DNA of 64,000 bases. It comes from Holdemania massiliensis AP2. Lineage in GTDB: Bacteria > Bacillota_I > Bacilli_A > Erysipelotrichales > Erysipelotrichaceae. Position 1 is the stretch's first letter; every line of letters begins with the position of its first letter. The notes beneath the pieces were generated by a model, which was not told the DNA's origin, made no database searches, and worked only from the letters and a program-made list of their open reading frames with translations. The position numbers and the translations under genes were made by a program. The stretch is taken from assembly GCF_000327285.1 (NCBI RefSeq), contig NZ_HE998569.1, forward strand, positions 91,278 to 155,277. The letters run 5' to 3'. This document shows, one piece after another, positions 1-64,000 of this stretch.

Positions 1-300
1 TTATATGGGTGTAGAAAGAGATGAGGATCAAGTAGTAAGATCCCGTGGTCTCAAAAGGAGGTTCTCATGAAGAAGGTACTTCTCGAATATTAAGCCGTTC
101 CCTTCTTTGTTACCAGAACAAGGAGAGGGAACTGAATCTCAAATTGCAAAAACAAAGAATTAAAAATAGAAAGTGAGTCTGGAGAGGACAGACCAATGGA
201 CAAGAAAAAATAGATTTTCATAACTTGAATTTCAAAAGAAGGTGATAAGCTAGATTTTGAAGATCACAGGAATGAAAAAAATCAGTTTCTAAAAGAAATA
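1..300 (+). repeat. Leader-like repeat, copy 1 (left edge cut by the window)
   Basis: First of four related copies (others start at 2269, 3450 and 4354). Order: a small hairpin around 40-53, an AAGGAGG ribosome site, an 8-codon ORF at 67-93 (MKKVLLEY), a long hairpin at about 96-137, then GGAGAGG and a 5-codon ORF at 196-213 (MDKKK). The long hairpin stem reads GTTCCC/GGGAAC here and GTTTCC/GGAAAC in copy 3, a compensatory change that supports a folded RNA. It lies upstream of the amidohydrolase at 508. Function unknown. Confidence 0.7.
67..93 (+). CDS. Mini-ORF MKKVLLEY in repeat copy 1
   Basis: Eight codons starting with ATG, with GGAGG six bases upstream (57-61). The same ORF occurs in copies 2 and 3 as MKKVLLEF, with mostly third-base changes (AAG/AAA, GTA/GTG, CTT/CTG) plus a conservative Tyr/Phe swap, so the peptide seems to be what is conserved. 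A long hairpin begins three bases after the stop codon. This arrangement resembles attenuator leader peptides, but no known leader is recognised. Confidence 0.5.
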   Translation: MKKVLLEY

Positions 301-507
301 ACAGATTCAGAAAATGAAGTTAGAATTTCACTTTAAGTTATGTCCGCTGTCCAAGGAAAAGCTTAGAGAAATTAGAAACGAAAAGTTAAATGATGAGAGA
401 GAATGGCGATCTGAAGCTGTTCTCTTTTTTCGTTGATGAAGTTGATGAATTTGCTTTGGATTCCGGAAGTTCCGGTCTATAATGAAGGAAAAAGGGAGGG
501 ATTAGTT

Positions 508-2250
508 ATGTTTGATATTCTTATCCGCGGCGGATTGATCGTCGATGGAACAGGGAAGCCAGGCAGAATTGGTGATGTAGGGATAGTTGGAGATCGGATC
601 TGTGCGATCGGAGATCTGAGCCAGGAGTCCGCAAAGCAGGAAATTCTGGCAGAAGGCAAAGTGATCACACCGGGTTTTATTGATCCGCATTCTCATTCTG
701 ATTTATCTGTTTTATTTCAGCCGTCGATGACGAATTATCTGATGCAAGGCGTGACGACCGTGGTGGGAGGCAACTGCGGACATTCGTATGGTCCGGTGGG
801 GGATGAGCTGTACCGCAGCGCGATTATTGATCCCAAGGTGGCTTTTCAGGCAGAACCTTCCTATTTTACAATGACAGCGCTGCTTTTGCCGAAAGAAAAA
901 GCGGTGAAGGCCTTAAAAGAACAATATGGCATTGATATGGACTGGCATTCATTCAAGGAATATCTGGACAAATGTGATGAGCAGCCGCTGGATGGCAACA
1001 TCGCTTCTTTAGCGGGTTACAGTGCGATCCGCGGAACAGTTATGGGTATGGACTGCTGCCGAGAGGCCACGGAAGAAGAAATCGTAAAAATGGAAGAATT
1101 AACTCGTCAATGTTTGGAAGACGGAGCTTTCGGTTTATCAACCGGAACGGATCCGCAATATGTCCCAGGACCGTTTGCGACATTTGATGAAACGGTCAGA
1201 ATGCTGAAAATAGTCAAGGAATATGACGGGATATTTGCTTCGCACACCCGCAACACTGACAGTGAGGGCAAACCTGACCGCATGGGCGGTTATGAGGATA
1301 TGCTGAAACAGGCCATGGCTGCCGGCGTGCGCGCCAATGTTTCGCATGTGCATACGCTGGGCATGGGTGTTGATGAAAAGACAAATGCAGAAGCGGCGCG
1401 GAAAACACTGGCTTATTTTGAAGAGATGGAAAAGCAGGGCTGTGATCTCAGCTATGATGTGATTCCTTCCCCTTACAGCATGGATATGACTGTACCCTAT
1501 TTTGCGACATTTCTGCGACCGTTTGTCTTAATGAGCGGCAGCCGTCAGCATCTGGCAGAAAATTTCAAAGTTCCGGATTTCCGCAAAATGATCCACACCG
1601 TCGTGGAAGCCGGTCATTATCCATTTTTGGATCATCGGAATCTGATGAGCAGTATATATCCGATCCTGACGATTTCTCGGCATGAAAACGCTGCGCACAT
1701 CGGAAAGAATCTCTATGCTTATGCCGAAGAACGAAAGCAGAATCCGCTGGATCTGGTGATGGATTTGTTTGCGGAAGACTGCGATATGGGGGCTGAAATG
1801 GCGATGCCGGGAGCTGTCGAATCCAATGATATCCTGTGCATGCACCGTCTTGCGATGCCTTGCTCAGATGGCTTTACCGGAGATAAAACCATGAACTTTG
1901 GATTAAATGAAGATATTCAGATGACCCCGAATCCGATGAATTTCAGCTTTATCATCCGTTATTTGACGCGTTATCAGAAGCAGCTGCCGCTGGAAGAATT
2001 GATACGCAGAATCACGCAGAAACCAGCCGAACGTTTTGGTATTGAAAAACGGGGAGTGCTTGAAACCGGCGCTTATGCAGATATTGTGATTCTGGATCGG
2101 GAACAGCTGCACAGCTATGATCGGGATGCAGATGTCTTTCAATATCCGGAAGGCATTGATTATGTTCTGGTCAACGGCGTTGTGACGATTGATCATAAGC
2201 ACCATACGCAGACGGCGGCTGGACGGATGTTAAGGAAGAACCGACAATAA
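508..2250 (+). CDS. N-acyl-D-amino-acid deacylase family amidohydrolase
   Basis: A 580-aa cytosolic metal-dependent hydrolase of the D-aminoacylase / N-acyl-D-glutamate deacylase branch of the amidohydrolase superfamily. The N-terminal beta domain opens with DILIRGGLIVDGTG; the metal motif PGFIDPHSHSD has His61 and His63; the C-terminal KPAERFGIEKRGVLETGAYAD segment is the usual family ending. Expected reaction: removal of an N-acyl group from a D-amino acid, or hydrolysis of a related cyclic amide. ATG at 508 is chosen because GGGAGGG lies eight bases upstream and the homologous domain begins there; an in-frame ATG at 433 has no good site. Repeat copy 1 precedes it and copy 2 follows. Exact substrate is not readable from sequence. 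Confidence 0.85.
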   Translation: MFDILIRGGLIVDGTGKPGRIGDVGIVGDRICAIGDLSQESAKQEILAEGKVITPGFIDPHSHSDLSVLFQPSMTNYLMQGVTTVVGGNCGHSYGPVGDELYRSAIIDPKVAFQAEPSYFTMTALLLPKEKAVKALKEQYGIDMDWHSFKEYLDKCDEQPLDGNIASLAGYSAIRGTVMGMDCCREATEEEIVKMEELTRQCLEDGAFGLSTGTDPQYVPGPFATFDETVRMLKIVKEYDGIFASHTRNTDSEGKPDRMGGYEDMLKQAMAAGVRANVSHVHTLGMGVDEKTNAEAARKTLAYFEEMEKQGCDLSYDVIPSPYSMDMTVPYFATFLRPFVLMSGSRQHLAENFKVPDFRKMIHTVVEAGHYPFLDHRNLMSSIYPILTISRHENAAHIGKNLYAYAEERKQNPLDLVMDLFAEDCDMGAEMAMPGAVESNDILCMHRLAMPCSDGFTGDKTMNFGLNEDIQMTPNPMNFSFIIRYLTRYQKQLPLEELIRRITQKPAERFGIEKRGVLETGAYADIVILDREQLHSYDRDADVFQYPEGIDYVLVNGVVTIDHKHHTQTAAGRMLRKNRQ

Positions 2251-2252
2251 AA

Positions 2253-2280
2253 GGCAGCCTGCTTCGCTGCCCTCGATACT
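2253..2280 (+). terminator. Weak hairpin after the amidohydrolase
   Basis: GGCAGC pairs with GCTGCC across a seven-base loop directly after the stop codon. The following bases are only moderately T-rich, so terminator function is uncertain. The 3' arm merges with the start of repeat copy 2. Confidence 0.35.
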
Positions 2281-2596
2281 TTAATTCTACGGGAAAAAAT
2301 TTTAAGAAAAACCAGACTAATCGTTTATGATATATAAAGAAAGCGAAGAGGATCAAGCAGAAAGATCCGCTCGATCTCACAGGAGATTCTCATGAAAAAG
2401 GTGCTGCTCGAATTTTAAGCCGTTTCCTTCTTCGTTCTCAGAGTAGGGAAAGGAAATTAAAAAGAAAACACTTGAATTGAATCATAAATAGAAAGTGAGT
2501 CTAAAGAGGGCATACCAATGGACAAGGATAATTAAGACCAGAAGTTTATGCACGTTGCAGAAGATCATAAAAATGATTTTGAGAATAGAGAGAATT
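2269..2596 (+). repeat. Leader-like repeat, copy 2
   Basis: About 330 bp, aligning over its whole length with 3450-3786. It starts GCCCTCGATACTTTAATT, has a TATGAT-like -10 near 2328, the 8-codon ORF MKKVLLEF at 2392-2418 behind ACAGGAG, a hairpin at about 2421-2460, and the 5-codon ORF MDKDN at 2518-2535 behind AAAGAGGG. It ends just upstream of the lipoprotein gene at 2604, so transcripts for that gene would carry it as a leader. Confidence 0.75.
2392..2418 (+). CDS. Mini-ORF MKKVLLEF in repeat copy 2
   Basis: Eight codons with ACAGGAG upstream. Same peptide as copy 3. Immediately followed by the conserved hairpin. Possible leader peptide; no function known. Confidence 0.5.
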   Translation: MKKVLLEF

Positions 2597-2603
2597 ATCA
2601 AAT

Positions 2604-3368
2604 ATGTTAAAACGGATACTTTGGATACTATGTCTAATTTTATTAACAGGATGTGAAAAGCCTGCTGAAATACAACCCTCTATTTCAGCTGAACCTAGGA
2701 TTACTCCTATGCCTTCAATTACTGATAAAACTCCATATGCTTTCCCAAAGGGGAATATCATTTTTAAAGACTTAATTCCCAATAATGTTGTGGCGCTTAC
2801 TTTGCAACAAAGTGATATTGGATCTCATGTCTTTGTGACCCTTAATAAGCAAGCCGCAAAGCAATTTATAGAGTTAATTCAAAATCATAAAATGAGTACG
2901 GATTATGAAATTGTTCATGGTGCCGGAGGCTATAATACTATTATGATGATTACTAATGACGAAAATGAACAATACTTTTATAAAGAAGTTACGAGTGATT
3001 GTACGATTGAAATGAAAGTAAACGGTGATTCTATTTTATATGGTTATCTTCCAAGTCAAGACCCAATTATAGGATCCGCTATGCATCAGTATTTTGACGG
3101 AGTATTAGTTATATTTAAGAATAACAGTGGTGTTTTTAGCCTAGTGCCGCTACTTATTGAGAATGAAAATTATACAATAACAGGAGAATATTATGATGGG
3201 TGGATACCATCCTATAATTCTATAAAGGATTATGACTTTATTTCAGAGGGTTTTACTGCCTATGAGAACGGCCGAGCAATAGAGCGTTTTCCAAATGAAG
3301 TAGGCGAACATTATATTATCCTCGAAAATGAAATTGGGAAATATCAGCTGAAATATTTTGTACAATAA
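2604..3368 (+). CDS. Hypothetical lipoprotein
   Basis: A 254-aa protein with a lipoprotein signal peptide: MLKR, a hydrophobic stretch, then the lipobox LLTGC with the lipidated Cys at about residue 17, followed by a Pro/Ser/Thr-rich linker. The remainder is soluble and extracytoplasmic with many beta-like segments; no catalytic motif or known domain is recognised. Only a weak AGAG ribosome site lies upstream. The gene sits directly after repeat copy 2 and has its own strong terminator, so it is a single transcription unit. It is AT-richer than the flanking enzyme genes. Confidence 0.75.
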   Translation: MLKRILWILCLILLTGCEKPAEIQPSISAEPRITPMPSITDKTPYAFPKGNIIFKDLIPNNVVALTLQQSDIGSHVFVTLNKQAAKQFIELIQNHKMSTDYEIVHGAGGYNTIMMITNDENEQYFYKEVTSDCTIEMKVNGDSILYGYLPSQDPIIGSAMHQYFDGVLVIFKNNSGVFSLVPLLIENENYTITGEYYDGWIPSYNSIKDYDFISEGFTAYENGRAIERFPNEVGEHYIILENEIGKYQLKYFVQ

Positions 3369-3387
3369 ATTTATTGATTGTAATCAA

Positions 3388-3423
3388 AACAGGATACTCA
3401 AAAGCGAGTATTCTGTTTGTTTA
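3388..3423 (+). terminator. Rho-independent terminator after the 2604 lipoprotein
   Basis: A 12-bp stem (AACAGGATACTC with GAGTATTCTGTT, one G-T wobble) and a six-base loop, followed by TGTTT. Confidence 0.8.
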
Positions 3424-3449
3424 AAGATTATATAAATAAGATTTTCTTT

Positions 3450-3786
3450 GCCCTCAATACTTTAATTATACAAGAAAAATTTAAAAAAACAGACTGTTTT
3501 CTAATTCATAATCGTTTATGATATAGATAAAGAAAGAGATGAGGATCAAGCAGAAAGATCCGATCGATCTCACAGGAGGTTCTCATGAAAAAGGTGCTGC
3601 TCGAATTTTAAGTCGTTTCCTTCTTCGTTACCAGAACGGGGAGAGGAAACTGAAAAGAAAATACTTAAATTGAATCATGAATAGAAAGTGAGTCTGGAGA
3701 GGGCATACCAATGGACAAGGATAATTAAGATCAGAAGTACATGCACGTTACAGAAGGTTATAAAAATGATTTTGAAATTAGAGAGC
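3450..3786 (+). repeat. Leader-like repeat, copy 3
   Basis: Best-preserved copy. TATGAT-like -10 near 3521, hairpin AGATC/GATCT, AGGAGG and MKKVLLEF at 3585-3611, long hairpin at about 3615-3651 (outer stem GTTTCC/GGAAAC, inner stem CGTT/AACG), GGAGAGG, and MDKDN at 3711-3728. It ends at the start of the secreted-protein gene at 3796. Confidence 0.75.
3585..3611 (+). CDS. Mini-ORF MKKVLLEF in repeat copy 3
   Basis: Eight codons with a near-perfect CACAGGAGG six bases upstream, which is a stronger ribosome site than most full-length genes nearby have. Followed directly by the conserved hairpin. Possible leader peptide. Confidence 0.5.
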   Translation: MKKVLLEF

Positions 3787-3795
3787 GGGGTAAAT

Positions 3796-4269
3796 ATGAA
3801 GAAAATTTTATTAATGTTTTTACTATTCTCCGTTTCTATTACCAATGTAGGTGCTAATTCTGTCAATGCAAGTTTGTGGAAGAATAATGAGGAATTTTCA
3901 GAAGAAAGCCTAGACTTATTAGCCTACGAGACAGGCGTTGATTCGCCTTATAAAGGACAATCTTTAACATATATTGTTGATAAAAATAACAATATTGTCA
4001 GAATGGAAATACCGGACGGAGATTCTTTGACAGCTGAACCAAGATCGGTTTCGACAATTGCAGTATTTTTGGGAGGAGCCATAGTTGGATATTTAACAAG
4101 TACTGTTATAGATGGGATAGTGATTGCGGTAACAGGAGAATCAGGGGCATTCTGGGTTGCGCAAGCGATCGAAAATGTTTTAAATAAGCCTTATACCGGT
4201 TCAACTACAATTACATGTGACTATTATCCTCCATATTCTCAGGAATATTACTTTTGTATCTACCGATGA
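3796..4269 (+). CDS. Small secreted protein with Gly-rich hydrophobic core
   Basis: A 157-aa protein. Residues 1-25 form a Sec signal peptide (MKKILLMFLLFSVSI, cleavage expected near NSVNA). A polar middle is followed by a hydrophobic Gly-rich segment (GGAIVGYLTSTVIDGIVIAV) and a short Tyr/Pro-rich tail with two Cys. ATG at 3796 is chosen because a normal signal peptide starts there; the upstream in-frame GTG at 3688 lies inside the repeat. The stop overlaps the start of the next ORF by ATGA. The architecture recalls bacteriocin-like or membrane-active secreted proteins, but no family was recognised and the function is inference only. Confidence 0.7.
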   Translation: MKKILLMFLLFSVSITNVGANSVNASLWKNNEEFSEESLDLLAYETGVDSPYKGQSLTYIVDKNNNIVRMEIPDGDSLTAEPRSVSTIAVFLGGAIVGYLTSTVIDGIVIAVTGESGAFWVAQAIENVLNKPYTGSTTITCDYYPPYSQEYYFCIYR

Positions 4270-4355
4270 AAGTAAATAAGAAAATATTCATTTATGGCTT
4301 CATTGTCGGAGTAATCATTTATTTAATCCTTACCGGAGCCGGTTTTCATTTCTGA
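4266..4355 (+). CDS. 29-aa single-span membrane peptide
   Basis: A 29-codon ORF whose ATG overlaps the TGA of the preceding secreted protein, implying translational coupling. It encodes three Lys close to the N-terminus followed by one transmembrane segment (IFIYGFIVGVIIYLILTGAG). Such a pair would fit a secreted peptide and its immunity or anchoring partner, but that is inference. It ends just before repeat copy 4. Confidence 0.5.
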   Translation: MKVNKKIFIYGFIVGVIIYLILTGAGFHF

Positions 4356-4401
4356 ATGAATAGAAAGTGAGTCTGGAGAGGACATACCAATGGACAAGGA
4401 T
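4354..4401 (+). repeat. Leader-like repeat, partial copy 4
   Basis: Only the distal part is present: GAATAGAAAGTGAGTCTGG, GAGAGGACATACC and ATGGACAAGGAT, nearly identical to the matching part of copies 1 and 3. The second mini-ORF is extended here to ten codons (MDKDEEGRSE, 4390-4422). Confidence 0.65.
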
Positions 4402-4532
4402 GAGGAAGGGCGAAGCGAATAAATCAGGTCTTTGGTTTTATTACTATATCAAAAAGAGAAGAAGCGAGGCTTCCAATTCAGGCTTAGCTTGAATTGATAA
4501 CGCTGCATTCTCAGCCAATGAAATAAATAGAG

Positions 4533-4572
4533 AAGACGAAGCAGGTCCATCAGGGCACTTCGTCTTTTATTT
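4533..4572 (+). terminator. Rho-independent terminator
   Basis: AAGACGAAG pairs with CTTCGTCTT across a 16-base loop, followed by TTATTTC. It closes the repeat / secreted-protein region. Confidence 0.65.
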
Positions 4573-4623
4573 CAGATTTTCAAATTATTTTAAACATCGC
4601 CGCAGGTTTTATAGAAACAGAGG

Positions 4624-5124
4624 ATGAATTTTATGAGAAAAACAATAGTTATGGCCGCGGTTTGCCTGTTTTTAATCAGCTGCACCGCGGTAAAGAGATC
4701 CAGCTTAGGCGCTGAGATCAGCCGTTCGCCGCAGATGCAGACGATTACTGAGGATGAACTGGAAAGTTTGATGGACACCGATGAGAACTATTTTATTCTG
4801 TACTGCGGTGCTAAAGACATCACCTGTCAGGCGATTATTCAGGATACGCAAACGCTGAAACTTCATCAAGCCAGCGCTTACTATTTTCTGGACACAGAGG
4901 CGCTGATGAACGCGTCGGCAAAACAGGAACAGGCCGCATTGGACTTTATTGCGTTGATGGAACGGTATTCCATTACGAAATTTCCATCGGTTCACTATAA
5001 ACAGGGAGCGAAAATCATCAAGACGCATAGAATCGAAGATCGGTACAGTTCAAAGGTGTTAACTGAAGCGGAAGAACAGGCGCAGATCAGCGGATTCAGG
5101 CTTTGGATGAACAGCGTGGAATAA
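4624..5124 (+). CDS. Thioredoxin-like lipoprotein (PedC/BrcD-like)
   Basis: A 166-aa protein (162 aa if the second ATG at 4636 is used). Lipoprotein signal with lipobox LISC. The mature part looks like a degenerate thioredoxin fold: a beta strand NYFILYCGAKDITC with two Cys six residues apart where CxxC would sit, a helix, and the cis-Pro-like KFPSVHYKQGAKI segment. Proteins of this type are often called bacteriocin-transport accessory proteins, which is notable beside a small secreted protein, but the fold is widespread and the link is inference. Site AGAGG lies just upstream of the first ATG. Confidence 0.6.
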   Translation: MNFMRKTIVMAAVCLFLISCTAVKRSSLGAEISRSPQMQTITEDELESLMDTDENYFILYCGAKDITCQAIIQDTQTLKLHQASAYYFLDTEALMNASAKQEQAALDFIALMERYSITKFPSVHYKQGAKIIKTHRIEDRYSSKVLTEAEEQAQISGFRLWMNSVE

Positions 5125-5191
5125 CGCTTTGTGATATGAGTTATAGAAAATAGATGTTTTCTCAGCTAATTCAGACTTCTCAATAAGCTGG

Positions 5192-5214
5192 AAAACCAGC
5201 GCTACTGGGTTTTT
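5192..5214 (+). terminator. Terminator after the thioredoxin-like lipoprotein
   Basis: AAAACCAG pairs with CTGGGTTTT (one bulged G) across a five-base loop and ends in a T run. The rest of 5125-5476 holds no convincing gene; TTGACA at about 5452 may be a -35 for the next gene. Confidence 0.55.
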
Positions 5215-5476
5215 GCCGAAAGGATCAGTTTATATATTGGCCATTGTCCAATGCCGCCCATCTTTACAAAAGCATGATCAAGGGTTGTAGAAACAAGCAA
5301 CGATTTTTAACAGCGACGCTCTGAATTTGACTTTTATAAAGCAGAGCTTTAGAATGAAAATGAATTCACCTTAGGCGGGGAAAGGTAGTCAGTAATTTTA
5401 CTTATCAAAACATAACATGGACGCGTCTTGATTAAATAGCATAAGCAGTTTGACATAGACCAAAAGGAGAATATTA

Positions 5477-6307
5477 ATGATTCGACAATTAAGCGGTTTT
5501 CTTATAAAGCCGCAATTATATGCTTCTAGCACTGGAGAGTTCTGGAACGACGAACATATATCCAAAGGGATGCTGGCGGCACATCTCAATCCGCAGGAGG
5601 ATGCGGCAACTCGAAAGCATGAATTTCTTGACCGGTCGGTTCAATGGATTTCTAAAATTGCGCCGCCAGCCCAATATAAGTCCTTACTGGATCTGGGCTG
5701 CGGTCCCGGCCTTTATGCACAGCGGTTTCACAAGGCTGGATATCGCGTCGCAGGCGTGGATTTTTCCAGCCGTTCAATCGCCTATGCAAAAGAACAAGCG
5801 ATACAGCAAAACAGTCCTATTGAGTACCATTATCAGAATTATCTGACAATAGATTACAAAAATCAATTTGATGTCGTCACGTTGATCTACTGCGATTATG
5901 CCGTGTTGCCGAAAGCGGACAGGCTTCTTTTATTAAATAAGATATATAAGGCGTTAAGACAAAACGGAAAGTTTATTGTTGATGTTTTTACGCCAAAAAT
6001 GAGAAAAAAAGAAAGCCGTACTTGGCAATGCCACGAGGAAGGCGGTTTTTGGTGTGAAAAGCCGCATATTTGTCTGGAGGCTGTATACCAGTATGATGAT
6101 GAGGATGCCACAGAGCTGCGCCAATGTGTTGTTGTGACCGACGAATCAATAAAGTGCTACAATATATGGGATCATTTCTTCACCAAAGAAAAGTTGTTAT
6201 CGGAAATTCAAACCGTAGGCTTCAGCAGTTTTGAATTCTATGGTGACGTTGCGGGAAAGCCATTATCGGACAATGACGAAACGATTTGCGGTGTTTTTAC
6301 AAAGTAG
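5477..6307 (+). CDS. Class I SAM-dependent methyltransferase
   Basis: A 276-aa cytosolic protein. Motif I (LLDLGCGPGLYAQRF) binds AdoMet, followed by the acidic ribose-binding position in VAGVDFSS and a motif IV-like DVVTLIYCDYAVL. Many relatives are small-molecule methyltransferases; the substrate is not readable. Start supported by AAAGGAG nine bases upstream. It stands alone between two terminators. Confidence 0.85.
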   Translation: MIRQLSGFLIKPQLYASSTGEFWNDEHISKGMLAAHLNPQEDAATRKHEFLDRSVQWISKIAPPAQYKSLLDLGCGPGLYAQRFHKAGYRVAGVDFSSRSIAYAKEQAIQQNSPIEYHYQNYLTIDYKNQFDVVTLIYCDYAVLPKADRLLLLNKIYKALRQNGKFIVDVFTPKMRKKESRTWQCHEEGGFWCEKPHICLEAVYQYDDEDATELRQCVVVTDESIKCYNIWDHFFTKEKLLSEIQTVGFSSFEFYGDVAGKPLSDNDETICGVFTK

Positions 6308-6777
6308 GCATACCTATGCATTATTGGTATATGCCGCACTAGGCTATCTGGCTGTTTTCACCTCTCACGGCTTGACTTCAAAAAGGCGCTTCTATCAGGA
6401 AATTTAATGATCTAAAGTTTTATTGCAGGCTCTTTTCGATCCGGGTATGAAACTCATCATTCGCTTTTCGAGAGTTGATTTGAGGGGAATTTGTTGTGGG
6501 GCTTGTCGGCAAGCTGGACAAGGGCTTGCCGATTTTACTTTTCTGCCGTCCAACTTTACAAGCATACGTTGCAAAGCGTAGCGTTTTTTTAGGGCATATG
6601 GGCAAATCTTGATTTCATACGGGTTAGCGGAGCGCCCCGCAAAAACGTCCGTAGACGGTTAAGCGGTTTTATTACTTTCAATCAATAAAAAATGAAAACG
6701 CAGATCGGAAGCCGACAAAGCTGTTGGATCTGCGCTTTTTAGACTCTGTTCCTTCAATTTGAAGTCAGGAAAGAGCG
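6308..6777. other. Intergenic region with terminators, no gene seen
   Basis: Contains a hairpin TCGGCAAGC/GCTTGCCGA plus T run (6506-6542) and the bidirectional terminator at 6693-6740. Short open frames here lack ribosome sites and family resemblance. Confidence 0.5.
6693..6740. terminator. Bidirectional terminator between convergent genes
   Basis: CGCAGATC (6699-6706) pairs with GATCTGCG (6727-6734), with an A-rich flank on one side and CTTTTT on the other, so it can stop transcription from both strands. It closes the minus-strand GTPase gene. Confidence 0.7.
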
Positions 6778-9360
6778 TTATTGATCCTCATCGGGATCGG
6801 GAAGCAGGGTTTTTAGTTCTTTTAACGGCCGGTGAGGCTCCAAATTTCTTTGTTCCTGCAGGCGATGTTGATGACGCAGCTGATTGACCTGTGCTTCCAG
6901 TTCACGGGAACTGAGCCGCATTGCGCCCTGCCCCAGAATGATCAGCTGTTCCATGCCGTCGGACGTCGCGACGGTCACTTCAAATTGATCGGCAAGCTTA
7001 TGCGTTGCTTTTTCGATATAGGAATCCGCGGTCTGAGACGTTTTCGTATAGACAACATAAAGATTATGCAGCTTTTGAATGGAGCCGGGATTGTCTTTAA
7101 CCTGATAGGCATCAAAGACGATGATCAGGATTCCCGTTCGAGTTCCCTGGAAGCTGGAAAGCCGCTGGATCAGCTGTTCACGGGCTGCCGAAAGATCTGC
7201 CTCAGCCAGGGGAATGAGTTCACTCCAGGAATGAATCATGTTGTAGCCGTCCACTAACAAACATTTTGTCTTGGGCTGCTGCTGCAGAATTTCAACATGC
7301 TCCGGCATTTCCTTGCGCCGGACTGGTGAGTGAACGGCAGCTTTTTCTTTCGGCTTGTGCGTTCGCTCCATGACCCGTTTCAGTTCGGCGTCATCAACCG
7401 TATAACGGTTATGATGATAACCGGAATCGCTGCTGAGAGGGGTCTTCGGATGCCACTGGGCTTCCAGATGCATGTGTTCGCTGACTTCATCATACCGGAC
7501 AAGGAAGCCGGCGCCGTGGCTGCAGAAAATCGAATCGGCAGGAAAATCCAGATCGCCGTCGCAGTCATAACCGATGGCTTCGATTACAGCCTCCTGATCA
7601 GCGCAGGGCTGATAACCATCAAAGGTACAGGTTAAGCGGCCTAAGCCATGGGTGTAAGCGGTCAGTTCCGCCTGGTAATTGCGCATTTTGGCTACTGGAG
7701 CCGTTCCTTCAAGAATTACGGTTTCTTCCCGCGTTTGTGCGATGGACGATTGGGCCTGCATTCTTTCCAAATCAAACATTGCCCGGCTAAGCTGACCCGA
7801 AGGCAGTTCCATCCGAAATTGATAGATGGGCTCCAGCAGCTGACAGGAAACGGAGCGCAGTCCCTGACGCAGAGCACGCAGGGTTGCCTGGCGGAAATCG
7901 CCGCCTTCAGTATGCTTGATATGAGCTTTGCCGGCGATCAAGGTGATTTTGATATCGGTGATCGGCGATCCGGTTAAAACCCCCGGCACTTCCATTTCAT
8001 CCAGACAGTTGAGTACCATTTTCTGCCATGGCAGAGCTAAGAAGTCAACCGGGCAATCCGAAGTAATCTGAATCCCGGAGCCGGGCGGCAGCGGTTCTAA
8101 CAACAGATGAACTTCCGCATAATGGCGCAGCGGTTCATAATGACCAACGCCTTCCACCGGCTCCAGAATCGTTTCTTTATAGTTGATCTTGCCTTCATCC
8201 AGCTCTACATCCAGATGGAAGCGATCACTGATCAGCTGTTTTAGAATTTCAATCTGGACATTGCCCATCATCTGAATGTGAATTTCCTGAGTTGGGGCAT
8301 GAAACTGCAGGTGCAGCTGGGGATCCTCTTCCTCCAGCTGTTTCAGCTGGCGGTACAGGGCAAAGGGATCGCAGCCCTGCGGCGGAATCAGACTGTAGCT
8401 CAGACAGGCCGAAAGAATCGGGGAACGGGCGGGCTGCTCAAAACCCAGGCCATCATGAATTCCCAGCTTCATCGGGCCTTTCAGACAACAGACATGACCG
8501 GCTGACACTTCATTGACCATGGTGAACTGTTCACCTGAATACAGCCGCAGCTGATCGACCTTTTCCCCATTGTCCAGCACCTGCTTGGCTTTGAGGGTCC
8601 CGCCGGTGATTTTGACTTGGGTTAACCGCGTACCCTGACGGTCACGGGACACTTTAAAGACACGGGCTCCAAAGGCTTCGGGATAAATTTTTTCCTGTGT
8701 GTAGGCATCGAGTCCGTCCAGCAAGGCTTCAACCCCCTCGCCTTTAAGCGCGGAACCAAAATAACAGGGAAACAGGGATCGGTCGGCCACGGCGCTCTGG
8801 ATCTGTTTGACGGATAACGTTCCGTTTTCCAGGTAGCTTTCCAGCAGATCATCCCGCTGCATCGCGATGTTTTCCATCTGTTCTTCCACATGCGTAAAAT
8901 CCAAGATCCGCGGATCCAACTGTTTCTGCAGTGCCGTTATGAACGCCGCGGCATCCGTATAGGCGATATCCATCTTGTTGACAAACACAAACGCTGGAAC
9001 ATGATAGGTTTCCAACAGCTTCCAGATCGTGTGCGTGTGCGCCTGAACGCCGTCCATGCCGCTGATCAGAACGACCGCGTAATCGAGCACCTGCAGCGTG
9101 CGTTCCATTTCGGCACTGAAGTCAATATGGCCGGGAGTATCGAGGAGTGTGAATTCGGTCTCTTTCCAGGGGAAACGGGCTTGCTTTAAAAAGATGGTAA
9201 TCCCCCGGCTGCGTTCCTGCCGGTCATAATCCAGAACGGTATCCTGATGATCCACGCGGCCGCGCTTACGAATTTGATGGGATAGATAAAGAAGACTTTC
9301 CGACAGAGTGGTCTTGCCGGCGTCGACGTGCGCCAGGGCGCCAAGAATAATCGATTTCAT
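6778..9360 (-). CDS. TetM/EF-G-like translation GTPase fused to NYN (YacP-like) nuclease domain
   Basis: An 860-aa protein. Residues 1-660 follow EF-G and the ribosomal-protection proteins: P-loop AHVDAGKTT (11-18), RGITI switch I, DTPGH (74-78), NKMD (128-131), then domains II-V. After a short linker, roughly residues 695-835 form a complete NYN/YacP domain (CLLVDGYNMIHSW, LIIVFDAYQV, TADSYIEKATHKL, VATSDG) with the Asp residues expected of a PIN-like RNase. A Tet(M)-type protein is about 640 aa, so the C-terminal 200 residues are an addition. Likely acts on the ribosome, perhaps coupling a stall-release GTPase to RNA cleavage (inference). ATG at 9360 is chosen because the conserved domain starts there; the ribosome site is weak. 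Drug resistance should not be assumed. Confidence 0.85.
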   Translation of the reverse strand: MKSIILGALAHVDAGKTTLSESLLYLSHQIRKRGRVDHQDTVLDYDRQERSRGITIFLKQARFPWKETEFTLLDTPGHIDFSAEMERTLQVLDYAVVLISGMDGVQAHTHTIWKLLETYHVPAFVFVNKMDIAYTDAAAFITALQKQLDPRILDFTHVEEQMENIAMQRDDLLESYLENGTLSVKQIQSAVADRSLFPCYFGSALKGEGVEALLDGLDAYTQEKIYPEAFGARVFKVSRDRQGTRLTQVKITGGTLKAKQVLDNGEKVDQLRLYSGEQFTMVNEVSAGHVCCLKGPMKLGIHDGLGFEQPARSPILSACLSYSLIPPQGCDPFALYRQLKQLEEEDPQLHLQFHAPTQEIHIQMMGNVQIEILKQLISDRFHLDVELDEGKINYKETILEPVEGVGHYEPLRHYAEVHLLLEPLPPGSGIQITSDCPVDFLALPWQKMVLNCLDEMEVPGVLTGSPITDIKITLIAGKAHIKHTEGGDFRQATLRALRQGLRSVSCQLLEPIYQFRMELPSGQLSRAMFDLERMQAQSSIAQTREETVILEGTAPVAKMRNYQAELTAYTHGLGRLTCTFDGYQPCADQEAVIEAIGYDCDGDLDFPADSIFCSHGAGFLVRYDEVSEHMHLEAQWHPKTPLSSDSGYHHNRYTVDDAELKRVMERTHKPKEKAAVHSPVRRKEMPEHVEILQQQPKTKCLLVDGYNMIHSWSELIPLAEADLSAAREQLIQRLSSFQGTRTGILIIVFDAYQVKDNPGSIQKLHNLYVVYTKTSQTADSYIEKATHKLADQFEVTVATSDGMEQLIILGQGAMRLSSRELEAQVNQLRHQHRLQEQRNLEPHRPLKELKTLLPDPDEDQ

Positions 9361-9558
9361 AAGAAAATTGTATTTCACTTTCAGGGATTGTTCAAGTCTT
9401 TTACAGTCAGCAAGGAAAACTGTGTCCATCGTGATGATGGATTTTGAATAAACATCGCAGATCAAGGGCGGCAGTATTTTATTGACAGTTTTGGTTTGCT
9501 CGGGATTAAGCCGGGTGCTTGGGTATGAGAAAAAGTTGACAAATTAAGCGTTAAAGTC

Positions 9559-9588
9559 TTTACAGCACTTAGAAGCGAGGTGTATGAT
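9559..9588 (+). promoter_or_regulatory. Promoter of the ribU riboswitch transcript
   Basis: TTTACA at 9559-9564 and TATGAT at 9583-9588 with an 18-base spacer. Predicted start near 9595, just before the riboswitch. Confidence 0.6.
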
Positions 9589-9608
9589 AAATGTGCATAG
9601 AATAAAAA

Positions 9609-9710
9609 CTTCAGGGGTCGAGTGAAATTCTCTACTGGCGGTATACTCCGCGAACCTTCGGGCCGAACCGGTGCAATTCCGGTAGCAACAGTTAAAGTCT
9701 GGATAAAGAA
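9609..9710 (+). ncRNA. FMN riboswitch (RFN element)
   Basis: Shows the conserved RFN blocks in order: AGGGGTCGAGTGAAATTC, CTACTGGCGGTA, CCGCGA, CCGGTGCAATTCCGGT and CAACAGTTAAAGTCTGGAT. It senses FMN and is followed by a terminator hairpin at 9742-9784, so it should switch off ribU when FMN is plentiful by premature termination. Boundaries are approximate. Confidence 0.95.
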
Positions 9711-9741
9711 GCACATTTTTTGTTTTATCCTTATTGAAAGC

Positions 9742-9784
9742 AAAAAAACGTACCTGAATGATATTTTAGGCACGTTTTTCTTTG
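9742..9784 (+). terminator. Riboswitch-controlled terminator
   Basis: AAAAACGTACCT pairs with AGGCACGTTTTT (internal mismatches) across an A/T-rich loop, running into CTTTG. Its position between the FMN aptamer and the ribU ribosome site is that of an expression-platform terminator. Confidence 0.8.
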
Positions 9785-9801
9785 TTGACAGGAGGGATAA
9801 C

Positions 9802-10443
9802 ATGAGTACAAAGAAAATGACGACCGTGGGGGTACTTTGCGCGATGGCGCTGGCGCTCAATCTGGTCATCCGGTTTCCGATGATTCCGACCGTTTCCTTT
9901 TTAAATTACGATCCGAAGGATGTTGTAATCGTGATCGGCGGTCTGATGTATGGACCGATGACATCGCTGATCATGAGCGCAGTCTGTTCCGGGCTGGAGA
10001 TCTTCTATCGCGGCGGCACGCCGCTGGACGTGGTAATGAACATGATTTCAACATGCGCGTTCGCCTGCACAGCGGCTTGGATCTACAAGCATAACCGGAC
10101 GAAAAACGGCGCGGTATTCGGACTGGCTGCCGGTGTGATCGCTTCAACGGCCAGTATGCTTTTGTGGAATTATATCATCACCCCAATTTATTTTCAGATT
10201 CCCCGCGAAACGGTCGCGATGATGCTGCTGCCGGGATATCTGCCGTTCAATTTGCTGAAAAGCAGTTTAAACGCTGGCTTGGTCTTATTTCTATATAAGC
10301 CGGTTGCGACGATTCTGCGCCGCTCCAGTCTGGCTGAGAAAAAAGTGTATGAGGAAAAACGCAGCCGGGGCATGGTGTTGTTGGGATTTTTCATCGCTTT
10401 GACCGCAATCTGCGTGACATTGGCCCTGCAGGGATGGATTTAA
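9802..10443 (+). CDS. ribU: Riboflavin ECF transporter S component RibU
   Basis: A 213-aa integral membrane protein with about six membrane spans; LNYDPKDVVIVIGGLMYGP and the following Gly/Ser-rich segments match the RibU family. It captures riboflavin (or FMN) and works with the shared ECF T component and two ATPases encoded elsewhere. Start at 9802 has GGAGGG seven bases upstream. The FMN riboswitch directly upstream independently supports the substrate. A flavin-binding PNPOx-like gene and its decayed copy follow. Confidence 0.93.
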   Translation: MSTKKMTTVGVLCAMALALNLVIRFPMIPTVSFLNYDPKDVVIVIGGLMYGPMTSLIMSAVCSGLEIFYRGGTPLDVVMNMISTCAFACTAAWIYKHNRTKNGAVFGLAAGVIASTASMLLWNYIITPIYFQIPRETVAMMLLPGYLPFNLLKSSLNAGLVLFLYKPVATILRRSSLAEKKVYEEKRSRGMVLLGFFIALTAICVTLALQGWI

Positions 10444-10456
10444 GGAGGCAAGGTCT

Positions 10457-10850
10457 ATGGAAAAATAAAGCATGGTCCTTGAAGAAATAAACGGATTTTG
10501 TGGGCAAAGTTGAATCAACGGAAAATTATAGCGCGGCCTAACTGCATGGACAACCAGCCGTACGCTATGTCAGCTGTCTGTTCTATAACGAAAAGATATT
10601 TTTCAAAACGGATAAGAATTTTCGCAAGACCCGGCAGCTGCTCCGCAATCCGCATATAGCCGTATGTACGTGCAATAGAAGGCAAAGCGGAAAACAGAGG
10701 ATTCATGATCAATGTCCGGGACGGATGTTTCAACCTATGTATAAGCAAACTTTGCGGCAGAGTTACCCTGCGTATTTGCATGAGGAAAATGAGATTCTGA
10801 GTGCGGGCACGCCGGAATTCGTACAGATCTGGGATGAGGATGAACAGTGA
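10457..10850 (+). pseudogene. Decayed copy of the PNPOx-like gene downstream
   Basis: Preceded by GGAGG but stops after three codons. Beyond that, blocks align with the intact gene at 10923: GTCAGCTGTCTGTTCTATAACG, AAGAATTTTCGCAAGAC, ATGTATAAGCAAACTTTG and ATCTGGGATGAGGATGAACA. There are several frameshifts and deletions. It is evidently a tandem duplicate that has decayed well beyond a recent event. Confidence 0.8.
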
Positions 10851-10922
10851 CGGGCATTTCAGATTTCCTCACCCATTCGATGATTTATCAGCTCTATGAT
10901 CAACGTTAAAGGAGAGAAAAAA

Positions 10923-11384
10923 ATGGAATTGAAAGAAGCAAAACAGCGGTTTTTTAATCAGCTAGGGCAGTGGAAAATTATGGCCTTGGGCAGCAGCGTT
11001 AACGATTATGTTATGGTCCGCAATGTCAGCTGTCTGTTCTATAACGAGAAGATTTATTTTAAGACCGACAAAAACTTCCGCAAGACACAGCAGTTGTTTC
11101 AAAATCCGCGGGTTGCGCTGTGCTGCGGCGGGGTTCAGGTGGAGGGGATTGCTCTCAACAAAGGCCTGGTGATTGACGAGCCGGGGCGAACGTTTGAAAC
11201 GCTGTATAAGCAGTACCTGTGGGGCAGCTACAACGCGTATTCGCATGAAGAAGATGAGATTTTGATCGAGGTTACGCCGAAGTTTGTAGAGATCTGGGAT
11301 ACCGATGAAGATAACTACGCGTTTCAGATTTTTATTGATTTTGATCAGAAAACAGCTGAAGTTGTCAGCTATGATAAAAAGTAA
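10923..11384 (+). CDS. Pyridoxamine 5'-phosphate oxidase-like flavin-binding protein
   Basis: A 153-aa cytosolic split-barrel protein of the PNPOx-like superfamily: MALGSSVNDYVMVRNVSCLFY, YFKTDKNFRKTQQLFQNPRVALCCGG and PKFVEIWD segments follow the fold, in which a dimer binds FMN or F420. Its position after an FMN riboswitch and ribU is consistent with a flavin cofactor, although an intergenic region separates them. Start has GGAG about eight bases upstream. Reaction unknown. Confidence 0.8.
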   Translation: MELKEAKQRFFNQLGQWKIMALGSSVNDYVMVRNVSCLFYNEKIYFKTDKNFRKTQQLFQNPRVALCCGGVQVEGIALNKGLVIDEPGRTFETLYKQYLWGSYNAYSHEEDEILIEVTPKFVEIWDTDEDNYAFQIFIDFDQKTAEVVSYDKK

Positions 11385-11425
11385 CTTGAATCATTTAGAC
11401 TTTCAATAAAGCAAAAGGCAAAACG

Positions 11426-11468
11426 AAAGCGGAAGCAGCTGGAACTCAGCGGTACTTCCGTTTTTTTG
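11426..11468 (+). terminator. Terminator after the PNPOx-like gene
   Basis: CGGAAG (11430-11435) pairs with CTTCCG (11455-11460), with an inner AGCTG/CAGC helix, followed by seven T. Confidence 0.8.
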
Positions 11469-11881
11469 TTTGACTGTTCAGATCGTCAGCCTGCGCCACG
11501 GCTCCTAAGCAGCATGGATAGGGAAATGACGATGAAAATCAAGGGGCGCTGGATCGTTGAATTGAATAAGGCAAAATCGTAACGTACTTATTTAAAAAAG
11601 AAGGCAAGGCTTTTCAAGCGTTTGACAAGGAGGAATCATTCCTCCCTTACTTTGCTTTAGATCGCTTGTCAGCAAGTACCTTTTGGGAGGTTATGTACTT
11701 TGATTTGTTTAACCTGTTTTTGCGGCTTCCTTCAACAGCCTTTGATGAAAGAGCATGATATGAATCCGCTGCCGATTGTGGCGGTTCGGCTTAATTCAGC
11801 AGAGGCATCATTATCTTATATCAAGGCTGCTCTAGCAGTGTTGTGTGATCAAAAGACTTATCTTTAAAACCGGCCGCATTG
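11469..11881. other. Intergenic region with possible gene scraps
   Basis: No full gene is seen. A 16-codon frame at about 11532 (MKIKGRWIVELNK...) and a 40-codon frame ending near 11866 look protein-like but lack ribosome sites, and may be remains of lost genes. Confidence 0.3.
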
Positions 11882-11905
11882 AAAAACCCGGAATTGCCCG
11901 GGTTT
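11882..11905 (-). terminator. Terminator of the copper operon
   Basis: On the minus strand AACCCGG pairs with CCGGGTT across a short loop and is followed by a T run. It lies 23 bases after csoR. Confidence 0.75.
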
Positions 11906-11927
11906 ACGTTTCATCGGTAAGTTCATT

Positions 11928-12194
11928 TCATAAGCAACGATCCAGAATGGCCAGCACTTCTTCAATCTTGGCTTCCGCCTGTTCCGGCTGTTCCTGCATC
12001 GCTTCTTTGACGCAGCCGTGAATGTGGGCGCTTAGGATCTCCTGATTGACCTTGGCTAAAATGGCCGAAGCAGCCTGAATCTGGTTGGAAATGTCGATGC
12101 AGTAACGGTCGTCTTCAACCATTCGGATCACGCCGTCAATCTGACCCCGGGCTGTTTTTAACAGCTGCAGGGTGCGTGCAGCATCAGCTTTCAT
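11928..12194 (-). CDS. csoR: Copper-sensing repressor CsoR
   Basis: An 88-aa all-helical DUF156 protein. Cys32, His57 and Cys61 have exactly the C-x24-H-x3-C spacing of the Cu(I) site of CsoR. Apo-CsoR represses; Cu(I) binding releases DNA. Its ATG abuts the TAG of copA with no gap, so it is the last gene of the copper operon and autoregulated. A fitting GC-rich operator lies upstream of copA at 14770. Confidence 0.9.
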   Translation of the reverse strand: MKADAARTLQLLKTARGQIDGVIRMVEDDRYCIDISNQIQAASAILAKVNQEILSAHIHGCVKEAMQEQPEQAEAKIEEVLAILDRCL

Positions 12195-12404
12195 CTACGC
12201 AACGGAAACGACTTCGTAGCCGGCATCCGTGACCGCTTGAATCAATGCGCTGTCTTCGACAGGCTGACTGCAGGAAACGACGGCTTTCTTTTCTTCCAAA
12301 GTTACTTCCGCATTGTCGACGCCGGCCACCGCTTTCAGTGCGGCTTCGACGCGGGCCTTGCAATGAGCGCAGGCCATTCCGTTGATCATCATTGTTTTTG
12401 TCAT
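12195..12404 (-). CDS. copZ: CopZ copper chaperone, probable internal start within copA
   Basis: The last 69 codons of copA form an independent CopZ-like chaperone (MTKTMMINGMACAHC..., ferredoxin-like fold, CxxC for Cu(I)). Its ATG at 12404 is preceded by AAAAGGAGA with eight-base spacing, a textbook ribosome site inside the copA frame. This suggests either that copZ was fused to copA by loss of a stop codon and kept its own initiation signal, or that both a fused and a free chaperone are made. Which products exist cannot be told from sequence. Confidence 0.55.
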   Translation of the reverse strand: MTKTMMINGMACAHCKARVEAALKAVAGVDNAEVTLEEKKAVVSCSQPVEDSALIQAVTDAGYEVVSVA

Positions 12405-14756
12405 GTTCTTTTCTCCTTTTGTTATGGTTTCAATTTTTTTGACGGCTGCCTGTTTGACCGGCGCCGGTGTTGCTGCATCTTGTTCAGTCGGCCGCGGACT
12501 GGAGAACAATTTCAGCCGCAAGGCATTGGAAACGACGCTGACGGAGCTTAAGCTCATCGCCGCCGCGCCAAACATCGGATTCAGCTTCCAGCCTAACATC
12601 GGAATGAAGACGCCGGCGGCCAGCGGTATGCCGATGCTGTTGTAGATCAAAGCCCAGAACAGATTCTGCTTGATATTGCGCAGAACCGCTTTGGATAATT
12701 TGATCGCCGTGACTGCATCCCACAGATCGCTTTTCATCAAGACGATATCCGCGGATTCAATCGCGACGTCAGTACCCGCGCCGATCGCAATTCCGACATC
12801 GGCCTGTGCCAGTGCCGGAGCATCGTTGATGCCGTCGCCGATCATCGCAACCTTGCGGCCCTCGGCCTGAACCTGACTGACGACCTGCTGCTTATCGGAA
12901 GGCAGGACTTCAGCGATCACCTTGTCAATTCCAGCCTGTTGGGCAATCGCCTGAGCGACCTGCGGATTATCGCCGGTTAACAACACGACGTCGATCCCCA
13001 TGCGTTTCAGTTCCGCTACGGCTGCCCGACTGGTTGGTTTGATGGTATCCGCAACCGCGATCATGCCTAGAATTGCACCGTTTTGGACAATGAACAACGG
13101 CGTTCGGCCCTGACTGGCGGCTTGGTGATGCAGTTCTTCGATCTGCGCATCGGCCAGCCCCATCGCTTGCATCATTTTAAGATTGCCGGCAGCGGCAGGC
13201 TGATTGTCGATCGTTGCAGAAACGCCCTGCCCAGCAATGTTTTCAAACTGTTCGATTGGTTTGGCAGAGGCATTTTGCTGCTTCGCATAGCGAACGATGG
13301 CTTCCGCCAGCGGATGCTCAGAAACAATTTCCAGGGACAGCGCAGTGTTCAGTAAGGCACTCTCGCTTTCACCTAAGACGACGACCTCGACAACTTCCGG
13401 CTTGCCGGTCGTGACCGTACCGGTTTTGTCCAGGATCACGGTCTGAAGGGAATGGGCGGTTTCCAGTGCTTCGCCGGATTTGATCAGAATTCCGTTCTCT
13501 GCCCCTTTGCCCGTTCCCACCATAATCGCCGTCGGCGTGGCTAAGCCCAAAGCACAAGGACAAGAAATCACCAGCACAGCGATCCCGATTGAAACCGCAA
13601 AGCTGATTGATTCTCCCAATGCCAGCCAGATCACAGCGGCCGCGATGGCAATCGTGATGACGACCGGTACGAAGACGCCGCTGACCTTATCCGCCAGCTT
13701 GGCAATCGGTGCTTTGGAAGAGGACGCTTCTTCGACTAAACGAATGATCTGCGACAAGGTCGTATCTTCCCCGACTAATGTGGCTTCCATCTCCACGACA
13801 CCGCTTTTATTGACGGTGGCGCCGATGATTTTTTCGCCGATCGTGCGCTCCACCGGAATGCTTTCACCGGTGATCGCCGATTCATCAAAAGCGGCGCTGC
13901 CCTGTACGATAACACCGTCGACCGGCACGCTTTGACCTGGTTTAACACGGATATGGTCCCCTGGCCGAACCTCTTCTACCGGAATTTCCGTGAAGTCTTC
14001 ACCGCGGCGAACCCAGGCGGTCTTCGGCGCTAAATCGATCAGCTTGGCAATCGCTTCTGAAGTCTTGCCTTTAGAGCGTGTTTCCAGATATTTGCCCAAT
14101 GTGATCAAAGTCAGAATCATCGCGGACGTTTCAAAGTACATATCCATCGCCCAGCTGTGAACTTTGGTCATATCCATTGTCCCCAGACCCATGCCGATTT
14201 CATACAGAGCAATGATGCCGTAGATGATCGCTGCGGCGGAGCCAATGGCGATCAGCGAATCCATGTTCGGCGAACGCCGCCATAAATTTTTAAAACCATG
14301 GGTAAAATAATGCCCGTTCACGATCACGATCGGCAAGCATAACAAGAACTGCGTCAGCGCAAAGTTCATCGTATTCGCATGGCCGAGGAAGAAGGACGGC
14401 AGCGGCCATCCCATCATGTGACCCATCGACAGGTAAAACAGGGGAAGCATAAAGACAACCGAGATGATCAGATGGTTCTTCATCGTTTTCATCTGTTTTT
14501 CCATCGGATTCTCTGCTGCCGCCGCTTTAACGGGAGCTGTCGGAGCGCCATGTTCTTCCGCGTGATATCCCGCCTGTTCCACAGTCTGCATAATCGTTTC
14601 ACTGCTGAGCTGATTTTCATCAAAGCTGACGGTCATCTTATTGGCTAATAAATTAACATCGCATTGTTCTAACCCATCCAGCTTGCGTACACTGCGCTCA
14701 ATAGCGGCGCTGCAGGCAGAACAGCTCATCCCTGTCACATCGTAGGTTTTTTTCAT
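12195..14756 (-). CDS. copA: Cu(I)-exporting P1B-type ATPase with C-terminal CopZ domain
   Basis: An 853-aa membrane pump. Order: N-terminal heavy-metal domain (Cys12, Cys15 in GMSCSACS), membrane helices, actuator TGES, the CPC motif (Cys399, Cys401), phosphorylation site DKTGT (Asp443), TGDN and GDGINDAP, then membrane helices. Unusually it ends with a second metal-binding domain (about 785-853, MACAHC) that is a complete CopZ sequence. ATG at 14756 has AGAGGTGA upstream. The in-frame ATG of the CopZ part has its own excellent ribosome site (see separate entry). Exports Cu(I), giving copper tolerance; regulated by CsoR. Confidence 0.93.
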   Translation of the reverse strand: MKKTYDVTGMSCSACSAAIERSVRKLDGLEQCDVNLLANKMTVSFDENQLSSETIMQTVEQAGYHAEEHGAPTAPVKAAAAENPMEKQMKTMKNHLIISVVFMLPLFYLSMGHMMGWPLPSFFLGHANTMNFALTQFLLCLPIVIVNGHYFTHGFKNLWRRSPNMDSLIAIGSAAAIIYGIIALYEIGMGLGTMDMTKVHSWAMDMYFETSAMILTLITLGKYLETRSKGKTSEAIAKLIDLAPKTAWVRRGEDFTEIPVEEVRPGDHIRVKPGQSVPVDGVIVQGSAAFDESAITGESIPVERTIGEKIIGATVNKSGVVEMEATLVGEDTTLSQIIRLVEEASSSKAPIAKLADKVSGVFVPVVITIAIAAAVIWLALGESISFAVSIGIAVLVISCPCALGLATPTAIMVGTGKGAENGILIKSGEALETAHSLQTVILDKTGTVTTGKPEVVEVVVLGESESALLNTALSLEIVSEHPLAEAIVRYAKQQNASAKPIEQFENIAGQGVSATIDNQPAAAGNLKMMQAMGLADAQIEELHHQAASQGRTPLFIVQNGAILGMIAVADTIKPTSRAAVAELKRMGIDVVLLTGDNPQVAQAIAQQAGIDKVIAEVLPSDKQQVVSQVQAEGRKVAMIGDGINDAPALAQADVGIAIGAGTDVAIESADIVLMKSDLWDAVTAIKLSKAVLRNIKQNLFWALIYNSIGIPLAAGVFIPMLGWKLNPMFGAAAMSLSSVSVVSNALRLKLFSSPRPTEQDAATPAPVKQAAVKKIETITKGEKNMTKTMMINGMACAHCKARVEAALKAVAGVDNAEVTLEEKKAVVSCSQPVEDSALIQAVTDAGYEVVSVA

Positions 14757-14769
14757 TCCATCACCTCTC

Positions 14770-14792
14770 ATACCCCACCCCTAGGGGGTGTG
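14770..14792. promoter_or_regulatory. CsoR operator
   Basis: The GC-rich pseudo-palindrome TACCCCACCCCTAGGGGGTG fits the operator type bound by CsoR and lies just upstream of copA. Confidence 0.7.
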
Positions 14793-14937
14793 CAGCTTTA
14801 GAATATCGCACATCGCTTTTTCTGTCAATGATGATGCCTTCTCTTTTTTTGGCGCTTTTCCATAAAGCTCTTTATTAGGATGAAACGAAACGGATAATTC
14901 ATTCAGTCGTTTTATAAAAGTAAATCAGCATTGTTGC

Positions 14938-15495
14938 TTAATGTTTGCGATAGTGAAGCAATAGCGCTTCCTGCGGTTTGCGCGGGCGGGGTTCAGGGTG
15001 TTCTGCCGGATAACCCAGAGCGATGGCGGAGACCAGCTGCAGTTCTGGATAGCCGATCAATTCTGTAATTTCCTTCTCTGTATATTCGGTATCCCGAATC
15101 CATAATGAACCCAAACCGAGGTCAACCGCGGCTAATCCGATATGTTCAATCGCTGCGCCGATGGATAACAAATCACCAGTTGTCCACAGTTCATCCGCTT
15201 CTCTTAAGACTAGGATTAACACTGGGGCTGTTTTGATGATTTCGGCTGTGTATCGAGAGCTGTTGACATAGCCAGGCAGTTTCTCATCATGGGATTCAAA
15301 TAATTGAAGCATGATGTCCGCAATCTGATCTTTGATTTCAGCTTTTAAAATCATGAACCGCCATGGCTGACGATTCTTGGCGGATGGACACAGCCTTGCG
15401 GCTTCAATTAACTTTTCCAGTTTTGCTTCTTCAATGGGTGTTGATTTAAATTTACGAATGCTTCTGCGCTGTCGGATCACTTCTTCTAATTCCAT
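14938..15495 (-). CDS. Nitroreductase family protein
   Basis: A 185-aa FMN-dependent NAD(P)H oxidoreductase. RRSIRKFKSTPI and AARLCPSAKNRQPWRF are the typical FMN-binding N-terminal motifs; GLGSLWIRD and SAIALGYPAEHPEPRPRK complete the fold. Reduces nitro compounds, quinones or similar; natural substrate unknown. The ATG at 15495 sits seven bases from GGAGGG; a GTG codon immediately before it would be too close. Single gene. Confidence 0.87.
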   Translation of the reverse strand: MELEEVIRQRRSIRKFKSTPIEEAKLEKLIEAARLCPSAKNRQPWRFMILKAEIKDQIADIMLQLFESHDEKLPGYVNSSRYTAEIIKTAPVLILVLREADELWTTGDLLSIGAAIEHIGLAAVDLGLGSLWIRDTEYTEKEITELIGYPELQLVSAIALGYPAEHPEPRPRKPQEALLLHYRKH

Positions 15496-16131
15496 CACTG
15501 AACCCTCCTACTTATTTGTAAGCTTGATTTCATTGTAAGGGATTTGGCAGAGAAAAACATGAAATTCTTAGAATAAATCATGCTGATACTGAGGAAATTT
15601 AAAAAATTTTGCAATAATTTAAAAAACTTGCGGGGTTTTTTTCAATTTTGCGCAATATTAATAACAGAGGGACGATTCAGTCATTTCTGATTTTCGGCAT
15701 TCTGCCTTCGATACCTCCTGGAATGAATCGTTCCTCTTCCGACTGCAATATAATCTCATAATTATTTAAAGAAATTGAATGTTCATTATCACATTTATGT
15801 TTCAGTTCCTGGATAAGAGATATAACGTTTATAGAATAGCTGTCATTGTATGAAATTAATTATTATAGCATAATATAACGAGAAAATTTGAAAATGAAAG
15901 ATAAATCTAAATTTCACGGTTTACGGGTGCTTTTTAATCAAATCGTTCAAAATTTTCTTTGAAAATGACCAATATTATATCATGATTATGACTAGTAAAA
16001 CCGAAAATGAATGATCAGCTGAAAATTCACTCTTTTTCAACGATTTTTGAAGAAATCATTCAAGAAAGCCAAGGAACAGATATTCAGAAATTCTGTCATT
16101 CAAAATCTTATACGAAAAGAAAACGCCGAGA
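15496..16131. other. AT-rich intergenic region with Rpn-like leader and inverted repeat
   Basis: No gene is seen. At 15630-15673 a block (GCGGGG, T run, CGCAATATTAATA, CAG, GGAC) matches the sequence directly upstream of the Rpn nuclease gene at 53651-53693. An inverted repeat GAGGGACGATTCA (15667-15679) / TGAATCGTTCCTC (15724-15736) follows. Confidence 0.5.
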
Positions 16132-16857
16132 TTATTCCCGGCGTTTAACAATGTTCAGCTGGTACAGCTCAGGGTGCAGATACAGTTCATCGAAGTCAAA
16201 GATTTGTCCGCTTTTCATGTAAACGGTATTGGCAATTTTGATGATCGGCATTTTTGGATCACAGCGCAGGATTTCCGCAATGTATTCGGGGGGGAAGATC
16301 GCTGAGATATTCTGGTAATCGCAGTCGATGTCATAACCTTTTTTTTCAGCATAGTCATATTTTGAGGATTCCAGAATCTTGATCGACATATCCGGATGCA
16401 GATCGACAGCCATATAGGTGCGCTCAAACATAATCGGTACATCGTCCGCCATGCGCGTCCGTTCAATATAATATATGCGGTCTTCCGGCCGGATACCCAA
16501 AATCCGCGCTACGGTTTTCCCTGCCGTGGTGACAGAAAAGGTATTGACAATGGAACTTGGAATTCTGCCCATATCCCGCATATCATCGCTGAAGCTTTTG
16601 ATCAGCGGAGTGCGCTGAATGACGTTGGGTTTAGCCACAAAGGAACCGCTGCCCTGGTTGCGGTAAATATAACCTTTGGCAGTCAGATTGCCCAAAGCCT
16701 GACGGACAGTAACGCGCGATACGTTGTATTCCTTGGATAACTCGGCTTCGGTGGGAAGCAGATCATCCGTAACATAAACGCCGCTGTTGATTTTATCAAT
16801 TAAATCGTTCTCAATTTGTTTGTAACGGGGGATGCGTGTTTGTTTTTTTCCTGCCAT
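16132..16857 (-). CDS. GntR/HutC-family regulator (UTRA domain)
   Basis: A 241-aa DNA-binding protein. N-terminal winged helix (LPTEAELSKEYNVSRVTVRQAL) and a C-terminal UTRA ligand domain (FERTYMAVDLHPD) that usually senses a phosphorylated sugar. ATG at 16857 has GAAGGTGA upstream. Divergent from the PTS IIC gene, with TTTGTATTA-type palindromes between them (16888-16980), so it probably represses both itself and the PTS/sulfatase set until the sugar is present. Confidence 0.88.
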   Translation of the reverse strand: MAGKKQTRIPRYKQIENDLIDKINSGVYVTDDLLPTEAELSKEYNVSRVTVRQALGNLTAKGYIYRNQGSGSFVAKPNVIQRTPLIKSFSDDMRDMGRIPSSIVNTFSVTTAGKTVARILGIRPEDRIYYIERTRMADDVPIMFERTYMAVDLHPDMSIKILESSKYDYAEKKGYDIDCDYQNISAIFPPEYIAEILRCDPKMPIIKIANTVYMKSGQIFDFDELYLHPELYQLNIVKRRE

Positions 16858-16887
16858 GAATTTCACCTTCTGGATCAATCATAGCAT

Positions 16888-16980
16888 ATTTGTATTACTA
16901 TATCAAGAAAGAAAGGGGTTTAATCTAATACAAATTCATAAAATATGCTTAATTTCTCCAAAAAATACAAAATTTGTATT
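16888..16980. promoter_or_regulatory. GntR operators and PTS promoter region
   Basis: ATTTGTATTA (16888-16897) and its exact inverse TAATACAAAT (16926-16935) flank a spacer; a third site AATACAAAATTTGTATT (16964-16980) is a perfect palindrome about one base. The third overlaps a -35 TTGTAT (16974-16979), with -10 GATAAT at 16997-17002 and a 17-base spacer. Binding there would block the PTS promoter. Confidence 0.7.
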
Positions 16981-17059
16981 GATAAATTAAAATAATGATA
17001 ATACAATGATAACGGCAATAAACCGAAAGCGGTTTATGAGAAATAGGGAGGAAAAACTT

Positions 17060-17854
17060 ATGTCTTTAATTCAGGCACTTCTGATAGGCATCTTTGCTTA
17101 TCTCGGCCGAAACCAGGTACCGTGGCTGTTTGGCACGACTGGCGGATTCTACTGTGTTGGCAGACCTCTGGTGGCTGGCGCCATCGTCGGTTTGATTTTG
17201 GGGGATGTCACCACCGGCGTATTGTGCGGCGTAGCCGTTCAGGCAATGTATCTGGGTCAGATTGTTGCCGGCGGTGCGATGCCGTCGGATGTTAACTATG
17301 CGGCGTTCATCGGTATTCCGTTAGCGATGGTGGCCGGCGGCGGCGCGGAAGCGGCGATTGCCCTGGCGATCCCATTAGGCGCTTTGGGAACCGCAATGCA
17401 TAACTTCACGATGACGGTCAACTCGTACTGGGTACACCAGGGTGACAAGTGTGCGGAACAGGGCAATGTTTCGGGTATTGCCCGCAACAACCTGTGCGGT
17501 ACAATTCTGCATTTGGCTGAACGGGTTACGGTTGTCACCATTGCCTGCTACTTCGGCGCTCCGGCTGCGGAAGCGATCTTAAATGCTCTGCCGCCAATCG
17601 TTCTGCAATTCCTGCAGGTTGCCGGCAAGATGCTTCCAGCCTTGGGCTTCGCGCTGCTGCTGAAGCAGATCGTTGCCGAAAAGTGGATGATCGTTCTGTT
17701 CTTAATGGGCTGGATCATTACCCAGGCTACAGGCATGACCACAACGGCACTGACCATCATGGCTGTCGGCGTTGCGCTGCTGTTTGTTATGGCAAAATAT
17801 AACGGAGCCGGCGCTGGCGCTTCCACAGATGAAGGAGGAGATTACGATGAGTAA
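17060..17854 (+). CDS. PTS mannose/sorbose-family IIC component
   Basis: A 264-aa membrane permease subunit with Gly/Ala-rich spans (GGFYCVGRPLVAGAIVGLILGD, QAMYLGQIVAGGAMPSDVNYA, GTAMHNF). Together with IID it forms the sugar channel of the mannose-type PTS. GGAGG precedes the ATG at 17060. The 3' end overlaps IID by eight bases (GATGAGTAA). IIA and IIB genes are absent here. Neighbouring hydrolase and sulfatase suggest a sulfated or otherwise modified sugar. Confidence 0.88.
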   Translation: MSLIQALLIGIFAYLGRNQVPWLFGTTGGFYCVGRPLVAGAIVGLILGDVTTGVLCGVAVQAMYLGQIVAGGAMPSDVNYAAFIGIPLAMVAGGGAEAAIALAIPLGALGTAMHNFTMTVNSYWVHQGDKCAEQGNVSGIARNNLCGTILHLAERVTVVTIACYFGAPAAEAILNALPPIVLQFLQVAGKMLPALGFALLLKQIVAEKWMIVLFLMGWIITQATGMTTTALTIMAVGVALLFVMAKYNGAGAGASTDEGGDYDE

Positions 17855-18659
17855 GAAACTGGACCGCAAGGACGTTAAGAACGCCGCATGGACGTGGATG
17901 TTCTTCCACCACTGCGCGCAGAACTTTGAACGTATGCAGGGTTTAGCCTTCTGCCATACGATGTCGAAACCTTTGGAAAAATTATATGGGGATAATCCGG
18001 AAGAACTAAAAGCCGCATTGACTCGGCATATGCAATTCTTCAACACAGAACCGCAGTTAGGCAGCGTTATTCCAGGCATCACCATCGCCTTGGAAGAAGC
18101 CAGAGCCAATGGCGGAGAAGTCGATGCTGAACTGATCATGGGTACTAAAAATGCCTTGATGGGTCCGTTTGCCGGTATCGGCGACTCGATCTTAATGGGG
18201 ACGTACAGCCCAATCCTGCTTTCCATCGCAATTGGTCTGTCAACCGGCGGTTCCCCAATCGGCGCGATCTTCTTTGTCATCGCTTGGCTGGGTACGGTCA
18301 TTCCATTAAAATATTTCATGTTCATGAAGGGCTATGACTTAGGTATGGATGCCGTCAAGCTGTTAATGAATAAGGAAATCAAAGATAAGATTACGACCGC
18401 GCTGACGATGGTCGGTCTGATCGTTATCGGCGGCGTCGCTTCCACAACCGTTGCGGCTCCGATTAAATTTGTCTTCACCGCGGGCGAAATGACCGTTTCC
18501 ATTCAGGAAATCCTGAACAAGATCATGCCGACACTGGTACCGATGCTGGTCACCGTGGGCTGCTGGCTGCTGGCTGACCGCAAAGGCTGGAACAGCAACA
18601 AGCTGATTCTGGGCATCCTGGGTCTGGCTGCCGTCATGGTTCTGTTAGGCATTATGTAA
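17847..18659 (+). CDS. PTS mannose/sorbose-family IID component
   Basis: A 270-aa membrane protein. MSKKLDRKDVKNAAWTWMFF, the NFERMQGLAF segment, FFNTEPQLGSVIPGI and MGPFAGIGDSI are diagnostic for mannose-family IID. ATG at 17847 has GGAGGAG upstream inside the IIC gene. Must pair with IIC; phosphoryl transfer needs IIAB from elsewhere. Confidence 0.9.
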   Translation: MSKKLDRKDVKNAAWTWMFFHHCAQNFERMQGLAFCHTMSKPLEKLYGDNPEELKAALTRHMQFFNTEPQLGSVIPGITIALEEARANGGEVDAELIMGTKNALMGPFAGIGDSILMGTYSPILLSIAIGLSTGGSPIGAIFFVIAWLGTVIPLKYFMFMKGYDLGMDAVKLLMNKEIKDKITTALTMVGLIVIGGVASTTVAAPIKFVFTAGEMTVSIQEILNKIMPTLVPMLVTVGCWLLADRKGWNSNKLILGILGLAAVMVLLGIM

Positions 18660-18663
18660 TTGA

Positions 18664-18731
18664 AAACAGTCAGGCGTGAATACGCCTGTCTGTTTCATCA
18701 GAAAATGACGGTTCATTCTCTGATGAAACAG
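18664..18731 (+). promoter_or_regulatory. Two mutually exclusive hairpins between IID and the hydrolase
   Basis: Hairpin 1: AAACAG-T-CAGGCGT pairs with ACGCCTG-T-CTGTTT (18664-18695). Hairpin 2: CTGTTTCATCAGA pairs with TCTGATGAAACAG (18690-18731), a perfect 13-bp stem. Both use CTGTTT, so only one can form fully. Neither has a T run. May tune expression or mRNA stability between the two parts of the operon. Confidence 0.6.
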
Positions 18732-18774
18732 AAGTAAAATAAAAGCGATACGAAGAAATGGGAGGAAAAAACGC

Positions 18775-20319
18775 ATGGCTTATAAGATTCTTTGGACGGA
18801 TATGCACAGCAACATTCATCATAAACAGATGAACGAACTGCCGCAGTGGTTTGATCAGGTACAAAAGACAATGGATTTCTGGCCGATTGCCTATTATCCT
18901 TATACAATGCGCAGGGATGAAACAGGCTTGGGTGTGGAAGACCGGTATCCGCTGGATGTGATTGAAAAGGACTGGGAAATTCTGCGCGAATTTACCAATC
19001 AGGTCAATGCCGAAGGCTTCCCGATGTTTATGGGCTATGAATGGCAGGGGGCAGGTCAGGATGGCGATCACAATGTCTTCTTTAAGGACAATTTGCAGAG
19101 CATGGAATATCCGCTGCGCTATGCGGATTTAGTCAAAGCCTATGCCGGCAAAGACGTGATCGGCATTCCGCATCATCTGGCTTATCAGTTAGATAATCGC
19201 GGCAAGAACTGGGCAACGCATAATGAAAGCTTCTCGCCGTTTGTGGAAATTTATTCCTCCCATGGCAGCAGTGAAAATGACAACGGTCCAATTGAAATGA
19301 CCCGGCATGTCCACATGGGGCCGCGGACGGGAGAAACCTGTGTTGAACGCGGCTGGGAAAAGGGATATAAATTCGGCGTTATCGCTTCCGGCGACAATCA
19401 TTCCGCTCCGTGTGTCTACGGCTTCGGCTACATGGCCTGCTTAGCTGAAAACAACTCAAAGGAAGCGATTTGGGATGCGATGCAGAAACGTCATACCTAT
19501 GGCGTATCCAAGGATAAAATTGAGATTCGGATGCAGGTCGACGGTAAGATGATGGGCGATGTCATCGAGTCGAATCAGGAAGCCAAGCTATCTCTGGATG
19601 TGATCGGCAGCGATGCGATTGACCGCATCGAAGTGATCGAAGACAATCAGGTCGTGGAAATGATTCCGCACACCTCGACCTGGGAACGCCTGCCGCTGGG
19701 CGATACAATCCGCTTTAAGTTCAAAGTGGAATTCGGCTGGGGTCCTGACCGCCGGATTTTCCCGGATATCGCTTCCCGTCAATGGCAGGGAGCGTTGGAA
19801 GTGCCGCAAGGCAAGCTGCTGAGCATTGAAAAGTGCTGGAGCAACTTTGGCCAGGATCTGCATGATGTGACGGACAACCGCTGCGAATTTGATTTAACGA
19901 CCTACAAGACAACGGCGACCGGCAAGTGGATGGGTCCTTCGGCAGTCACGACGGAAGGCTTTATCTTTGAAGTCGAAACGCAAAAGGATGGGGTTGTAAT
20001 CCTGACTGTCGACGGCGTGGAATATCCGTTAGCCGCGGCAGATCTGCTTAAGACTTCGCGGGTTGTCGAACTGGAAGAAGAAGCCCGTCAGTTGGTTAAA
20101 GACCGCTTCCAGTTCACAGACTATTATCGAACCGACCCATGGTGGCATAATGCGTATAAATTCAAAATTGGTCAGGCTGTGCCGGAGAGCGGCTACCATG
20201 TGCAGCTGGAAAGAACACTGGATTTGAGCGAGGTCCAGAATCTGCGCTTACGGATCTGGGAAAGAAACGGAGGATGCGCCTGGACAAGCCCGGTCTTTGT
20301 TGAAAAGAAGGGAGAATAG
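18775..20319 (+). CDS. PHP/DUF3604-type metal-dependent hydrolase
   Basis: A 514-aa protein. An N-terminal PHP-like metal domain (TDMHSNIHH, GIPHHLAYQ, EIYSSHGSSE, GVIASGDNHSAP) supplies His/Asp ligands; the C-terminal third is beta-rich. DUF3604-type proteins often lie beside sulfatases in sugar-degradation loci, as here, and are thought to be hydrolases; the bond cut is unknown. No signal peptide, so it acts in the cytosol. GGGAGG precedes the ATG; two bases separate it from the sulfatase gene. Confidence 0.75.
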   Translation: MAYKILWTDMHSNIHHKQMNELPQWFDQVQKTMDFWPIAYYPYTMRRDETGLGVEDRYPLDVIEKDWEILREFTNQVNAEGFPMFMGYEWQGAGQDGDHNVFFKDNLQSMEYPLRYADLVKAYAGKDVIGIPHHLAYQLDNRGKNWATHNESFSPFVEIYSSHGSSENDNGPIEMTRHVHMGPRTGETCVERGWEKGYKFGVIASGDNHSAPCVYGFGYMACLAENNSKEAIWDAMQKRHTYGVSKDKIEIRMQVDGKMMGDVIESNQEAKLSLDVIGSDAIDRIEVIEDNQVVEMIPHTSTWERLPLGDTIRFKFKVEFGWGPDRRIFPDIASRQWQGALEVPQGKLLSIEKCWSNFGQDLHDVTDNRCEFDLTTYKTTATGKWMGPSAVTTEGFIFEVETQKDGVVILTVDGVEYPLAAADLLKTSRVVELEEEARQLVKDRFQFTDYYRTDPWWHNAYKFKIGQAVPESGYHVQLERTLDLSEVQNLRLRIWERNGGCAWTSPVFVEKKGE

Positions 20320-20321
20320 GC

Positions 20322-21689
20322 ATGAATATTCTGTATATCCATACGCATGACAGCGGACGGATGTTAAGTCCTTATGGGGCTGCGGCGCCGACGGACAACT
20401 TACTGGCCTTTGCGAAGGAGGCGGCGGTGTTCACGCAGGCTTACTGTGCCGGACCGACCTGTTCGCCAAGCCGGGCAGCCTTGTTGACGGGCACCTATCC
20501 GCATCAGAACGGGATGCTGGGCCTGGCGCAGCGGGGCTTTGGATTAAATGATTACCAACGTCATCTGGCGCAGTTTCTGGGCCGGAACGGCTATCACACC
20601 GTCCTGTGCGGGATTCAGCATGAATCCGGCTGGTATCTGGATGGGGAGGCACCGGGGAAACTGGGCTATCATGAAGTGCTGACCGCGTCCGCGGATGCCT
20701 ATAAAAAGGAAGAACTGCATCGGTGGGACGGGGAAAATGCGGATCGCGTATGCCAATGGCTGAAACAGGCCAATCCGGAGGAACCGTTCTTCCTAAGCTA
20801 TGGCATGCACAGCACGCATCGGCCGTATCCGCTTGAGATTTGTGAGGCGGTGGATGAACGCTATGTGCGCCCGCCGTTTCCCATTGATGACAATGAGGAA
20901 ACACGGCATGATCAGGCGCAGTTTCTGACTTCTGCCTATTACATGGATCAGAATTTCGGCAAGGTGATTGCCCAGTTAAAGGCAAGCGGCTTACTGGAAA
21001 AGACGATTGTGCTGTTTACGACGGATCATGGCGTCGCGCTGCCGTTTAATAAATGCAATTTGACGGATAGCGGCATCGGGGTTTCGCTGATCATGCGCGT
21101 CCCTCACGCTGTGGCGAATGGACAAGTGATCGACGCTCTGGTTTCGCACGTCGATGTGCTGCCGACCTTATGCGATCTGTTAAAGTTGGAAAAACCGGAC
21201 TATCTGGAAGGCACCTCGTTTGCGAAAGTGTTTGATGATGTGAGTGCTGAGCCGATTTCTGAGATTTTTGCCGAAGTGAATTTTCACACCAGCTATGAGC
21301 CGATCCGCTGCGTGCGTACACGCCGGTATAAATACATTCGGTATTATGATGAAAGCTGGACAAAGCTGAATCTGTCGAACATGGATTCTTCCCTTTCCAA
21401 GGATTTCTATATGCGTCACGATTTAGCTCAGCAGCAGAAGCCGATGGAAGCCCTGTATGACTGTTACTATGATCCGGATGAACGTCAGAATCTGGTACAG
21501 GACTTGCGGTATCAGGAAATTCTGGAAGAAATGCGCAAAAAACTTCGGGAATTCCAGCTTCGGACGCACGATCCCATTTTGGATGGAGAACTGGAAATGA
21601 AGCCGACGTATAAGGTCAATAAAAAGGAATGCATTAATGCTTCAAGCAAAGAGCCGCAGGATTACGATCCACGCGGACGGTGGCAGTAA
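20322..21689 (+). CDS. Type I sulfatase (formylglycine-dependent)
   Basis: A 455-aa protein of the alkaline phosphatase fold. Cys47-Ser-Pro-Ser-Arg51 in the CSPSRAALLTG motif is the site converted to formylglycine; FTTDHG supplies metal ligands. No signal peptide is visible, so it should act on a sulfate ester taken into the cell, consistent with the PTS genes upstream. It needs an anaerobic sulfatase-maturating radical SAM enzyme encoded outside the window. GGGAGA precedes the ATG. Last gene of the operon. Confidence 0.9.
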   Translation: MNILYIHTHDSGRMLSPYGAAAPTDNLLAFAKEAAVFTQAYCAGPTCSPSRAALLTGTYPHQNGMLGLAQRGFGLNDYQRHLAQFLGRNGYHTVLCGIQHESGWYLDGEAPGKLGYHEVLTASADAYKKEELHRWDGENADRVCQWLKQANPEEPFFLSYGMHSTHRPYPLEICEAVDERYVRPPFPIDDNEETRHDQAQFLTSAYYMDQNFGKVIAQLKASGLLEKTIVLFTTDHGVALPFNKCNLTDSGIGVSLIMRVPHAVANGQVIDALVSHVDVLPTLCDLLKLEKPDYLEGTSFAKVFDDVSAEPISEIFAEVNFHTSYEPIRCVRTRRYKYIRYYDESWTKLNLSNMDSSLSKDFYMRHDLAQQQKPMEALYDCYYDPDERQNLVQDLRYQEILEEMRKKLREFQLRTHDPILDGELEMKPTYKVNKKECINASSKEPQDYDPRGRWQ

Positions 21690-21718
21690 ACGGACAGAAA
21701 AATCTTTAAATTGAAATC

Positions 21719-21772
21719 CATCTCTCTTAAGCACGCAGCGGTAAATCGCTGTTGGAAAAGGAGAGATTTTTT
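21719..21772 (+). terminator. Terminator of the PTS/sulfatase operon
   Basis: TCTCTCTT pairs with AAAAGGAGAGA, with an inner CAGCG/CGCTG helix, followed by six T. Confidence 0.75.
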
Positions 21773-21790
21773 CAATGTAAAAAAATTTTT

Positions 21791-21900
21791 TTGAAAAGTG
21801 GTCAGATTAGAGCGGAAATATAATTGAAAAGTCATATTTAATCTGATTTAAAATCATTGAAAAGTCAGTTAATTAACTTTATAATAATCTTGAAAAGTCA
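21791..21900 (+). repeat. Four TTGAAAAGT direct repeats with exact 33-bp period
   Basis: TTGAAAAGT(CA) starts at 21791, 21824, 21857 and 21890. The first has GG instead of CA; the other three are identical over 11 bases. The third copy supplies a -35 (TTGAAA) with TATAAT at 21880-21885, a perfect 17-base spacer. The last ends one base before the GAGGTGG ribosome site of the ATPase gene. Probably a regulatory array. Confidence 0.85.
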
Positions 21901-21912
21901 GAGGTGGATTCT

Positions 21913-23268
21913 ATGCTTTATCGTAAAATTGAAGTGTTGATTAAAGAACATCTGCGTACAGATTCGAAAAGGATTTTATTGATTGATGGTGCCCGGCAAG
22001 TGGGAAAAACTTTTATTATTCGTTATGTTGGACAACAGTTGTTTGAAAATTTCATTGAGATCAATATGGCTGAAGATTCTCTGGGTGATCAATTATTTGC
22101 GAAAGTGAAAACGGTAGAGGATTTCTATTTGCAGGTCAGTATGATTGCCGGAAGAAAGATGGGTAAAAAGGAGAATACTTTAATATTTATTGATGAAATA
22201 CAGGCCTATCCTCATCTGTTAACAATGTTGAAGTTTTTAGCTCAGGATGACAGATTCACCTATATCGCCAGCGGTTCTTTGCTGGGGGTTACTTTATCCC
22301 ATACGCTTTCAATTCCAATGGGAAGTATCCGTAAAGTACGAATGTTTCCTTTAGACTTTGAAGAATTTCTTTATGCGAATGGCATGAATCAATTTGTTAT
22401 CGATTCTTTACGTTCTAAATTTGAGAAGCGAGAGTCGTTAGATGAGAATATGCATAACAAAATGATGGATTTCTTTCGGAAGTATCTACTTGTAGGCGGA
22501 CTGCCGGATGCGGTGAATGCTTATTTAGAAACACAGAATATTCAACGTGTTCGAGATATTCAGTCTGAGATCCATGAATATTATGCAGCGGATGCATCTC
22601 GATATGATCAAGAACGAAAGCTGAAGATTCGGCGTATCTACGATTTAATACCTTCTAATATGAAAAATAAGAAAAAACGAATTGTGGCTAAACGCATTGA
22701 AGAGAAGAAGGGCAAGACCTTCTCAGACTATCAAGATGAATTTGAATATCTGATCAGCGCAGGGATTGTTCTGAATGTGCAGGCCATTTCGGATCCGCAT
22801 TTTCCTCTGATCGAATCTCAGGAGAAAAATCTGTTGAAACTGTATTTGAATGATGTTGGAATTTTATCGGGAATTCTGTATGGGAATAATATTCGGGCAA
22901 TCTTAGATGATAACTGTTCGATTAATCTAGGCTCAGTTTACGAAAGCGTTGTAGCCAGCGAATTGATCGCCCATGGATATAAGTTATTCTACTATGATAA
23001 CCGCAGTAAAGGGGAAGTCGATTACCTGATTGATGATTTTGCCAGTTTGTCCGCGGTTCCGATTGAGGTGAAGTCAGGAAAAGACTACACGATTCATAGT
23101 GCTTTAAATACGTTGGTGACTAACAAAGATTATCACATTGAAAAGGCTTTTGTGCTTTGTAATCAAAGGCAGATTACGCACAAAGGGAAGATTACTTATC
23201 TGCCCATTTACTTTGTGATGTTTTTCCAAAATCGTCCGAGAGATGAAGCGGATCTTTTGATTCCATGA
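21913..23268 (+). CDS. AAA-type ATPase, DUF4143 family
   Basis: A 451-aa protein. Residues 19-33 form a Walker A region (ILLIDGARQVGKT), LIFIDEIQ is Walker B, and IASGSLLG follows as sensor 1. The C-terminal DUF4143 domain ends with GEVDYLIDD and IEVKSGKDY, the D...ExK pattern of a PD-(D/E)XK nuclease-like fold. Proteins of this family are common and mobile in gut anaerobes; biological role unknown. ATG at 21913 is chosen over GTG at 21904 because AGAGGTGG is correctly spaced. The 33-bp-period promoter repeat controls it. Confidence 0.85.
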   Translation: MLYRKIEVLIKEHLRTDSKRILLIDGARQVGKTFIIRYVGQQLFENFIEINMAEDSLGDQLFAKVKTVEDFYLQVSMIAGRKMGKKENTLIFIDEIQAYPHLLTMLKFLAQDDRFTYIASGSLLGVTLSHTLSIPMGSIRKVRMFPLDFEEFLYANGMNQFVIDSLRSKFEKRESLDENMHNKMMDFFRKYLLVGGLPDAVNAYLETQNIQRVRDIQSEIHEYYAADASRYDQERKLKIRRIYDLIPSNMKNKKKRIVAKRIEEKKGKTFSDYQDEFEYLISAGIVLNVQAISDPHFPLIESQEKNLLKLYLNDVGILSGILYGNNIRAILDDNCSINLGSVYESVVASELIAHGYKLFYYDNRSKGEVDYLIDDFASLSAVPIEVKSGKDYTIHSALNTLVTNKDYHIEKAFVLCNQRQITHKGKITYLPIYFVMFFQNRPRDEADLLIP

Positions 23269-23364
23269 TTTCAGAGTTTTGGTTACAAATAAAGAAATGC
23301 CGGAAAAAGTATGAATCAGATCAGATTAAGTATGAATTCCAAATGAATTCCAGGGAGAGCAGAC

Positions 23365-23829
23365 ATGCAAGTTGAATTAAAATTAGCCAAACAGACAGAG
23401 GCTGCTGAAATTTTGGCCCTGCAGAAAATCGCTTTCCGTGATATGCTTCAACGTTATCAGGATTATGATACCAGTCCAGCCAATCAAACGTTGGAACAAA
23501 TGCAGCAGCGATGTTCACAGAAGGATCGCAAGTATTATTTTATTGATGTCAACGACATTCATGTAGGTGTCCTCAGCGTGACGGACAGGAAAGACGGAAG
23601 TCTGAAACGGTTGTCGCCGATTTTTGTTTTGCCTCAGTTTCAGGGTCATGGATATGCTCAGGAAGCAATTCGCCAGATTGAAAAGATCTATGGCGAACAG
23701 GGTTGGGAATTGGATACCATTTTACAGGAAGAGAAGCTTGCCTATCTTTATGAAAAAATGGGATACAAGAAAACCGGAAAAACACGGGTGGTCAATTCGC
23801 GTATGACCTTGGTTTTCTACGAGAAATGA
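23365..23829 (+). CDS. GNAT-family N-acetyltransferase
   Basis: A 154-aa acetyltransferase fold. The acetyl-CoA loop is seen as LSPIFVLPQFQGHGYAQEAI (Q/RxxGxG/A pattern), followed by LYEKMGYKKTGKTRVVN near the C-terminus. GGGAG precedes the ATG. Substrate unknown. Confidence 0.85.
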   Translation: MQVELKLAKQTEAAEILALQKIAFRDMLQRYQDYDTSPANQTLEQMQQRCSQKDRKYYFIDVNDIHVGVLSVTDRKDGSLKRLSPIFVLPQFQGHGYAQEAIRQIEKIYGEQGWELDTILQEEKLAYLYEKMGYKKTGKTRVVNSRMTLVFYEK

Positions 23830-23904
23830 TCCACGAAAATCCTATTTATGTAAACATCAATTGATCAAGAAGCAAGCGCTTATTCATCGCTCAATTCAGC
23901 TGTA

Positions 23905-23939
23905 AAAAAGCCATCCGGTTTTAAACCGGATGGCTTTTT
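23905..23939. terminator. Bidirectional terminator between convergent genes
   Basis: Perfect palindromic stem AAAAAGCCATCCGGTTT / AAACCGGATGGCTTTTT. Serves the GNAT gene and the beta-galactosidase on the other strand. Confidence 0.9.
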
Positions 23940-24017
23940 GCAGGGCTATCGCTTTATAACAGGGAACAATCCTTGACGGGAGAACGAGTTTCCAATTCAT
24001 CACGGAGATGGATGAGG

Positions 24018-27401
<3,384 letters not shown>

Positions 27402-27559
27402 TCATAATTCACACGCCGAGAAAATGGCAGGGCTGGCCAAAGCCGAAAAAAGGAACTTTCAAAGATGGGGAAACTTTTGTAAAAAGCAGAAGTTGACAGC
27501 GGGCAGGCTGCATTTTTCCAGCTTTTGAGCTACAATAAGGATCATTGAGGAGAGTGGAT

Positions 27560-29342
27560 ATGAAAGAAACATTAGTACAGCTTCGGCAGGTGATGGAACA
27601 GAAACAAGTCGATCTCGTCCTGATTCCGTCATCCGATTTTCATGGCAGCGAATACATCGGCGATTATTTTAAAGCCCGAGCCTGGATGTCTGGTTTTACC
27701 GGTTCAGCGGGAACTTTAGTCGTGACTCGGGATCAGGCTGGGTTGTGGACCGACGGCCGTTACTTTATTCAGGCAGAGCGGCAGTTGGCTGGATCCGGGA
27801 TTACCTTATATAAAATGGGACAGGAAGGCGTTATCGATTTTCCTCAGTTCATCGTGGATCAAATGCCGCAGGGCGGCTGTCTGGCTTACGATGGCCGCAT
27901 GGTCAGCGCGACATTGGGGCGTGAACTGGAAGCGGCCTTGGCAAAAAAAGCAGGCGCGGATTGTCAATGAGGATCTGGTGGATCTGATCTGGAAAGATCG
28001 TCCAGCACTGTCAGAGGCTCAAGCCGTGCTTTTAGATGAGCGTTACAGTGGTCAGTCAACAACGGAGAAGTTAACAGAAATCCGTGCGATTATGAAAGCG
28101 GAAGGAGCGCAGGTCTTGTTGATCTCGGCCTTGGATGACATTGCCTGGCTGTTTAATCTGCGCGGCACAGATGTGCAGTATAATCCTGTTGTTCTGGCCT
28201 ACGGCTGGCTGACGCAGGATCAGGCCGTGCTGTATCTTGACACCCGCAAGCTGTCGGATCCGGATAAGCTGCAGCTGCAGAAGCAGAACATTGAAATCCG
28301 TGCATATGAGACTTTTTATTTGGATGTGGCTGAGCTGAAGGATCAAAACGTATGGGCCGATCCGCAGAAGCTCAATGATGCGATTATCCGGGCTATTCCT
28401 CAATCCTGCAACAGGATTGAAAAGACCAGCCCGATCAGTCTAAAAAAAGCGATTAAGAATTCAATTGAAATAGAAAATCTGCGCGCTTCACATCTAAAAG
28501 ACGGAATCGCGGTGACCAAGCTGATGTACTGGCTGAAGACCCGTGTCGGCAAGGAAGCGATGAGCGAATGTTCAATTCAGGAAAAGCTGCATCAGCTGCG
28601 CGCTCAGCAGGAAGGCTTTTTAGAAGAAAGCTTCGGCACGATCTGCGCTTACAAGGCCAATGCCGCGATGATGCATTACAGTGCTGATCCTGAGCAGGAT
28701 GTGCCGGTGGAAGCCGACGGTCTGCTTTTGATTGACTCCGGTGGTCAGTATTGGGAAGGAACGACCGACATCACCCGAACTTTTGCGCTGGGGCCGATTT
28801 CTTCGGAAATCAAGAAAGTGTATACGACGGTGCTGCAGGGGATGCTGAACCTGTCAGAAGCGCGGTTTTTATATGGCTGCAGCGGCATCAATCTGGATAT
28901 TCTGGCACGGGGGCCGGTGTGGCAGCTGAATCTGGATTATCAATGCGGCACCGGCCATGGCGTAGGTTATCTGCTTAACGTGCACGAAGGGCCGCATGGC
29001 ATTCGCTGGAAGCGGACAGCGGCCTTAAGCGAGATGCAGCAGCTGGAAGCCGGAATGGTCGTCACGGATGAACCGGGTGTTTATGTTGAAGGACAATACG
29101 GTATTCGGATAGAAAACGAGCTGATCGTCAAGTTGGGTGAGAAGAATTTCTATGGCCAGTTTATGGAATTTGAAACGACAACGCTGGCGCCGATTGATCT
29201 GGACGCCGTCGATCCAGAGATCCTGACGCCTTCTGCACGGGAAGCCCTGAACCGGTATCATCAACGGGTACGCAAGGCTCTGACACCCTATTTGACAACC
29301 GAGGAAGCCGCATGGCTGAAAGACGCTGCGCGGTCGATTTAA
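27560..29342 (+). pseudogene. pepP: Aminopeptidase P (Xaa-Pro aminopeptidase), frameshifted
   Basis: Starts at 27560 behind GAGGAGAG. The first part (creatinase N-terminal domain, SSDFHGSEYIGDYFKARAW) runs to 27970; the second domain and catalytic M24 domain continue in the +1 frame to 29342. The switch lies at a run of seven A (27943-27949); six A would restore one frame reading ALAKKQARIVNEDLVDLIW. The catalytic part is intact: DSGGQYWEGTTDITRT, GTGHGVGYLLNVHEGPHG and the metal Glu in TDEPGVYVEGQYGIRIENE. The product cleaves the bond before Pro at peptide N-termini. Could be a real pseudogene, a sequencing error or slippage. Confidence 0.8.
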
Positions 29343-30169
29343 GCAGGGAGAGCGTTCAGCCTCAGCCGGTGGCGATGGTTTGTCTGGATCTGGATGGAAC
29401 TTTATTCAACCGCAGCAAGCAGATCGGCCAGCTGAGCCGCCGCCAGATCCAACGGTGTCTGGATCAGGGAATTGAGGTGGCTGTTGTGTCTGGCCGGGCC
29501 TTTCAATTTGCCTACAAGACAGCTCAGCTGATTGACCCGCGGGTCGCAGTGATCGGCTTTGTCGGCGCTTACCGTCATTTCCGCGGCCAGTCGGAGGGGG
29601 AAGCGATTCCCCAAGGGGCCTTGATGATGATGCTGAAGCGGCTGAAAGCGGAGAACTGTTGCACCTTCATGAAGCAGCTGAACACGATTTGGTGCAGTCA
29701 TGCCGATCAGCTGACCACGGATTATGTCGCCTATACGGCAGATCTGCCTGCGGAACACCGGCTGAGTTATTATCCAAATCAGGACCTGGAAGCGGTTGTT
29801 GCCCAGACTCAAAAGCCTGTCTATAAACTGCTGATTCGGGCTCAAGGCAAAACAGAGCAGATTGCCGACCAGCTGCGCAATGTTGAAGGCGTGCGGCTGT
29901 TTGTCTACCCTTATGGCGATATCGAAGTGATCAGCGCCAAGGCGGATAAAGGGAGGGCTATTCGGCAGGCGGCGAAGCAGCTTGGGATGGATCCGGCACG
30001 GATTTTGGGCATTGGTGACAGCATCAATGATCTGCCGATGTTTGAAGGCTGTGGTCTGCGCGTTGCGATGGCGAATGCCGCCGATCAGGTGAAAGCACAG
30101 GCCGATTATATCACGCTGAGCAATGAGGAGGACGGTGTAGGCGAAGCTCTGCGCCGGTTGGTTTTGTAA
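29312..30169 (+). CDS. HAD-superfamily Cof-type phosphatase
   Basis: A 285-aa cytosolic phosphatase of the Cof/IIB branch. Motif I is VCLDLDGTLFN (nucleophile and acid Asp), motif II VVSGR, and motifs III/IV include KADKGRAI and LGIGDSINDLPMFE. Such enzymes hydrolyse sugar phosphates or cofactors such as FMN. The ATG at 29312 overlaps the end of pepP and has GAGGAA six bases upstream, suggesting coupling; ATG at 29375 is an alternative start. Confidence 0.85.
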   Translation: MAERRCAVDLSRESVQPQPVAMVCLDLDGTLFNRSKQIGQLSRRQIQRCLDQGIEVAVVSGRAFQFAYKTAQLIDPRVAVIGFVGAYRHFRGQSEGEAIPQGALMMMLKRLKAENCCTFMKQLNTIWCSHADQLTTDYVAYTADLPAEHRLSYYPNQDLEAVVAQTQKPVYKLLIRAQGKTEQIADQLRNVEGVRLFVYPYGDIEVISAKADKGRAIRQAAKQLGMDPARILGIGDSINDLPMFEGCGLRVAMANAADQVKAQADYITLSNEEDGVGEALRRLVL

Positions 30170-30226
30170 TCGCTCTGTTTCTTGCAAAGAATCAAATCAA
30201 TAGAAAGAACAGAAAGGAGAACCGCG

Positions 30227-31093
30227 ATGAAAGTCGATCGTCTGGATTGTTTTGTGCAGGTTGCCAAGACGCTGAATTTTTCTAAAAGTGCCGAGGTCTT
30301 ACATTTATCACAGCCCTCGATCAGCCGGATTATTCACCTGTTGGAACAGGAGCTGGGCTTTGATCTGTTTGAACGCAATCGAAATCAGGTCGTGCTGACG
30401 AAAGCCGGGGAGATCTTTTATTCTCATGCCCGTCAGCTTTTATGTGAATACCAGGCGGCGGTTGAGGAAGCCCGCAAGGCCAGTCAGGCCGGACTTTCGC
30501 TCAAAGTCGGCGTCATTGGTTTTGCGGAGGCCCGGCTGATGAAGGCACTGGAACAGCTGACTCGGGATGAGGCTTCAGTTCGGCTGGAAATGATTCCGGT
30601 GGATTTTGTTTCGGAACTGAATCAGGTGGAAACCGGGGAAATTGACTGCTGCATGATGTGGCCGCAGGATGTCAATCTGGAACGGCTGGAATATCTGGAA
30701 ATGTTCTGTGGAGAAACCCAGGCTTACCTACATGTTCATCATCCTTTGGCTAAACGGGAGAGCGTGACTTTTGATGAATTGGCCTCCATGCCGCAGATCC
30801 TCTTTGCCCGTCGCAATCCATTGCGGTATGCCGCCTATCTGGAAAAGTTCAGTCCGGAATTGCGGGAGAACATTGTTTTAACACCGGTCAAGGATGTTCC
30901 GGCATCCCGACGGCTGCTGGAGTTAAACCAGGGCGTCATCTTGGCGCCGGAGGGCGGAATCCTGGCGGATAGTCCGCTGATCAAAGCGGTACCGATCCAA
31001 GCCGATCAGCCGGAGCTGATCCGTCTGGGTTTAGTCTATCGCCGGGATTCTCAGAACATTGCGTTAAAGAAGCTGCTTCGATATTTGAAATGA
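30227..31093 (+). CDS. LysR-family transcriptional regulator
   Basis: A 288-aa regulator. N-terminal winged helix (FVQVAKTLNFSKSAEVLHLSQPSISRIIHLLE) and a C-terminal substrate-binding domain. AAAGGAG precedes ATG 30227. It lies directly upstream of a Tat-exported flavin reductase; an inverted repeat TTGTGT/ACACAA sits in the gap, so it probably regulates that gene in response to an electron acceptor. Confidence 0.9.
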   Translation: MKVDRLDCFVQVAKTLNFSKSAEVLHLSQPSISRIIHLLEQELGFDLFERNRNQVVLTKAGEIFYSHARQLLCEYQAAVEEARKASQAGLSLKVGVIGFAEARLMKALEQLTRDEASVRLEMIPVDFVSELNQVETGEIDCCMMWPQDVNLERLEYLEMFCGETQAYLHVHHPLAKRESVTFDELASMPQILFARRNPLRYAAYLEKFSPELRENIVLTPVKDVPASRRLLELNQGVILAPEGGILADSPLIKAVPIQADQPELIRLGLVYRRDSQNIALKKLLRYLK

Positions 31094-31140
31094 GCATAAG
31101 CCCATCCGTTAATGAAATAAGCAGAAGCTTTCTTTTCTTT

Positions 31141-31168
31141 TATAATGTGATTGTGTGGATTTACACAA
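31141..31168 (+). promoter_or_regulatory. -10 element and inverted repeat before the flavin reductase
   Basis: TATAAT at 31141-31146 without a good -35, then TTGTGT-GGATTT-ACACAA (31151-31168). A weak -35 is what an activator-dependent promoter would show. Confidence 0.5.
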
Positions 31169-31184
31169 ACAGGAGGGAAGAAAG

Positions 31185-32894
31185 ATGAAGAAAACTGGAA
31201 TTTCAAGACGGGAGTTCCTGAAGGGCAGTGCGGCCGGCGCTGTATCGCTAGCGGCCATGGGCCTGTTAAGCGCTTGTGGGAATAACGGAAGCACGCCGAC
31301 AACGACGGCCCCAACCCCAGAAGCAGGCTCATCCTCGCAGGACTGGCTTGGTCAGCAGCCGCAGATCCAGGACAGCGAGATCAAAGAAACCTGGAATACC
31401 GGCGTTCTGATTGTCGGAGCCGGCAACGGCGGCATGATGGCAGCGGTGAAGGCCGCCGATGCGGGTCTGGATTTTCGGATTATTGAACAGAACACGTTTG
31501 TCTGCGACACACGGAACTGGTATGCAGCAGCGGATTCCGTCGACGCTTTAGCGGCGGGAAAACCGATTGACCGCCAACGCGCAATGAGCGAATTATCGCG
31601 TTATGCATCGGGCAAACTGGATCAGAGTGTCGTCAAGGTCTGGCTGGATGAATCAGCGGCAATGCATGATTATGTCAAAGCGATCATGGATTCCTATGGC
31701 TACGATTGTTACTTTGAAGCGGATACCGGCATGGCGGAAGAGGGCACCGATTACTATCATGCCCCGACGCAGCACAATTACAATGCCCGTCCGGACAGCG
31801 AATGGAAGGACACGCCGCGCAACAAGCTGTTTGTCGATTATATCGAGAAAAAAGGTTATCATGTTGATTTTGAACATACTTTAGTCGAGCTGATTCGTGA
31901 AGAAGGCGCGGTCAAAGGCGCAATTGTTCAGAATGGCGCAGGTGATTACATCAAAGTTTTAGCACCACAAGGCGTGATTATCGCGACTGGCGGTTATGAA
32001 GGCAATGCCCAGATGATGGAAGCCCTCTCGCCGCTGGCAGTTTCCTGTACGACCGCAAGCAGCTACTTTGCCACAAACCATGGCGACGGCATTAAAGCCG
32101 GACTGTGGATTGGTGCCGATATGGACAAGGAAGCAGCACCTATGTTATTTGACCGCGGCGCGGTAGCCCCGGGCGTGGATGCCGGCTATGTCGTTGCTTC
32201 CAATGGCGCAAAGCACTTCCCGGGAACCATCTCGCAATGGAATCCAGGGACGCAGCCGTTCATGAAAGTCAACCGCGACGGCATTCGTTTTGCGAATGAA
32301 GGCTGTCCATATAACGACATCGTCTTTGCGGCTGCCAATCAGAAAGGCGGAGTCTACTGTCAGGTTTATGATGCGGATTTTAAAGAAGACTGGCAGAAGT
32401 TCCACACGTTAGGCTGTTCATCACTGACTCGTGTTTTGCCGGATATGATGGCGGAGCAGATGGAAAAAAATGTCGCCGACGGCATCATCATGAAAGCCGA
32501 TACGCTGGAAGAACTGGCGGATAAGCTGGGTTTTGAAGGATCTGCGAAAGAGGCGTTTCTGGCTCAGTGCGACCGGTATAACGCGATCTACGACAAAGGG
32601 GAAGATGATGAATTCTTCAAGTCCAGTCATTATTTATCGCAGCTGCGAAAAGCCCCGTTCTATGGCGTATGGCTGGGCGCAAGCTTGTTGTGCACGGGCG
32701 ATGGCTTAAAGATCAACAACAAAATGCAGGTATTGGACAAAGAGAAACAGGTTATTCCGGGGCTGTATGCGATCGGCAACGCTTCCGGCAGCTTCTTTGC
32801 GAATAACTATCCTGAGCTGTTCCCAGGTCTGGCCTGCGGACGAACGCTGACCTTTGCGATCAAGGCCGTTAAGGTCATTGCGGGCGAAGAATAA
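31185..32894 (+). CDS. Tat-exported FAD-dependent (fumarate reductase-type) lipoprotein
   Basis: A 569-aa flavoprotein. Twin-arginine signal SRREFLKG and lipobox LLSAC place it on the outer face of the membrane. FAD-binding Rossmann motif VLIVGAGNGGMMAA and the C-terminal GLYAIGNASGSFFANNYPELFPG region are typical of the fumarate reductase/flavocytochrome c branch. No heme-binding CxxCH or FMN-binding domain is in this protein, so electrons must come from a partner. Such reductases let gut anaerobes use organic molecules as electron acceptors. Substrate unknown. AGGAGGG precedes the ATG. Confidence 0.88.
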   Translation: MKKTGISRREFLKGSAAGAVSLAAMGLLSACGNNGSTPTTTAPTPEAGSSSQDWLGQQPQIQDSEIKETWNTGVLIVGAGNGGMMAAVKAADAGLDFRIIEQNTFVCDTRNWYAAADSVDALAAGKPIDRQRAMSELSRYASGKLDQSVVKVWLDESAAMHDYVKAIMDSYGYDCYFEADTGMAEEGTDYYHAPTQHNYNARPDSEWKDTPRNKLFVDYIEKKGYHVDFEHTLVELIREEGAVKGAIVQNGAGDYIKVLAPQGVIIATGGYEGNAQMMEALSPLAVSCTTASSYFATNHGDGIKAGLWIGADMDKEAAPMLFDRGAVAPGVDAGYVVASNGAKHFPGTISQWNPGTQPFMKVNRDGIRFANEGCPYNDIVFAAANQKGGVYCQVYDADFKEDWQKFHTLGCSSLTRVLPDMMAEQMEKNVADGIIMKADTLEELADKLGFEGSAKEAFLAQCDRYNAIYDKGEDDEFFKSSHYLSQLRKAPFYGVWLGASLLCTGDGLKINNKMQVLDKEKQVIPGLYAIGNASGSFFANNYPELFPGLACGRTLTFAIKAVKVIAGEE

Positions 32895-32921
32895 AAGCTT
32901 AATCATATAAATCGTATCAAC

Positions 32922-32955
32922 AGAAAACACAGCTGGTTTGGAAGCTGTGTTTTCT
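32922..32955. terminator. Bidirectional terminator
   Basis: AGAAAACACAGCT pairs with AGCTGTGTTTTCT (13-bp perfect stem), A-rich on one side and T-rich on the other. Confidence 0.85.
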
Positions 32956-32995
32956 TCTGCTCTCTATTAATTTTACTTTTTTTAAGCGTATCTAT

Positions 32996-33732
32996 TTATT
33001 CGCTTTCAGGTCTGATTACGGTGATATAACCTTTCTCAGGATTATCTCGATACAACGGATAAAGTAAAAGATGATCCTGATCTAATTCATAACGATATAA
33101 ACCGATTTCACTGATGAATGAAGAGTTGATGACAATCACATCTTCAGAGAGCTGCTGAATTGAAATCGTTTCGGGGATTCTGCCGGAAAGTATAAGTTCA
33201 TTTTTATTGATATCAATTGTATAATCCTGATTGGTTCTGGGAAGGGTCCATTCACCGTTCAAGCGGGTATTAGGATCAGGCATAATGCGCGTATACTTTG
33301 CGTAGTCATCCGTGTGAAGTTCTTCATCTGATAATTTACTGATTCTGCGGATCGATGTTGAAAAGAGGGGCTCCGGCTGGTAAAGGGATCACCGGGTCAC
33401 TGTTACTAAATGGCAGTCAATAAAGAAATAGCTGCCTAAGCGAAAGGGATAGAAATAGTGATTCGTCTCATCCATCAAATTTTTCCATACATGACATAGA
33501 GTCCATTATCAAGATAATACTCGGTATACATTTCTGGGGAGGGAGAATGTGGCATAATCCAGGCACCCACAATTTGATCAGGATCAAATTCACACTCAGT
33601 TTCTTGCAAATTGTCACTCATCCAGAAAGTTTCATTCAGTTCTAAAGTCAGAGATGAAGCCTTTTGTTCCGGTGATCCGCTGCATGAAGCAAGCAGAACA
33701 AGCAAGACGATCAATTTTAATTGTTTCATCAT
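32996..33732 (-). pseudogene. Lipoprotein gene broken by two frameshifts
   Basis: Three pieces in different frames join into one protein: a lipoprotein start (MMKQLKLIVLLVLLASC...) at 33732-33475, a middle piece (DETNHYFYPFRLGSYFFIDC) around 33465-33385, and a C-terminal piece read from about 33390 to 32996 (SLYQPEPLFSTSIRRISK..., ending RPESE). No family recognised. The pieces are well preserved at protein level, so inactivation looks recent. Confidence 0.7.
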
Positions 33733-33961
33733 TTTTACCTCATATTTTTTGTTTTATCGGAAATATCTGAAAAGACAAGTTCATTCAGAGCCAGGGACTT
33801 CCCAGCAGTAATTAGTTCAACTCGAAACTTCTGCAGTAATCCTTTGTCAATCAATCCTATTATCGCGGATCCCAGACGTATTGGAAACAGAAATGAAATC
33901 AAATCAGTAGATAAATTTGTCGAAATCTGGTTAAATGAAAGCAGAAAAAATGAGGTGCTTT

Positions 33962-34720
33962 ATGAAATTGATATCATGGAATGTAAATGGGCTTCGCGCC
34001 TGCTTGCAGAAGGGATTTTTAGATTTTTTTAATGAACAGGACGCCGATATATTCGCGCTGCAGGAAACCAAGCTGCAGCCCCACCAGATCGAACTGGAGC
34101 TGCCGGGTTATCATCAATTTTGGAACAGCGCTGAACGCAAGGGTTATTCCGGTACAGCTGTTTTTACCAAACAGGAACCGCTGTCAGTTCAATATGATTT
34201 TGATGAGGCGGAAGGGGAACATCCGAAGGAAGGCCGTGTGATTACGCTGGAATTTGAAAAGTTCTATTTTGTGACTGCGTATGTGCCAAACTCCAAGGAA
34301 GAATTAACTCGTTTGGATTACCGGATGACGTGGGAGGATGCGATGCAGCGGCATCTGACGAAGCTGAATCAAAGTAAACCGGTGATTTATACAGGTGATC
34401 TGAATGTCGCGGTGGAGGAGATTGACTTGAAGAATCCCAAAACCAATCATTTCAATCCGGGCTTTTCCGATCAGGAACGACAGAAGATGCGGGATTTGTT
34501 AGGCCTGGGATTTGCGGATACTTTCCGCACCTTATATCCTGAAAAAATCGAATATTCCTGGTGGTCTTACCGCTTTCAAGCCCGGACTAAGAATGTCGGG
34601 TGGCGGATTGACTACTTCATCGTTTCCCAAGCGTTGATGAATCAGGTGAAAGACAGTGTGATCTACGGTCATATTCTGGGTTCTGACCATTGCCCGGTCG
34701 GCATCGCAATTGACCTTTAA
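33962..34720 (+). CDS. exoA: Exodeoxyribonuclease III / AP endonuclease
   Basis: A 252-aa ExoIII-family DNA repair enzyme: MKLISWNVNGLRA, LQETKLQP (metal Glu), VYTGDLNVA-like site, WWSYRFQARTKNVGWRIDYF and catalytic GSDHCPVGI. It cleaves 5' of abasic sites. ATG 33962 has GAGGTGC upstream. The 3' 312 bases are duplicated at 41934, and this copy has lost its native terminator: only the first arm remains at 34729-34738. The 3' part of the gene may therefore have been supplied by the inserted island. Confidence 0.93.
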   Translation: MKLISWNVNGLRACLQKGFLDFFNEQDADIFALQETKLQPHQIELELPGYHQFWNSAERKGYSGTAVFTKQEPLSVQYDFDEAEGEHPKEGRVITLEFEKFYFVTAYVPNSKEELTRLDYRMTWEDAMQRHLTKLNQSKPVIYTGDLNVAVEEIDLKNPKTNHFNPGFSDQERQKMRDLLGLGFADTFRTLYPEKIEYSWWSYRFQARTKNVGWRIDYFIVSQALMNQVKDSVIYGHILGSDHCPVGIAIDL

Positions 34721-34735
34721 TTCAAAGTAAAGGAG
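34409..34735 (+). repeat. Island-flanking direct repeat, left copy
   Basis: 327 bp, identical in length to 41934-42260, with six substitutions, all in the last 120 bp. Covers the exoA 3' end, its stop codon and the first terminator arm. The segment 34736-41933 lies between the copies. Confidence 0.95.
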
Positions 34736-35021
34736 TGAACAGGAAAAAGGATTCTTTAGGTAGTGCCAAATAAGAAAACATTGAAAAGTCAGTGATATCT
34801 ATGTTTTTTTAGGTGCAAACACGGTGTGAAGTCAAAATAATCAAATACTGACAGGCATTTAGGGCGCTGATACGTAAATAACAGCCCCCTTTTCCTGTTA
34901 TCTGTGCCTTCTGTTCATAAGTGGCGTCGGTGTTTTCCATGCGGTAGATATCAGAGGGGGACAGGTGACCAGAATGCCAAAAATCAACACTTTTTAAATA
35001 TACAAGAAGGAGGTACTAGGC
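34721..35021. other. Island left edge, no intact gene
   Basis: Holds TTGAAAAGTCAGTGATATCTATG at 34781, which resembles the last repeat and start region of the DUF4143 gene at 21890 but leads into no ORF. Short protein-like scraps lead into the pseudogene at 35022. Confidence 0.4.
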
Positions 35022-35760
35022 ATGGCAGTTTACTGTATCGAAATGATCCGAAATTATCCGGCTATGTCAAATTACCCTTTTTGGGATATATCTCTGTCGT
35101 TGAAAGAGAAGGGCGGCTTTCCCGCATGCTCTCACTCACTCAAAATTGGGATTACACGATTAAGATCTTCTACCGTATCTGCAAGGACAGGATAGACAGT
35201 ATCAGCGATGGCATCCGTGAGTTGGAGGCACACGGCTATTTTATCCGTGTGCGTATCCGAAACAGGAAAGGGCAGTTTGGGTAAATCACTGGAACTTGAA
35301 TAGGAAACGCTTATACAGGAAGATCTCACACAAATAATTGAAGATATATCAAATCTCTATCCAATCAAATCCCCCTATCCTCCGCAAGAGTAGGATAGAA
35401 AAGGATGGGACGAGAGAAAGAGAAATATACTGTGAAGTCCGTTGTGAGAATATCAGCTATGAGTATCTATCTAGCTAGGGCAGCCACATTGACCGTGAAA
35501 TGTTGGACGAGATCGAAAGACTGATTTTAGATACGGCTTGTTCTTCGCGAAAGACGATCCGCATAGCCGGGGATGATTACCTGGCCGAAGTGGGTAAAAT
35601 TCCGTTTTTTGAAGCTGGACAGTCCACATGTGCAGTATGTGATGTACTGCATGAAGGACAATATCACCTATGTCAGCGATATCATGAAATGGTGTTCTAC
35701 ATTACCCTTGCCAACATCAGCAGCTATTATTCCACCCTAGTATAGTACGGCATGTACAGG
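35022..35760 (+). pseudogene. Decayed DUF6017/RepA-like gene of a conjugative element
   Basis: AAGGAGG and ATG at 35022 start MAVYCIEMIRNYPAMSNY..., the N-terminus of the helix-turn-helix protein common in Bacillota conjugative elements. After a frameshift the wHTH continues as RMLSLTQNWDYTIK and GIRELEAHGYFIRVRIRN. Further on, MLDEIERLILDTACSSRKTIRIAGDD and YITLANISSYYSTL match the C-terminal part. Several stops and shifts make it dead. Confidence 0.65.
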
Positions 35761-36058
35761 GATAGGCGAAGGGGCTGAGTAAATGCAGGAAGAAGTAGTC
35801 GGCAAAGCCATTGTCACGTAATGATCAGTGCAAAAATCAGCAAATGTGCACTGTAAACATTGTTTTTAGGTGATTTTACTCGTCAGTCTTCAAAACCTAT
35901 CCAAACGTTCCAAAAATCGTGGATAAAGGTCTAGAAGAATAATCTCCTATATCGCCTATTCACCATGGATTCTTTAAGATTTTTTTCGTGCCTGTCGGTC
36001 TGCTGACAGAAAGTAAAAAAGATCTGTTTTCCTTAACTTCCTATAACACAAAAGTGTA

Positions 36059-36092
36059 AGTACAGCTTTTCGGTCTGTCCGATGGCTGTACT
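36059..36092 (-). terminator. Hairpin ending the defence-like operon
   Basis: AGTACAGC pairs with GCTGTACT across an 18-base loop, ten bases after the stop codon of the receiver gene. T run on the minus strand is weak. Confidence 0.5.
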
Positions 36093-36100
36093 CACGTTCT

Positions 36101-37180
36101 TTATGTTGCTTCGATTGGCATAATTTTATCAATTATGGTGTTTGCTTCCGATTTGAAATCAAAATCTGGTTGACCTTGACGAGCATAATATGCAGAGAAA
36201 CGATTTAAAATATTTTTTACGAAATATTCTTGAACTTTCACTTTAGGTAGACCATATTCTTTAATGAATGCCTCAGGGGGGTATGTAATGACCTTCCGAA
36301 AGTTTATGTATCCACCTACAAACAAGGTGTTTTGTGGCAACCAATGATAATAGTCAGTGGAATTATTTTTTATTGCATTCTGTATATCTGCTTTTTTATC
36401 TTTTCTTTTTGTTGCTTTGTCGGTGATAGCAGTATTTACGGTATCGTGGTTGTCGATTTCACAAACAAGAATTCGATCCGTCTTAAAGTTTCCACCATGC
36501 TTTGCTAAGTCACAAGGGGGTGATAGCACAATACAATACAAACCATCCTTTGTGGATTGGAAAATTGAACCCGTTTTAATATCTTGTGAAATCGGCGGTT
36601 TTATATACATTTCTTCTGTAACGTATGCAGGAACTTCGTTATCAATTAGCTCTTGAATATGAGATACTGCATATCGAAGCAATACTTTTTCAGTTTCAAT
36701 TCCCTGTGCCCGTTTTTCTTTCCAAAGACTGATTTGAGGATAGAGATTTTTCCAAAAGATTTTAGTCATGACATTCTCAATGATGCCTGTCCCACCAAGG
36801 ACATTGAACAGGCCTGTATCTAAAACAGTACATAATTCATGGAGAATCTCTTCGTGGCTCGATTCCCCCTTTTTATATATCTGGATTGGAGAGCTAGAAT
36901 CTTGCTCTGTATCGGGCGTGCCTGTAAATATAGCTACAGGTACACGAAATTTTTCTACTATTTCTCTTATAAGATCATTTCCGCTATGATCTCCATCCAA
37001 TTTGATATCCACAATAATACCATTGATTTTTTCAGAAACTTTTTCCATGCCGGCTGCATATGTCTCTGCTACTTCTAAATGATAGAGTTCTTCATCAGCC
37101 GCAGTGTTTAAACGCTTTATGGTATCCTGAAAAGAGTTCGAATCTTCAATCGAGTCTTCAATAAGTAAAAAATTGTACAT
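36101..37180 (-). CDS. Receiver-domain protein with unknown C-terminal effector domain
   Basis: A 359-aa protein. Residues 1-125 form a response-regulator receiver with all key residues: acidic pair Glu8/Asp9 (LLIEDS), phospho-acceptor Asp58 (GIIVDIKLDG), Thr86 (IFTGT) and Lys103/104 (IYKKGE). The C-terminal 230 residues contain no DNA-binding motif I recognise; a striking IVLSPPCDLAKHGG motif lies at about 217-230. In this context it may be an effector switched by phosphorylation. The ATG at 37180 is correctly spaced from GAGG; it starts ten bases after the kinase stop codon. Confidence 0.8.
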   Translation of the reverse strand: MYNFLLIEDSIEDSNSFQDTIKRLNTAADEELYHLEVAETYAAGMEKVSEKINGIIVDIKLDGDHSGNDLIREIVEKFRVPVAIFTGTPDTEQDSSSPIQIYKKGESSHEEILHELCTVLDTGLFNVLGGTGIIENVMTKIFWKNLYPQISLWKEKRAQGIETEKVLLRYAVSHIQELIDNEVPAYVTEEMYIKPPISQDIKTGSIFQSTKDGLYCIVLSPPCDLAKHGGNFKTDRILVCEIDNHDTVNTAITDKATKRKDKKADIQNAIKNNSTDYYHWLPQNTLFVGGYINFRKVITYPPEAFIKEYGLPKVKVQEYFVKNILNRFSAYYARQGQPDFDFKSEANTIIDKIMPIEAT

Positions 37181-37190
37181 TCCCATTACC

Positions 37191-39434
37191 TCACTCGTTG
37201 GTGCCCAGAATAAAATGGGCACCGTTATCTCTATGTACAGCAGTAAGTGTCAAACTATTTCTTGTTGCAGCCTCTCCCGCAATCGACAGACCCAACCCAG
37301 TTCCATGAGGTTTAGTTGTAAACTCTGGATCAAAAATTACTCCACTTTCCAGAAGGTCATCACTAATGCCAGGACCAGAATCAGTATAGTCAAGAGTAAA
37401 ACCTGCATTTGCTTTTCTTACTACAATGTTTATACTACGTTCATCACACTCTTTTTCAACAATCCAAAATAAACTATTATCAAGCAGATTTACCATAATA
37501 GTGTAGATATCTTGTTTCCAACCGATAAGTTTGATATCGCTGGGACAATCAAGATCAATTTGAATTCCTTTATCTTGGCATTCTTTGTCAAATACGGCCA
37601 CTGCGCCACATAAAGCGTCATGCAGCAAAAACTCGCTTTTGGTCTCGCGACGCTTCGCAGAAAGAGGATCTAATCGTCCAAACAAATTTACAAAAATTCC
37701 AGCATTATCCGAGATACCACTAGTAAGACGGACAATCTCACTATAAGAGTCTTCATCCTTCTTCAGCGCAAATCGCTCTCCATAGTAGCGAAGATTTGGA
37801 ATTTGATTCTTAAAATAATTAAGAGGACGACGGCCTTCATGTAGGATAATGTTAATAATTTTACCAAGAGTCGCTTGACCTTGATATACTGCAACTGCAC
37901 GCTTAATTTCTTCAATGGCTTCATTCTTCTTATGTTCTTCTTTGGAAATGATATCTGTGATTTCTTCAATAATAGGAACAGGCATTCCCGCTTTTTCTAG
38001 CGTTGTTGACACGGATTTTTTCAAAGGAGCATAATCATATAACCCCTCTAATTGTCGCTCCAGCTTTTTGGTAGGATTCGATAATCCTAACTTTCTTCTA
38101 AATATAAAGCGCCGCTGTTCGAGTTCCATAATGACTGCACAAGTTATTTTTTTCAACGCATCGTATGCAGCATTATTTTTTAATCCATCTCGTGCACTTT
38201 TTTCTTCAAGGCCGGAGTCTTCTTCAGATTCAACGTGTACATAACCAACTACTTGATTACTACCAATTTTCATGGATGGATTTTGAACACGTTGCTCATT
38301 TAACTTAAGCCAGTCAAAATCTGCATCTCCTAATGGCCGAATTCTAAAACCATTTCTATATACACCAATGCCGTTTACGTCATTAAGCAATTGACGTGCT
38401 TGCTGCTTGCTTACATAATCCCCACTTTCATCTTGGAGTCCTCTTGAAATTAACTGATCGATTGCATCTTTATCACGATCGTAGACACGGATATCAATCG
38501 TAAGTGCCCCACAACCAGTAAGACCGTAATCAAACGAAATGTGCTCGACAGCACCATTCTTAATTTTTTTGTTTTCATATCTCAATGTGCCAGAACCATC
38601 AAAAGAAATATCCCCACTGATGCGATAATCATAAAAATCTAAAATAGGATACGGTTTTATAGTTTCGCTTCCATTATCATCTTCGTTTAAGAAGAAGTTA
38701 TCAAACGAAAGAGTAATCTCAAAACTAGTATCAAACGTGCCATCCGCTTTAGGAGGAATTAACTTTTTTAATTCAAAACGCAACTTCTTAAAGGATTTTT
38801 CAGTCCAATAATCATTTTTACTCAACCGAGAATGTATAGTTAAAATGGTCCCTGGTTTTCTGTCTGTTAGTTTCGTCATTATAGGAACTTGAATTTGATC
38901 TAAATACTGATACTGTGCTAGCTGTTGCCACTGAATGTACAGAATGGTTTCAACACCAGAAACATCTACTGTTTGAAGTTTTAAATCATCACCTAATATG
39001 CTTGCTGCATATCGCCCTATGCCTTTGCGCCCCTGCATTGTGCGTCCAAGAGGGCTTTTGCGTGAGCTCAGTTTGTAATCTGTAGAAGGCACAAGCCATT
39101 TATTGATAATATCTTTTGTAGACATACCATGACCGTGATCTTCAACACGTATTTCTAGGCAATCTTCTTCAGGAATACCACGAAAAACAATCAGAGCATC
39201 CGGAGAATCAGCATCATAACAATTTTTAACAAGTTCAACAATAGCAGCATATTGATCTTGAATAAGATCCTCACCAATCGTGAGAACATGCCGACCAGCA
39301 GGTCGAATCTCATAGGAACTCAGATAAGCTCCTTCAATTTCAGAAGCAGCTTGCAGTAATTCCTCTTTTTCAGTCCGTAACTCTTCAAGGCGTTTTTCGA
39401 TTTCAGTAATGTTTGTTTTTTTCTGAGTTTCCAT
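37191..39434 (-). CDS. MORC/MutL-like GHKL ATPase fused to a histidine kinase
   Basis: A 747-aa protein with two ATP-binding GHKL modules. After an N-terminal coiled coil (about 8-35), module 1 (about 45-200) has AAIVELVKNCYDA (Glu67, Asn71), DHGHGM (Asp99) and GRKGIG (135-140). VNGIGVYRNGFRIRP near 363-377 is typical of MORC-like ATPases of restriction systems. Module 2 is a histidine kinase: H-box-like ILHEGRRPL with His532, N box MVNLLDN (Asn649), DSGPG (685-689), and FDPEFTTKPHGTGLGL. No membrane segment or PAS domain is seen. It overlaps the methyltransferase gene by one base and precedes a receiver gene, so it likely phosphorylates that protein. Possible sensor of foreign or unmethylated DNA (inference). 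Confidence 0.85.
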   Translation of the reverse strand: METQKKTNITEIEKRLEELRTEKEELLQAASEIEGAYLSSYEIRPAGRHVLTIGEDLIQDQYAAIVELVKNCYDADSPDALIVFRGIPEEDCLEIRVEDHGHGMSTKDIINKWLVPSTDYKLSSRKSPLGRTMQGRKGIGRYAASILGDDLKLQTVDVSGVETILYIQWQQLAQYQYLDQIQVPIMTKLTDRKPGTILTIHSRLSKNDYWTEKSFKKLRFELKKLIPPKADGTFDTSFEITLSFDNFFLNEDDNGSETIKPYPILDFYDYRISGDISFDGSGTLRYENKKIKNGAVEHISFDYGLTGCGALTIDIRVYDRDKDAIDQLISRGLQDESGDYVSKQQARQLLNDVNGIGVYRNGFRIRPLGDADFDWLKLNEQRVQNPSMKIGSNQVVGYVHVESEEDSGLEEKSARDGLKNNAAYDALKKITCAVIMELEQRRFIFRRKLGLSNPTKKLERQLEGLYDYAPLKKSVSTTLEKAGMPVPIIEEITDIISKEEHKKNEAIEEIKRAVAVYQGQATLGKIINIILHEGRRPLNYFKNQIPNLRYYGERFALKKDEDSYSEIVRLTSGISDNAGIFVNLFGRLDPLSAKRRETKSEFLLHDALCGAVAVFDKECQDKGIQIDLDCPSDIKLIGWKQDIYTIMVNLLDNSLFWIVEKECDERSINIVVRKANAGFTLDYTDSGPGISDDLLESGVIFDPEFTTKPHGTGLGLSIAGEAATRNSLTLTAVHRDNGAHFILGTNE

Positions 39435-40687
39435 TACCAGACCTCCAGTAAAGCAGTAGCGATTTTTTCAGCTAAAAGAACTGGAACTGCATTTCCAATT
39501 TGTTTAAAGGCGGCTGTTCGCGAAGGACGCCCAGATGCAGACTCAAAGTAGTAGTTGTCAGGAAAAGTTTGTAATCTTGCAACTTCTCTAGGAGTAAGGG
39601 AGCGGTTTTGCTTAAGGTCAGGATGAATAAAATAATGGCCATCTTTGGCGATGTGAGCAACAACCGTCTGAGAGTAAGGTAGATCTGAAGCAACCACTTT
39701 GAAGCGATCCAAAAATGAATCTAAATTTTTTTGAGATTGCAGTTTCTTAGGCAAATCAGTGTAATTGAGCCGTTTTTTTTCTTTGTTCCAAAGTTGAACA
39801 ACTTTTTTATAAATTTTTAAATCTTGAGATGTATGCGGACGTGCACAATGTAAGGTAACTGACGCTAAATCCTGTTCTTTGATTTTTGCATCAAATAAGT
39901 ATTTGCCATTATAATGTAGCGTCGGCATTAAACCATATGTTCCTTTTCCTGCTTTAATTTTAGGTAAATCTTTAAAAATTTCTTCTACTGTATAGTCGTT
40001 CGTAACTTTAGGTATATTGGGATAGAATCCTTCATGCTGACCGTATTTACCGATGAGTATAATTCTCGTTCTGTTTTGAAGAACTCCGTAATCTTTAGCG
40101 TTTAATTGTTTGTATTCAATAGAGTACCCACATTCTTTAAACAATCGACGCATTTTATCAAAGTAAAGCTCACCATCAGTATCTTTAGCCGAAAGAAGGC
40201 CGGTAACATTTTCGAAAACGAAATACCTAGGACGATATTTTCGCAAAAACTCTGCATACAAAATATATAAATAGTTTCTTGAATCTCCGACCATTCCATT
40301 TTCATCACGAGCTCGTCCGACCAAAGAGTATGCTTGGCAAGGAGGACCACCCACAATTAAGTCTAAGGTTACCCCGTTAAGGAGTCGATCGACCTTTTGA
40401 AAAATCTCTTTCAGATTATCGTTTGAAATCTCATAGTTTAATACGCTTTTTAGCAGTCTTTCGGGAATCGTATCATATAATTCTTTGCGAGTTATATCTT
40501 TCTTCAAATATTGCATGTATGTTGCGGATTCTTGGTGTTCTGATAACCATGTATACGCTAATCTCGTTTTTAATGTATAACAAGCCGCCTTATCCATTTC
40601 AATATGTGCTATAGGCTCATAGCCAGCTCGTATAAATCCTTCCGATAACCCACCAGCTCCAGCAAAAATATCCAGATAGTTAGGCAT
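39434..40687 (-). CDS. DNA (cytosine-5-)-methyltransferase
   Basis: A 417-aa C5 methylase. Motif I DIFAGAGGLSEGF binds AdoMet; PPCQ contains catalytic Cys117; ENV (159-161), QNRTRIILIG (motif VIII) and GNAVP (motif X) are present, with the target-recognition region about 215-345. No restriction endonuclease gene is recognised next to it. AAGGAG lies eight bases before the ATG. It overlaps the gene upstream by eight bases and the GHKL kinase gene downstream by one base, so all four genes form one operon. Confidence 0.93.
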   Translation of the reverse strand: MPNYLDIFAGAGGLSEGFIRAGYEPIAHIEMDKAACYTLKTRLAYTWLSEHQESATYMQYLKKDITRKELYDTIPERLLKSVLNYEISNDNLKEIFQKVDRLLNGVTLDLIVGGPPCQAYSLVGRARDENGMVGDSRNYLYILYAEFLRKYRPRYFVFENVTGLLSAKDTDGELYFDKMRRLFKECGYSIEYKQLNAKDYGVLQNRTRIILIGKYGQHEGFYPNIPKVTNDYTVEEIFKDLPKIKAGKGTYGLMPTLHYNGKYLFDAKIKEQDLASVTLHCARPHTSQDLKIYKKVVQLWNKEKKRLNYTDLPKKLQSQKNLDSFLDRFKVVASDLPYSQTVVAHIAKDGHYFIHPDLKQNRSLTPREVARLQTFPDNYYFESASGRPSRTAAFKQIGNAVPVLLAEKIATALLEVW

Positions 40688-40931
40688 GGGGATTACTCCT
40701 TATAATCAGGTATTTTTGTTGTCCAGATGATGTTTTTGTACTTGCTATAATTTCAAGATTCTCACTGCTTATTTTGTTCAAAAACAAAGTGCCTAATAAT
40801 AAACGGTTACTTCTTGATATACGATTCCACTCATATCCCTTAAAAAGATCACGGAGTAAAAAAACTTCTCCATCGCTTAATTTTGCGGTTTCATTTACAG
40901 CGTTTTCTAGTAAAATATTTATATCAGACAT
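40680..40931 (-). CDS. Small DUF1413-like protein, first gene of the defence-like operon
   Basis: An 83-aa protein. KLSDGEVFLLRDLFKGYEWNRISRSNRLLLGTLF resembles DUF1413 proteins, small soluble proteins of unknown role often near DNA-processing genes. AGGGGG lies upstream with eight-base spacing. As promoter-proximal gene beside a methylase it could be a controller protein, but no helix-turn-helix is obvious. Confidence 0.7.
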   Translation of the reverse strand: MSDINILLENAVNETAKLSDGEVFLLRDLFKGYEWNRISRSNRLLLGTLFLNKISSENLEIIASTKTSSGQQKYLIIRSNPHA

Positions 40932-40954
40932 AATTGCATCCCCCTAGTTGCTAA

Positions 40955-40992
40955 TTCTAATAACGATATTGATATTATTATATACAAGCTTG
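40955..40992 (-). promoter_or_regulatory. Promoter of the defence-like operon
   Basis: On the minus strand TTGACA is followed 16-17 bases later by TATCAAT, with tandem AATATC repeats around the -10. Confidence 0.5.
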
Positions 40993-41039
40993 TCAACAAT
41001 TACAATAACAGGATTGAAAATAATCACATTTTAAAATGA

Positions 41040-41860
41040 ATTCTTGTGATTTCTGCTATAGGTACGGCAGACAGTATATTTGTATTCTGCTTAATGGCAT
41101 TATTTCCTTCCTTGTGTTCGGGACTGCGATCTCTGCATTTGTTTTCTCGGCTGTCGGTAGCAGAACGATGCCTAGGTGTTTCAGTTCCTAGGCAATAGCT
41201 TCAAATCAGGGTAATTAAACTTTCGTGTCGTCGTAGGAATTTCTCTTTATCTTCAGCCAGCTTGTATTGGTCGTAGAGTGGGTTTAGCTTTTGACAGGTG
41301 GGGTCATGTTTTATCATAAGGGTAGGCTCTGCACTTTTTGCCTATATATTCTTTATCTTGGCGTAGACGGGATCCTTCCATTTGGTGAATACCGATAGTC
41401 GATCCTCCAACTAGCCATTACTGTCAATCTTGTGTTTGGCTAGGAAAAACATGACTCTAGTGATCTGTTTCAGATTGTTCAGAACCGTCCAATGCGCGAA
41501 TCTGGCTCTTTGAATGCCTTTGATATTGTTCAAAATGACAAAAAGCGGGGAAACTCTTTCGTTATGCGGTCTCAGCTATACAGCCATAGGCGGAAACGAC
41601 TTCCCGTATTGTCAATTTTCTTTTCCAGCGTCGATTTGATAGCATGTGTCTTTGTATCTACCATATCTGCTCCAGCCTTTCCTGTATCTCTAGGATATCC
41701 GCGTGATAAGCGTAGCCTTCTGCGATGGAATTCTTTGCCATTATTTCGAGGCCGATGGAGAAAAGGGTTCTGTTCATCTTCCTAACGTCCCTAGTGCTGG
41801 TGTAGATGATGTATCAGTCAATCACTATTTTCAATAGGTAGACTCCGTATCTTTGCATCA
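41040..41860 (-). pseudogene. Probable decayed relaxase fragment
   Basis: No open frame survives, but the minus strand carries protein-like pieces in shifting frames. LYDQYKLAEDKEKFLRRHESL around 41239-41284 and ELKHLGIVLLPTAEK-like segments downstream resemble the C-terminal helical region of relaxases from Bacillota conjugative transposons. Bounds are approximate. Confidence 0.35.
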
Positions 41861-41933
41861 GGAGTTGACTTGTCTTATCATCAATGAGGCGTTTATCTTC
41901 CACTTTTCCCCAAAATTTCATCTGTATATTTCA

Positions 41934-42260
41934 GCGGTGGAGGAGATTGACTTGAAGAATCCCAAAACCAATCATTTCAATCCGGGCTTTTCCGATCAGG
42001 AACGACAGAAGATGCGGGATTTGTTAGGCCTGGGATTTGCGGATACTTTCCGCACCTTATATCCTGAAAAAATCGAATATTCCTGGTGGTCTTACCGCTT
42101 TCAAGCCCGGACTAAGAATGTCGGGTGGCGGATCGACTACTTCATCGTTTCCCAAGCGTTGATGAAACAGGTGAAAGACAGTGTGATCTATGGTCATATT
42201 CTGGGTTCTGACCATTGCCCGGTCGGCATTGAAATTGACTTTTAATTCAAAGTAAAGGAG
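41934..42260 (+). repeat. Island-flanking direct repeat, right copy (exoA 3' remnant)
   Basis: Repeats exoA codons from VEEIDLKNPKTNHF to the stop codon at 42245, and is followed by the intact native terminator. No start signal in front, so it is not a gene. Probably the original exoA 3' end displaced by the island. Confidence 0.92.
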
Positions 42261-42296
42261 CGATCGGAAGAATCTTTCTTCTTGTTCGCTCCTTTT
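42254..42296. terminator. Native exoA terminator, bidirectional
   Basis: AAAGGAGCGA (42254-42263) pairs with TCGCTCCTTT (42286-42295). Serves the former exoA locus and the convergent SNF2 gene. Confidence 0.85.
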
Positions 42297-42300
42297 CACG

Positions 42301-45300
42301 CTATTGATTCGGTTGGGAAGTGGCGCTTTCCGGCAAGGCGAATAAATCCAGCATTTCTTCAGCCGACATCCCGGCAATACTGCCATGACTGTCCTCGACA
42401 AAGACATCGGACAGTTTTTTCTTTTCCTGCTGCAGCTTCACGATTTTTTCTTCAATGCTGTCCTTCATGATCAGATTGTAGACCGTAACCGCTTTTTCCT
42501 GTCCGATCCGATAGGCCCGATCCGTGGCCTGATTTTGGGCGCTGAGATTCCACCAGGGGTCGTAGTGGATGATGGCTTCGGCAGCGGTCAGATTTAATCC
42601 TGAACCCCCAGCTTTCAGTGAGATCAGAAAGACAGGTGTTGCATCACTTTGAAACATATTGACTAAACGCTGCCGTTCTTCCTTAGCGGTACTGCCCTGC
42701 AGCGTATAGCTGGCAATGCTTCTGGCATCCAGTTCGGTCTTTAAGGCATCGAGAATCGAGGTAAAGGAAGAAAACAACAAGATTTTCTTTCCGCTTTCAG
42801 CTAAGCTTTCGATCAGTTCAAGACAGGCTTTCATCTTGTTGCCCGGTTCTTTGAACTCTTCGTAAACTAAACGAGGATCGCAGCACAGTTGACGCAGTTT
42901 TGTCAGCATCGCTAAGACCATAAAGCGATCCGGGCCTTCTGTTTTCAGCTGGGCCTTCAGTTGAGTGCTGACCTGTGCCAGATTAGCGAGGTAGACCGGC
43001 CATTCTTCTTCACTGAATTCAATCGTATACAGCGTCTCGATCTTTTCCGGCAGCTCTTTCAGCACCGCTTTTTTAGTTCGGCGAAGAATGAACGGTTCAA
43101 CGAGTTTCTTCAATTCCTGACTGACTGCTTCATTATGATCAATCACAATCGGACGCTCATAGGTTTGTTGGAAGTAATGATAATTGAATAAGAATTTAGG
43201 CATCAAAAAGTCAAAGATTGACCACAATTCAGCCAGACTGTTTTCAATCGGAGTTCCGGTCAGAGCCAGACGGTGCTGAGCTTGCAGCTGTTTGACGCTG
43301 CTGGCATTTTTTGTCCGTTGGTTTTTAATTACCTGGGCTTCATCAAGAATGACGGTATAAAACGACTGATTCTGAAGCAGTTCAATATCCCGTTTCAAAT
43401 AATCATAGGTTGTAATACTCAGATCATATTGATCAATCTGGGCGATCATGGCCGCCCGGACGGCCGCCGGTCCCAGAATGACTTGGCAGGAAAGCTGGTG
43501 GGCAAATTTGGCAACCTCAGCCTGCCAATTCAGCGCTAAGGATGAAGGACAGACAACCAACGAATGACGGCCTTTCTGACGGCTGCTTTCCAGCAGAGCG
43601 ATGACCTGGACGGTTTTGCCCAATCCCATATCATCCGCTAAAATCCCGTTCATATTCAGCTGTTCCAGCTTTTTCAACCAGTAAAAACCCGCTTTCTGAT
43701 AATCGCGCAGGATTGAGGTGAAATGTTCGGGCAGACCGACGGTTTCTTCCTGATGAAAGGCGCGGATCAGCTGTTCAAAGCTGGCTTGCCGTTCTAACTG
43801 AATTGAGGCAAATTGTTCCGGCAGCGATTCCAGCCGCAGCGCCTGAGCCGTTTCCAGACAATATTCGCCGTTGATATAACGGCAGTCATCTAAATGCAGG
43901 CGTCTGTCCAACTGTTCCAACTGTTCCATTTCCGGATTGTTTTCTAAATCGATCATACTGCCGTCAGAAAGCTTGTAATACCGTTTCTTACGATGATAAG
44001 CACTCAGCAGCTGACGCAGCTCATCGCCATCCAGACCTTCCGTTTTAAAGCTGACGTGCAGAAGATCAGATTCCACGCGGACACCGACCTGAAGATTCAG
44101 CTTTCGTTTTTCCTGGAAGCGCCGCAGCCGTTGGGAGATAAAGACTTCGCCCAGCGTTTTCAGCTGATCGATTCCGGCTCGGACAAAAGTGACAGAAGCA
44201 TCAGCGGCAATCACTGCGTGATACTGTGTGAGGTCGATTCGGCAGGCTTCCTGACTCAGCCAAGCTTCAAGCGAGGCTGCTTTCAAGGATAACGTCCGCT
44301 TTTGTCCATCGAATAAATAAACTCGTTGGTTATTTACAGACAATACCGGCATGATTGTAATCTCCCAATCCTCATTTAAATCTAAATAAAACTGAATCTG
44401 TTCTGCGCTTTGCAGGTAGGGCTGAATATCCAGCCCGCTGACTTTTAGCTGCTTGAGATTCGGTTCGATATAGAGTTGGATAAAATCCGAAAGCTGATCC
44501 GATGCCATGATCAGCGGCGTTTGAGTGATATTCCAAAGTTCCATCAAGACTTCCGGATGCTCTGCGCTCAGACCTACCAGGCGGCGGCCTGTAATTTGAT
44601 AAAACCCGTGCTCGGTGATTTTGATGTCCTCGGCCTTTTTGCGGCTGAGTTGATAATAAGTTATCTGCCCCAAGGTCTTTTCTTCAAAAGTGAAGGACAG
44701 GGCAAGATCTTTTCTCTCCACAATGACAGAACAAGCGGATGGATCTTCCAGCGACGACATCGTGGCAAAAAAATCATCTAAGTTTTCGTCATCAATAACC
44801 CAGGAACGTTCATTGGAAGTCGTTCGTCCCATTGTACTTAATGAACACTGAAGCATTATTATGATCTTCTGCGCATCGGGTGTGAAATTTTCCAGCCTAT
44901 GATCAAATTCCAGCTGTTTTCCATAGCTGTAGAATTCTCCATCATCGATCCGGTATAAAAACGCCGGAAGGCTGCGGATGACATACATTTTGGACCGACC
45001 GACCTTGAAGTCAGCTAAATAATAGATATGACTTGAGGCTGACAAAGAACTGCGGCGATAGAGCATCAGCATGATCTCGATTCGCACAGATCCAACTGTT
45101 TTGGAAGGATAAAGCTGCTGAAGTTGAGTTTCTTTGCGAATCTGAATGATATTCGCAACATACTGAAGCTGTGCCTGCAGGTTTTTCTCTTCGTTCTTTC
45201 TGATCAGTTCTTCTTTATGGTCAATCAAACTATCTGTGGGAACAAATAACTCGGTAAAAGCAGGCCAGTCGTCAGAGATCCGCTTAGGCAGCATGACATA

Positions 45301-45621
45301 AGGAACTTCCAGTTCTTTCATTTCACTCTTAACCCAACTTAACAATGTTGCCACATGGGTACAGCCGGATTGCTGCGAACATTCCGAGCAGCTGCAGCTG
45401 TAGCGGATCTGGGTTTTGGTTAAAGTCAGACTGGCGTATACATCACTGTAGAAGGTTTTAAAGCTGCCGAAAACATGGACAGTCTGATGATCCGGGCTGT
45501 CGACGATGATCTGCTGTAAATAATAATTTTCAGCGCGGGTAAAGCGTGTCATGGGGTCATGCAGGCGTGGAACTAAATGACGAATGGTTTGATCACTGAT
45601 TGTATAGGTTACTTTTTTCAT
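42301..45621 (-). CDS. SWIM zinc-finger SNF2-family helicase
   Basis: A 1106-aa ATP-dependent DNA translocase. The N-terminal SWIM finger (SCSCSEC...SGCTHVATLL) gives C-x-C...C-x-H zinc ligands. The SNF2 core is C-terminal: DDMGLGKTVQ (Walker A), LDEAQ (DEAQ box), ALTGTPIENS, and helicase motifs in LLFSSFTSILD, SLKAGGSGLNL and QATDRAYRIGQ. Bacterial relatives (RapA/HepA or YwqA type) remodel protein-DNA or RNA polymerase complexes. Immediately outside the island's right repeat. Confidence 0.9.
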   Translation of the reverse strand: MKKVTYTISDQTIRHLVPRLHDPMTRFTRAENYYLQQIIVDSPDHQTVHVFGSFKTFYSDVYASLTLTKTQIRYSCSCSECSQQSGCTHVATLLSWVKSEMKELEVPYVMLPKRISDDWPAFTELFVPTDSLIDHKEELIRKNEEKNLQAQLQYVANIIQIRKETQLQQLYPSKTVGSVRIEIMLMLYRRSSLSASSHIYYLADFKVGRSKMYVIRSLPAFLYRIDDGEFYSYGKQLEFDHRLENFTPDAQKIIIMLQCSLSTMGRTTSNERSWVIDDENLDDFFATMSSLEDPSACSVIVERKDLALSFTFEEKTLGQITYYQLSRKKAEDIKITEHGFYQITGRRLVGLSAEHPEVLMELWNITQTPLIMASDQLSDFIQLYIEPNLKQLKVSGLDIQPYLQSAEQIQFYLDLNEDWEITIMPVLSVNNQRVYLFDGQKRTLSLKAASLEAWLSQEACRIDLTQYHAVIAADASVTFVRAGIDQLKTLGEVFISQRLRRFQEKRKLNLQVGVRVESDLLHVSFKTEGLDGDELRQLLSAYHRKKRYYKLSDGSMIDLENNPEMEQLEQLDRRLHLDDCRYINGEYCLETAQALRLESLPEQFASIQLERQASFEQLIRAFHQEETVGLPEHFTSILRDYQKAGFYWLKKLEQLNMNGILADDMGLGKTVQVIALLESSRQKGRHSLVVCPSSLALNWQAEVAKFAHQLSCQVILGPAAVRAAMIAQIDQYDLSITTYDYLKRDIELLQNQSFYTVILDEAQVIKNQRTKNASSVKQLQAQHRLALTGTPIENSLAELWSIFDFLMPKFLFNYHYFQQTYERPIVIDHNEAVSQELKKLVEPFILRRTKKAVLKELPEKIETLYTIEFSEEEWPVYLANLAQVSTQLKAQLKTEGPDRFMVLAMLTKLRQLCCDPRLVYEEFKEPGNKMKACLELIESLAESGKKILLFSSFTSILDALKTELDARSIASYTLQGSTAKEERQRLVNMFQSDATPVFLISLKAGGSGLNLTAAEAIIHYDPWWNLSAQNQATDRAYRIGQEKAVTVYNLIMKDSIEEKIVKLQQEKKKLSDVFVEDSHGSIAGMSAEEMLDLFALPESATSQPNQ

Positions 45622-45685
45622 AACTATTTCCTCGATTATATTGTAATTAAAATATTCTCAGAAAGAAAATAAGAATTGTATTTTT

Positions 45686-46559
45686 CTAAAAGAAACTGCG
45701 GGTGTAGCGAATGAATTCTTCCATGATCGGTGTAACTGGGGCATTTTTGTGGGTGATGATCAGGAATTCATAATCCAAATCAAGATCGTCAATCGGCCGC
45801 TTGACAATGGAGGATGGCAGGGGAATCGAATCACTGCCAAAAAAAGCTGACGCAGTGCGTGCTTTCAATCAGCTTAAAAACCAGGCTCATTTCCGCTGGG
45901 GATAAGATGATCGTCGGTTTTAAGCCCTGTTTCTGACAAACCTGTTCCATGTGTGTATTCAAGGCATTCTCAGTATTCAGACCGATCAGTTTCTGTCCGC
46001 GAAAATCCGCAAGCGACAGAGACGGCTTGGCGGCCAGCGGATGATCCTTGCTTAAAACCGCAAAAACGGGATGCCGGTAGTGATACTGCACCTGCACCAT
46101 CGGGGCATTGTAAAGCATCGTGCAGAAATAAATATCCATTTCACTGGACTGCAGCGAACGATTGTAGGAATCATCCGGCGCGCTGTAAATCTGAAAATCA
46201 ACGTCTGGGTGCGCGGTGATGAAACGGGTCAGAAAATCATCGGGGAAGTTGATTAACAAGCCCGTCGGATAGCCCAATGACAGGGTTTTGGGACTTTCGT
46301 TTTTCATCGCCTGAAGATCAGAAATGATGTTGTCATGCATCTGCAGATAAGGAAAGGCAGACTGCCGCAGCGCTTCGCCATAGCGCGTCAGCTGCAGTCC
46401 GGCAACGCCGCGAATGAATAACGGCACATCCAGCTCATCTTCCAGCTTATCTATGGTTTTGCTTAAAGCCTGTTGGGACAGGTAAAGTTTTTTTGCCGCT
46501 TTGGAAAAACTGCCTTCTTGGGCAGCCGTGATGAAGCAGTGCAGTTGTTTCGGATTCAT
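45686..46559 (-). pseudogene. LysR-family regulator, frameshifted near the C-terminus
   Basis: ATG 46559 has AAAGGAGA nine bases upstream. The winged helix (FITAAQEGSFSKAAKKLYLSQQALSKTI) and most of the ligand domain read in one frame to a stop near 45831. Dropping one base from the run of seven A at 45839-45845 lets it continue as SFFGSDSIPLPSSIVKRPIDD to 45686, giving the normal length of about 290 aa. Divergent from the Tat flavin reductase at 46708, with a strong palindrome between. Confidence 0.8.
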
Positions 46560-46603
46560 GCACAAGGGTCTCCTTTTGTTGATTTCAGCTTATCATAAAC
46601 TGA

Positions 46604-46634
46604 TAGGGGCTACAATAAAAAGTTGTATCCCCTA
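46604..46634. promoter_or_regulatory. LysR operator palindrome
   Basis: TAGGGGCTACAA - seven bases - TTGTATCCCCTA, 11 of 12 paired positions. It lies between the divergent LysR and flavin reductase genes. Confidence 0.75.
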
Positions 46635-46707
46635 ACTTTTATCTGTTTGTCAATTCACAAACAAGCCTTTTATAATGGAAAAAGAAATGACAAACAGGAG
46701 GGAAAGT

Positions 46708-48360
46708 ATGTCAAATTCAAACAAAATCAAAGGCATCAGCCGTCGTGATTTCCTCAGAGGAACTGCGGCTGGAGCATTGGGCGTTGCGGCTGCCGGATTG
46801 TTAGGCGGTTGTGCTTCCACACCGGAAAAACAGGAATGTCCGCCCTGTGATCCGGTTTCTGCTTCCACTAACAGCTGGCCGGCCGTCGAGGCGTTAGAGC
46901 CGAATGTTCCGATGGAAGGCGTTGTTGCCTTTGTCAAGGAACCGATTGCCGAGGGGGAAATCGTAAGAACGGAGAATGTGGACGTTGTCGTCTGCGGCAT
47001 GGGGCCGGCTGGTTTTGCGGCGTCGATTGCCAGTGCTGAACAGGGATTGAAAACCGTTGTCCTAGAAAAAGGTCAGGTTGGGACTTACCGTTCGGCGACG
47101 ATCGGCGGTCTGACGGATCGAATTCACAAAAAATACGGCGTTCAGTTTGATACCCAGGAATGGCTGGATGACGCGATGGTCAACTCGATGTTCTACGGCA
47201 ATCAGGCAATTTATCAACGGTGGATCGATACCCAGGAAGAAGCGATCAACTGGTTTCTCGATCTGTTCGCGCTGCCGGATGACGATTTCAAGCTGACTTT
47301 TGCGGCTGGGGATTTCCCGGACTTCTATGATCCGTATGATAAAACCTCGCTGAGCCGTTCCTGGAATACGTCGATCAACATTCCTATGGCGCCGAATGAA
47401 ATCGTGGAGCTGCTGACAAACAAAGTCAAGGAAGCGGGAGCGGAAGTGCTGATGGAAACGCCAGCCTGCCAGCTGATCAAAGAGGACGGCAAGGTCGTCG
47501 GCGTCATCGCCAAAACGGCAGAAGGCTACGTCAAGTATTTATGCGCTAAGGGAGTTGTCCTGGCGACCGGCGGTTATGAGTTTAATCCAACCAAGCTGAA
47601 GGAATGCTGCCGTCCGCGGGATCTGGCTCTGAATCACTGGATGAACGGAACCGCCTCCAATACCGGCGACGGTCATGAAATGGGCAAGGCGATCGGAGCG
47701 ATCGAGGATGAATATCCGCATCCGCTGATGCTCGATCCTGCTCAGTTAATGCCTTATCTGCGCGTCAATAAGCTGGGCAAGCGGTTCACGCCGGAATATG
47801 AACCATACAATCATCTGGCGCTGGCAATGCAGAATCAGCCAGGCGGCATCAACTGGTACATTACCGACGGCGATGCGGCCAATGCGATCAACAAGATGTG
47901 GACGCCGTCTTCCTCCTGCTATGGACCGAAGGAAGTCTGGGTCGGTGCGGCAACCAGTGAGAATGCCTTAAAAGCGGATACTCTGGAAGAACTGGCGGGT
48001 TTGATGGGCGTACCGGCGGAAGCCTTTGTCGAAACGATTGAGCATTGGAATGCAATGTGCGAAGCCGGTGAGGACAGCGATTTCCACATGCTGCCGAGCA
48101 TGATGCATCCGATTAAAACCGCGCCGTTCTATGCCAACCTGGAAGGGGCAGCCGCTTTGTGTACGGCCGGGGGACTGCAGGTAACGCCCAACTCCGAAGT
48201 ACTGGATACGGAATTCAACGTCATCGAAGGTCTGTATGCGATTGGCAACGTTTCCGGTTCAATGTTCCACGGAACTTATCCGCATAATCTCAACTGCATC
48301 TCCCACAGCCGCTGCATCACTTTCGGCTACAACGTAGCGAAAACCTTGGCTTCAAAATAA
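46708..48360 (+). CDS. Tat-exported FAD-dependent (fumarate reductase-type) lipoprotein
   Basis: A 550-aa paralogue of the protein at 31185. Twin-arginine signal SRRDFLRG plus lipobox LLGGC; FAD motif VDVVVCGMGPAGFAAS; C-terminal GLYAIGNVSGSMFHGTYP. Again no heme or FMN domain. Probably an extracytoplasmic terminal reductase for an organic acceptor different from that of its paralogue. AGGAGGG precedes ATG 46708. Controlled, by position, by the divergent LysR gene. Confidence 0.88.
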   Translation: MSNSNKIKGISRRDFLRGTAAGALGVAAAGLLGGCASTPEKQECPPCDPVSASTNSWPAVEALEPNVPMEGVVAFVKEPIAEGEIVRTENVDVVVCGMGPAGFAASIASAEQGLKTVVLEKGQVGTYRSATIGGLTDRIHKKYGVQFDTQEWLDDAMVNSMFYGNQAIYQRWIDTQEEAINWFLDLFALPDDDFKLTFAAGDFPDFYDPYDKTSLSRSWNTSINIPMAPNEIVELLTNKVKEAGAEVLMETPACQLIKEDGKVVGVIAKTAEGYVKYLCAKGVVLATGGYEFNPTKLKECCRPRDLALNHWMNGTASNTGDGHEMGKAIGAIEDEYPHPLMLDPAQLMPYLRVNKLGKRFTPEYEPYNHLALAMQNQPGGINWYITDGDAANAINKMWTPSSSCYGPKEVWVGAATSENALKADTLEELAGLMGVPAEAFVETIEHWNAMCEAGEDSDFHMLPSMMHPIKTAPFYANLEGAAALCTAGGLQVTPNSEVLDTEFNVIEGLYAIGNVSGSMFHGTYPHNLNCISHSRCITFGYNVAKTLASK

Positions 48361-48531
48361 AAATCGTCAATTTGATCAACGATTCGTTGGTTTCTGATCA
48401 ATTCGGAAACGGCGGATCGTTTTCTTTCGGCTTTCTGACAAATCTTGGGATTGCATCCATTCCCAAAGCGGAATCTGATATAATAAAGGCAACAGAATTT
48501 CCCGACTGATGGGAAGCGAGGAGGAATACGG

Positions 48532-49881
48532 ATGAAACATAAATTATGGGCTGTCATCGCAGCTTGTGTTCTATTCACGGGTTGTGCCCAATCCCCGGCT
48601 GAGACCGCCGTGGTCCCTTCCGCAAGTCCTGAAACCGAACGTCTTGCGGGAACAAAATTGACGAATGCGGCGATGTTTGAGATGTTTCAGCGATTGGATA
48701 AGGCCGCTATTTTTACGGATGATCTAGGCGTAGCCCGACCCTTTGAATTATGGCGCAACGTTAAAAATCAGATTGTTCTCTACCTAGAGAATCGCGATCA
48801 TCCGTTTTTAATCTGGGATCCGGTTAACGATACGGTGGAGGTGAATTATACTCACCAACAACTCGTGGAATATCAGGAAGAGGGGGTAACAAAACAGGCT
48901 TATCTGGAACTGATCTGCGATGGTTTTCAAGCTTCGTGCACCGCTGCGGTAACGACTTCAACCAAAACAACACGCTGGCCGGTGGAGGCTCCGGATGAGC
49001 GCGTCAGCCCCGCTTTAGCAAAAGCCGTCCAGCAAGCCGCCAAGCTGCAGCAGGATCAGATTGAACAAGCACGCCAACAAGCCGACAAAGCATTATTTGA
49101 GCTGCGAACAGTCTATCTGAATACACAGGATTACGAATATGCTGAACAGAAAACCTATTCGCAGGCATCAAACGGATTTAAAGAAGAATCCTCCGCGACA
49201 ACGTATACGCTTTATACCGGTGAGTTGAATCCAACTCTGCCGCCCGATGAGGTTGCTTTTTACTTCGCGGCTCTGTTAGGCAAGGAATTTAGCGATCCAG
49301 CTCAGATAGAGGCTGATGTGTCCGTCATGTTAACGCTGATGGCCGCGGTGAAGACCTATGTCTGTGAGGGATCTTCGCCGACTTTAAGCTGCACGGCTGC
49401 AACCGCCGGGAATGAGACGATCTCACTTAACCTTCCCCAGGCCGCAGCGGATGATCTGTTGGCGGTGATCCAGATCACGGATCTGGAGGAGGCTTCCCAA
49501 GCGCTGCTGGGTCGAACGCTGTCCCTGAATTCTTTTGATCAGGATGGCATTCGCTATGATGCAGATACACTAGAGGGTTATGTGCTGATCCGCGGAGCCT
49601 ATGGGATGGGGGAAGAACAAGCGCCGTACGAGGCACCAATGACGTTAGTTCTTAATGAGCGCACTGAAGGCCAGCGTCTGATCCGACAATATGTCCAAGT
49701 GACTGAAATTGAAAATTCAGCCTTTGTCCGCGATGATCAAGGCAATGAATATTACCTGCCGATGATCCAGGAAACGCTGCAGGCGGAAGACTGTCCTTTG
49801 GTGATTTGGGAAACGGCCTGTGAGCCCAATGCCGACGCATCCCAGCTATATCGGCTGGTCTATCAAAAGCCACTGCGTTGA
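48532..49881 (+). CDS. Hypothetical lipoprotein
   Basis: A 449-aa protein. Signal MKHKLWAVIAACVLFTGC with lipobox; the mature part is Gln/Ala-rich with a helical stretch near residues 160-190 and no domain I recognise. GAGGAGG precedes the ATG and a TATAAT lies at about 48477. Surface-exposed protein of unknown role. Confidence 0.8.
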   Translation: MKHKLWAVIAACVLFTGCAQSPAETAVVPSASPETERLAGTKLTNAAMFEMFQRLDKAAIFTDDLGVARPFELWRNVKNQIVLYLENRDHPFLIWDPVNDTVEVNYTHQQLVEYQEEGVTKQAYLELICDGFQASCTAAVTTSTKTTRWPVEAPDERVSPALAKAVQQAAKLQQDQIEQARQQADKALFELRTVYLNTQDYEYAEQKTYSQASNGFKEESSATTYTLYTGELNPTLPPDEVAFYFAALLGKEFSDPAQIEADVSVMLTLMAAVKTYVCEGSSPTLSCTAATAGNETISLNLPQAAADDLLAVIQITDLEEASQALLGRTLSLNSFDQDGIRYDADTLEGYVLIRGAYGMGEEQAPYEAPMTLVLNERTEGQRLIRQYVQVTEIENSAFVRDDQGNEYYLPMIQETLQAEDCPLVIWETACEPNADASQLYRLVYQKPLR

Positions 49882-49987
49882 ACTGAGTTGATCTGCAGCA
49901 TAAAAGTTTACTATTTTTCCGCAAGCTGACAATAGCTGGGAAACGGAACAGGCAGACAGGATGACTTAAGGGAAACAGGAGGAAGAA

Positions 49988-50575
49988 ATGAATACACCAA
50001 CACTTGAAACAGAACGGTTAAGATTAAGAAAGTTTACCGCCGATGACATGGAAGCGATATATCAGATTTACAGTGATGAGGTAGTCAATCAATTCCTGCC
50101 CTGTTTCCCGTTAAAAAGCAGGGAGGAAGCCCGCGCCTTCTTTGAGAAACGGTATGCGTCCAAGTATGCTTTGCCGCAAGCTTATGCCTATGCTGTCTGC
50201 CTGAAACGGGATAATTATCCGATCGGCTATCTGTGCGTGGATATGGATGAACCTCACGATTTGGGTTATGGTTTGAGAAAGGAATTCTGGCATCAGGGGA
50301 TCATGACGGAAGCCGGGAAAGCTGTGATCGAGCAGGTGAAAAAAGACGGCATTCCCTATCTTACGGCAACGCATGACCGCAACAATCCGCGAAGCGGAGG
50401 TGTGATGAAAAATATCGGAATGAAATATCAATATTCCTATGAAGAACAATGGCAGCCGAAGGACCTAGGCGTTACTTTTCGGATGTATCAGATCAATCTT
50501 GATGGACAAAACGACAGAGTTTATAGGAAATACTGGGATCATGCTGAGATTCATTTTGTCGAAGAAGACGTCTGA
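49988..50575 (+). CDS. GNAT-family N-acetyltransferase (RimJ/RimL-like)
   Basis: A 195-aa protein. LETERLRLRKFTADDMEAIYQI is the usual opening of RimJ/RimL-type acetyltransferases; GLRKEFWHQGIMTEAGKAVI holds the acetyl-CoA loop and NNPRSGGVMKNIGMKY follows. AGGAGG precedes the ATG. Substrate may be a protein N-terminus or a small amine. Confidence 0.87.
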   Translation: MNTPTLETERLRLRKFTADDMEAIYQIYSDEVVNQFLPCFPLKSREEARAFFEKRYASKYALPQAYAYAVCLKRDNYPIGYLCVDMDEPHDLGYGLRKEFWHQGIMTEAGKAVIEQVKKDGIPYLTATHDRNNPRSGGVMKNIGMKYQYSYEEQWQPKDLGVTFRMYQINLDGQNDRVYRKYWDHAEIHFVEEDV

Positions 50576-50839
50576 TTTCTGCTGTCATGCTGAGATGCAG
50601 TGCAGCTCTTCGGGCAGGAACTAGGCTGAACTCTCATGGTTTCTGATCGCAGAATTGAATTTTTGTCAATCCCTGCAGTGTCGTATCTTGATAAGCAGCG
50701 GAAAGAGCGGATCAGCCGAGAGCGATGTTGCTTAACATCCTTCCATGGGACTAAGGCTTTTTCAGATCAAAGCTTTGACATTGGCGAATGTGGGAAAACG
50801 TGCTAAACTAAAAAACAGAAAACAGGAGGAAAGGATCAC

Positions 50840-52198
50840 ATGGATATCAAGGAACGGGTAAAAAGTTATGAAGAAGCGATGCTGAAGGATCTGGCAGAGC
50901 TGGTTTCCTATAATTCGGTTCAGGGAGAAGCCAAACCGAACGCACCGTTTGGCGAAGTCCCTGCTGCCTGTCTGGATAAGGCGCTGGAAATCGCGGAAGG
51001 TTATGGCTTCAGAACAAAAAATGTGGATCATTATGCCGGTTATGCTGAGATAGGCGAGGGTGAATCGGTAATCGGCGTTTTGGCTCATTTGGATGTTGTT
51101 CCGGCCGGCGAGGGCTGGAATACCGATCCATTTGTATTGACTCGGGATCAGGATCGGGTTTATGGCCGCGGCACCAGTGACGATAAGGGCGCGGTAGTGG
51201 CTTCCATGATTGCGATGAAAGTTCTAAAGGACATGGAGATTCCGCTGAACAAACGGATTCGTCTGATCCTAGGGACAAACGAAGAAAACGGCTCTAAGTG
51301 CTTAGCGCATTATGTGGAAAAAGAAGGTCATATCGACATGGGGTTTACGCCTGACGGTACATTCCCCGGCGTTCATGGAGAAAAAGGAGCCTTGGGGCTG
51401 GACTTTGAAAGCACGCAAACGGCTATCAAGGAAATCCGCGGCGGCGTTGCTTCCAATGTAGTCTGCAATCACTGTACGTTAACCATCAGTCAGGATGCGG
51501 TCGCGGAAACGGCGCTGCGCTCGGCTCTGGAAAAGCATCCGATAACGTTTGAAGTTAAGCGGGATCAGGACGATCTGATTGTGGACGTCTATGGAACAGC
51601 GGCTCACGCCAGCACGCCGAAGCTGGGCATCAATGCGATAGGCGAGCTGATGGCGGCGTTAGCCGAAGCCGGAATGCAGGATGACTTTGTTGAATTCTAC
51701 AACCGCCGAATTGGTATAAGCTGCGATGGCGCGGGATGCGGTTGCAAAACAGCGGATGAGTATGGTCCGCTGACCTTCAGCAATGGTCTGATTCAGATGG
51801 ATCACGGGGTAATTCGCGGAACGATTGATATTCGCTTTCCGGTGACGATGAAATCCCAACCGATTATTGAACTGATTGAAAAGACGATGGCCACCGAAAC
51901 AAAGGGTAAAATTACCGTCCGCAGTCATACAGAACCGTTGTTTTTCCCAATCGATTCCCCATTGGTTTCCCGGCTCTTAGAAGCCTATCAGGAAGTGACG
52001 GGGGATTATCAATCCAAGCCGATCACGATGGGCGGAGGAACCTATGCCAAAGGAATCCGCAACTGCATTGCTTTCGGCTGCGAGTTTGAAGGCGAGGATT
52101 GTCATATTCATGACGCCAATGAATTTGTACGGATTGATTGTTTGCTTCAGCAGGCGGAAATCTACGTTCATGCCTTGATGAAATTGCTGGAAGCTTAA
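50840..52198 (+). CDS. pepV: PepV-type M20 dipeptidase
   Basis: A 452-aa zinc dipeptidase. VLAHLDVVPAG (His, Asp), GRGTSDDKGA (bridging Asp), TNEENGSK (general base and metal Glu) and MGGGTYAKGI fit the PepV/Sapep branch; the C-terminal HDANEF supplies the last His. It cleaves dipeptides in the cytosol. AGGAGG precedes the ATG. Single gene with its own terminator. Confidence 0.88.
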   Translation: MDIKERVKSYEEAMLKDLAELVSYNSVQGEAKPNAPFGEVPAACLDKALEIAEGYGFRTKNVDHYAGYAEIGEGESVIGVLAHLDVVPAGEGWNTDPFVLTRDQDRVYGRGTSDDKGAVVASMIAMKVLKDMEIPLNKRIRLILGTNEENGSKCLAHYVEKEGHIDMGFTPDGTFPGVHGEKGALGLDFESTQTAIKEIRGGVASNVVCNHCTLTISQDAVAETALRSALEKHPITFEVKRDQDDLIVDVYGTAAHASTPKLGINAIGELMAALAEAGMQDDFVEFYNRRIGISCDGAGCGCKTADEYGPLTFSNGLIQMDHGVIRGTIDIRFPVTMKSQPIIELIEKTMATETKGKITVRSHTEPLFFPIDSPLVSRLLEAYQEVTGDYQSKPITMGGGTYAKGIRNCIAFGCEFEGEDCHIHDANEFVRIDCLLQQAEIYVHALMKLLEA

Positions 52199-52208
52199 TC
52201 ATTCTGAA

Positions 52209-52240
52209 AGAAATCTTCATTGATTGGAGATTTCTTTTTT
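52209..52240 (+). terminator. Terminator after pepV
   Basis: AGAAATCT pairs with AGATTTCT, followed by five more T. Confidence 0.8.
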
Positions 52241-52483
52241 CGCTTTCGACAAAGGGAAATCTGAGAAATTAAGATAAACAATCGCCTGAGGAAATCCTCG
52301 TTGCAGCTGAAAATTTTATTACGCAGTCGTAAAAATAAAACGCAATTGTATTATCATCGGCAATGCGGTAGCTGACATTGTTGTCTTCGGCCGCATTGAA
52401 TACCGTTTTTCTTATGGATCAATGAGCATGGAGAAATATTATAAATAATGCTACAATGAAAAGCAAGAAATGAGGGATGGCGT

Positions 52484-53335
52484 TTGAAAACAACGAAGCT
52501 GGCAATAATGTATGATTTTGATAAGACCTTATCGCCGAAAGATATGCAGGAGTTCAGTTTTATTCCGTCGTTAGGCATTGAACCGGCGCAGTTCTGGAGT
52601 GAAGTCACCGCTTTGGCTGAAAGTCAGAAGATGGACGGAATTCTGACGTACATGTACATGATGATTAACAAGGCGAATCTGATGGGACAACCTATTCGCC
52701 GGAGTGATTTTGTCGCTTTAGGCAAGAATGTAAAACTGTATCCCGGTGTGGAAAAGTGGTTTGGGCGAATGAATGAATATGGCCGGCTGCATAATATTGA
52801 AGTTGAGCATTTTATCATTTCTTCGGGTTTGACTGAAATCATCGAAGGGACCGCGATAGTGAAGGAATTCAAGAAGATTTATGCCTGCAAGTATTGCTAC
52901 AACGCCAGCGGTGTTGCAGTCTGGCCGGCTACGGTTGTCAATTACACGACGAAAACGCAGTATATCTTCCGCATCAACAAGGGAGTGCTGGATGAAAACA
53001 ATGACAATGATCTCAACCGGTATACACCGGATCAGCTGCGTGACATTCCTTTTACCAATATGATTTATATCGGCGATGGATTAACCGACGTTCCGTGTAT
53101 GAAGTTAGTGACAGTCAATGGCGGCAAGTCGATAGCGGTATTCGGCAAAGGTTCAGATAAAAAGAAAGCGACAGCGCAGCAGCTTGTAGCCGATCACCGG
53201 GCAGATTTTATCGCACCCGCGGATTACAGCGAGAATCGGGAGCTGGATAAAATTGTTAAAAGCATCATTGATTACACGGAAGCTCGGATTCAGATGGAAA
53301 AATTGATGAAAAAAACACCGCAAAAAGAAAGATAG
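52484..53335 (+). CDS. HAD-family phosphatase-like protein
   Basis: A 283-aa protein. Motif I is MYDFDKTLSPKDM (two Asp), motif II IISSGLTE, motif IV YIGDGLTDVP, as in HAD IB-type phosphatases. A helical cap lies between. Starts with TTG at 52484, seven bases after GAGGG; the nearby ATG at 52477 is out of frame. Substrate unknown. Confidence 0.8.
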   Translation: MKTTKLAIMYDFDKTLSPKDMQEFSFIPSLGIEPAQFWSEVTALAESQKMDGILTYMYMMINKANLMGQPIRRSDFVALGKNVKLYPGVEKWFGRMNEYGRLHNIEVEHFIISSGLTEIIEGTAIVKEFKKIYACKYCYNASGVAVWPATVVNYTTKTQYIFRINKGVLDENNDNDLNRYTPDQLRDIPFTNMIYIGDGLTDVPCMKLVTVNGGKSIAVFGKGSDKKKATAQQLVADHRADFIAPADYSENRELDKIVKSIIDYTEARIQMEKLMKKTPQKER

Positions 53336-53700
53336 GAAAAGGGTAAAGCAGCAGAAAAGGATTTCATTTCTTTAAGCTGTACAAGAAAGGCGGAACGGGA
53401 AAAATTTATCCCGCCTTGGATACTCAGGGCAAAACAGGGCTGGGTATCGAGAGTGAAGAACCAAGGCTTCAAGGAAATGAGATTAAATAGAAAAGTAGGC
53501 AGAGAAACAGTCAAGGACAGTTTTGTTTTCATTCGGCTGTTTTTTTATTTTGCGGATAGGGTGAGGAAAGATTGAATATCACTCTCAAATGAGTTAATAT
53601 TATCTTGTAAGAGGATACTCAAGAAAGTTATTCGGTTTTTTCTATTTTTAGCGGGGCTTTTTCTGATTTTCCGCAATATTAATATCAGGAGGACTTCAAG
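53336..53700. other. Intergenic region with hairpin and Rpn promoter
   Basis: AAGGCGG / CCGCCTT hairpin near 53389-53417, possibly ending the HAD gene. At 53651-53693 lies the leader block shared with 15630-15673. Confidence 0.45.
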
Positions 53701-54776
53701 ATGGCGGAAAACTCAAACTATCCTCGCAAACAAGCTCTAAAGCAAGATTCTGTTTCATCACCAACACCTGCACTAACCCCTCAGCGCTTAAGGATCCTTG
53801 ATTATCGCGAAAATGATGTCTTTCGGTATACCTTCGGCTCGGAAGATGAAAGATCGCGAAGAATCAGGATCGCATATCTGTCCGATCTGCTTCAGTGCAG
53901 GCTTATCCGAGCCGATATTAAGAATACGGAGCCGATAAAAGATCACAGTAATGAAAAAGGGATTCGATTTGATTTGCTTATCGAAACGGAAGAGGATGAA
54001 GGCGGGATCCAGCGGGTCAATCTGGAAATTCAGAATTATCAGATGAGCGATTCCTTATCGCTGCGCTCTCAAGGCTATCTGGCGCGAATTGTAGCCGATC
54101 GGCTTTCGATGGGGATCAGTATGATTTTGATCCGGTAGTTCAGGTTATGATTACCAACCATATCCCGCAAATAAAAGAAAGCTGCAGGGATTATCTTCAT
54201 CCTCACCGATTTTTCCACGAAATCAAGGGGGAACGAATGGCAGAAGAACAATGTCGGATTCTGTGGGTGGAAATGGATAAATTGGAGAAGTTGGAAAAGA
54301 AGCCGATAGAAGAATGGCGGATATCTGAGAAAATCCACTATATGATTCGGTTCAGTCATGCGCAGAAGAAGCAGAGAATCATTCAGGAATTGATTGAAAA
54401 GGAGGAAATCATTGCGATGATGGAAGAGAAGAAAAGGGATTATTTAAGGGACGCGAGTTTAGCGATCGCCAGAATGCGGGCTAAATTTGATGAATTGGAT
54501 GAACAAAGAGTCTACGGGAAAGGGATTGTAAAAGGAAAGGAAGAAGGAAAATTGGAAGGACAGCGGACCTTAATCCAATTCGTATTAGGCCAGCGGATGA
54601 AACTCAGCAAGGCGGATGCAAAGCTGATTGACAGCTTAGAGTCAGAAGCGCTGGAAGATTTTGTTTTGCGTTTAGATAAGATTCAGATACCGGAAGATTT
54701 GCAGCGGCAGATCGCTGCCGTGAATCAGAAAGATCAGAGAAGTCAGACTTTTACTTTTGTTACTACGCCGGATTAG
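53701..54776 (+). pseudogene. Rpn-family PD-(D/E)XK nuclease, frameshifted
   Basis: Part 1 (53701-54138) has NDVFRYTFGSEDE and the nuclease core RFDLLIE...RVNLEIQNYQ. Part 2 (to 54776) continues in another frame as QYDFDPVVQVMITNHIP, a helical region and the GKGIVKGKEEGKLEGQ tail of this family. An extra G in the GGGG run near 54110 would join them as MGDQYDFDPVV. Rpn proteins are DNA nucleases linked to recombination, often called PD-(D/E)XK transposases. AGGAGG precedes the ATG. Confidence 0.8.
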
Positions 54777-54816
54777 GGGAAATCCTTAGAAAAAACACAT
54801 ATTCATAAGAATTTAC

Positions 54817-54853
54817 AAAAGAACCGCGCACAAGGATGCTTGCGGTTCTTTTA
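54817..54853 (+). terminator. Terminator after the Rpn gene
   Basis: AAAAGAACCGC pairs with GCGGTTCTTTT. Confidence 0.8.
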
Positions 54854-55034
54854 TACGCGCAATGGAAGTGATAACGTAGTCGCTTGCTTATTTATGATCT
54901 GTAAATTTTGATCTGAAATCTCAGTTAGTTTGTTAATTTGATAGGTAGAATTAAGGAAATATTATTTTATCTTAACTTGAAAAATATTCTGCTTTGTGAT
55001 TAACTAGAAGTAATAATAGATGAGGATTAAATTT

Positions 55035-56210
55035 ATGGATTTTACATTAACTCAAAAGCAAGCCTGTCAATTCTATGTGCTGTGGCAAGGCTTGTCGGGA
55101 CCTTATCGTTGGCATACCCAAGCTGATATTTTGATGTTGATTGATCAATTGGGCTGCCTCCAATTTGATCCGATTGATATCTGCGGAAGGAATGCTGATT
55201 TGGTGCTGCATGCCAGGGTTCGCGGATACCGTAAACGGCAGCTGGAAACATTATTATATAAGGATTGTCAGCTGATTGATGCCCTTGATAAAAACATGGC
55301 GATTTATCCGCAAAGGGATTATCCGAAATTTGCCCGAACACGTCGAAGAGCGATGGAATATCATCGTGTGACTGAACAAATTGAAACTGCGATTCAAGCT
55401 ATTAAGACTTTTATGCAAACCCATCCCATCCTCTGTTCTCAGGATGTGAATTGGAATGAAAACCTAGTTTGGGTATGGGGAAGAACAGCTTCGCTGGCGG
55501 CTGTGGCTTTGGAAATGATGCTTTATCGGGGTGAGGTGGTGATCCACCATCGTCAGGGAACAATTCGATACTATCAGCTGACAGAAAAACGATTTCCCGG
55601 ATTAGATCCACTATCCGATCCTTTTCCTGATGAAACAGAGTATTATGCTTGGCGGATTGAACGTCGGATTCGTGCCTTAGGCTTATGCTGGAACCGTCCT
55701 TCCGACGCCTGGCTGGGAATAGAGAAAATGAAAAGTGCTGAGCGGCAGAAAGCATTTGAGCTCTTATTGAAACAAGCGCGGATTTTTCCTGTTAACATTG
55801 AAGGGTGGGATCAGCCGCTTTATGCAGTGAGGGAAACGCAGCCTTTTCTGGAAAGCGCACATGAGGAAACTCCATACCGAAGACGTATGGAATTTCTAGG
55901 TCCGCTGGACAATGCCTTGTGGGATCGTCGGCTGATCGAGCAGCTGTTTGGCTTCCAGTATAAATGGGAAATTTATACACCGAAAGCGCAGCGAAAGTAT
56001 GACAGTTATGTACTGCCTGTGTTATGGGGAGAACGCTTTGTCGGCCGAATTGCACTGGAAAGCAAACCGGCAGAGAAAAAACTGATTGTAAAGCAATTCT
56101 GGCGGGAGCCGCGGATCCGTGACAGTCAAGCGCTGCGGACAGCTTTAGATCGGACATTGGATCGATTTATGCGGTTTCATGAATGTGAGATAATCGAAAG
56201 AAATGAATAA
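55035..56210 (+). CDS. YcaQ-family winged-helix DNA glycosylase
   Basis: A 391-aa HTH_42 (DUF1006) protein. LGCLQFDPIDICGRNADLVLHARV contains the Q-x-D catalytic motif of the YcaQ branch, which unhooks DNA interstrand crosslinks such as those from nitrogen mustards. Family length is about 400 aa. ATG 55035 has GAGGAT eight bases upstream; the ATG at 55020 lacks a site. Single gene. Confidence 0.85.
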   Translation: MDFTLTQKQACQFYVLWQGLSGPYRWHTQADILMLIDQLGCLQFDPIDICGRNADLVLHARVRGYRKRQLETLLYKDCQLIDALDKNMAIYPQRDYPKFARTRRRAMEYHRVTEQIETAIQAIKTFMQTHPILCSQDVNWNENLVWVWGRTASLAAVALEMMLYRGEVVIHHRQGTIRYYQLTEKRFPGLDPLSDPFPDETEYYAWRIERRIRALGLCWNRPSDAWLGIEKMKSAERQKAFELLLKQARIFPVNIEGWDQPLYAVRETQPFLESAHEETPYRRRMEFLGPLDNALWDRRLIEQLFGFQYKWEIYTPKAQRKYDSYVLPVLWGERFVGRIALESKPAEKKLIVKQFWREPRIRDSQALRTALDRTLDRFMRFHECEIIERNE

Positions 56211-56246
56211 AAAGTGCTGAAATCCTGATTAACAGGAACTCAGCAC
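56206..56246 (-). terminator. Terminator of the second PTS operon
   Basis: On the minus strand GTGCTGA pairs with TCAGCAC with an inner CCTG/CAGG helix, followed by TTTTTATTC. May also serve the convergent YcaQ gene. Confidence 0.75.
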
Positions 56247-56294
56247 GTTAGGATAATCAGAAGCCTGACGGATGTTTCTTGGAAATAGAATAGT

Positions 56295-57005
56295 TTAAAG
56301 GTGATAAATGCGCTGTTTATATTGCTTTTCTATCTCCAGACTGCGTTCTGTACCACCGTCAACATTGGCGCTGAGGCGAACCGGCGGCGTATAGCCTCGC
56401 TTTAACATCAATTCAACAGCTTCCAAAATGGTTGCCTGAAGCAACGCAGCAGCAGCGATGGAAGAGGTTCCGCAGATATTAACCGGCAGCCCATCGACAG
56501 CGACAGCGGCGTCACCCTCGACTGACAGATTATCTAGGATTACATCTGCGAATTCATATAACCGCTTTCCGCTGCTATGACGGCTGGTTAGTTTTTTGGA
56601 GGCATCCAGAGAAGTAACGACGATCAGTTTTGCACCAACCGCCTTTACTTTCATTGCAATTTCAATCGGTAAAGGATTGCGGCCAGAATTGGAAATAATG
56701 ATGACCACATCTTCAGGCAGGACTTCGACTTTCCGCATTAATATAGAACCCGAGCCTTCAAGAACTTCATAGATGCCCATCGCCGGATCTTTAATCACTT
56801 TTGCTGCAAATAATCCGCCGGCCCGGCCCGCAACCTCAATCGCTGCGGCATAGGAATGACCGCTGCCGAATGATTGCAGAATTCCGCCGGCCATGATGGC
56901 GTCGGCGATGAAAGCGGCAGCCTGATGAATGGATTCCCGCTGGCTGTTTTCTAATCGCTTCAGCAAATTTTCAATAGTTTCAAAGTAACGATTGCGTTCC
57001 ATCAT
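56295..57005 (-). CDS. SIS-domain sugar-phosphate protein (UPF0309-like)
   Basis: A 236-aa cytosolic protein. SIS domain: [43 protein letters not shown]. Related to MurQ-like etherases and phosphosugar isomerases. Its ATG overlaps the IID stop codon (ATGA) behind AAGGTG. Likely processes the sugar phosphate imported by the PTS genes before it. Confidence 0.85.
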
Positions 57006-57799
57006 CCGATCACCTTCAGCGCAGAAAGGATAATTGCACCGATCATCACCACAAAGATGAGCTTTCCTGCCGTCATGCCTTTTACCTTGGAAAGCCGGTA
57101 GCACAGCACAACCAAGACGACTTGCGGTAAATAAGGCATGATTTTATCCAGATTTTCCTGTACGGATAACATGACTTCGCCAGATTGGAAAGTATATGGA
57201 ATTTTCAATTTGACAACCGAAGGGATTAAGGCACCAACCACGATCAAACCTAGAATCGAAGCACCATTTGTTATGGCATTTAATTGATCTTTCATGGTCG
57301 TAATCAGCTTAGCGCCTTGAGCATAGCCCAGGTCGAAAAGCTTGGTTCTCATGAAGAGGACTGCGATATTCCAAGCCACCCAAATTCCCATGCCTACGGG
57401 ACTGCCGGCTATTGCCATGTTGCCGGCGATCGCTCCGAAAATGGTTCCGGCAATGACGCCGAAGATAACATCGCCAACCCCGGCAAACGGCCCCATTAAA
57501 GCTGTTTTCAGAGAAGTCGCTGTTTCCAGAGCGGCAATGCCTTCTTCCTCTTCAATGGCCAAATTCATGCCAATGATGATTTCAGACATCTGCGGAGTGG
57601 TGTTGTAAAATTGAATATGAGCCCGACAGGCTCGGTCCAGAGCTTCGGGATCATCCCCATAAAATTTTTTAAGCGCTGGCAAGATCGCGTAGAAGTAGCC
57701 CATTCCCTGCATTCTTTCGTAGTTATGCCCCAACTGCAGACCAAACATGTGACGCAGATTAATCCGGCGGAGTTCTTTCTTGGTTAAACGTTTACTCAT
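57002..57799 (-). CDS. PTS mannose-family IID component
   Basis: A 265-aa membrane protein. [38 protein letters not shown] and [13 protein letters not shown] are diagnostic. GGAGGTGAT precedes ATG 57799 inside the IIC gene; the two genes overlap by eight bases, as in the set at 17.8 kb. No IIA/IIB genes nearby. Confidence 0.9.
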
Positions 57800-58562
57800 C
57801 CAGATCACCTCCAGTTTTTATAGCTGCCCAGCGCTGATCAGCCTGCCGAGAATACATGAAATCCAATAAAGTAATGACCAATCCGAATCCAGCGATACCT
57901 ATCAGCGGAATCTTTAAGTAGGCGGCCATCAGAAAACCAAGAATTAAAAATGGGAGCTTTGATATTGTCGGGAGGTAATTAAGAAGGATACAGATACCCA
58001 CTACTGGAATGACGCCGCCGGCGACTTGCAGCCCAGTCATAAACCATTGCGGGATCCAGCCCATAACAACTTCAATGAAAGGCTGTCCGAAGCAGAGAAC
58101 TAGAAAGACCGGAACTGCTCGGGAAAGCCCGGGTGCAATCATACCCAATACGTTTTGGAATGCAGCTTTATCATAATTACGTTCAGAGATAAAATGATCT
58201 GCCCGATGAAGAAAGAAAATATTAGCGTAACGGGCTAAGATATCCAGCTGAATCATCAACAGAGCAACAGGAATCGCAATGCCCAAAGCTAACTCCGGCG
58301 TAGAATTCAGACTGAGAGCAGTGCCGACGATCGCGCCGACGGTGGTATTGGGAATCGAGGTGCCGCCGTAAGTATTGACTCCCAGCGTCATCAGCTGAAG
58401 CGTGCCTCCCAACATTAATCCGGTCTGCGGATTGCCCAGAAGCAAGCCGGTAAACCAGCCGGCAAGAATCGGCATACTTAAGCCGATGTTGAAGGAGCGG
58501 GTTTCGTTCGGCTGAATGAAAGCATACAGTGTGATTAAGGCGATTTGCCAAGGTTGAATCAT
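57792..58562 (-). CDS. PTS mannose-family IIC component
   Basis: A 256-aa membrane permease. GLSMPILAGWFTGLLLGNPQTGLMLGG and LGVNTYGGTSIPN follow the family. AAAGGAGATG precedes ATG 58562. First gene of a three-gene operon (IIC, IID, SIS), divergent from its GntR regulator. Confidence 0.88.
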   Translation of the reverse strand: MIQPWQIALITLYAFIQPNETRSFNIGLSMPILAGWFTGLLLGNPQTGLMLGGTLQLMTLGVNTYGGTSIPNTTVGAIVGTALSLNSTPELALGIAIPVALLMIQLDILARYANIFFLHRADHFISERNYDKAAFQNVLGMIAPGLSRAVPVFLVLCFGQPFIEVVMGWIPQWFMTGLQVAGGVIPVVGICILLNYLPTISKLPFLILGFLMAAYLKIPLIGIAGFGLVITLLDFMYSRQADQRWAAIKTGGDLDE

Positions 58563-58615
58563 AACATCTCCTTTCCGGTCCTTAGGGACCATGAACTAAC
58601 TTTATAATAGACTAT

Positions 58616-58637
58616 ATGTATTGTAAAATCAATACAT
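58616..58637. promoter_or_regulatory. GntR operator
   Basis: ATGTATTG-TAAAAT-CAATACAT, a perfect 8-bp inverted repeat between the divergent IIC and GntR genes. The half-site GTATTG recalls the TTGTATT sites at 16.9 kb. Confidence 0.7.
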
Positions 58638-58717
58638 TATGTAATTATATTGAAATGTTTTTTGTTTGTGTGGAATGTTGTGGAAAACATGGTAAAATAA
58701 TTCAAGAGGTGTTCTGT

Positions 58718-59437
58718 GTGGAAAAGCAAAGTAAATACAATGAAATTGTGAAAGCCATCATTCAGGATATTGATCAAGGCATACTTCAGGCGCGTGACCG
58801 TTTGCCCTCGGAAAAGGAACTGCAGGATCGATTTGGTGTTTCACGGGTGACGGTACGCAAAGCCATCGATGTTTTGATCGATGAAGGTTATGTGGTCCGC
58901 GATTACCGCAAGGGTACGTTTATCAGCGAGCGGATTACTTATAAGAAGATGAACGAAATCGTCAGCTTTACTAAGTCTGCCTTACTGCGCGGCGATATCC
59001 CGTCTACGATCGTTCACTCCATCGATGAGGTAAAGCCAGATCCTTTTCTAATGAAATATCTTAGAATCGGAGCCGAGGAGCAGCTGATTCAAATTCGACG
59101 GACGCGATTGACCAATGGTTTCCCGCTGATTTATGAAGAATCGTATTGGATTGCTTCGATTGTGGGAACTTTTGATCAAGTTAAAGCTTCTGCGTCCTTG
59201 TTTGAATATTTAAAAAAAGAAAAAGGGATTATCCCGGTATACAGTCTGCAGGAGTTGGATGCTATTGGCGCTGCCGGACAAATTGCTGAAGCGCTGCAGG
59301 TTCATGAACAATTCCCGCTGCTGCGTTCATTAATGGTCTTTTATGACGCTTCGGACAGACCTTATGAGCTGGCATTTAATTATTATCGAACGGATCGATG
59401 TAAATTGTCGATGGTCAGAACTCTTAATGAAGGGTAA
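58718..59437 (+). CDS. GntR/HutC-family regulator (UTRA domain)
   Basis: A 239-aa regulator. Winged helix LPSEKELQDRFGVSRVTVRKAI and UTRA domain (IYEESYWIASIVG, YELAFNYYRTD). Starts with GTG at 58718 behind AGAGGTG. Divergent from the PTS IIC/IID/SIS operon, which it probably represses. Confidence 0.88.
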   Translation: MEKQSKYNEIVKAIIQDIDQGILQARDRLPSEKELQDRFGVSRVTVRKAIDVLIDEGYVVRDYRKGTFISERITYKKMNEIVSFTKSALLRGDIPSTIVHSIDEVKPDPFLMKYLRIGAEEQLIQIRRTRLTNGFPLIYEESYWIASIVGTFDQVKASASLFEYLKKEKGIIPVYSLQELDAIGAAGQIAEALQVHEQFPLLRSLMVFYDASDRPYELAFNYYRTDRCKLSMVRTLNEG

Positions 59438-59457
59438 ATGAGAAAGGATGAATAAAG

Positions 59458-59964
59458 ATGGAATTTCTACACTGCACAATGCCTGAATTTGCCGTATTAG
59501 GAAAAGAGGGCAGCACACACAGTTCCAACTCAGAATGGATTAAACAGCTTTGGACAGAAGCCAACAGTCATTTTAATGAGATTACGGAGCTGGCGCTGCG
59601 GGATGATCAGGGAAATTTGGCAGGTTTTTGGGGCGCTATGACCAGCTTGGATCGCACTTTTCAGCCTTGGGAAAATCATTTGTCCGTAGGCTTGTATCTG
59701 GCGGGAGTGCAGATTCCGGTTGAAACTGAAGCACCAAAAGGCTGGGTGAAATGGATTGTCCCAGCTTTTGATTATTTATACGGTCAGGTTGATGGTGATC
59801 CGCAGACTGCGGTTCAGCTGGGGTTGGAGGAAATTAAGCGGCAGGGATTAGCGTTAAGCGGAGCAATCCAGGAATATTATTGTCCCCAGGAAAATGGTGC
59901 GATGTATTTATTTTTTCCAATTAAACAGAACTGCAACGAAAAGTTGCGTAAGTGCATTCGGTGA
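59458..59964 (+). CDS. GyrI-like / AraC effector-binding domain protein
   Basis: A 168-aa stand-alone small-molecule-binding domain. MPEFAVLGKEGS, FWGAMTSLDRTFQPWE, YLAGVQIP and GWVKWIVPAFDY follow the GyrI-like fold used for drug or small-ligand binding. AAAGGATG lies upstream. 20 bases after the GntR gene, so possibly co-transcribed. Confidence 0.7.
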   Translation: MEFLHCTMPEFAVLGKEGSTHSSNSEWIKQLWTEANSHFNEITELALRDDQGNLAGFWGAMTSLDRTFQPWENHLSVGLYLAGVQIPVETEAPKGWVKWIVPAFDYLYGQVDGDPQTAVQLGLEEIKRQGLALSGAIQEYYCPQENGAMYLFFPIKQNCNEKLRKCIR

Positions 59965-60027
59965 GAGATAGACCGCTATCTATGTCTTTGTTAAGATAGG
60001 ATTGGTAAAACCGAGGAGGAATAAGTT

Positions 60028-60810
60028 ATGAATTTTGGCGAAAAATTGGTTCAATTGCGCAAAGGAAAGGGCATGTCGCAGGAAGATCTTGCAGTCCTGC
60101 TGAAAACAACGAGACAGGCTGTCAGCAAGTGGGAAAATAATCAGGGATATCCCGAAACAGATAAAATTCTTTTACTCTCTCATATTTTTGAAGTGTCGAC
60201 CGATGTCCTGCTGAAAGAAGAAAAAACTGTACAAAGAACGGAAGATGAAGGTTTGTATGTAAGTCGGGAAATGGCTAACGGCTTCCTTGATAATGAACGA
60301 AAAGTTAGCCGATATCTGGGACTGGGGTTTTTATGTGCTGCTTGGGCAGGAATTCCCTATGTTTTATTTGAGGCTGATCCACCAAAGCGGTGGTTGGGAA
60401 TAGCCATATTTGGTATTCTAGGGATTTGCGTGTGGGTCATTGGTATGTTTTCAGATCAAGAACAATATAAGAAATTACGCGAAGAGCCCTTGATATTCGA
60501 TTATGCATTTCTGAAAGAAATCTCTGCAGAATATGCAATCCGTAAAAAGAAATATAGAATCATTGCGCTTCCCAGCACAATTCTGTTTATTCTTGGGCTT
60601 TTGATATTAATTTTCACTGGGCAAAACGTTATCCCTTGGTCGATTTATCATATCTTCATTTTTCTGGTCTGGGGTGTTGGCTTGTTTGGTTTTGTTAGCA
60701 GTGCTGCAATGATGGAGGCTTATGAGCTTCTGACAGAAAATGAACAATTTTCAAAACGTTTTTTGTTTCAGTTGAAACGGAAAATCAAAGCGAAGCTGGA
60801 TTTGAGATAA
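60028..60810 (+). CDS. XRE-family regulator with membrane segments
   Basis: A 260-aa protein. Residues 1-65 are a Cro/C1 helix-turn-helix (KGKGMSQEDLAVLLKTTRQAVSKWENNQGYPE); the rest has about four membrane spans (YLGLGFLCAAWAGIPYVLF, AIFGILGICVWVIGMF, STILFILGLLILIF, IFLVWGVGLFGFV). Membrane-tethered regulators of this kind often sense envelope stress or partner membrane proteins. GAGGAGG precedes the ATG. Confidence 0.85.
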   Translation: MNFGEKLVQLRKGKGMSQEDLAVLLKTTRQAVSKWENNQGYPETDKILLLSHIFEVSTDVLLKEEKTVQRTEDEGLYVSREMANGFLDNERKVSRYLGLGFLCAAWAGIPYVLFEADPPKRWLGIAIFGILGICVWVIGMFSDQEQYKKLREEPLIFDYAFLKEISAEYAIRKKKYRIIALPSTILFILGLLILIFTGQNVIPWSIYHIFIFLVWGVGLFGFVSSAAMMEAYELLTENEQFSKRFLFQLKRKIKAKLDLR

Positions 60811-60834
60811 TCGGAAATACCAGAGCGAGTTAAT

Positions 60835-60861
60835 AAAAAGCACTACTGTAAGTGCTTTTTT
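60835..60861 (+). terminator. Terminator after the XRE gene
   Basis: AAAAAGCACT pairs with AGTGCTTTTTT; T run six bases. Also faces the convergent LysR gene. Confidence 0.85.
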
Positions 60862-60901
60862 GATGTTCTCAATGATGAAGTAAAGAAGATCGTTAATTGT
60901 G

Positions 60902-61789
60902 CTACTCCGATGTTTCCAGCTGTTGGGTTATCGCTTTAAGAAACTGCTCGGCCGCTTTGGAGAAGACTTGATATCGTTTCCAGACTAAGCGCATGCCGAT
61001 TTCTTTTTTCGGTGTTAAGGGTCGGAAGCAGAGTGCGCTGCTGCCGGTCATCGAAATCAGCTTGTCCAGCGTCAGCGCATAACCTAAGCCCTCGTCCACC
61101 ATCAGGGATCCATTATAGATTAAATTATAAGTGGCAAAGATATTCAGATGTTCAGCCTGATCTCCCAGCAATTTGATCAATTCTCCGCTGCAACTCAGCT
61201 GTCGGGAAACGATCAGCGGCAAATCAAACAGATCTTCTAGGGTGAGGGTCTTTTTTTCAGCCAGAGGACTGTCGCAGCGCATTAATATACCCCAAGTATC
61301 CCGCATGGGCAGCGGCAGAGTATTGTATTTTGACAAGTCCACCTCCCCTAAGACCAAGGCAAAATCCAAAAGACCTTTGTCAAGATCCTCAAGGATATCG
61401 CAGGCATCGCCGCTGGATAAATGATAATGAATCTGCGGGAAATCCTGCTGCAGGTTTTTGGCGGTTTGGACTAACAGCCGCATCGAGTCGGTTTCTCCCG
61501 CGCCGATATAAATGTCGCCGGCAACAATTTCCTCAGGAGCAGTCAGTTCATTTTCGGTTTTGAGGATCAGATCGACAATTTCCTGAGCCCGCTTGCGCAG
61601 AAGCATGCCTTCTTCCGTTAACGTAATCCTGCGGTTGCCGCGGATCATCAACGGTTTGCCCAACTCGTCTTCCAAATCTTTGAGCTGACGGGAAAGCGTT
61701 GGCTGGGAAAGATGAAGAGCTTCAGCAGCCGCGGAAATACTTTGTTCCCGGGCGACCGCAAGAAAGTACTGTAAAACGCGAATTTCCAT
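60902..61789 (-). CDS. LysR-family transcriptional regulator
   Basis: A 295-aa regulator. Winged helix YFLAVAREQSISAAAEALHLSQPTLSRQL, then a full substrate-binding domain. Divergent from the exported Ntn hydrolase and ligase genes, which it may regulate. Confidence 0.9.
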   Translation of the reverse strand: MEIRVLQYFLAVAREQSISAAAEALHLSQPTLSRQLKDLEDELGKPLMIRGNRRITLTEEGMLLRKRAQEIVDLILKTENELTAPEEIVAGDIYIGAGETDSMRLLVQTAKNLQQDFPQIHYHLSSGDACDILEDLDKGLLDFALVLGEVDLSKYNTLPLPMRDTWGILMRCDSPLAEKKTLTLEDLFDLPLIVSRQLSCSGELIKLLGDQAEHLNIFATYNLIYNGSLMVDEGLGYALTLDKLISMTGSSALCFRPLTPKKEIGMRLVWKRYQVFSKAAEQFLKAITQQLETSE

Positions 61790-61926
61790 AAAGTTATCCT
61801 CCGACAGACTCAGTATAGCACATTTTTAATATAGCTTTCAAGCATAGACAAGTATTTGATATGAGTATTTGCTATTGAGAAATTGCGCTGATAAAATGAT
61901 AACCATTCAAGGAGGTGGATGGAAAA

Positions 61927-63069
61927 ATGAGAAAAGCCATTCAAAAAAAGCATGTCAAGAAAGCAATCCTGCTGCTGGGGCTGGCGATGATCACAGGCTG
62001 TACTAAAGAAACACAGCGCTTGTCCCCGTTGTCTTCCCCAGACTTCAGCCTTGCCGATGAAATGTCCGAGGAAACCTTGATACCGATCAACCCAACTGCA
62101 GCGATTACCGAGCTTGAGCCGGGTTTGTCCGTTGTTCAGCTGGTGGGGGATCAAGGCTTTGCCCAGCTGCTGGAAGAAGGCGGCGCAGCTTCCGATCAAG
62201 CGGTTGCGCAGTTTTTAACCCAGCAGCTGACTTCCGGATCCATCGGCTATCAATTTCCTGCATCAGGTTTTGGGTGCAGCACGTTGACGGTGAATGATTC
62301 TCAAGGCCAAACCCTGTTTGGGCGCAACTTTGACTGGCAGTCCTGCCGGGCGCTGATCGTATTGAGTATGCCGGAATCCGGATATGCATCAATTTCAATG
62401 GTGAATCTTGACTTTATTACGCAGAGCATGGGGGCCTTAAGCGCTTTGCTTAGCGATGACCTGCTGGCCAGGGCGGCTTACTACGCGCCGTTGGATGGAA
62501 TGAATGAAGCAGGGTTGGCAGTTTCCGTCAATATGATTGAGGATCAGGCCACAATTGAACAAGCACGTGGACAGACGGATATCACGACAACAACGGCGAT
62601 CCGTTTCCTGCTTAACCAAGCGCAGGATGTGCCGACGGCTTTAGAACTGCTGGAAACCCTGGATCTGCATGCTTCGATGGGGATGATGATCCATTTTGCA
62701 ATTGCTGATGCGCAGGGCAACAGTGTCGCCGTCGAGTATATCGATAACGAAATGGTAGTGACCTCCACACCGATACTAACGAATTTCTACGTGGCTTCCG
62801 GGCCCAAGCAGGGCAGTGGCTCCAGTCAGTCACATACTCGCTATGAAATTTTGAATCAGCGGCTGGATCAGAAAGAAACGCTGAATATGGCGGATGTCCG
62901 CGACGCTTTGGAAAGTGTGAGTAAGCATAATTTTAATGAATTCGAGTCAACCGAATGGAGCTGGGTCTTTAATTTAGCGACTTTGGAAGCTCAGGTTTAT
63001 CATCGTGAAAATTATCAGAGCGGCTATGTCTACTCGCTGAAAACCCTACACGAAAGGAAGCAACCATGA
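61927..63069 (+). CDS. Exported Ntn-type linear amide C-N hydrolase (lipoprotein)
   Basis: A 380-aa protein. Lipobox MITGC (Cys25) anchors it outside. The Ntn-hydrolase core has Cys117 in FGCSTL as likely nucleophile, FGRNFDW (133-137), NEAGLAVSVNMI and SSQSHTRYEIL. This is the choloylglycine hydrolase / acyl-CoA:6-APA acyltransferase superfamily. In cytosolic bile salt hydrolases Cys is residue 2; here about 90 residues precede it, so cleavage before Cys117 may be needed. AAGGAGGTGG lies before the ATG. It overlaps the next gene by ATGA. Confidence 0.8.
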   Translation: MRKAIQKKHVKKAILLLGLAMITGCTKETQRLSPLSSPDFSLADEMSEETLIPINPTAAITELEPGLSVVQLVGDQGFAQLLEEGGAASDQAVAQFLTQQLTSGSIGYQFPASGFGCSTLTVNDSQGQTLFGRNFDWQSCRALIVLSMPESGYASISMVNLDFITQSMGALSALLSDDLLARAAYYAPLDGMNEAGLAVSVNMIEDQATIEQARGQTDITTTTAIRFLLNQAQDVPTALELLETLDLHASMGMMIHFAIADAQGNSVAVEYIDNEMVVTSTPILTNFYVASGPKQGSGSSQSHTRYEILNQRLDQKETLNMADVRDALESVSKHNFNEFESTEWSWVFNLATLEAQVYHRENYQSGYVYSLKTLHERKQP

Positions 63070-64000
63070 ACCTTGTAAAACTGGGATGGAAATTGATGCA
63101 AATGCGCGGCAACGCATCGGTGTCCCCTGAGAAATTGAAACAGCTTCAGGAACGTCAGCTGCGCAGGCTGCTTAAACACGCGGCAGAACATTCTCCGTAT
63201 TATGCCCAGGCTTTTAAAACGGCGGGTATCTCTAAAGAACAGCTGGATTTAATTCCGCTTTCCGCCTTGCCTTCGATCAACAAAACAGAATTTCTTCGCC
63301 ATTTTGACGAGCTGGTCACGGATCCCCGCCTGAATCAGACAGCACTGCGGCAGTTTGACGAACAGACCAATCCCACTCAGGCCTTGTTTCTCAATCAATA
63401 TCATGTTGTCCATTCCTCCGGCAGCACGCAGATCCCAGGTTATTTTGTCTATGACAAACAAGCCTGGGAGACGATGCTGGCAGGAATTCTGCGGGCAGCG
63501 CTGTGGGGCATGACAAGCGGTCAGATTATTCAGCTGCTTCAGCGTCGCCCACGGATCTTATATATCGCCGCAACCGACGGACGTTACGGTGGGGCCATGG
63601 CGGTTGGTGCAGGAATTGAGGGTGTTCATGCACGCCAGTTATTTCTTGACATCCAGACACCTCTGACGCAGTGGATTGAACAGATCGGAGCGTTTCAGCC
63701 GGAAATGGTCATCGGTTATCCTTCGGCGATTAAAATTCTGGGCGAGCTGGTTGAATCCCGACAGCTCAGCGTTTCCCTGACTCGGATTATTTCCTGCGGT
63801 GAACCGCTGAATCCCGGAATGAGGCGCTATTTAACCCAGACACTTAAAGCGGAGGTGATCAACTTCTATGGGGCCAGCGAATCCCTAGCCTTGGGTGTGG
63901 AAGCGGCCGAGGATCAGGGGATGCGGTTGTTTGACGATATGAACATCATTGAAGTGGAAAATGGAAAAATGTTTTTAACTTGTTTGTACAACACCGTTCA
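63066..64000 (+). CDS. PaaK/CapK-like AMP-dependent ligase (cut by window end)
   Basis: At least 311 aa, open at the window edge. HAAEHSPYYAQAF is the usual N-terminal PaaK/CapK motif; SSGSTQIPGYF is the phosphate-binding loop and NFYGASE the adenine site of the acyl-adenylate family. It would activate a carboxylic acid with ATP. Its ATG overlaps the hydrolase stop codon, so the two are translated together. Confidence 0.8.
   Translation, partial: MNLVKLGWKLMQMRGNASVSPEKLKQLQERQLRRLLKHAAEHSPYYAQAFKTAGISKEQLDLIPLSALPSINKTEFLRHFDELVTDPRLNQTALRQFDEQTNPTQALFLNQYHVVHSSGSTQIPGYFVYDKQAWETMLAGILRAALWGMTSGQIIQLLQRRPRILYIAATDGRYGGAMAVGAGIEGVHARQLFLDIQTPLTQWIEQIGAFQPEMVIGYPSAIKILGELVESRQLSVSLTRIISCGEPLNPGMRRYLTQTLKAEVINFYGASESLALGVEAAEDQGMRLFDDMNIIEVENGKMFLTCLYNTV

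Follow-up and report, generated by a model that had tools for sequence, protein, structure and literature searches.

The repeats that open the analysed window (64,000 nt of Holdemania massiliensis AP2, GCF_000327285.1, contig NZ_HE998569.1, positions 91,278-155,277, forward strand) raised the question of whether they are leaders of the genes behind them, a small-RNA family or simply junk. The three long copies and one partial copy listed in a preliminary description were all found in place (three long copies and a 3' remnant within positions 3-4571; Table 1), and a whole-genome search showed these four to be the total for this genome. The covariance-model (CM) search of related genomes proposed in that description matched 83 of the 236 genomes of the order, all of them Erysipelotrichaceae, in at least 11 genera and with E-values down to 1e-29. 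In the rest of the class only chance-level CM matches appeared, none credible outside Erysipelotrichaceae, and the best match there, G336, sits in what, read by eye, is a GyrB-like coding frame. None of 4227 Rfam families scored near threshold with the window copies or with 10 homologous loci, by which a known Rfam RNA was rejected as the identity of the element; the literature yielded neither the six commonest forms of its first peptide nor any report of the element. Judged from sequence, the repeats represent an RNA gene not described before, limited to Erysipelotrichaceae and with a predicted length of about 300-430 nt, whose conserved parts are a divergent promoter pair, an eight-codon ORF (ORF1), a hairpin after its stop (hairpin 1) and a second Shine-Dalgarno (SD) and start with a variable ORF (ORF2). 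The earlier view that the repeats are no junk but a conserved family of small RNAs thus held: other genomes carry the element, ORF1 changes synonymously and the stem covaries.

Up to 7 copies were present in some genomes, and genes are inserted beside the Holdemania copies, as might be expected of a mobile or selfish repeat with its own promoters. Such a reading is already disfavoured and very improbable: one large genus has a single copy in most genomes, several adjoining the same genes (prfB, NUDIX or M24 peptidase), no transposase was seen adjoining, and the coding and pairing constraints given below speak against it. A phage, plasmid or viral origin was rejected, as the phage, plasmid and viral contigs searched contained no matches.

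Table 1. Features of the four copies of the element (positions in the window)
Feature	Position	Strand	Basis or remark
Copy 1, whole predicted RNA gene	1-431 (repeat copy 3-431)	+	CM R1 147.7 bits; terminator; full-length fold z = -4.7
Copy 1, promoter	upstream of ~position 1, in masked sequence	+	
Copy 1, ORF1, MKKVLLEY*	67-93	+	sequence
Copy 1, hairpin 1	97-132, loop CCAGA 113-117	+	covariation, loop pairing
Copy 1, UCUGG, putative loop partner for hairpin 1; also 5' side of the competing hairpin 2	178-182	+	covariation
Copy 1, ORF2, MDKKK*	196-213	+	sequence
Copy 1, predicted intrinsic terminator	395-431, GAATGGCGATCTGAAGCTGTTCTCTTTTTT core 401-430	+	sequence, fold
Copy 2, leftward terminator-like hairpin beside divergent -10	2250-2275	-	sequence, homologous arrangement
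Copy 2	2330-2592	+	CM 138.5 bits; loop-partner pairing decayed; without terminator; reads toward gene at 2604
Copy 2, ORF1, MKKVLLEF*	2392-2418	+	sequence
Copy 2, hairpin 1, weakened	2422-2457	+	sequence
Copy 2, ORF2, MDKDN*	2518-2535	+	sequence
Copy 3, divergent leftward -10 region, CCCTCAATAC..TTAATTATA on + strand	3451-3470	-	sequence, conserved arrangement
Copy 3, promoter, AGACTGTTTT 3491-3500; TATGAT 3517-3522, 21 nt after AGACT	3491-3522	+	sequence, conserved spacing
Copy 3	3523-3785	+	CM 157.8 bits; without terminator; reads into gene at 3796
Copy 3, ORF1, MKKVLLEF*	3585-3611	+	sequence
Copy 3, hairpin 1	3615-3650, loop CCAGA 3631-3635	+	covariation, loop pairing
Copy 3, UCUGG, putative partner of hairpin 1 loop	3693-3697	+	covariation
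Copy 3, ORF2, MDKDN*	3711-3728	+	sequence
Copy 4, 3' remnant	4356-4422 (repeat copy 4356-4405; CM 44.1 bits)	+	motif AATAGAAAGTG..TCTGG..SD plus ORF2
Copy 4, ORF2, MDKDEEGRSE*	4390-4422	+	sequence
Predicted terminator after copy 4 remnant	4535-4571	+	homologous to the terminator of the intact element of genomes G001/G002

The MKKVLLEF/Y peptide described earlier was recovered, in the Y form in copy 1 and the F form in copies 2 and 3. Across the family the consensus was MK(K/E)(V/I)L(L/K)(E/N)(Y/F/I) with synonymous changes, and every one of the ORF1 sequences (79 copies, 55 distinct) had 8-9 codons. The coding-type third-base changes reported for the window copies extended to the 55 distinct sequences, in which entropy was highest at the third codon position (1.09 vs 0.83 at the first and 0.32 at the second), and Leu-5 made use of all six Leu codons; the third-base pattern, the fixed length and the six Leu codons point to a conserved coding short ORF with an SD, such as is found in uORF attenuators. 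Codon 3 ended in G in 55/55 sequences, codons 2-4 being SD-like. Translation of ORF1, previously called strong, is a prediction. Traorella paralogues and g11 copies fitted the ORF1 or pairing rules poorly.

Tandem ORF1-hairpin units also occurred, with the matching loop in the last unit only among the cases read, and arrays of 3-4 ORF1 units retained the peptide (MKKVLLNY, MKEVLLNY, MKEVLLEF). This retention, together with the conserved, synonymously changing peptide of fixed length, would suit an RNA that serves to make the formyl octapeptide MKxVLLEY (a signal, a modified peptide or a small inhibitor), with the RNA structure only setting dosage and stability and the tandem units raising the dose; ORF1 would then rank with the shortest conserved genes of bacteria. 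We consider this unlikely, since no exporter or modifying enzyme accompanies the element, and since neither the conserved second start nor a covarying pairing of the hairpin 1 loop near the second SD would be explained.

The distance from the ORF1 stop to hairpin 1 was 0-6 nt, with 3 nt in most genera. The compensatory stem change noticed earlier proved to be real and one among very many: over 60 copies both-side changes were present in 13/13 pairs, 91.8% of the hairpin cells were paired, and the covariation score of the whole structure was 0.52 vs 0.19 after shuffling. Single-sequence folding of copy 3 alone was unremarkable against shuffles (z = -0.3), so covariation and not folding energy carries the structural claim; the full-length copy 1 (z = -4.7) and L080 (z = -4.3) did fold more stably than their shuffles.

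A second pairing, new in this analysis, is indicated by covariation: the loop of hairpin 1 pairs with the bases directly 5' of the second SD (loop-SD2 pairing), as CCAGA/UCUGG, ACAGA/UCUGU, GCAGA/UCUGC or GUAGA/UCUAC depending on the lineage. Over 14 lineages its own duplex had a mean of -7.8 kcal/mol vs -4.9 when permuted, with 0/100,000 permutations as good, and 82% was paired in register vs 22-43% when slid by 1-3 columns. The column pair 78/264 was GC in 22, AU in 11, CG in 7 and UA in 1 case, while other bases hardly vary, so that the covariation support leans largely on two positions. The pairing would compete with a local hairpin 2 before ORF2 (GUCUGC..GCAGAC), and may so provide an alternative pairing at the second SD of the kind that uORF attenuators have. 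Hairpin 2 was absent in g21 copies and in Holdemania copies 2 and 3 (CAUACC), most of which retained the loop pairing, so that the proposed competition is less well supported than the loop pairing.

ORF2 reads MDK(D/K)(N/K) in copies 1-3, as first described, but this peptide is not conserved outside the genus; across the family ORF2 varied from 2 to 11 codons, and only the start (ACC-RAUGG) and the site for ribosome binding were conserved. A decoy that traps initiating ribosomes (30S) or depletes free tRNA or peptidyl-tRNA hydrolase (the minigene effect), its structure stabilising the RNA, could also account for the two strong SDs, the very short, promptly ending ORFs and the SD-like codons 2-4 of ORF1. 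This is improbable, as a decoy would require neither a conserved peptide nor a covarying loop pairing. A CsrA/RsmA decoy (GGA in hairpin loops) was rejected separately: CsrA (PF02599) was found in 0/20 genomes, 15 of them carriers, in which control families were detected.

Predicted terminators of its own were present at 41/59 copies vs 12/59 in the control, and with its predicted promoter the element has both ends expected of a dual-function sRNA gene. The genes after it had no relation to one another and, in several lineages, pointed the opposite way (ProC, HAD, PHP, ABC_trans_CmpB, RpsD, DUF1275); longest-ORF orientation counts were unreliable in G+C-rich genomes (for example, L075), and the neighbour argument therefore uses Pfam-supported genes. 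No constant downstream same-strand gene type, as a cis-acting uORF attenuator would have, was found across the copies examined. Terminators on most copies and unrelated, often opposite next genes therefore argue for a stand-alone RNA and not for the leader of one gene class. Thus, the earlier term "attenuator-like" is apt for the architecture (mini-ORF, hairpin and competing pairing before a second start), but not for family-wide control of a downstream gene. A gene (ATG at 508) follows copy 1, as was claimed for copies 1-3, but the predicted terminator of the copy (~395-431) lies between.

Copies 2 and 3 (90% identity over 263 nt) are, by their sequence context, derived exceptions reading into small secreted-protein genes, and copies 2-4 resemble a single element within which genes have been inserted or have duplicated. 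The absence of terminators from copies 2 and 3, their position ~70 nt before the secreted-protein genes and the erm-like architecture would agree with a leader controlling the gene directly downstream, although the neighbours and terminators of the family make this a poor prospect and, at most, a role acquired secondarily in Holdemania.

We give about an even chance to the element being a stand-alone ribosome-operated RNA switch of Erysipelotrichaceae, a model supported by the conservation, the two covarying pairings, the ORF1 coding pattern and the terminators seen in the sequences, and in which transcription, translation, switch direction and output are presumed. A ribosome would initiate at the strong SD, read the eight codons of ORF1 and stop 0-6 nt before hairpin 1, covering its lower part for a time that would depend on the speed of termination or on peptide-determined stalling. 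Free hairpin 1 would pair through its loop (NNCAGA) with UCUGN directly 5' of the second SD and exclude hairpin 2, which would otherwise box in the second SD and start. ORF1 translation would thus set 30S loading at the second start (ACC-RAUGG), with ORF2 (2-11 codons) as a landing site only, and, as no constant gene lies behind the element, the output would act in trans or as RNA stability. If the model is true, the RNA itself reads out translation, which makes it a compact genetic sensor. Cleavage of the mini-ORF by a Rae1/YacP-type activity is a further candidate mechanism.

In ErmC/ErmA-type translational attenuators a short ORF is likewise the first to be translated, and whether the second SD can be reached depends on a hairpin and an alternative pairing. 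The element differs in having no conserved gene after the second start, an ORF2 of 2-11 codons, its own terminator and tandem ORF1-hairpin arrays; it would offer leader-peptide-style control with the controlled gene removed, and it gives a gut-bacteria family with little-studied RNA biology a conserved RNA gene that had not been described. With dual-function sRNAs encoding small proteins, SgrS/SgrT and SR1/SR1P, it shares a free-standing RNA gene, a conserved mini-ORF and a terminator, while its two ORFs joined by intramolecular pairing and its 8-aa peptide set it apart, and homology is not claimed. The uORF candidates of genome-wide IGR screens (ilvB and fthC motifs) resemble it in a conserved start and stop, an SD and stems overlapping or adjoining the short ORF, but precede one constant main ORF (PMC11109978); in the terms of that study the element, with no constant main ORF, is nearer to the "sORF" motif, plus a long-range pairing.

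The divergent promoter pair had a rigid spacing conserved across genera (CAACA..TTATA..AGACT, 42-43 bp), with symmetric -10s, predicted from sequence, flanking AGACT at a fixed spacing. A generic promoter was rejected, as the divergent pattern was found almost solely at the element. The predicted leftward transcript often reaches a terminator within ~30-60 nt and showed no sign of conserved base pairing to the rightward RNA (p = 0.79). A type I toxin-antitoxin was rejected on account of this divergent transcript without conserved pairing, and of a peptide of 8-9 aa of the MKxVLLEY type, not a hydrophobic membrane peptide of ~20-60 aa. Bidirectional bacterial promoters similarly use pseudo-symmetric DNA for two divergent, mutually exclusive starts (PMC12825309); the starts of the element are predicted, and it differs in that the arrangement is conserved across genera as a part of the element, often with the leftward terminator close by. 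More tentatively, and with the odds somewhat against it, the element may represent an autonomous regulatory RNA of a new class, a translation sensor that stands free and has no cis gene: ribosomes would read one or more mini-genes, the loop-to-SD pairing would turn the state of the terminating ribosome into second-site loading or exposure, and a built-in divergent mini-transcript would compete for RNA polymerase. Four points go beyond the preliminary description: the pairing of loop and SD, the divergent promoter, the tandem arrays of ORF1-hairpin units and the possible origin of copies 2-4 from one element. The rightward -10 had a TATNATATA-like form.

The main new result, a sequence-level one, is complementarity between the hairpin 1 loop and the UCUGN motif directly 5' of the second Shine-Dalgarno (SD) sequence. 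The hairpin, with double changes in 13 of 13 pairs, begins 0–6 nt past the ORF1 stop (3 nt in most genera) and is followed by a spacer, AGAAAGUG, UCUG(N), the SD (GAGG) and ACC-RAUGG. Loop and partner were read as CCAGA with UCUGG in Holdemania, ACAGA with UCUGU in Traorella and others, (G)CAGA with UCUGC (up to 8 bp) in the large genus g32, UGUAGA with UCUACA in genera g48 and g18, and, at single loci, AACAC with GUGUU (L088), UCAGACA with UGUCUGA (L108) and GACAAA with UUUGUG (L105). With one copy per lineage from 14 lineages, true partners reached a duplex energy of -7.8 kcal/mol vs -4.9 ± 0.5 kcal/mol for permuted ones (0 of 100,000 permutations as good), while 82% of the loop-partner cells were paired in register vs 22–43% after sliding by 1–3 columns. 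Alternatively, the same UCUG can pair locally with CAGAC before AUGG, but this local hairpin was absent in some lineages where the loop pairing persisted, so the latter is better supported. The two pairings appear to be alternative states around the second SD, each excluding the other.

A stand-alone switch operated by ribosomes is a reading to which we give an even chance. A ribosome terminating on ORF1 would most likely open hairpin 1, the loop pairing would form only with ORF1 empty, and the second start would then act as a read-out, with no constant gene in cis and with an ORF2 (2–11 codons, usually MD...) whose peptide sequence is not conserved.

ORF1 was read in 79 copies as MK(K/E)(V/I)L(L/K)(E/N)(Y/F/I), with 8, less often 9, codons; this amino acid pattern was partly imposed by the search expression, from which the synonymous variation is independent. 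Variation was highest at third positions, and Leu-5 was written with all six codons. That the peptide product is what matters is unlikely. A literature search for the peptide found no paper. All 55 distinct sequences had AAG, GAG or AGG as codon 3 and none had AAA or GAA, whereas codon 2 used AAA and AAG equally. This places an SD-like AGG inside ORF1; the constraint may be an internal SD-like signal or a structural one. In many copies a leader stem encloses the SD (GUACC-AGGA-GGUAC at locus L080). A role as ribosome decoy appears improbable. Traorella loci L092, L094, L095 and L099 formed a divergent paralogue set: ORF1 is MKEVLKFI or longer (e.g., MKEVLKLIIFVSCIG), the loop is altered, and a divergent promoter was not recognised.

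The left end of the element carries a minus-strand -10 followed by TGTTG(A/G)GG, and leftward often directly a hairpin with a T-run (16 of 34 within 60 nt vs 3 of 34 reversed controls). To the right of this -10 lie A/T-rich DNA, AGACT(G), 21 nt and the rightward -10, the AACA-to-AGAC spacing being 37 nt in 28 of 34 copies and 36–38 nt in all 34. The pattern was almost confined to this element; a match with element-like spacing on contig C41 of genome G121 (12406–12448), lacking a covariance-model match, is possibly a decayed copy. Predicted intrinsic terminators, usually 75–245 nt past ORF2, ended 41 of 59 copies vs 12 of 59 reversed controls.

Judged from its surroundings, the element is stand-alone and not a leader. 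A cis attenuator has little probability, since the downstream genes are unlike each other and, in several lineages, the neighbour on that side is encoded by the opposite strand (ProC, HAD, PHP, an ABC_trans_CmpB protein, ribosomal protein S4 or DUF1275). Several copies in g32, g48 and g18 adjoined prfB, NUDIX or M24-peptidase genes, indicating that the locus is old and vertical at least there, which makes a selfish repeat very improbable. Tandem arrays at loci L169, L176 and L177 contained three or four ORF1-hairpin units, with the loop matching the second SD region, where read, on the last unit.

The conserved RNA family proposed in the preliminary description was borne out by a covariance model built from 13 copies, which matched 62 of 196 family genomes. 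A DNA search had detected the element in 4 of 4 Holdemania genomes, with traces in numerous genomes of the family. A second model, built on 60 copies, matched 83 of the 236 order genomes, spread over 18 of 74 genera (about 11 of the 18 beyond doubt), all within Erysipelotrichaceae, including Holdemania, Traorella massiliensis, Anaerorhabdus furcosa, Lactimicrobium massiliense, isolate OH741_COT-311 and many Solobacterium or Erysipelotrichaceae MAGs. Among 198 genomes of the class, matches outside the family appeared only at E >= 2e-4, the chance level. The element was not found in IMG/VR, phages or plasmids, and no Rfam family matched.

The window belongs to Holdemania by its relatives, with genus mates including Holdemania filiformis DSM 12042 and an uncultured Holdemania. 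The copies lay where first described and were the only four in the 3.8 Mb genome, in one cluster.

Element copies and genes discussed in the window
Feature	Position	Strand
Copy 1	3-431	
Copy 2	2330-2592	
Copy 3	3523-3785	
Copy 4 (3' remnant)	4356-4422	
254-aa lipoprotein-like protein, inside the cluster of copies 2-4		
157-aa secreted protein and 29-aa membrane peptide (MKVNKKIFIYGFIVGVIIYLILTGAGFHF), inside the cluster of copies 2-4	3796-4355	+
EF-G/Tet(M)-like translation GTPase with C-terminal fused YacP-like NYN nuclease domain	6778-9465	-

Copy 1 is complete, predicted terminator included; its promoter is hidden because about 1.8 kb directly left of the window (L009, about 9520–11278) consists of masked Ns in the genome copy. 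In copy 2 the loop pairing is lost. Compared with the intact element of genomes G001/G002, 5' of a homologous 168-aa gene, copies 2 and 3 and the remnant look like derivatives of one ancestral element entered by two genes (one for the lipoprotein-like protein, the other for the secreted protein with the membrane peptide), both with a duplicated element start in front. In this window, and probably nowhere else, the RNA may have come to serve as a gene leader. Neither the lipoprotein-like nor the secreted protein had a Pfam domain. The latter, with a glycine-rich hydrophobic segment, is followed by the membrane peptide; these two have a direct repeat of the element on either side (copies 3 and 4) and may together form a small toxin or bacteriocin-like pair.

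Pfam assigned GTP_EFTU, EFG_III/IV/C and NYN_YacP to the GTPase fusion. In Bacillus, YacP/Rae1 acts as an mRNA endonuclease that depends on the ribosome, which makes the fusion a candidate link to short translated ORFs.
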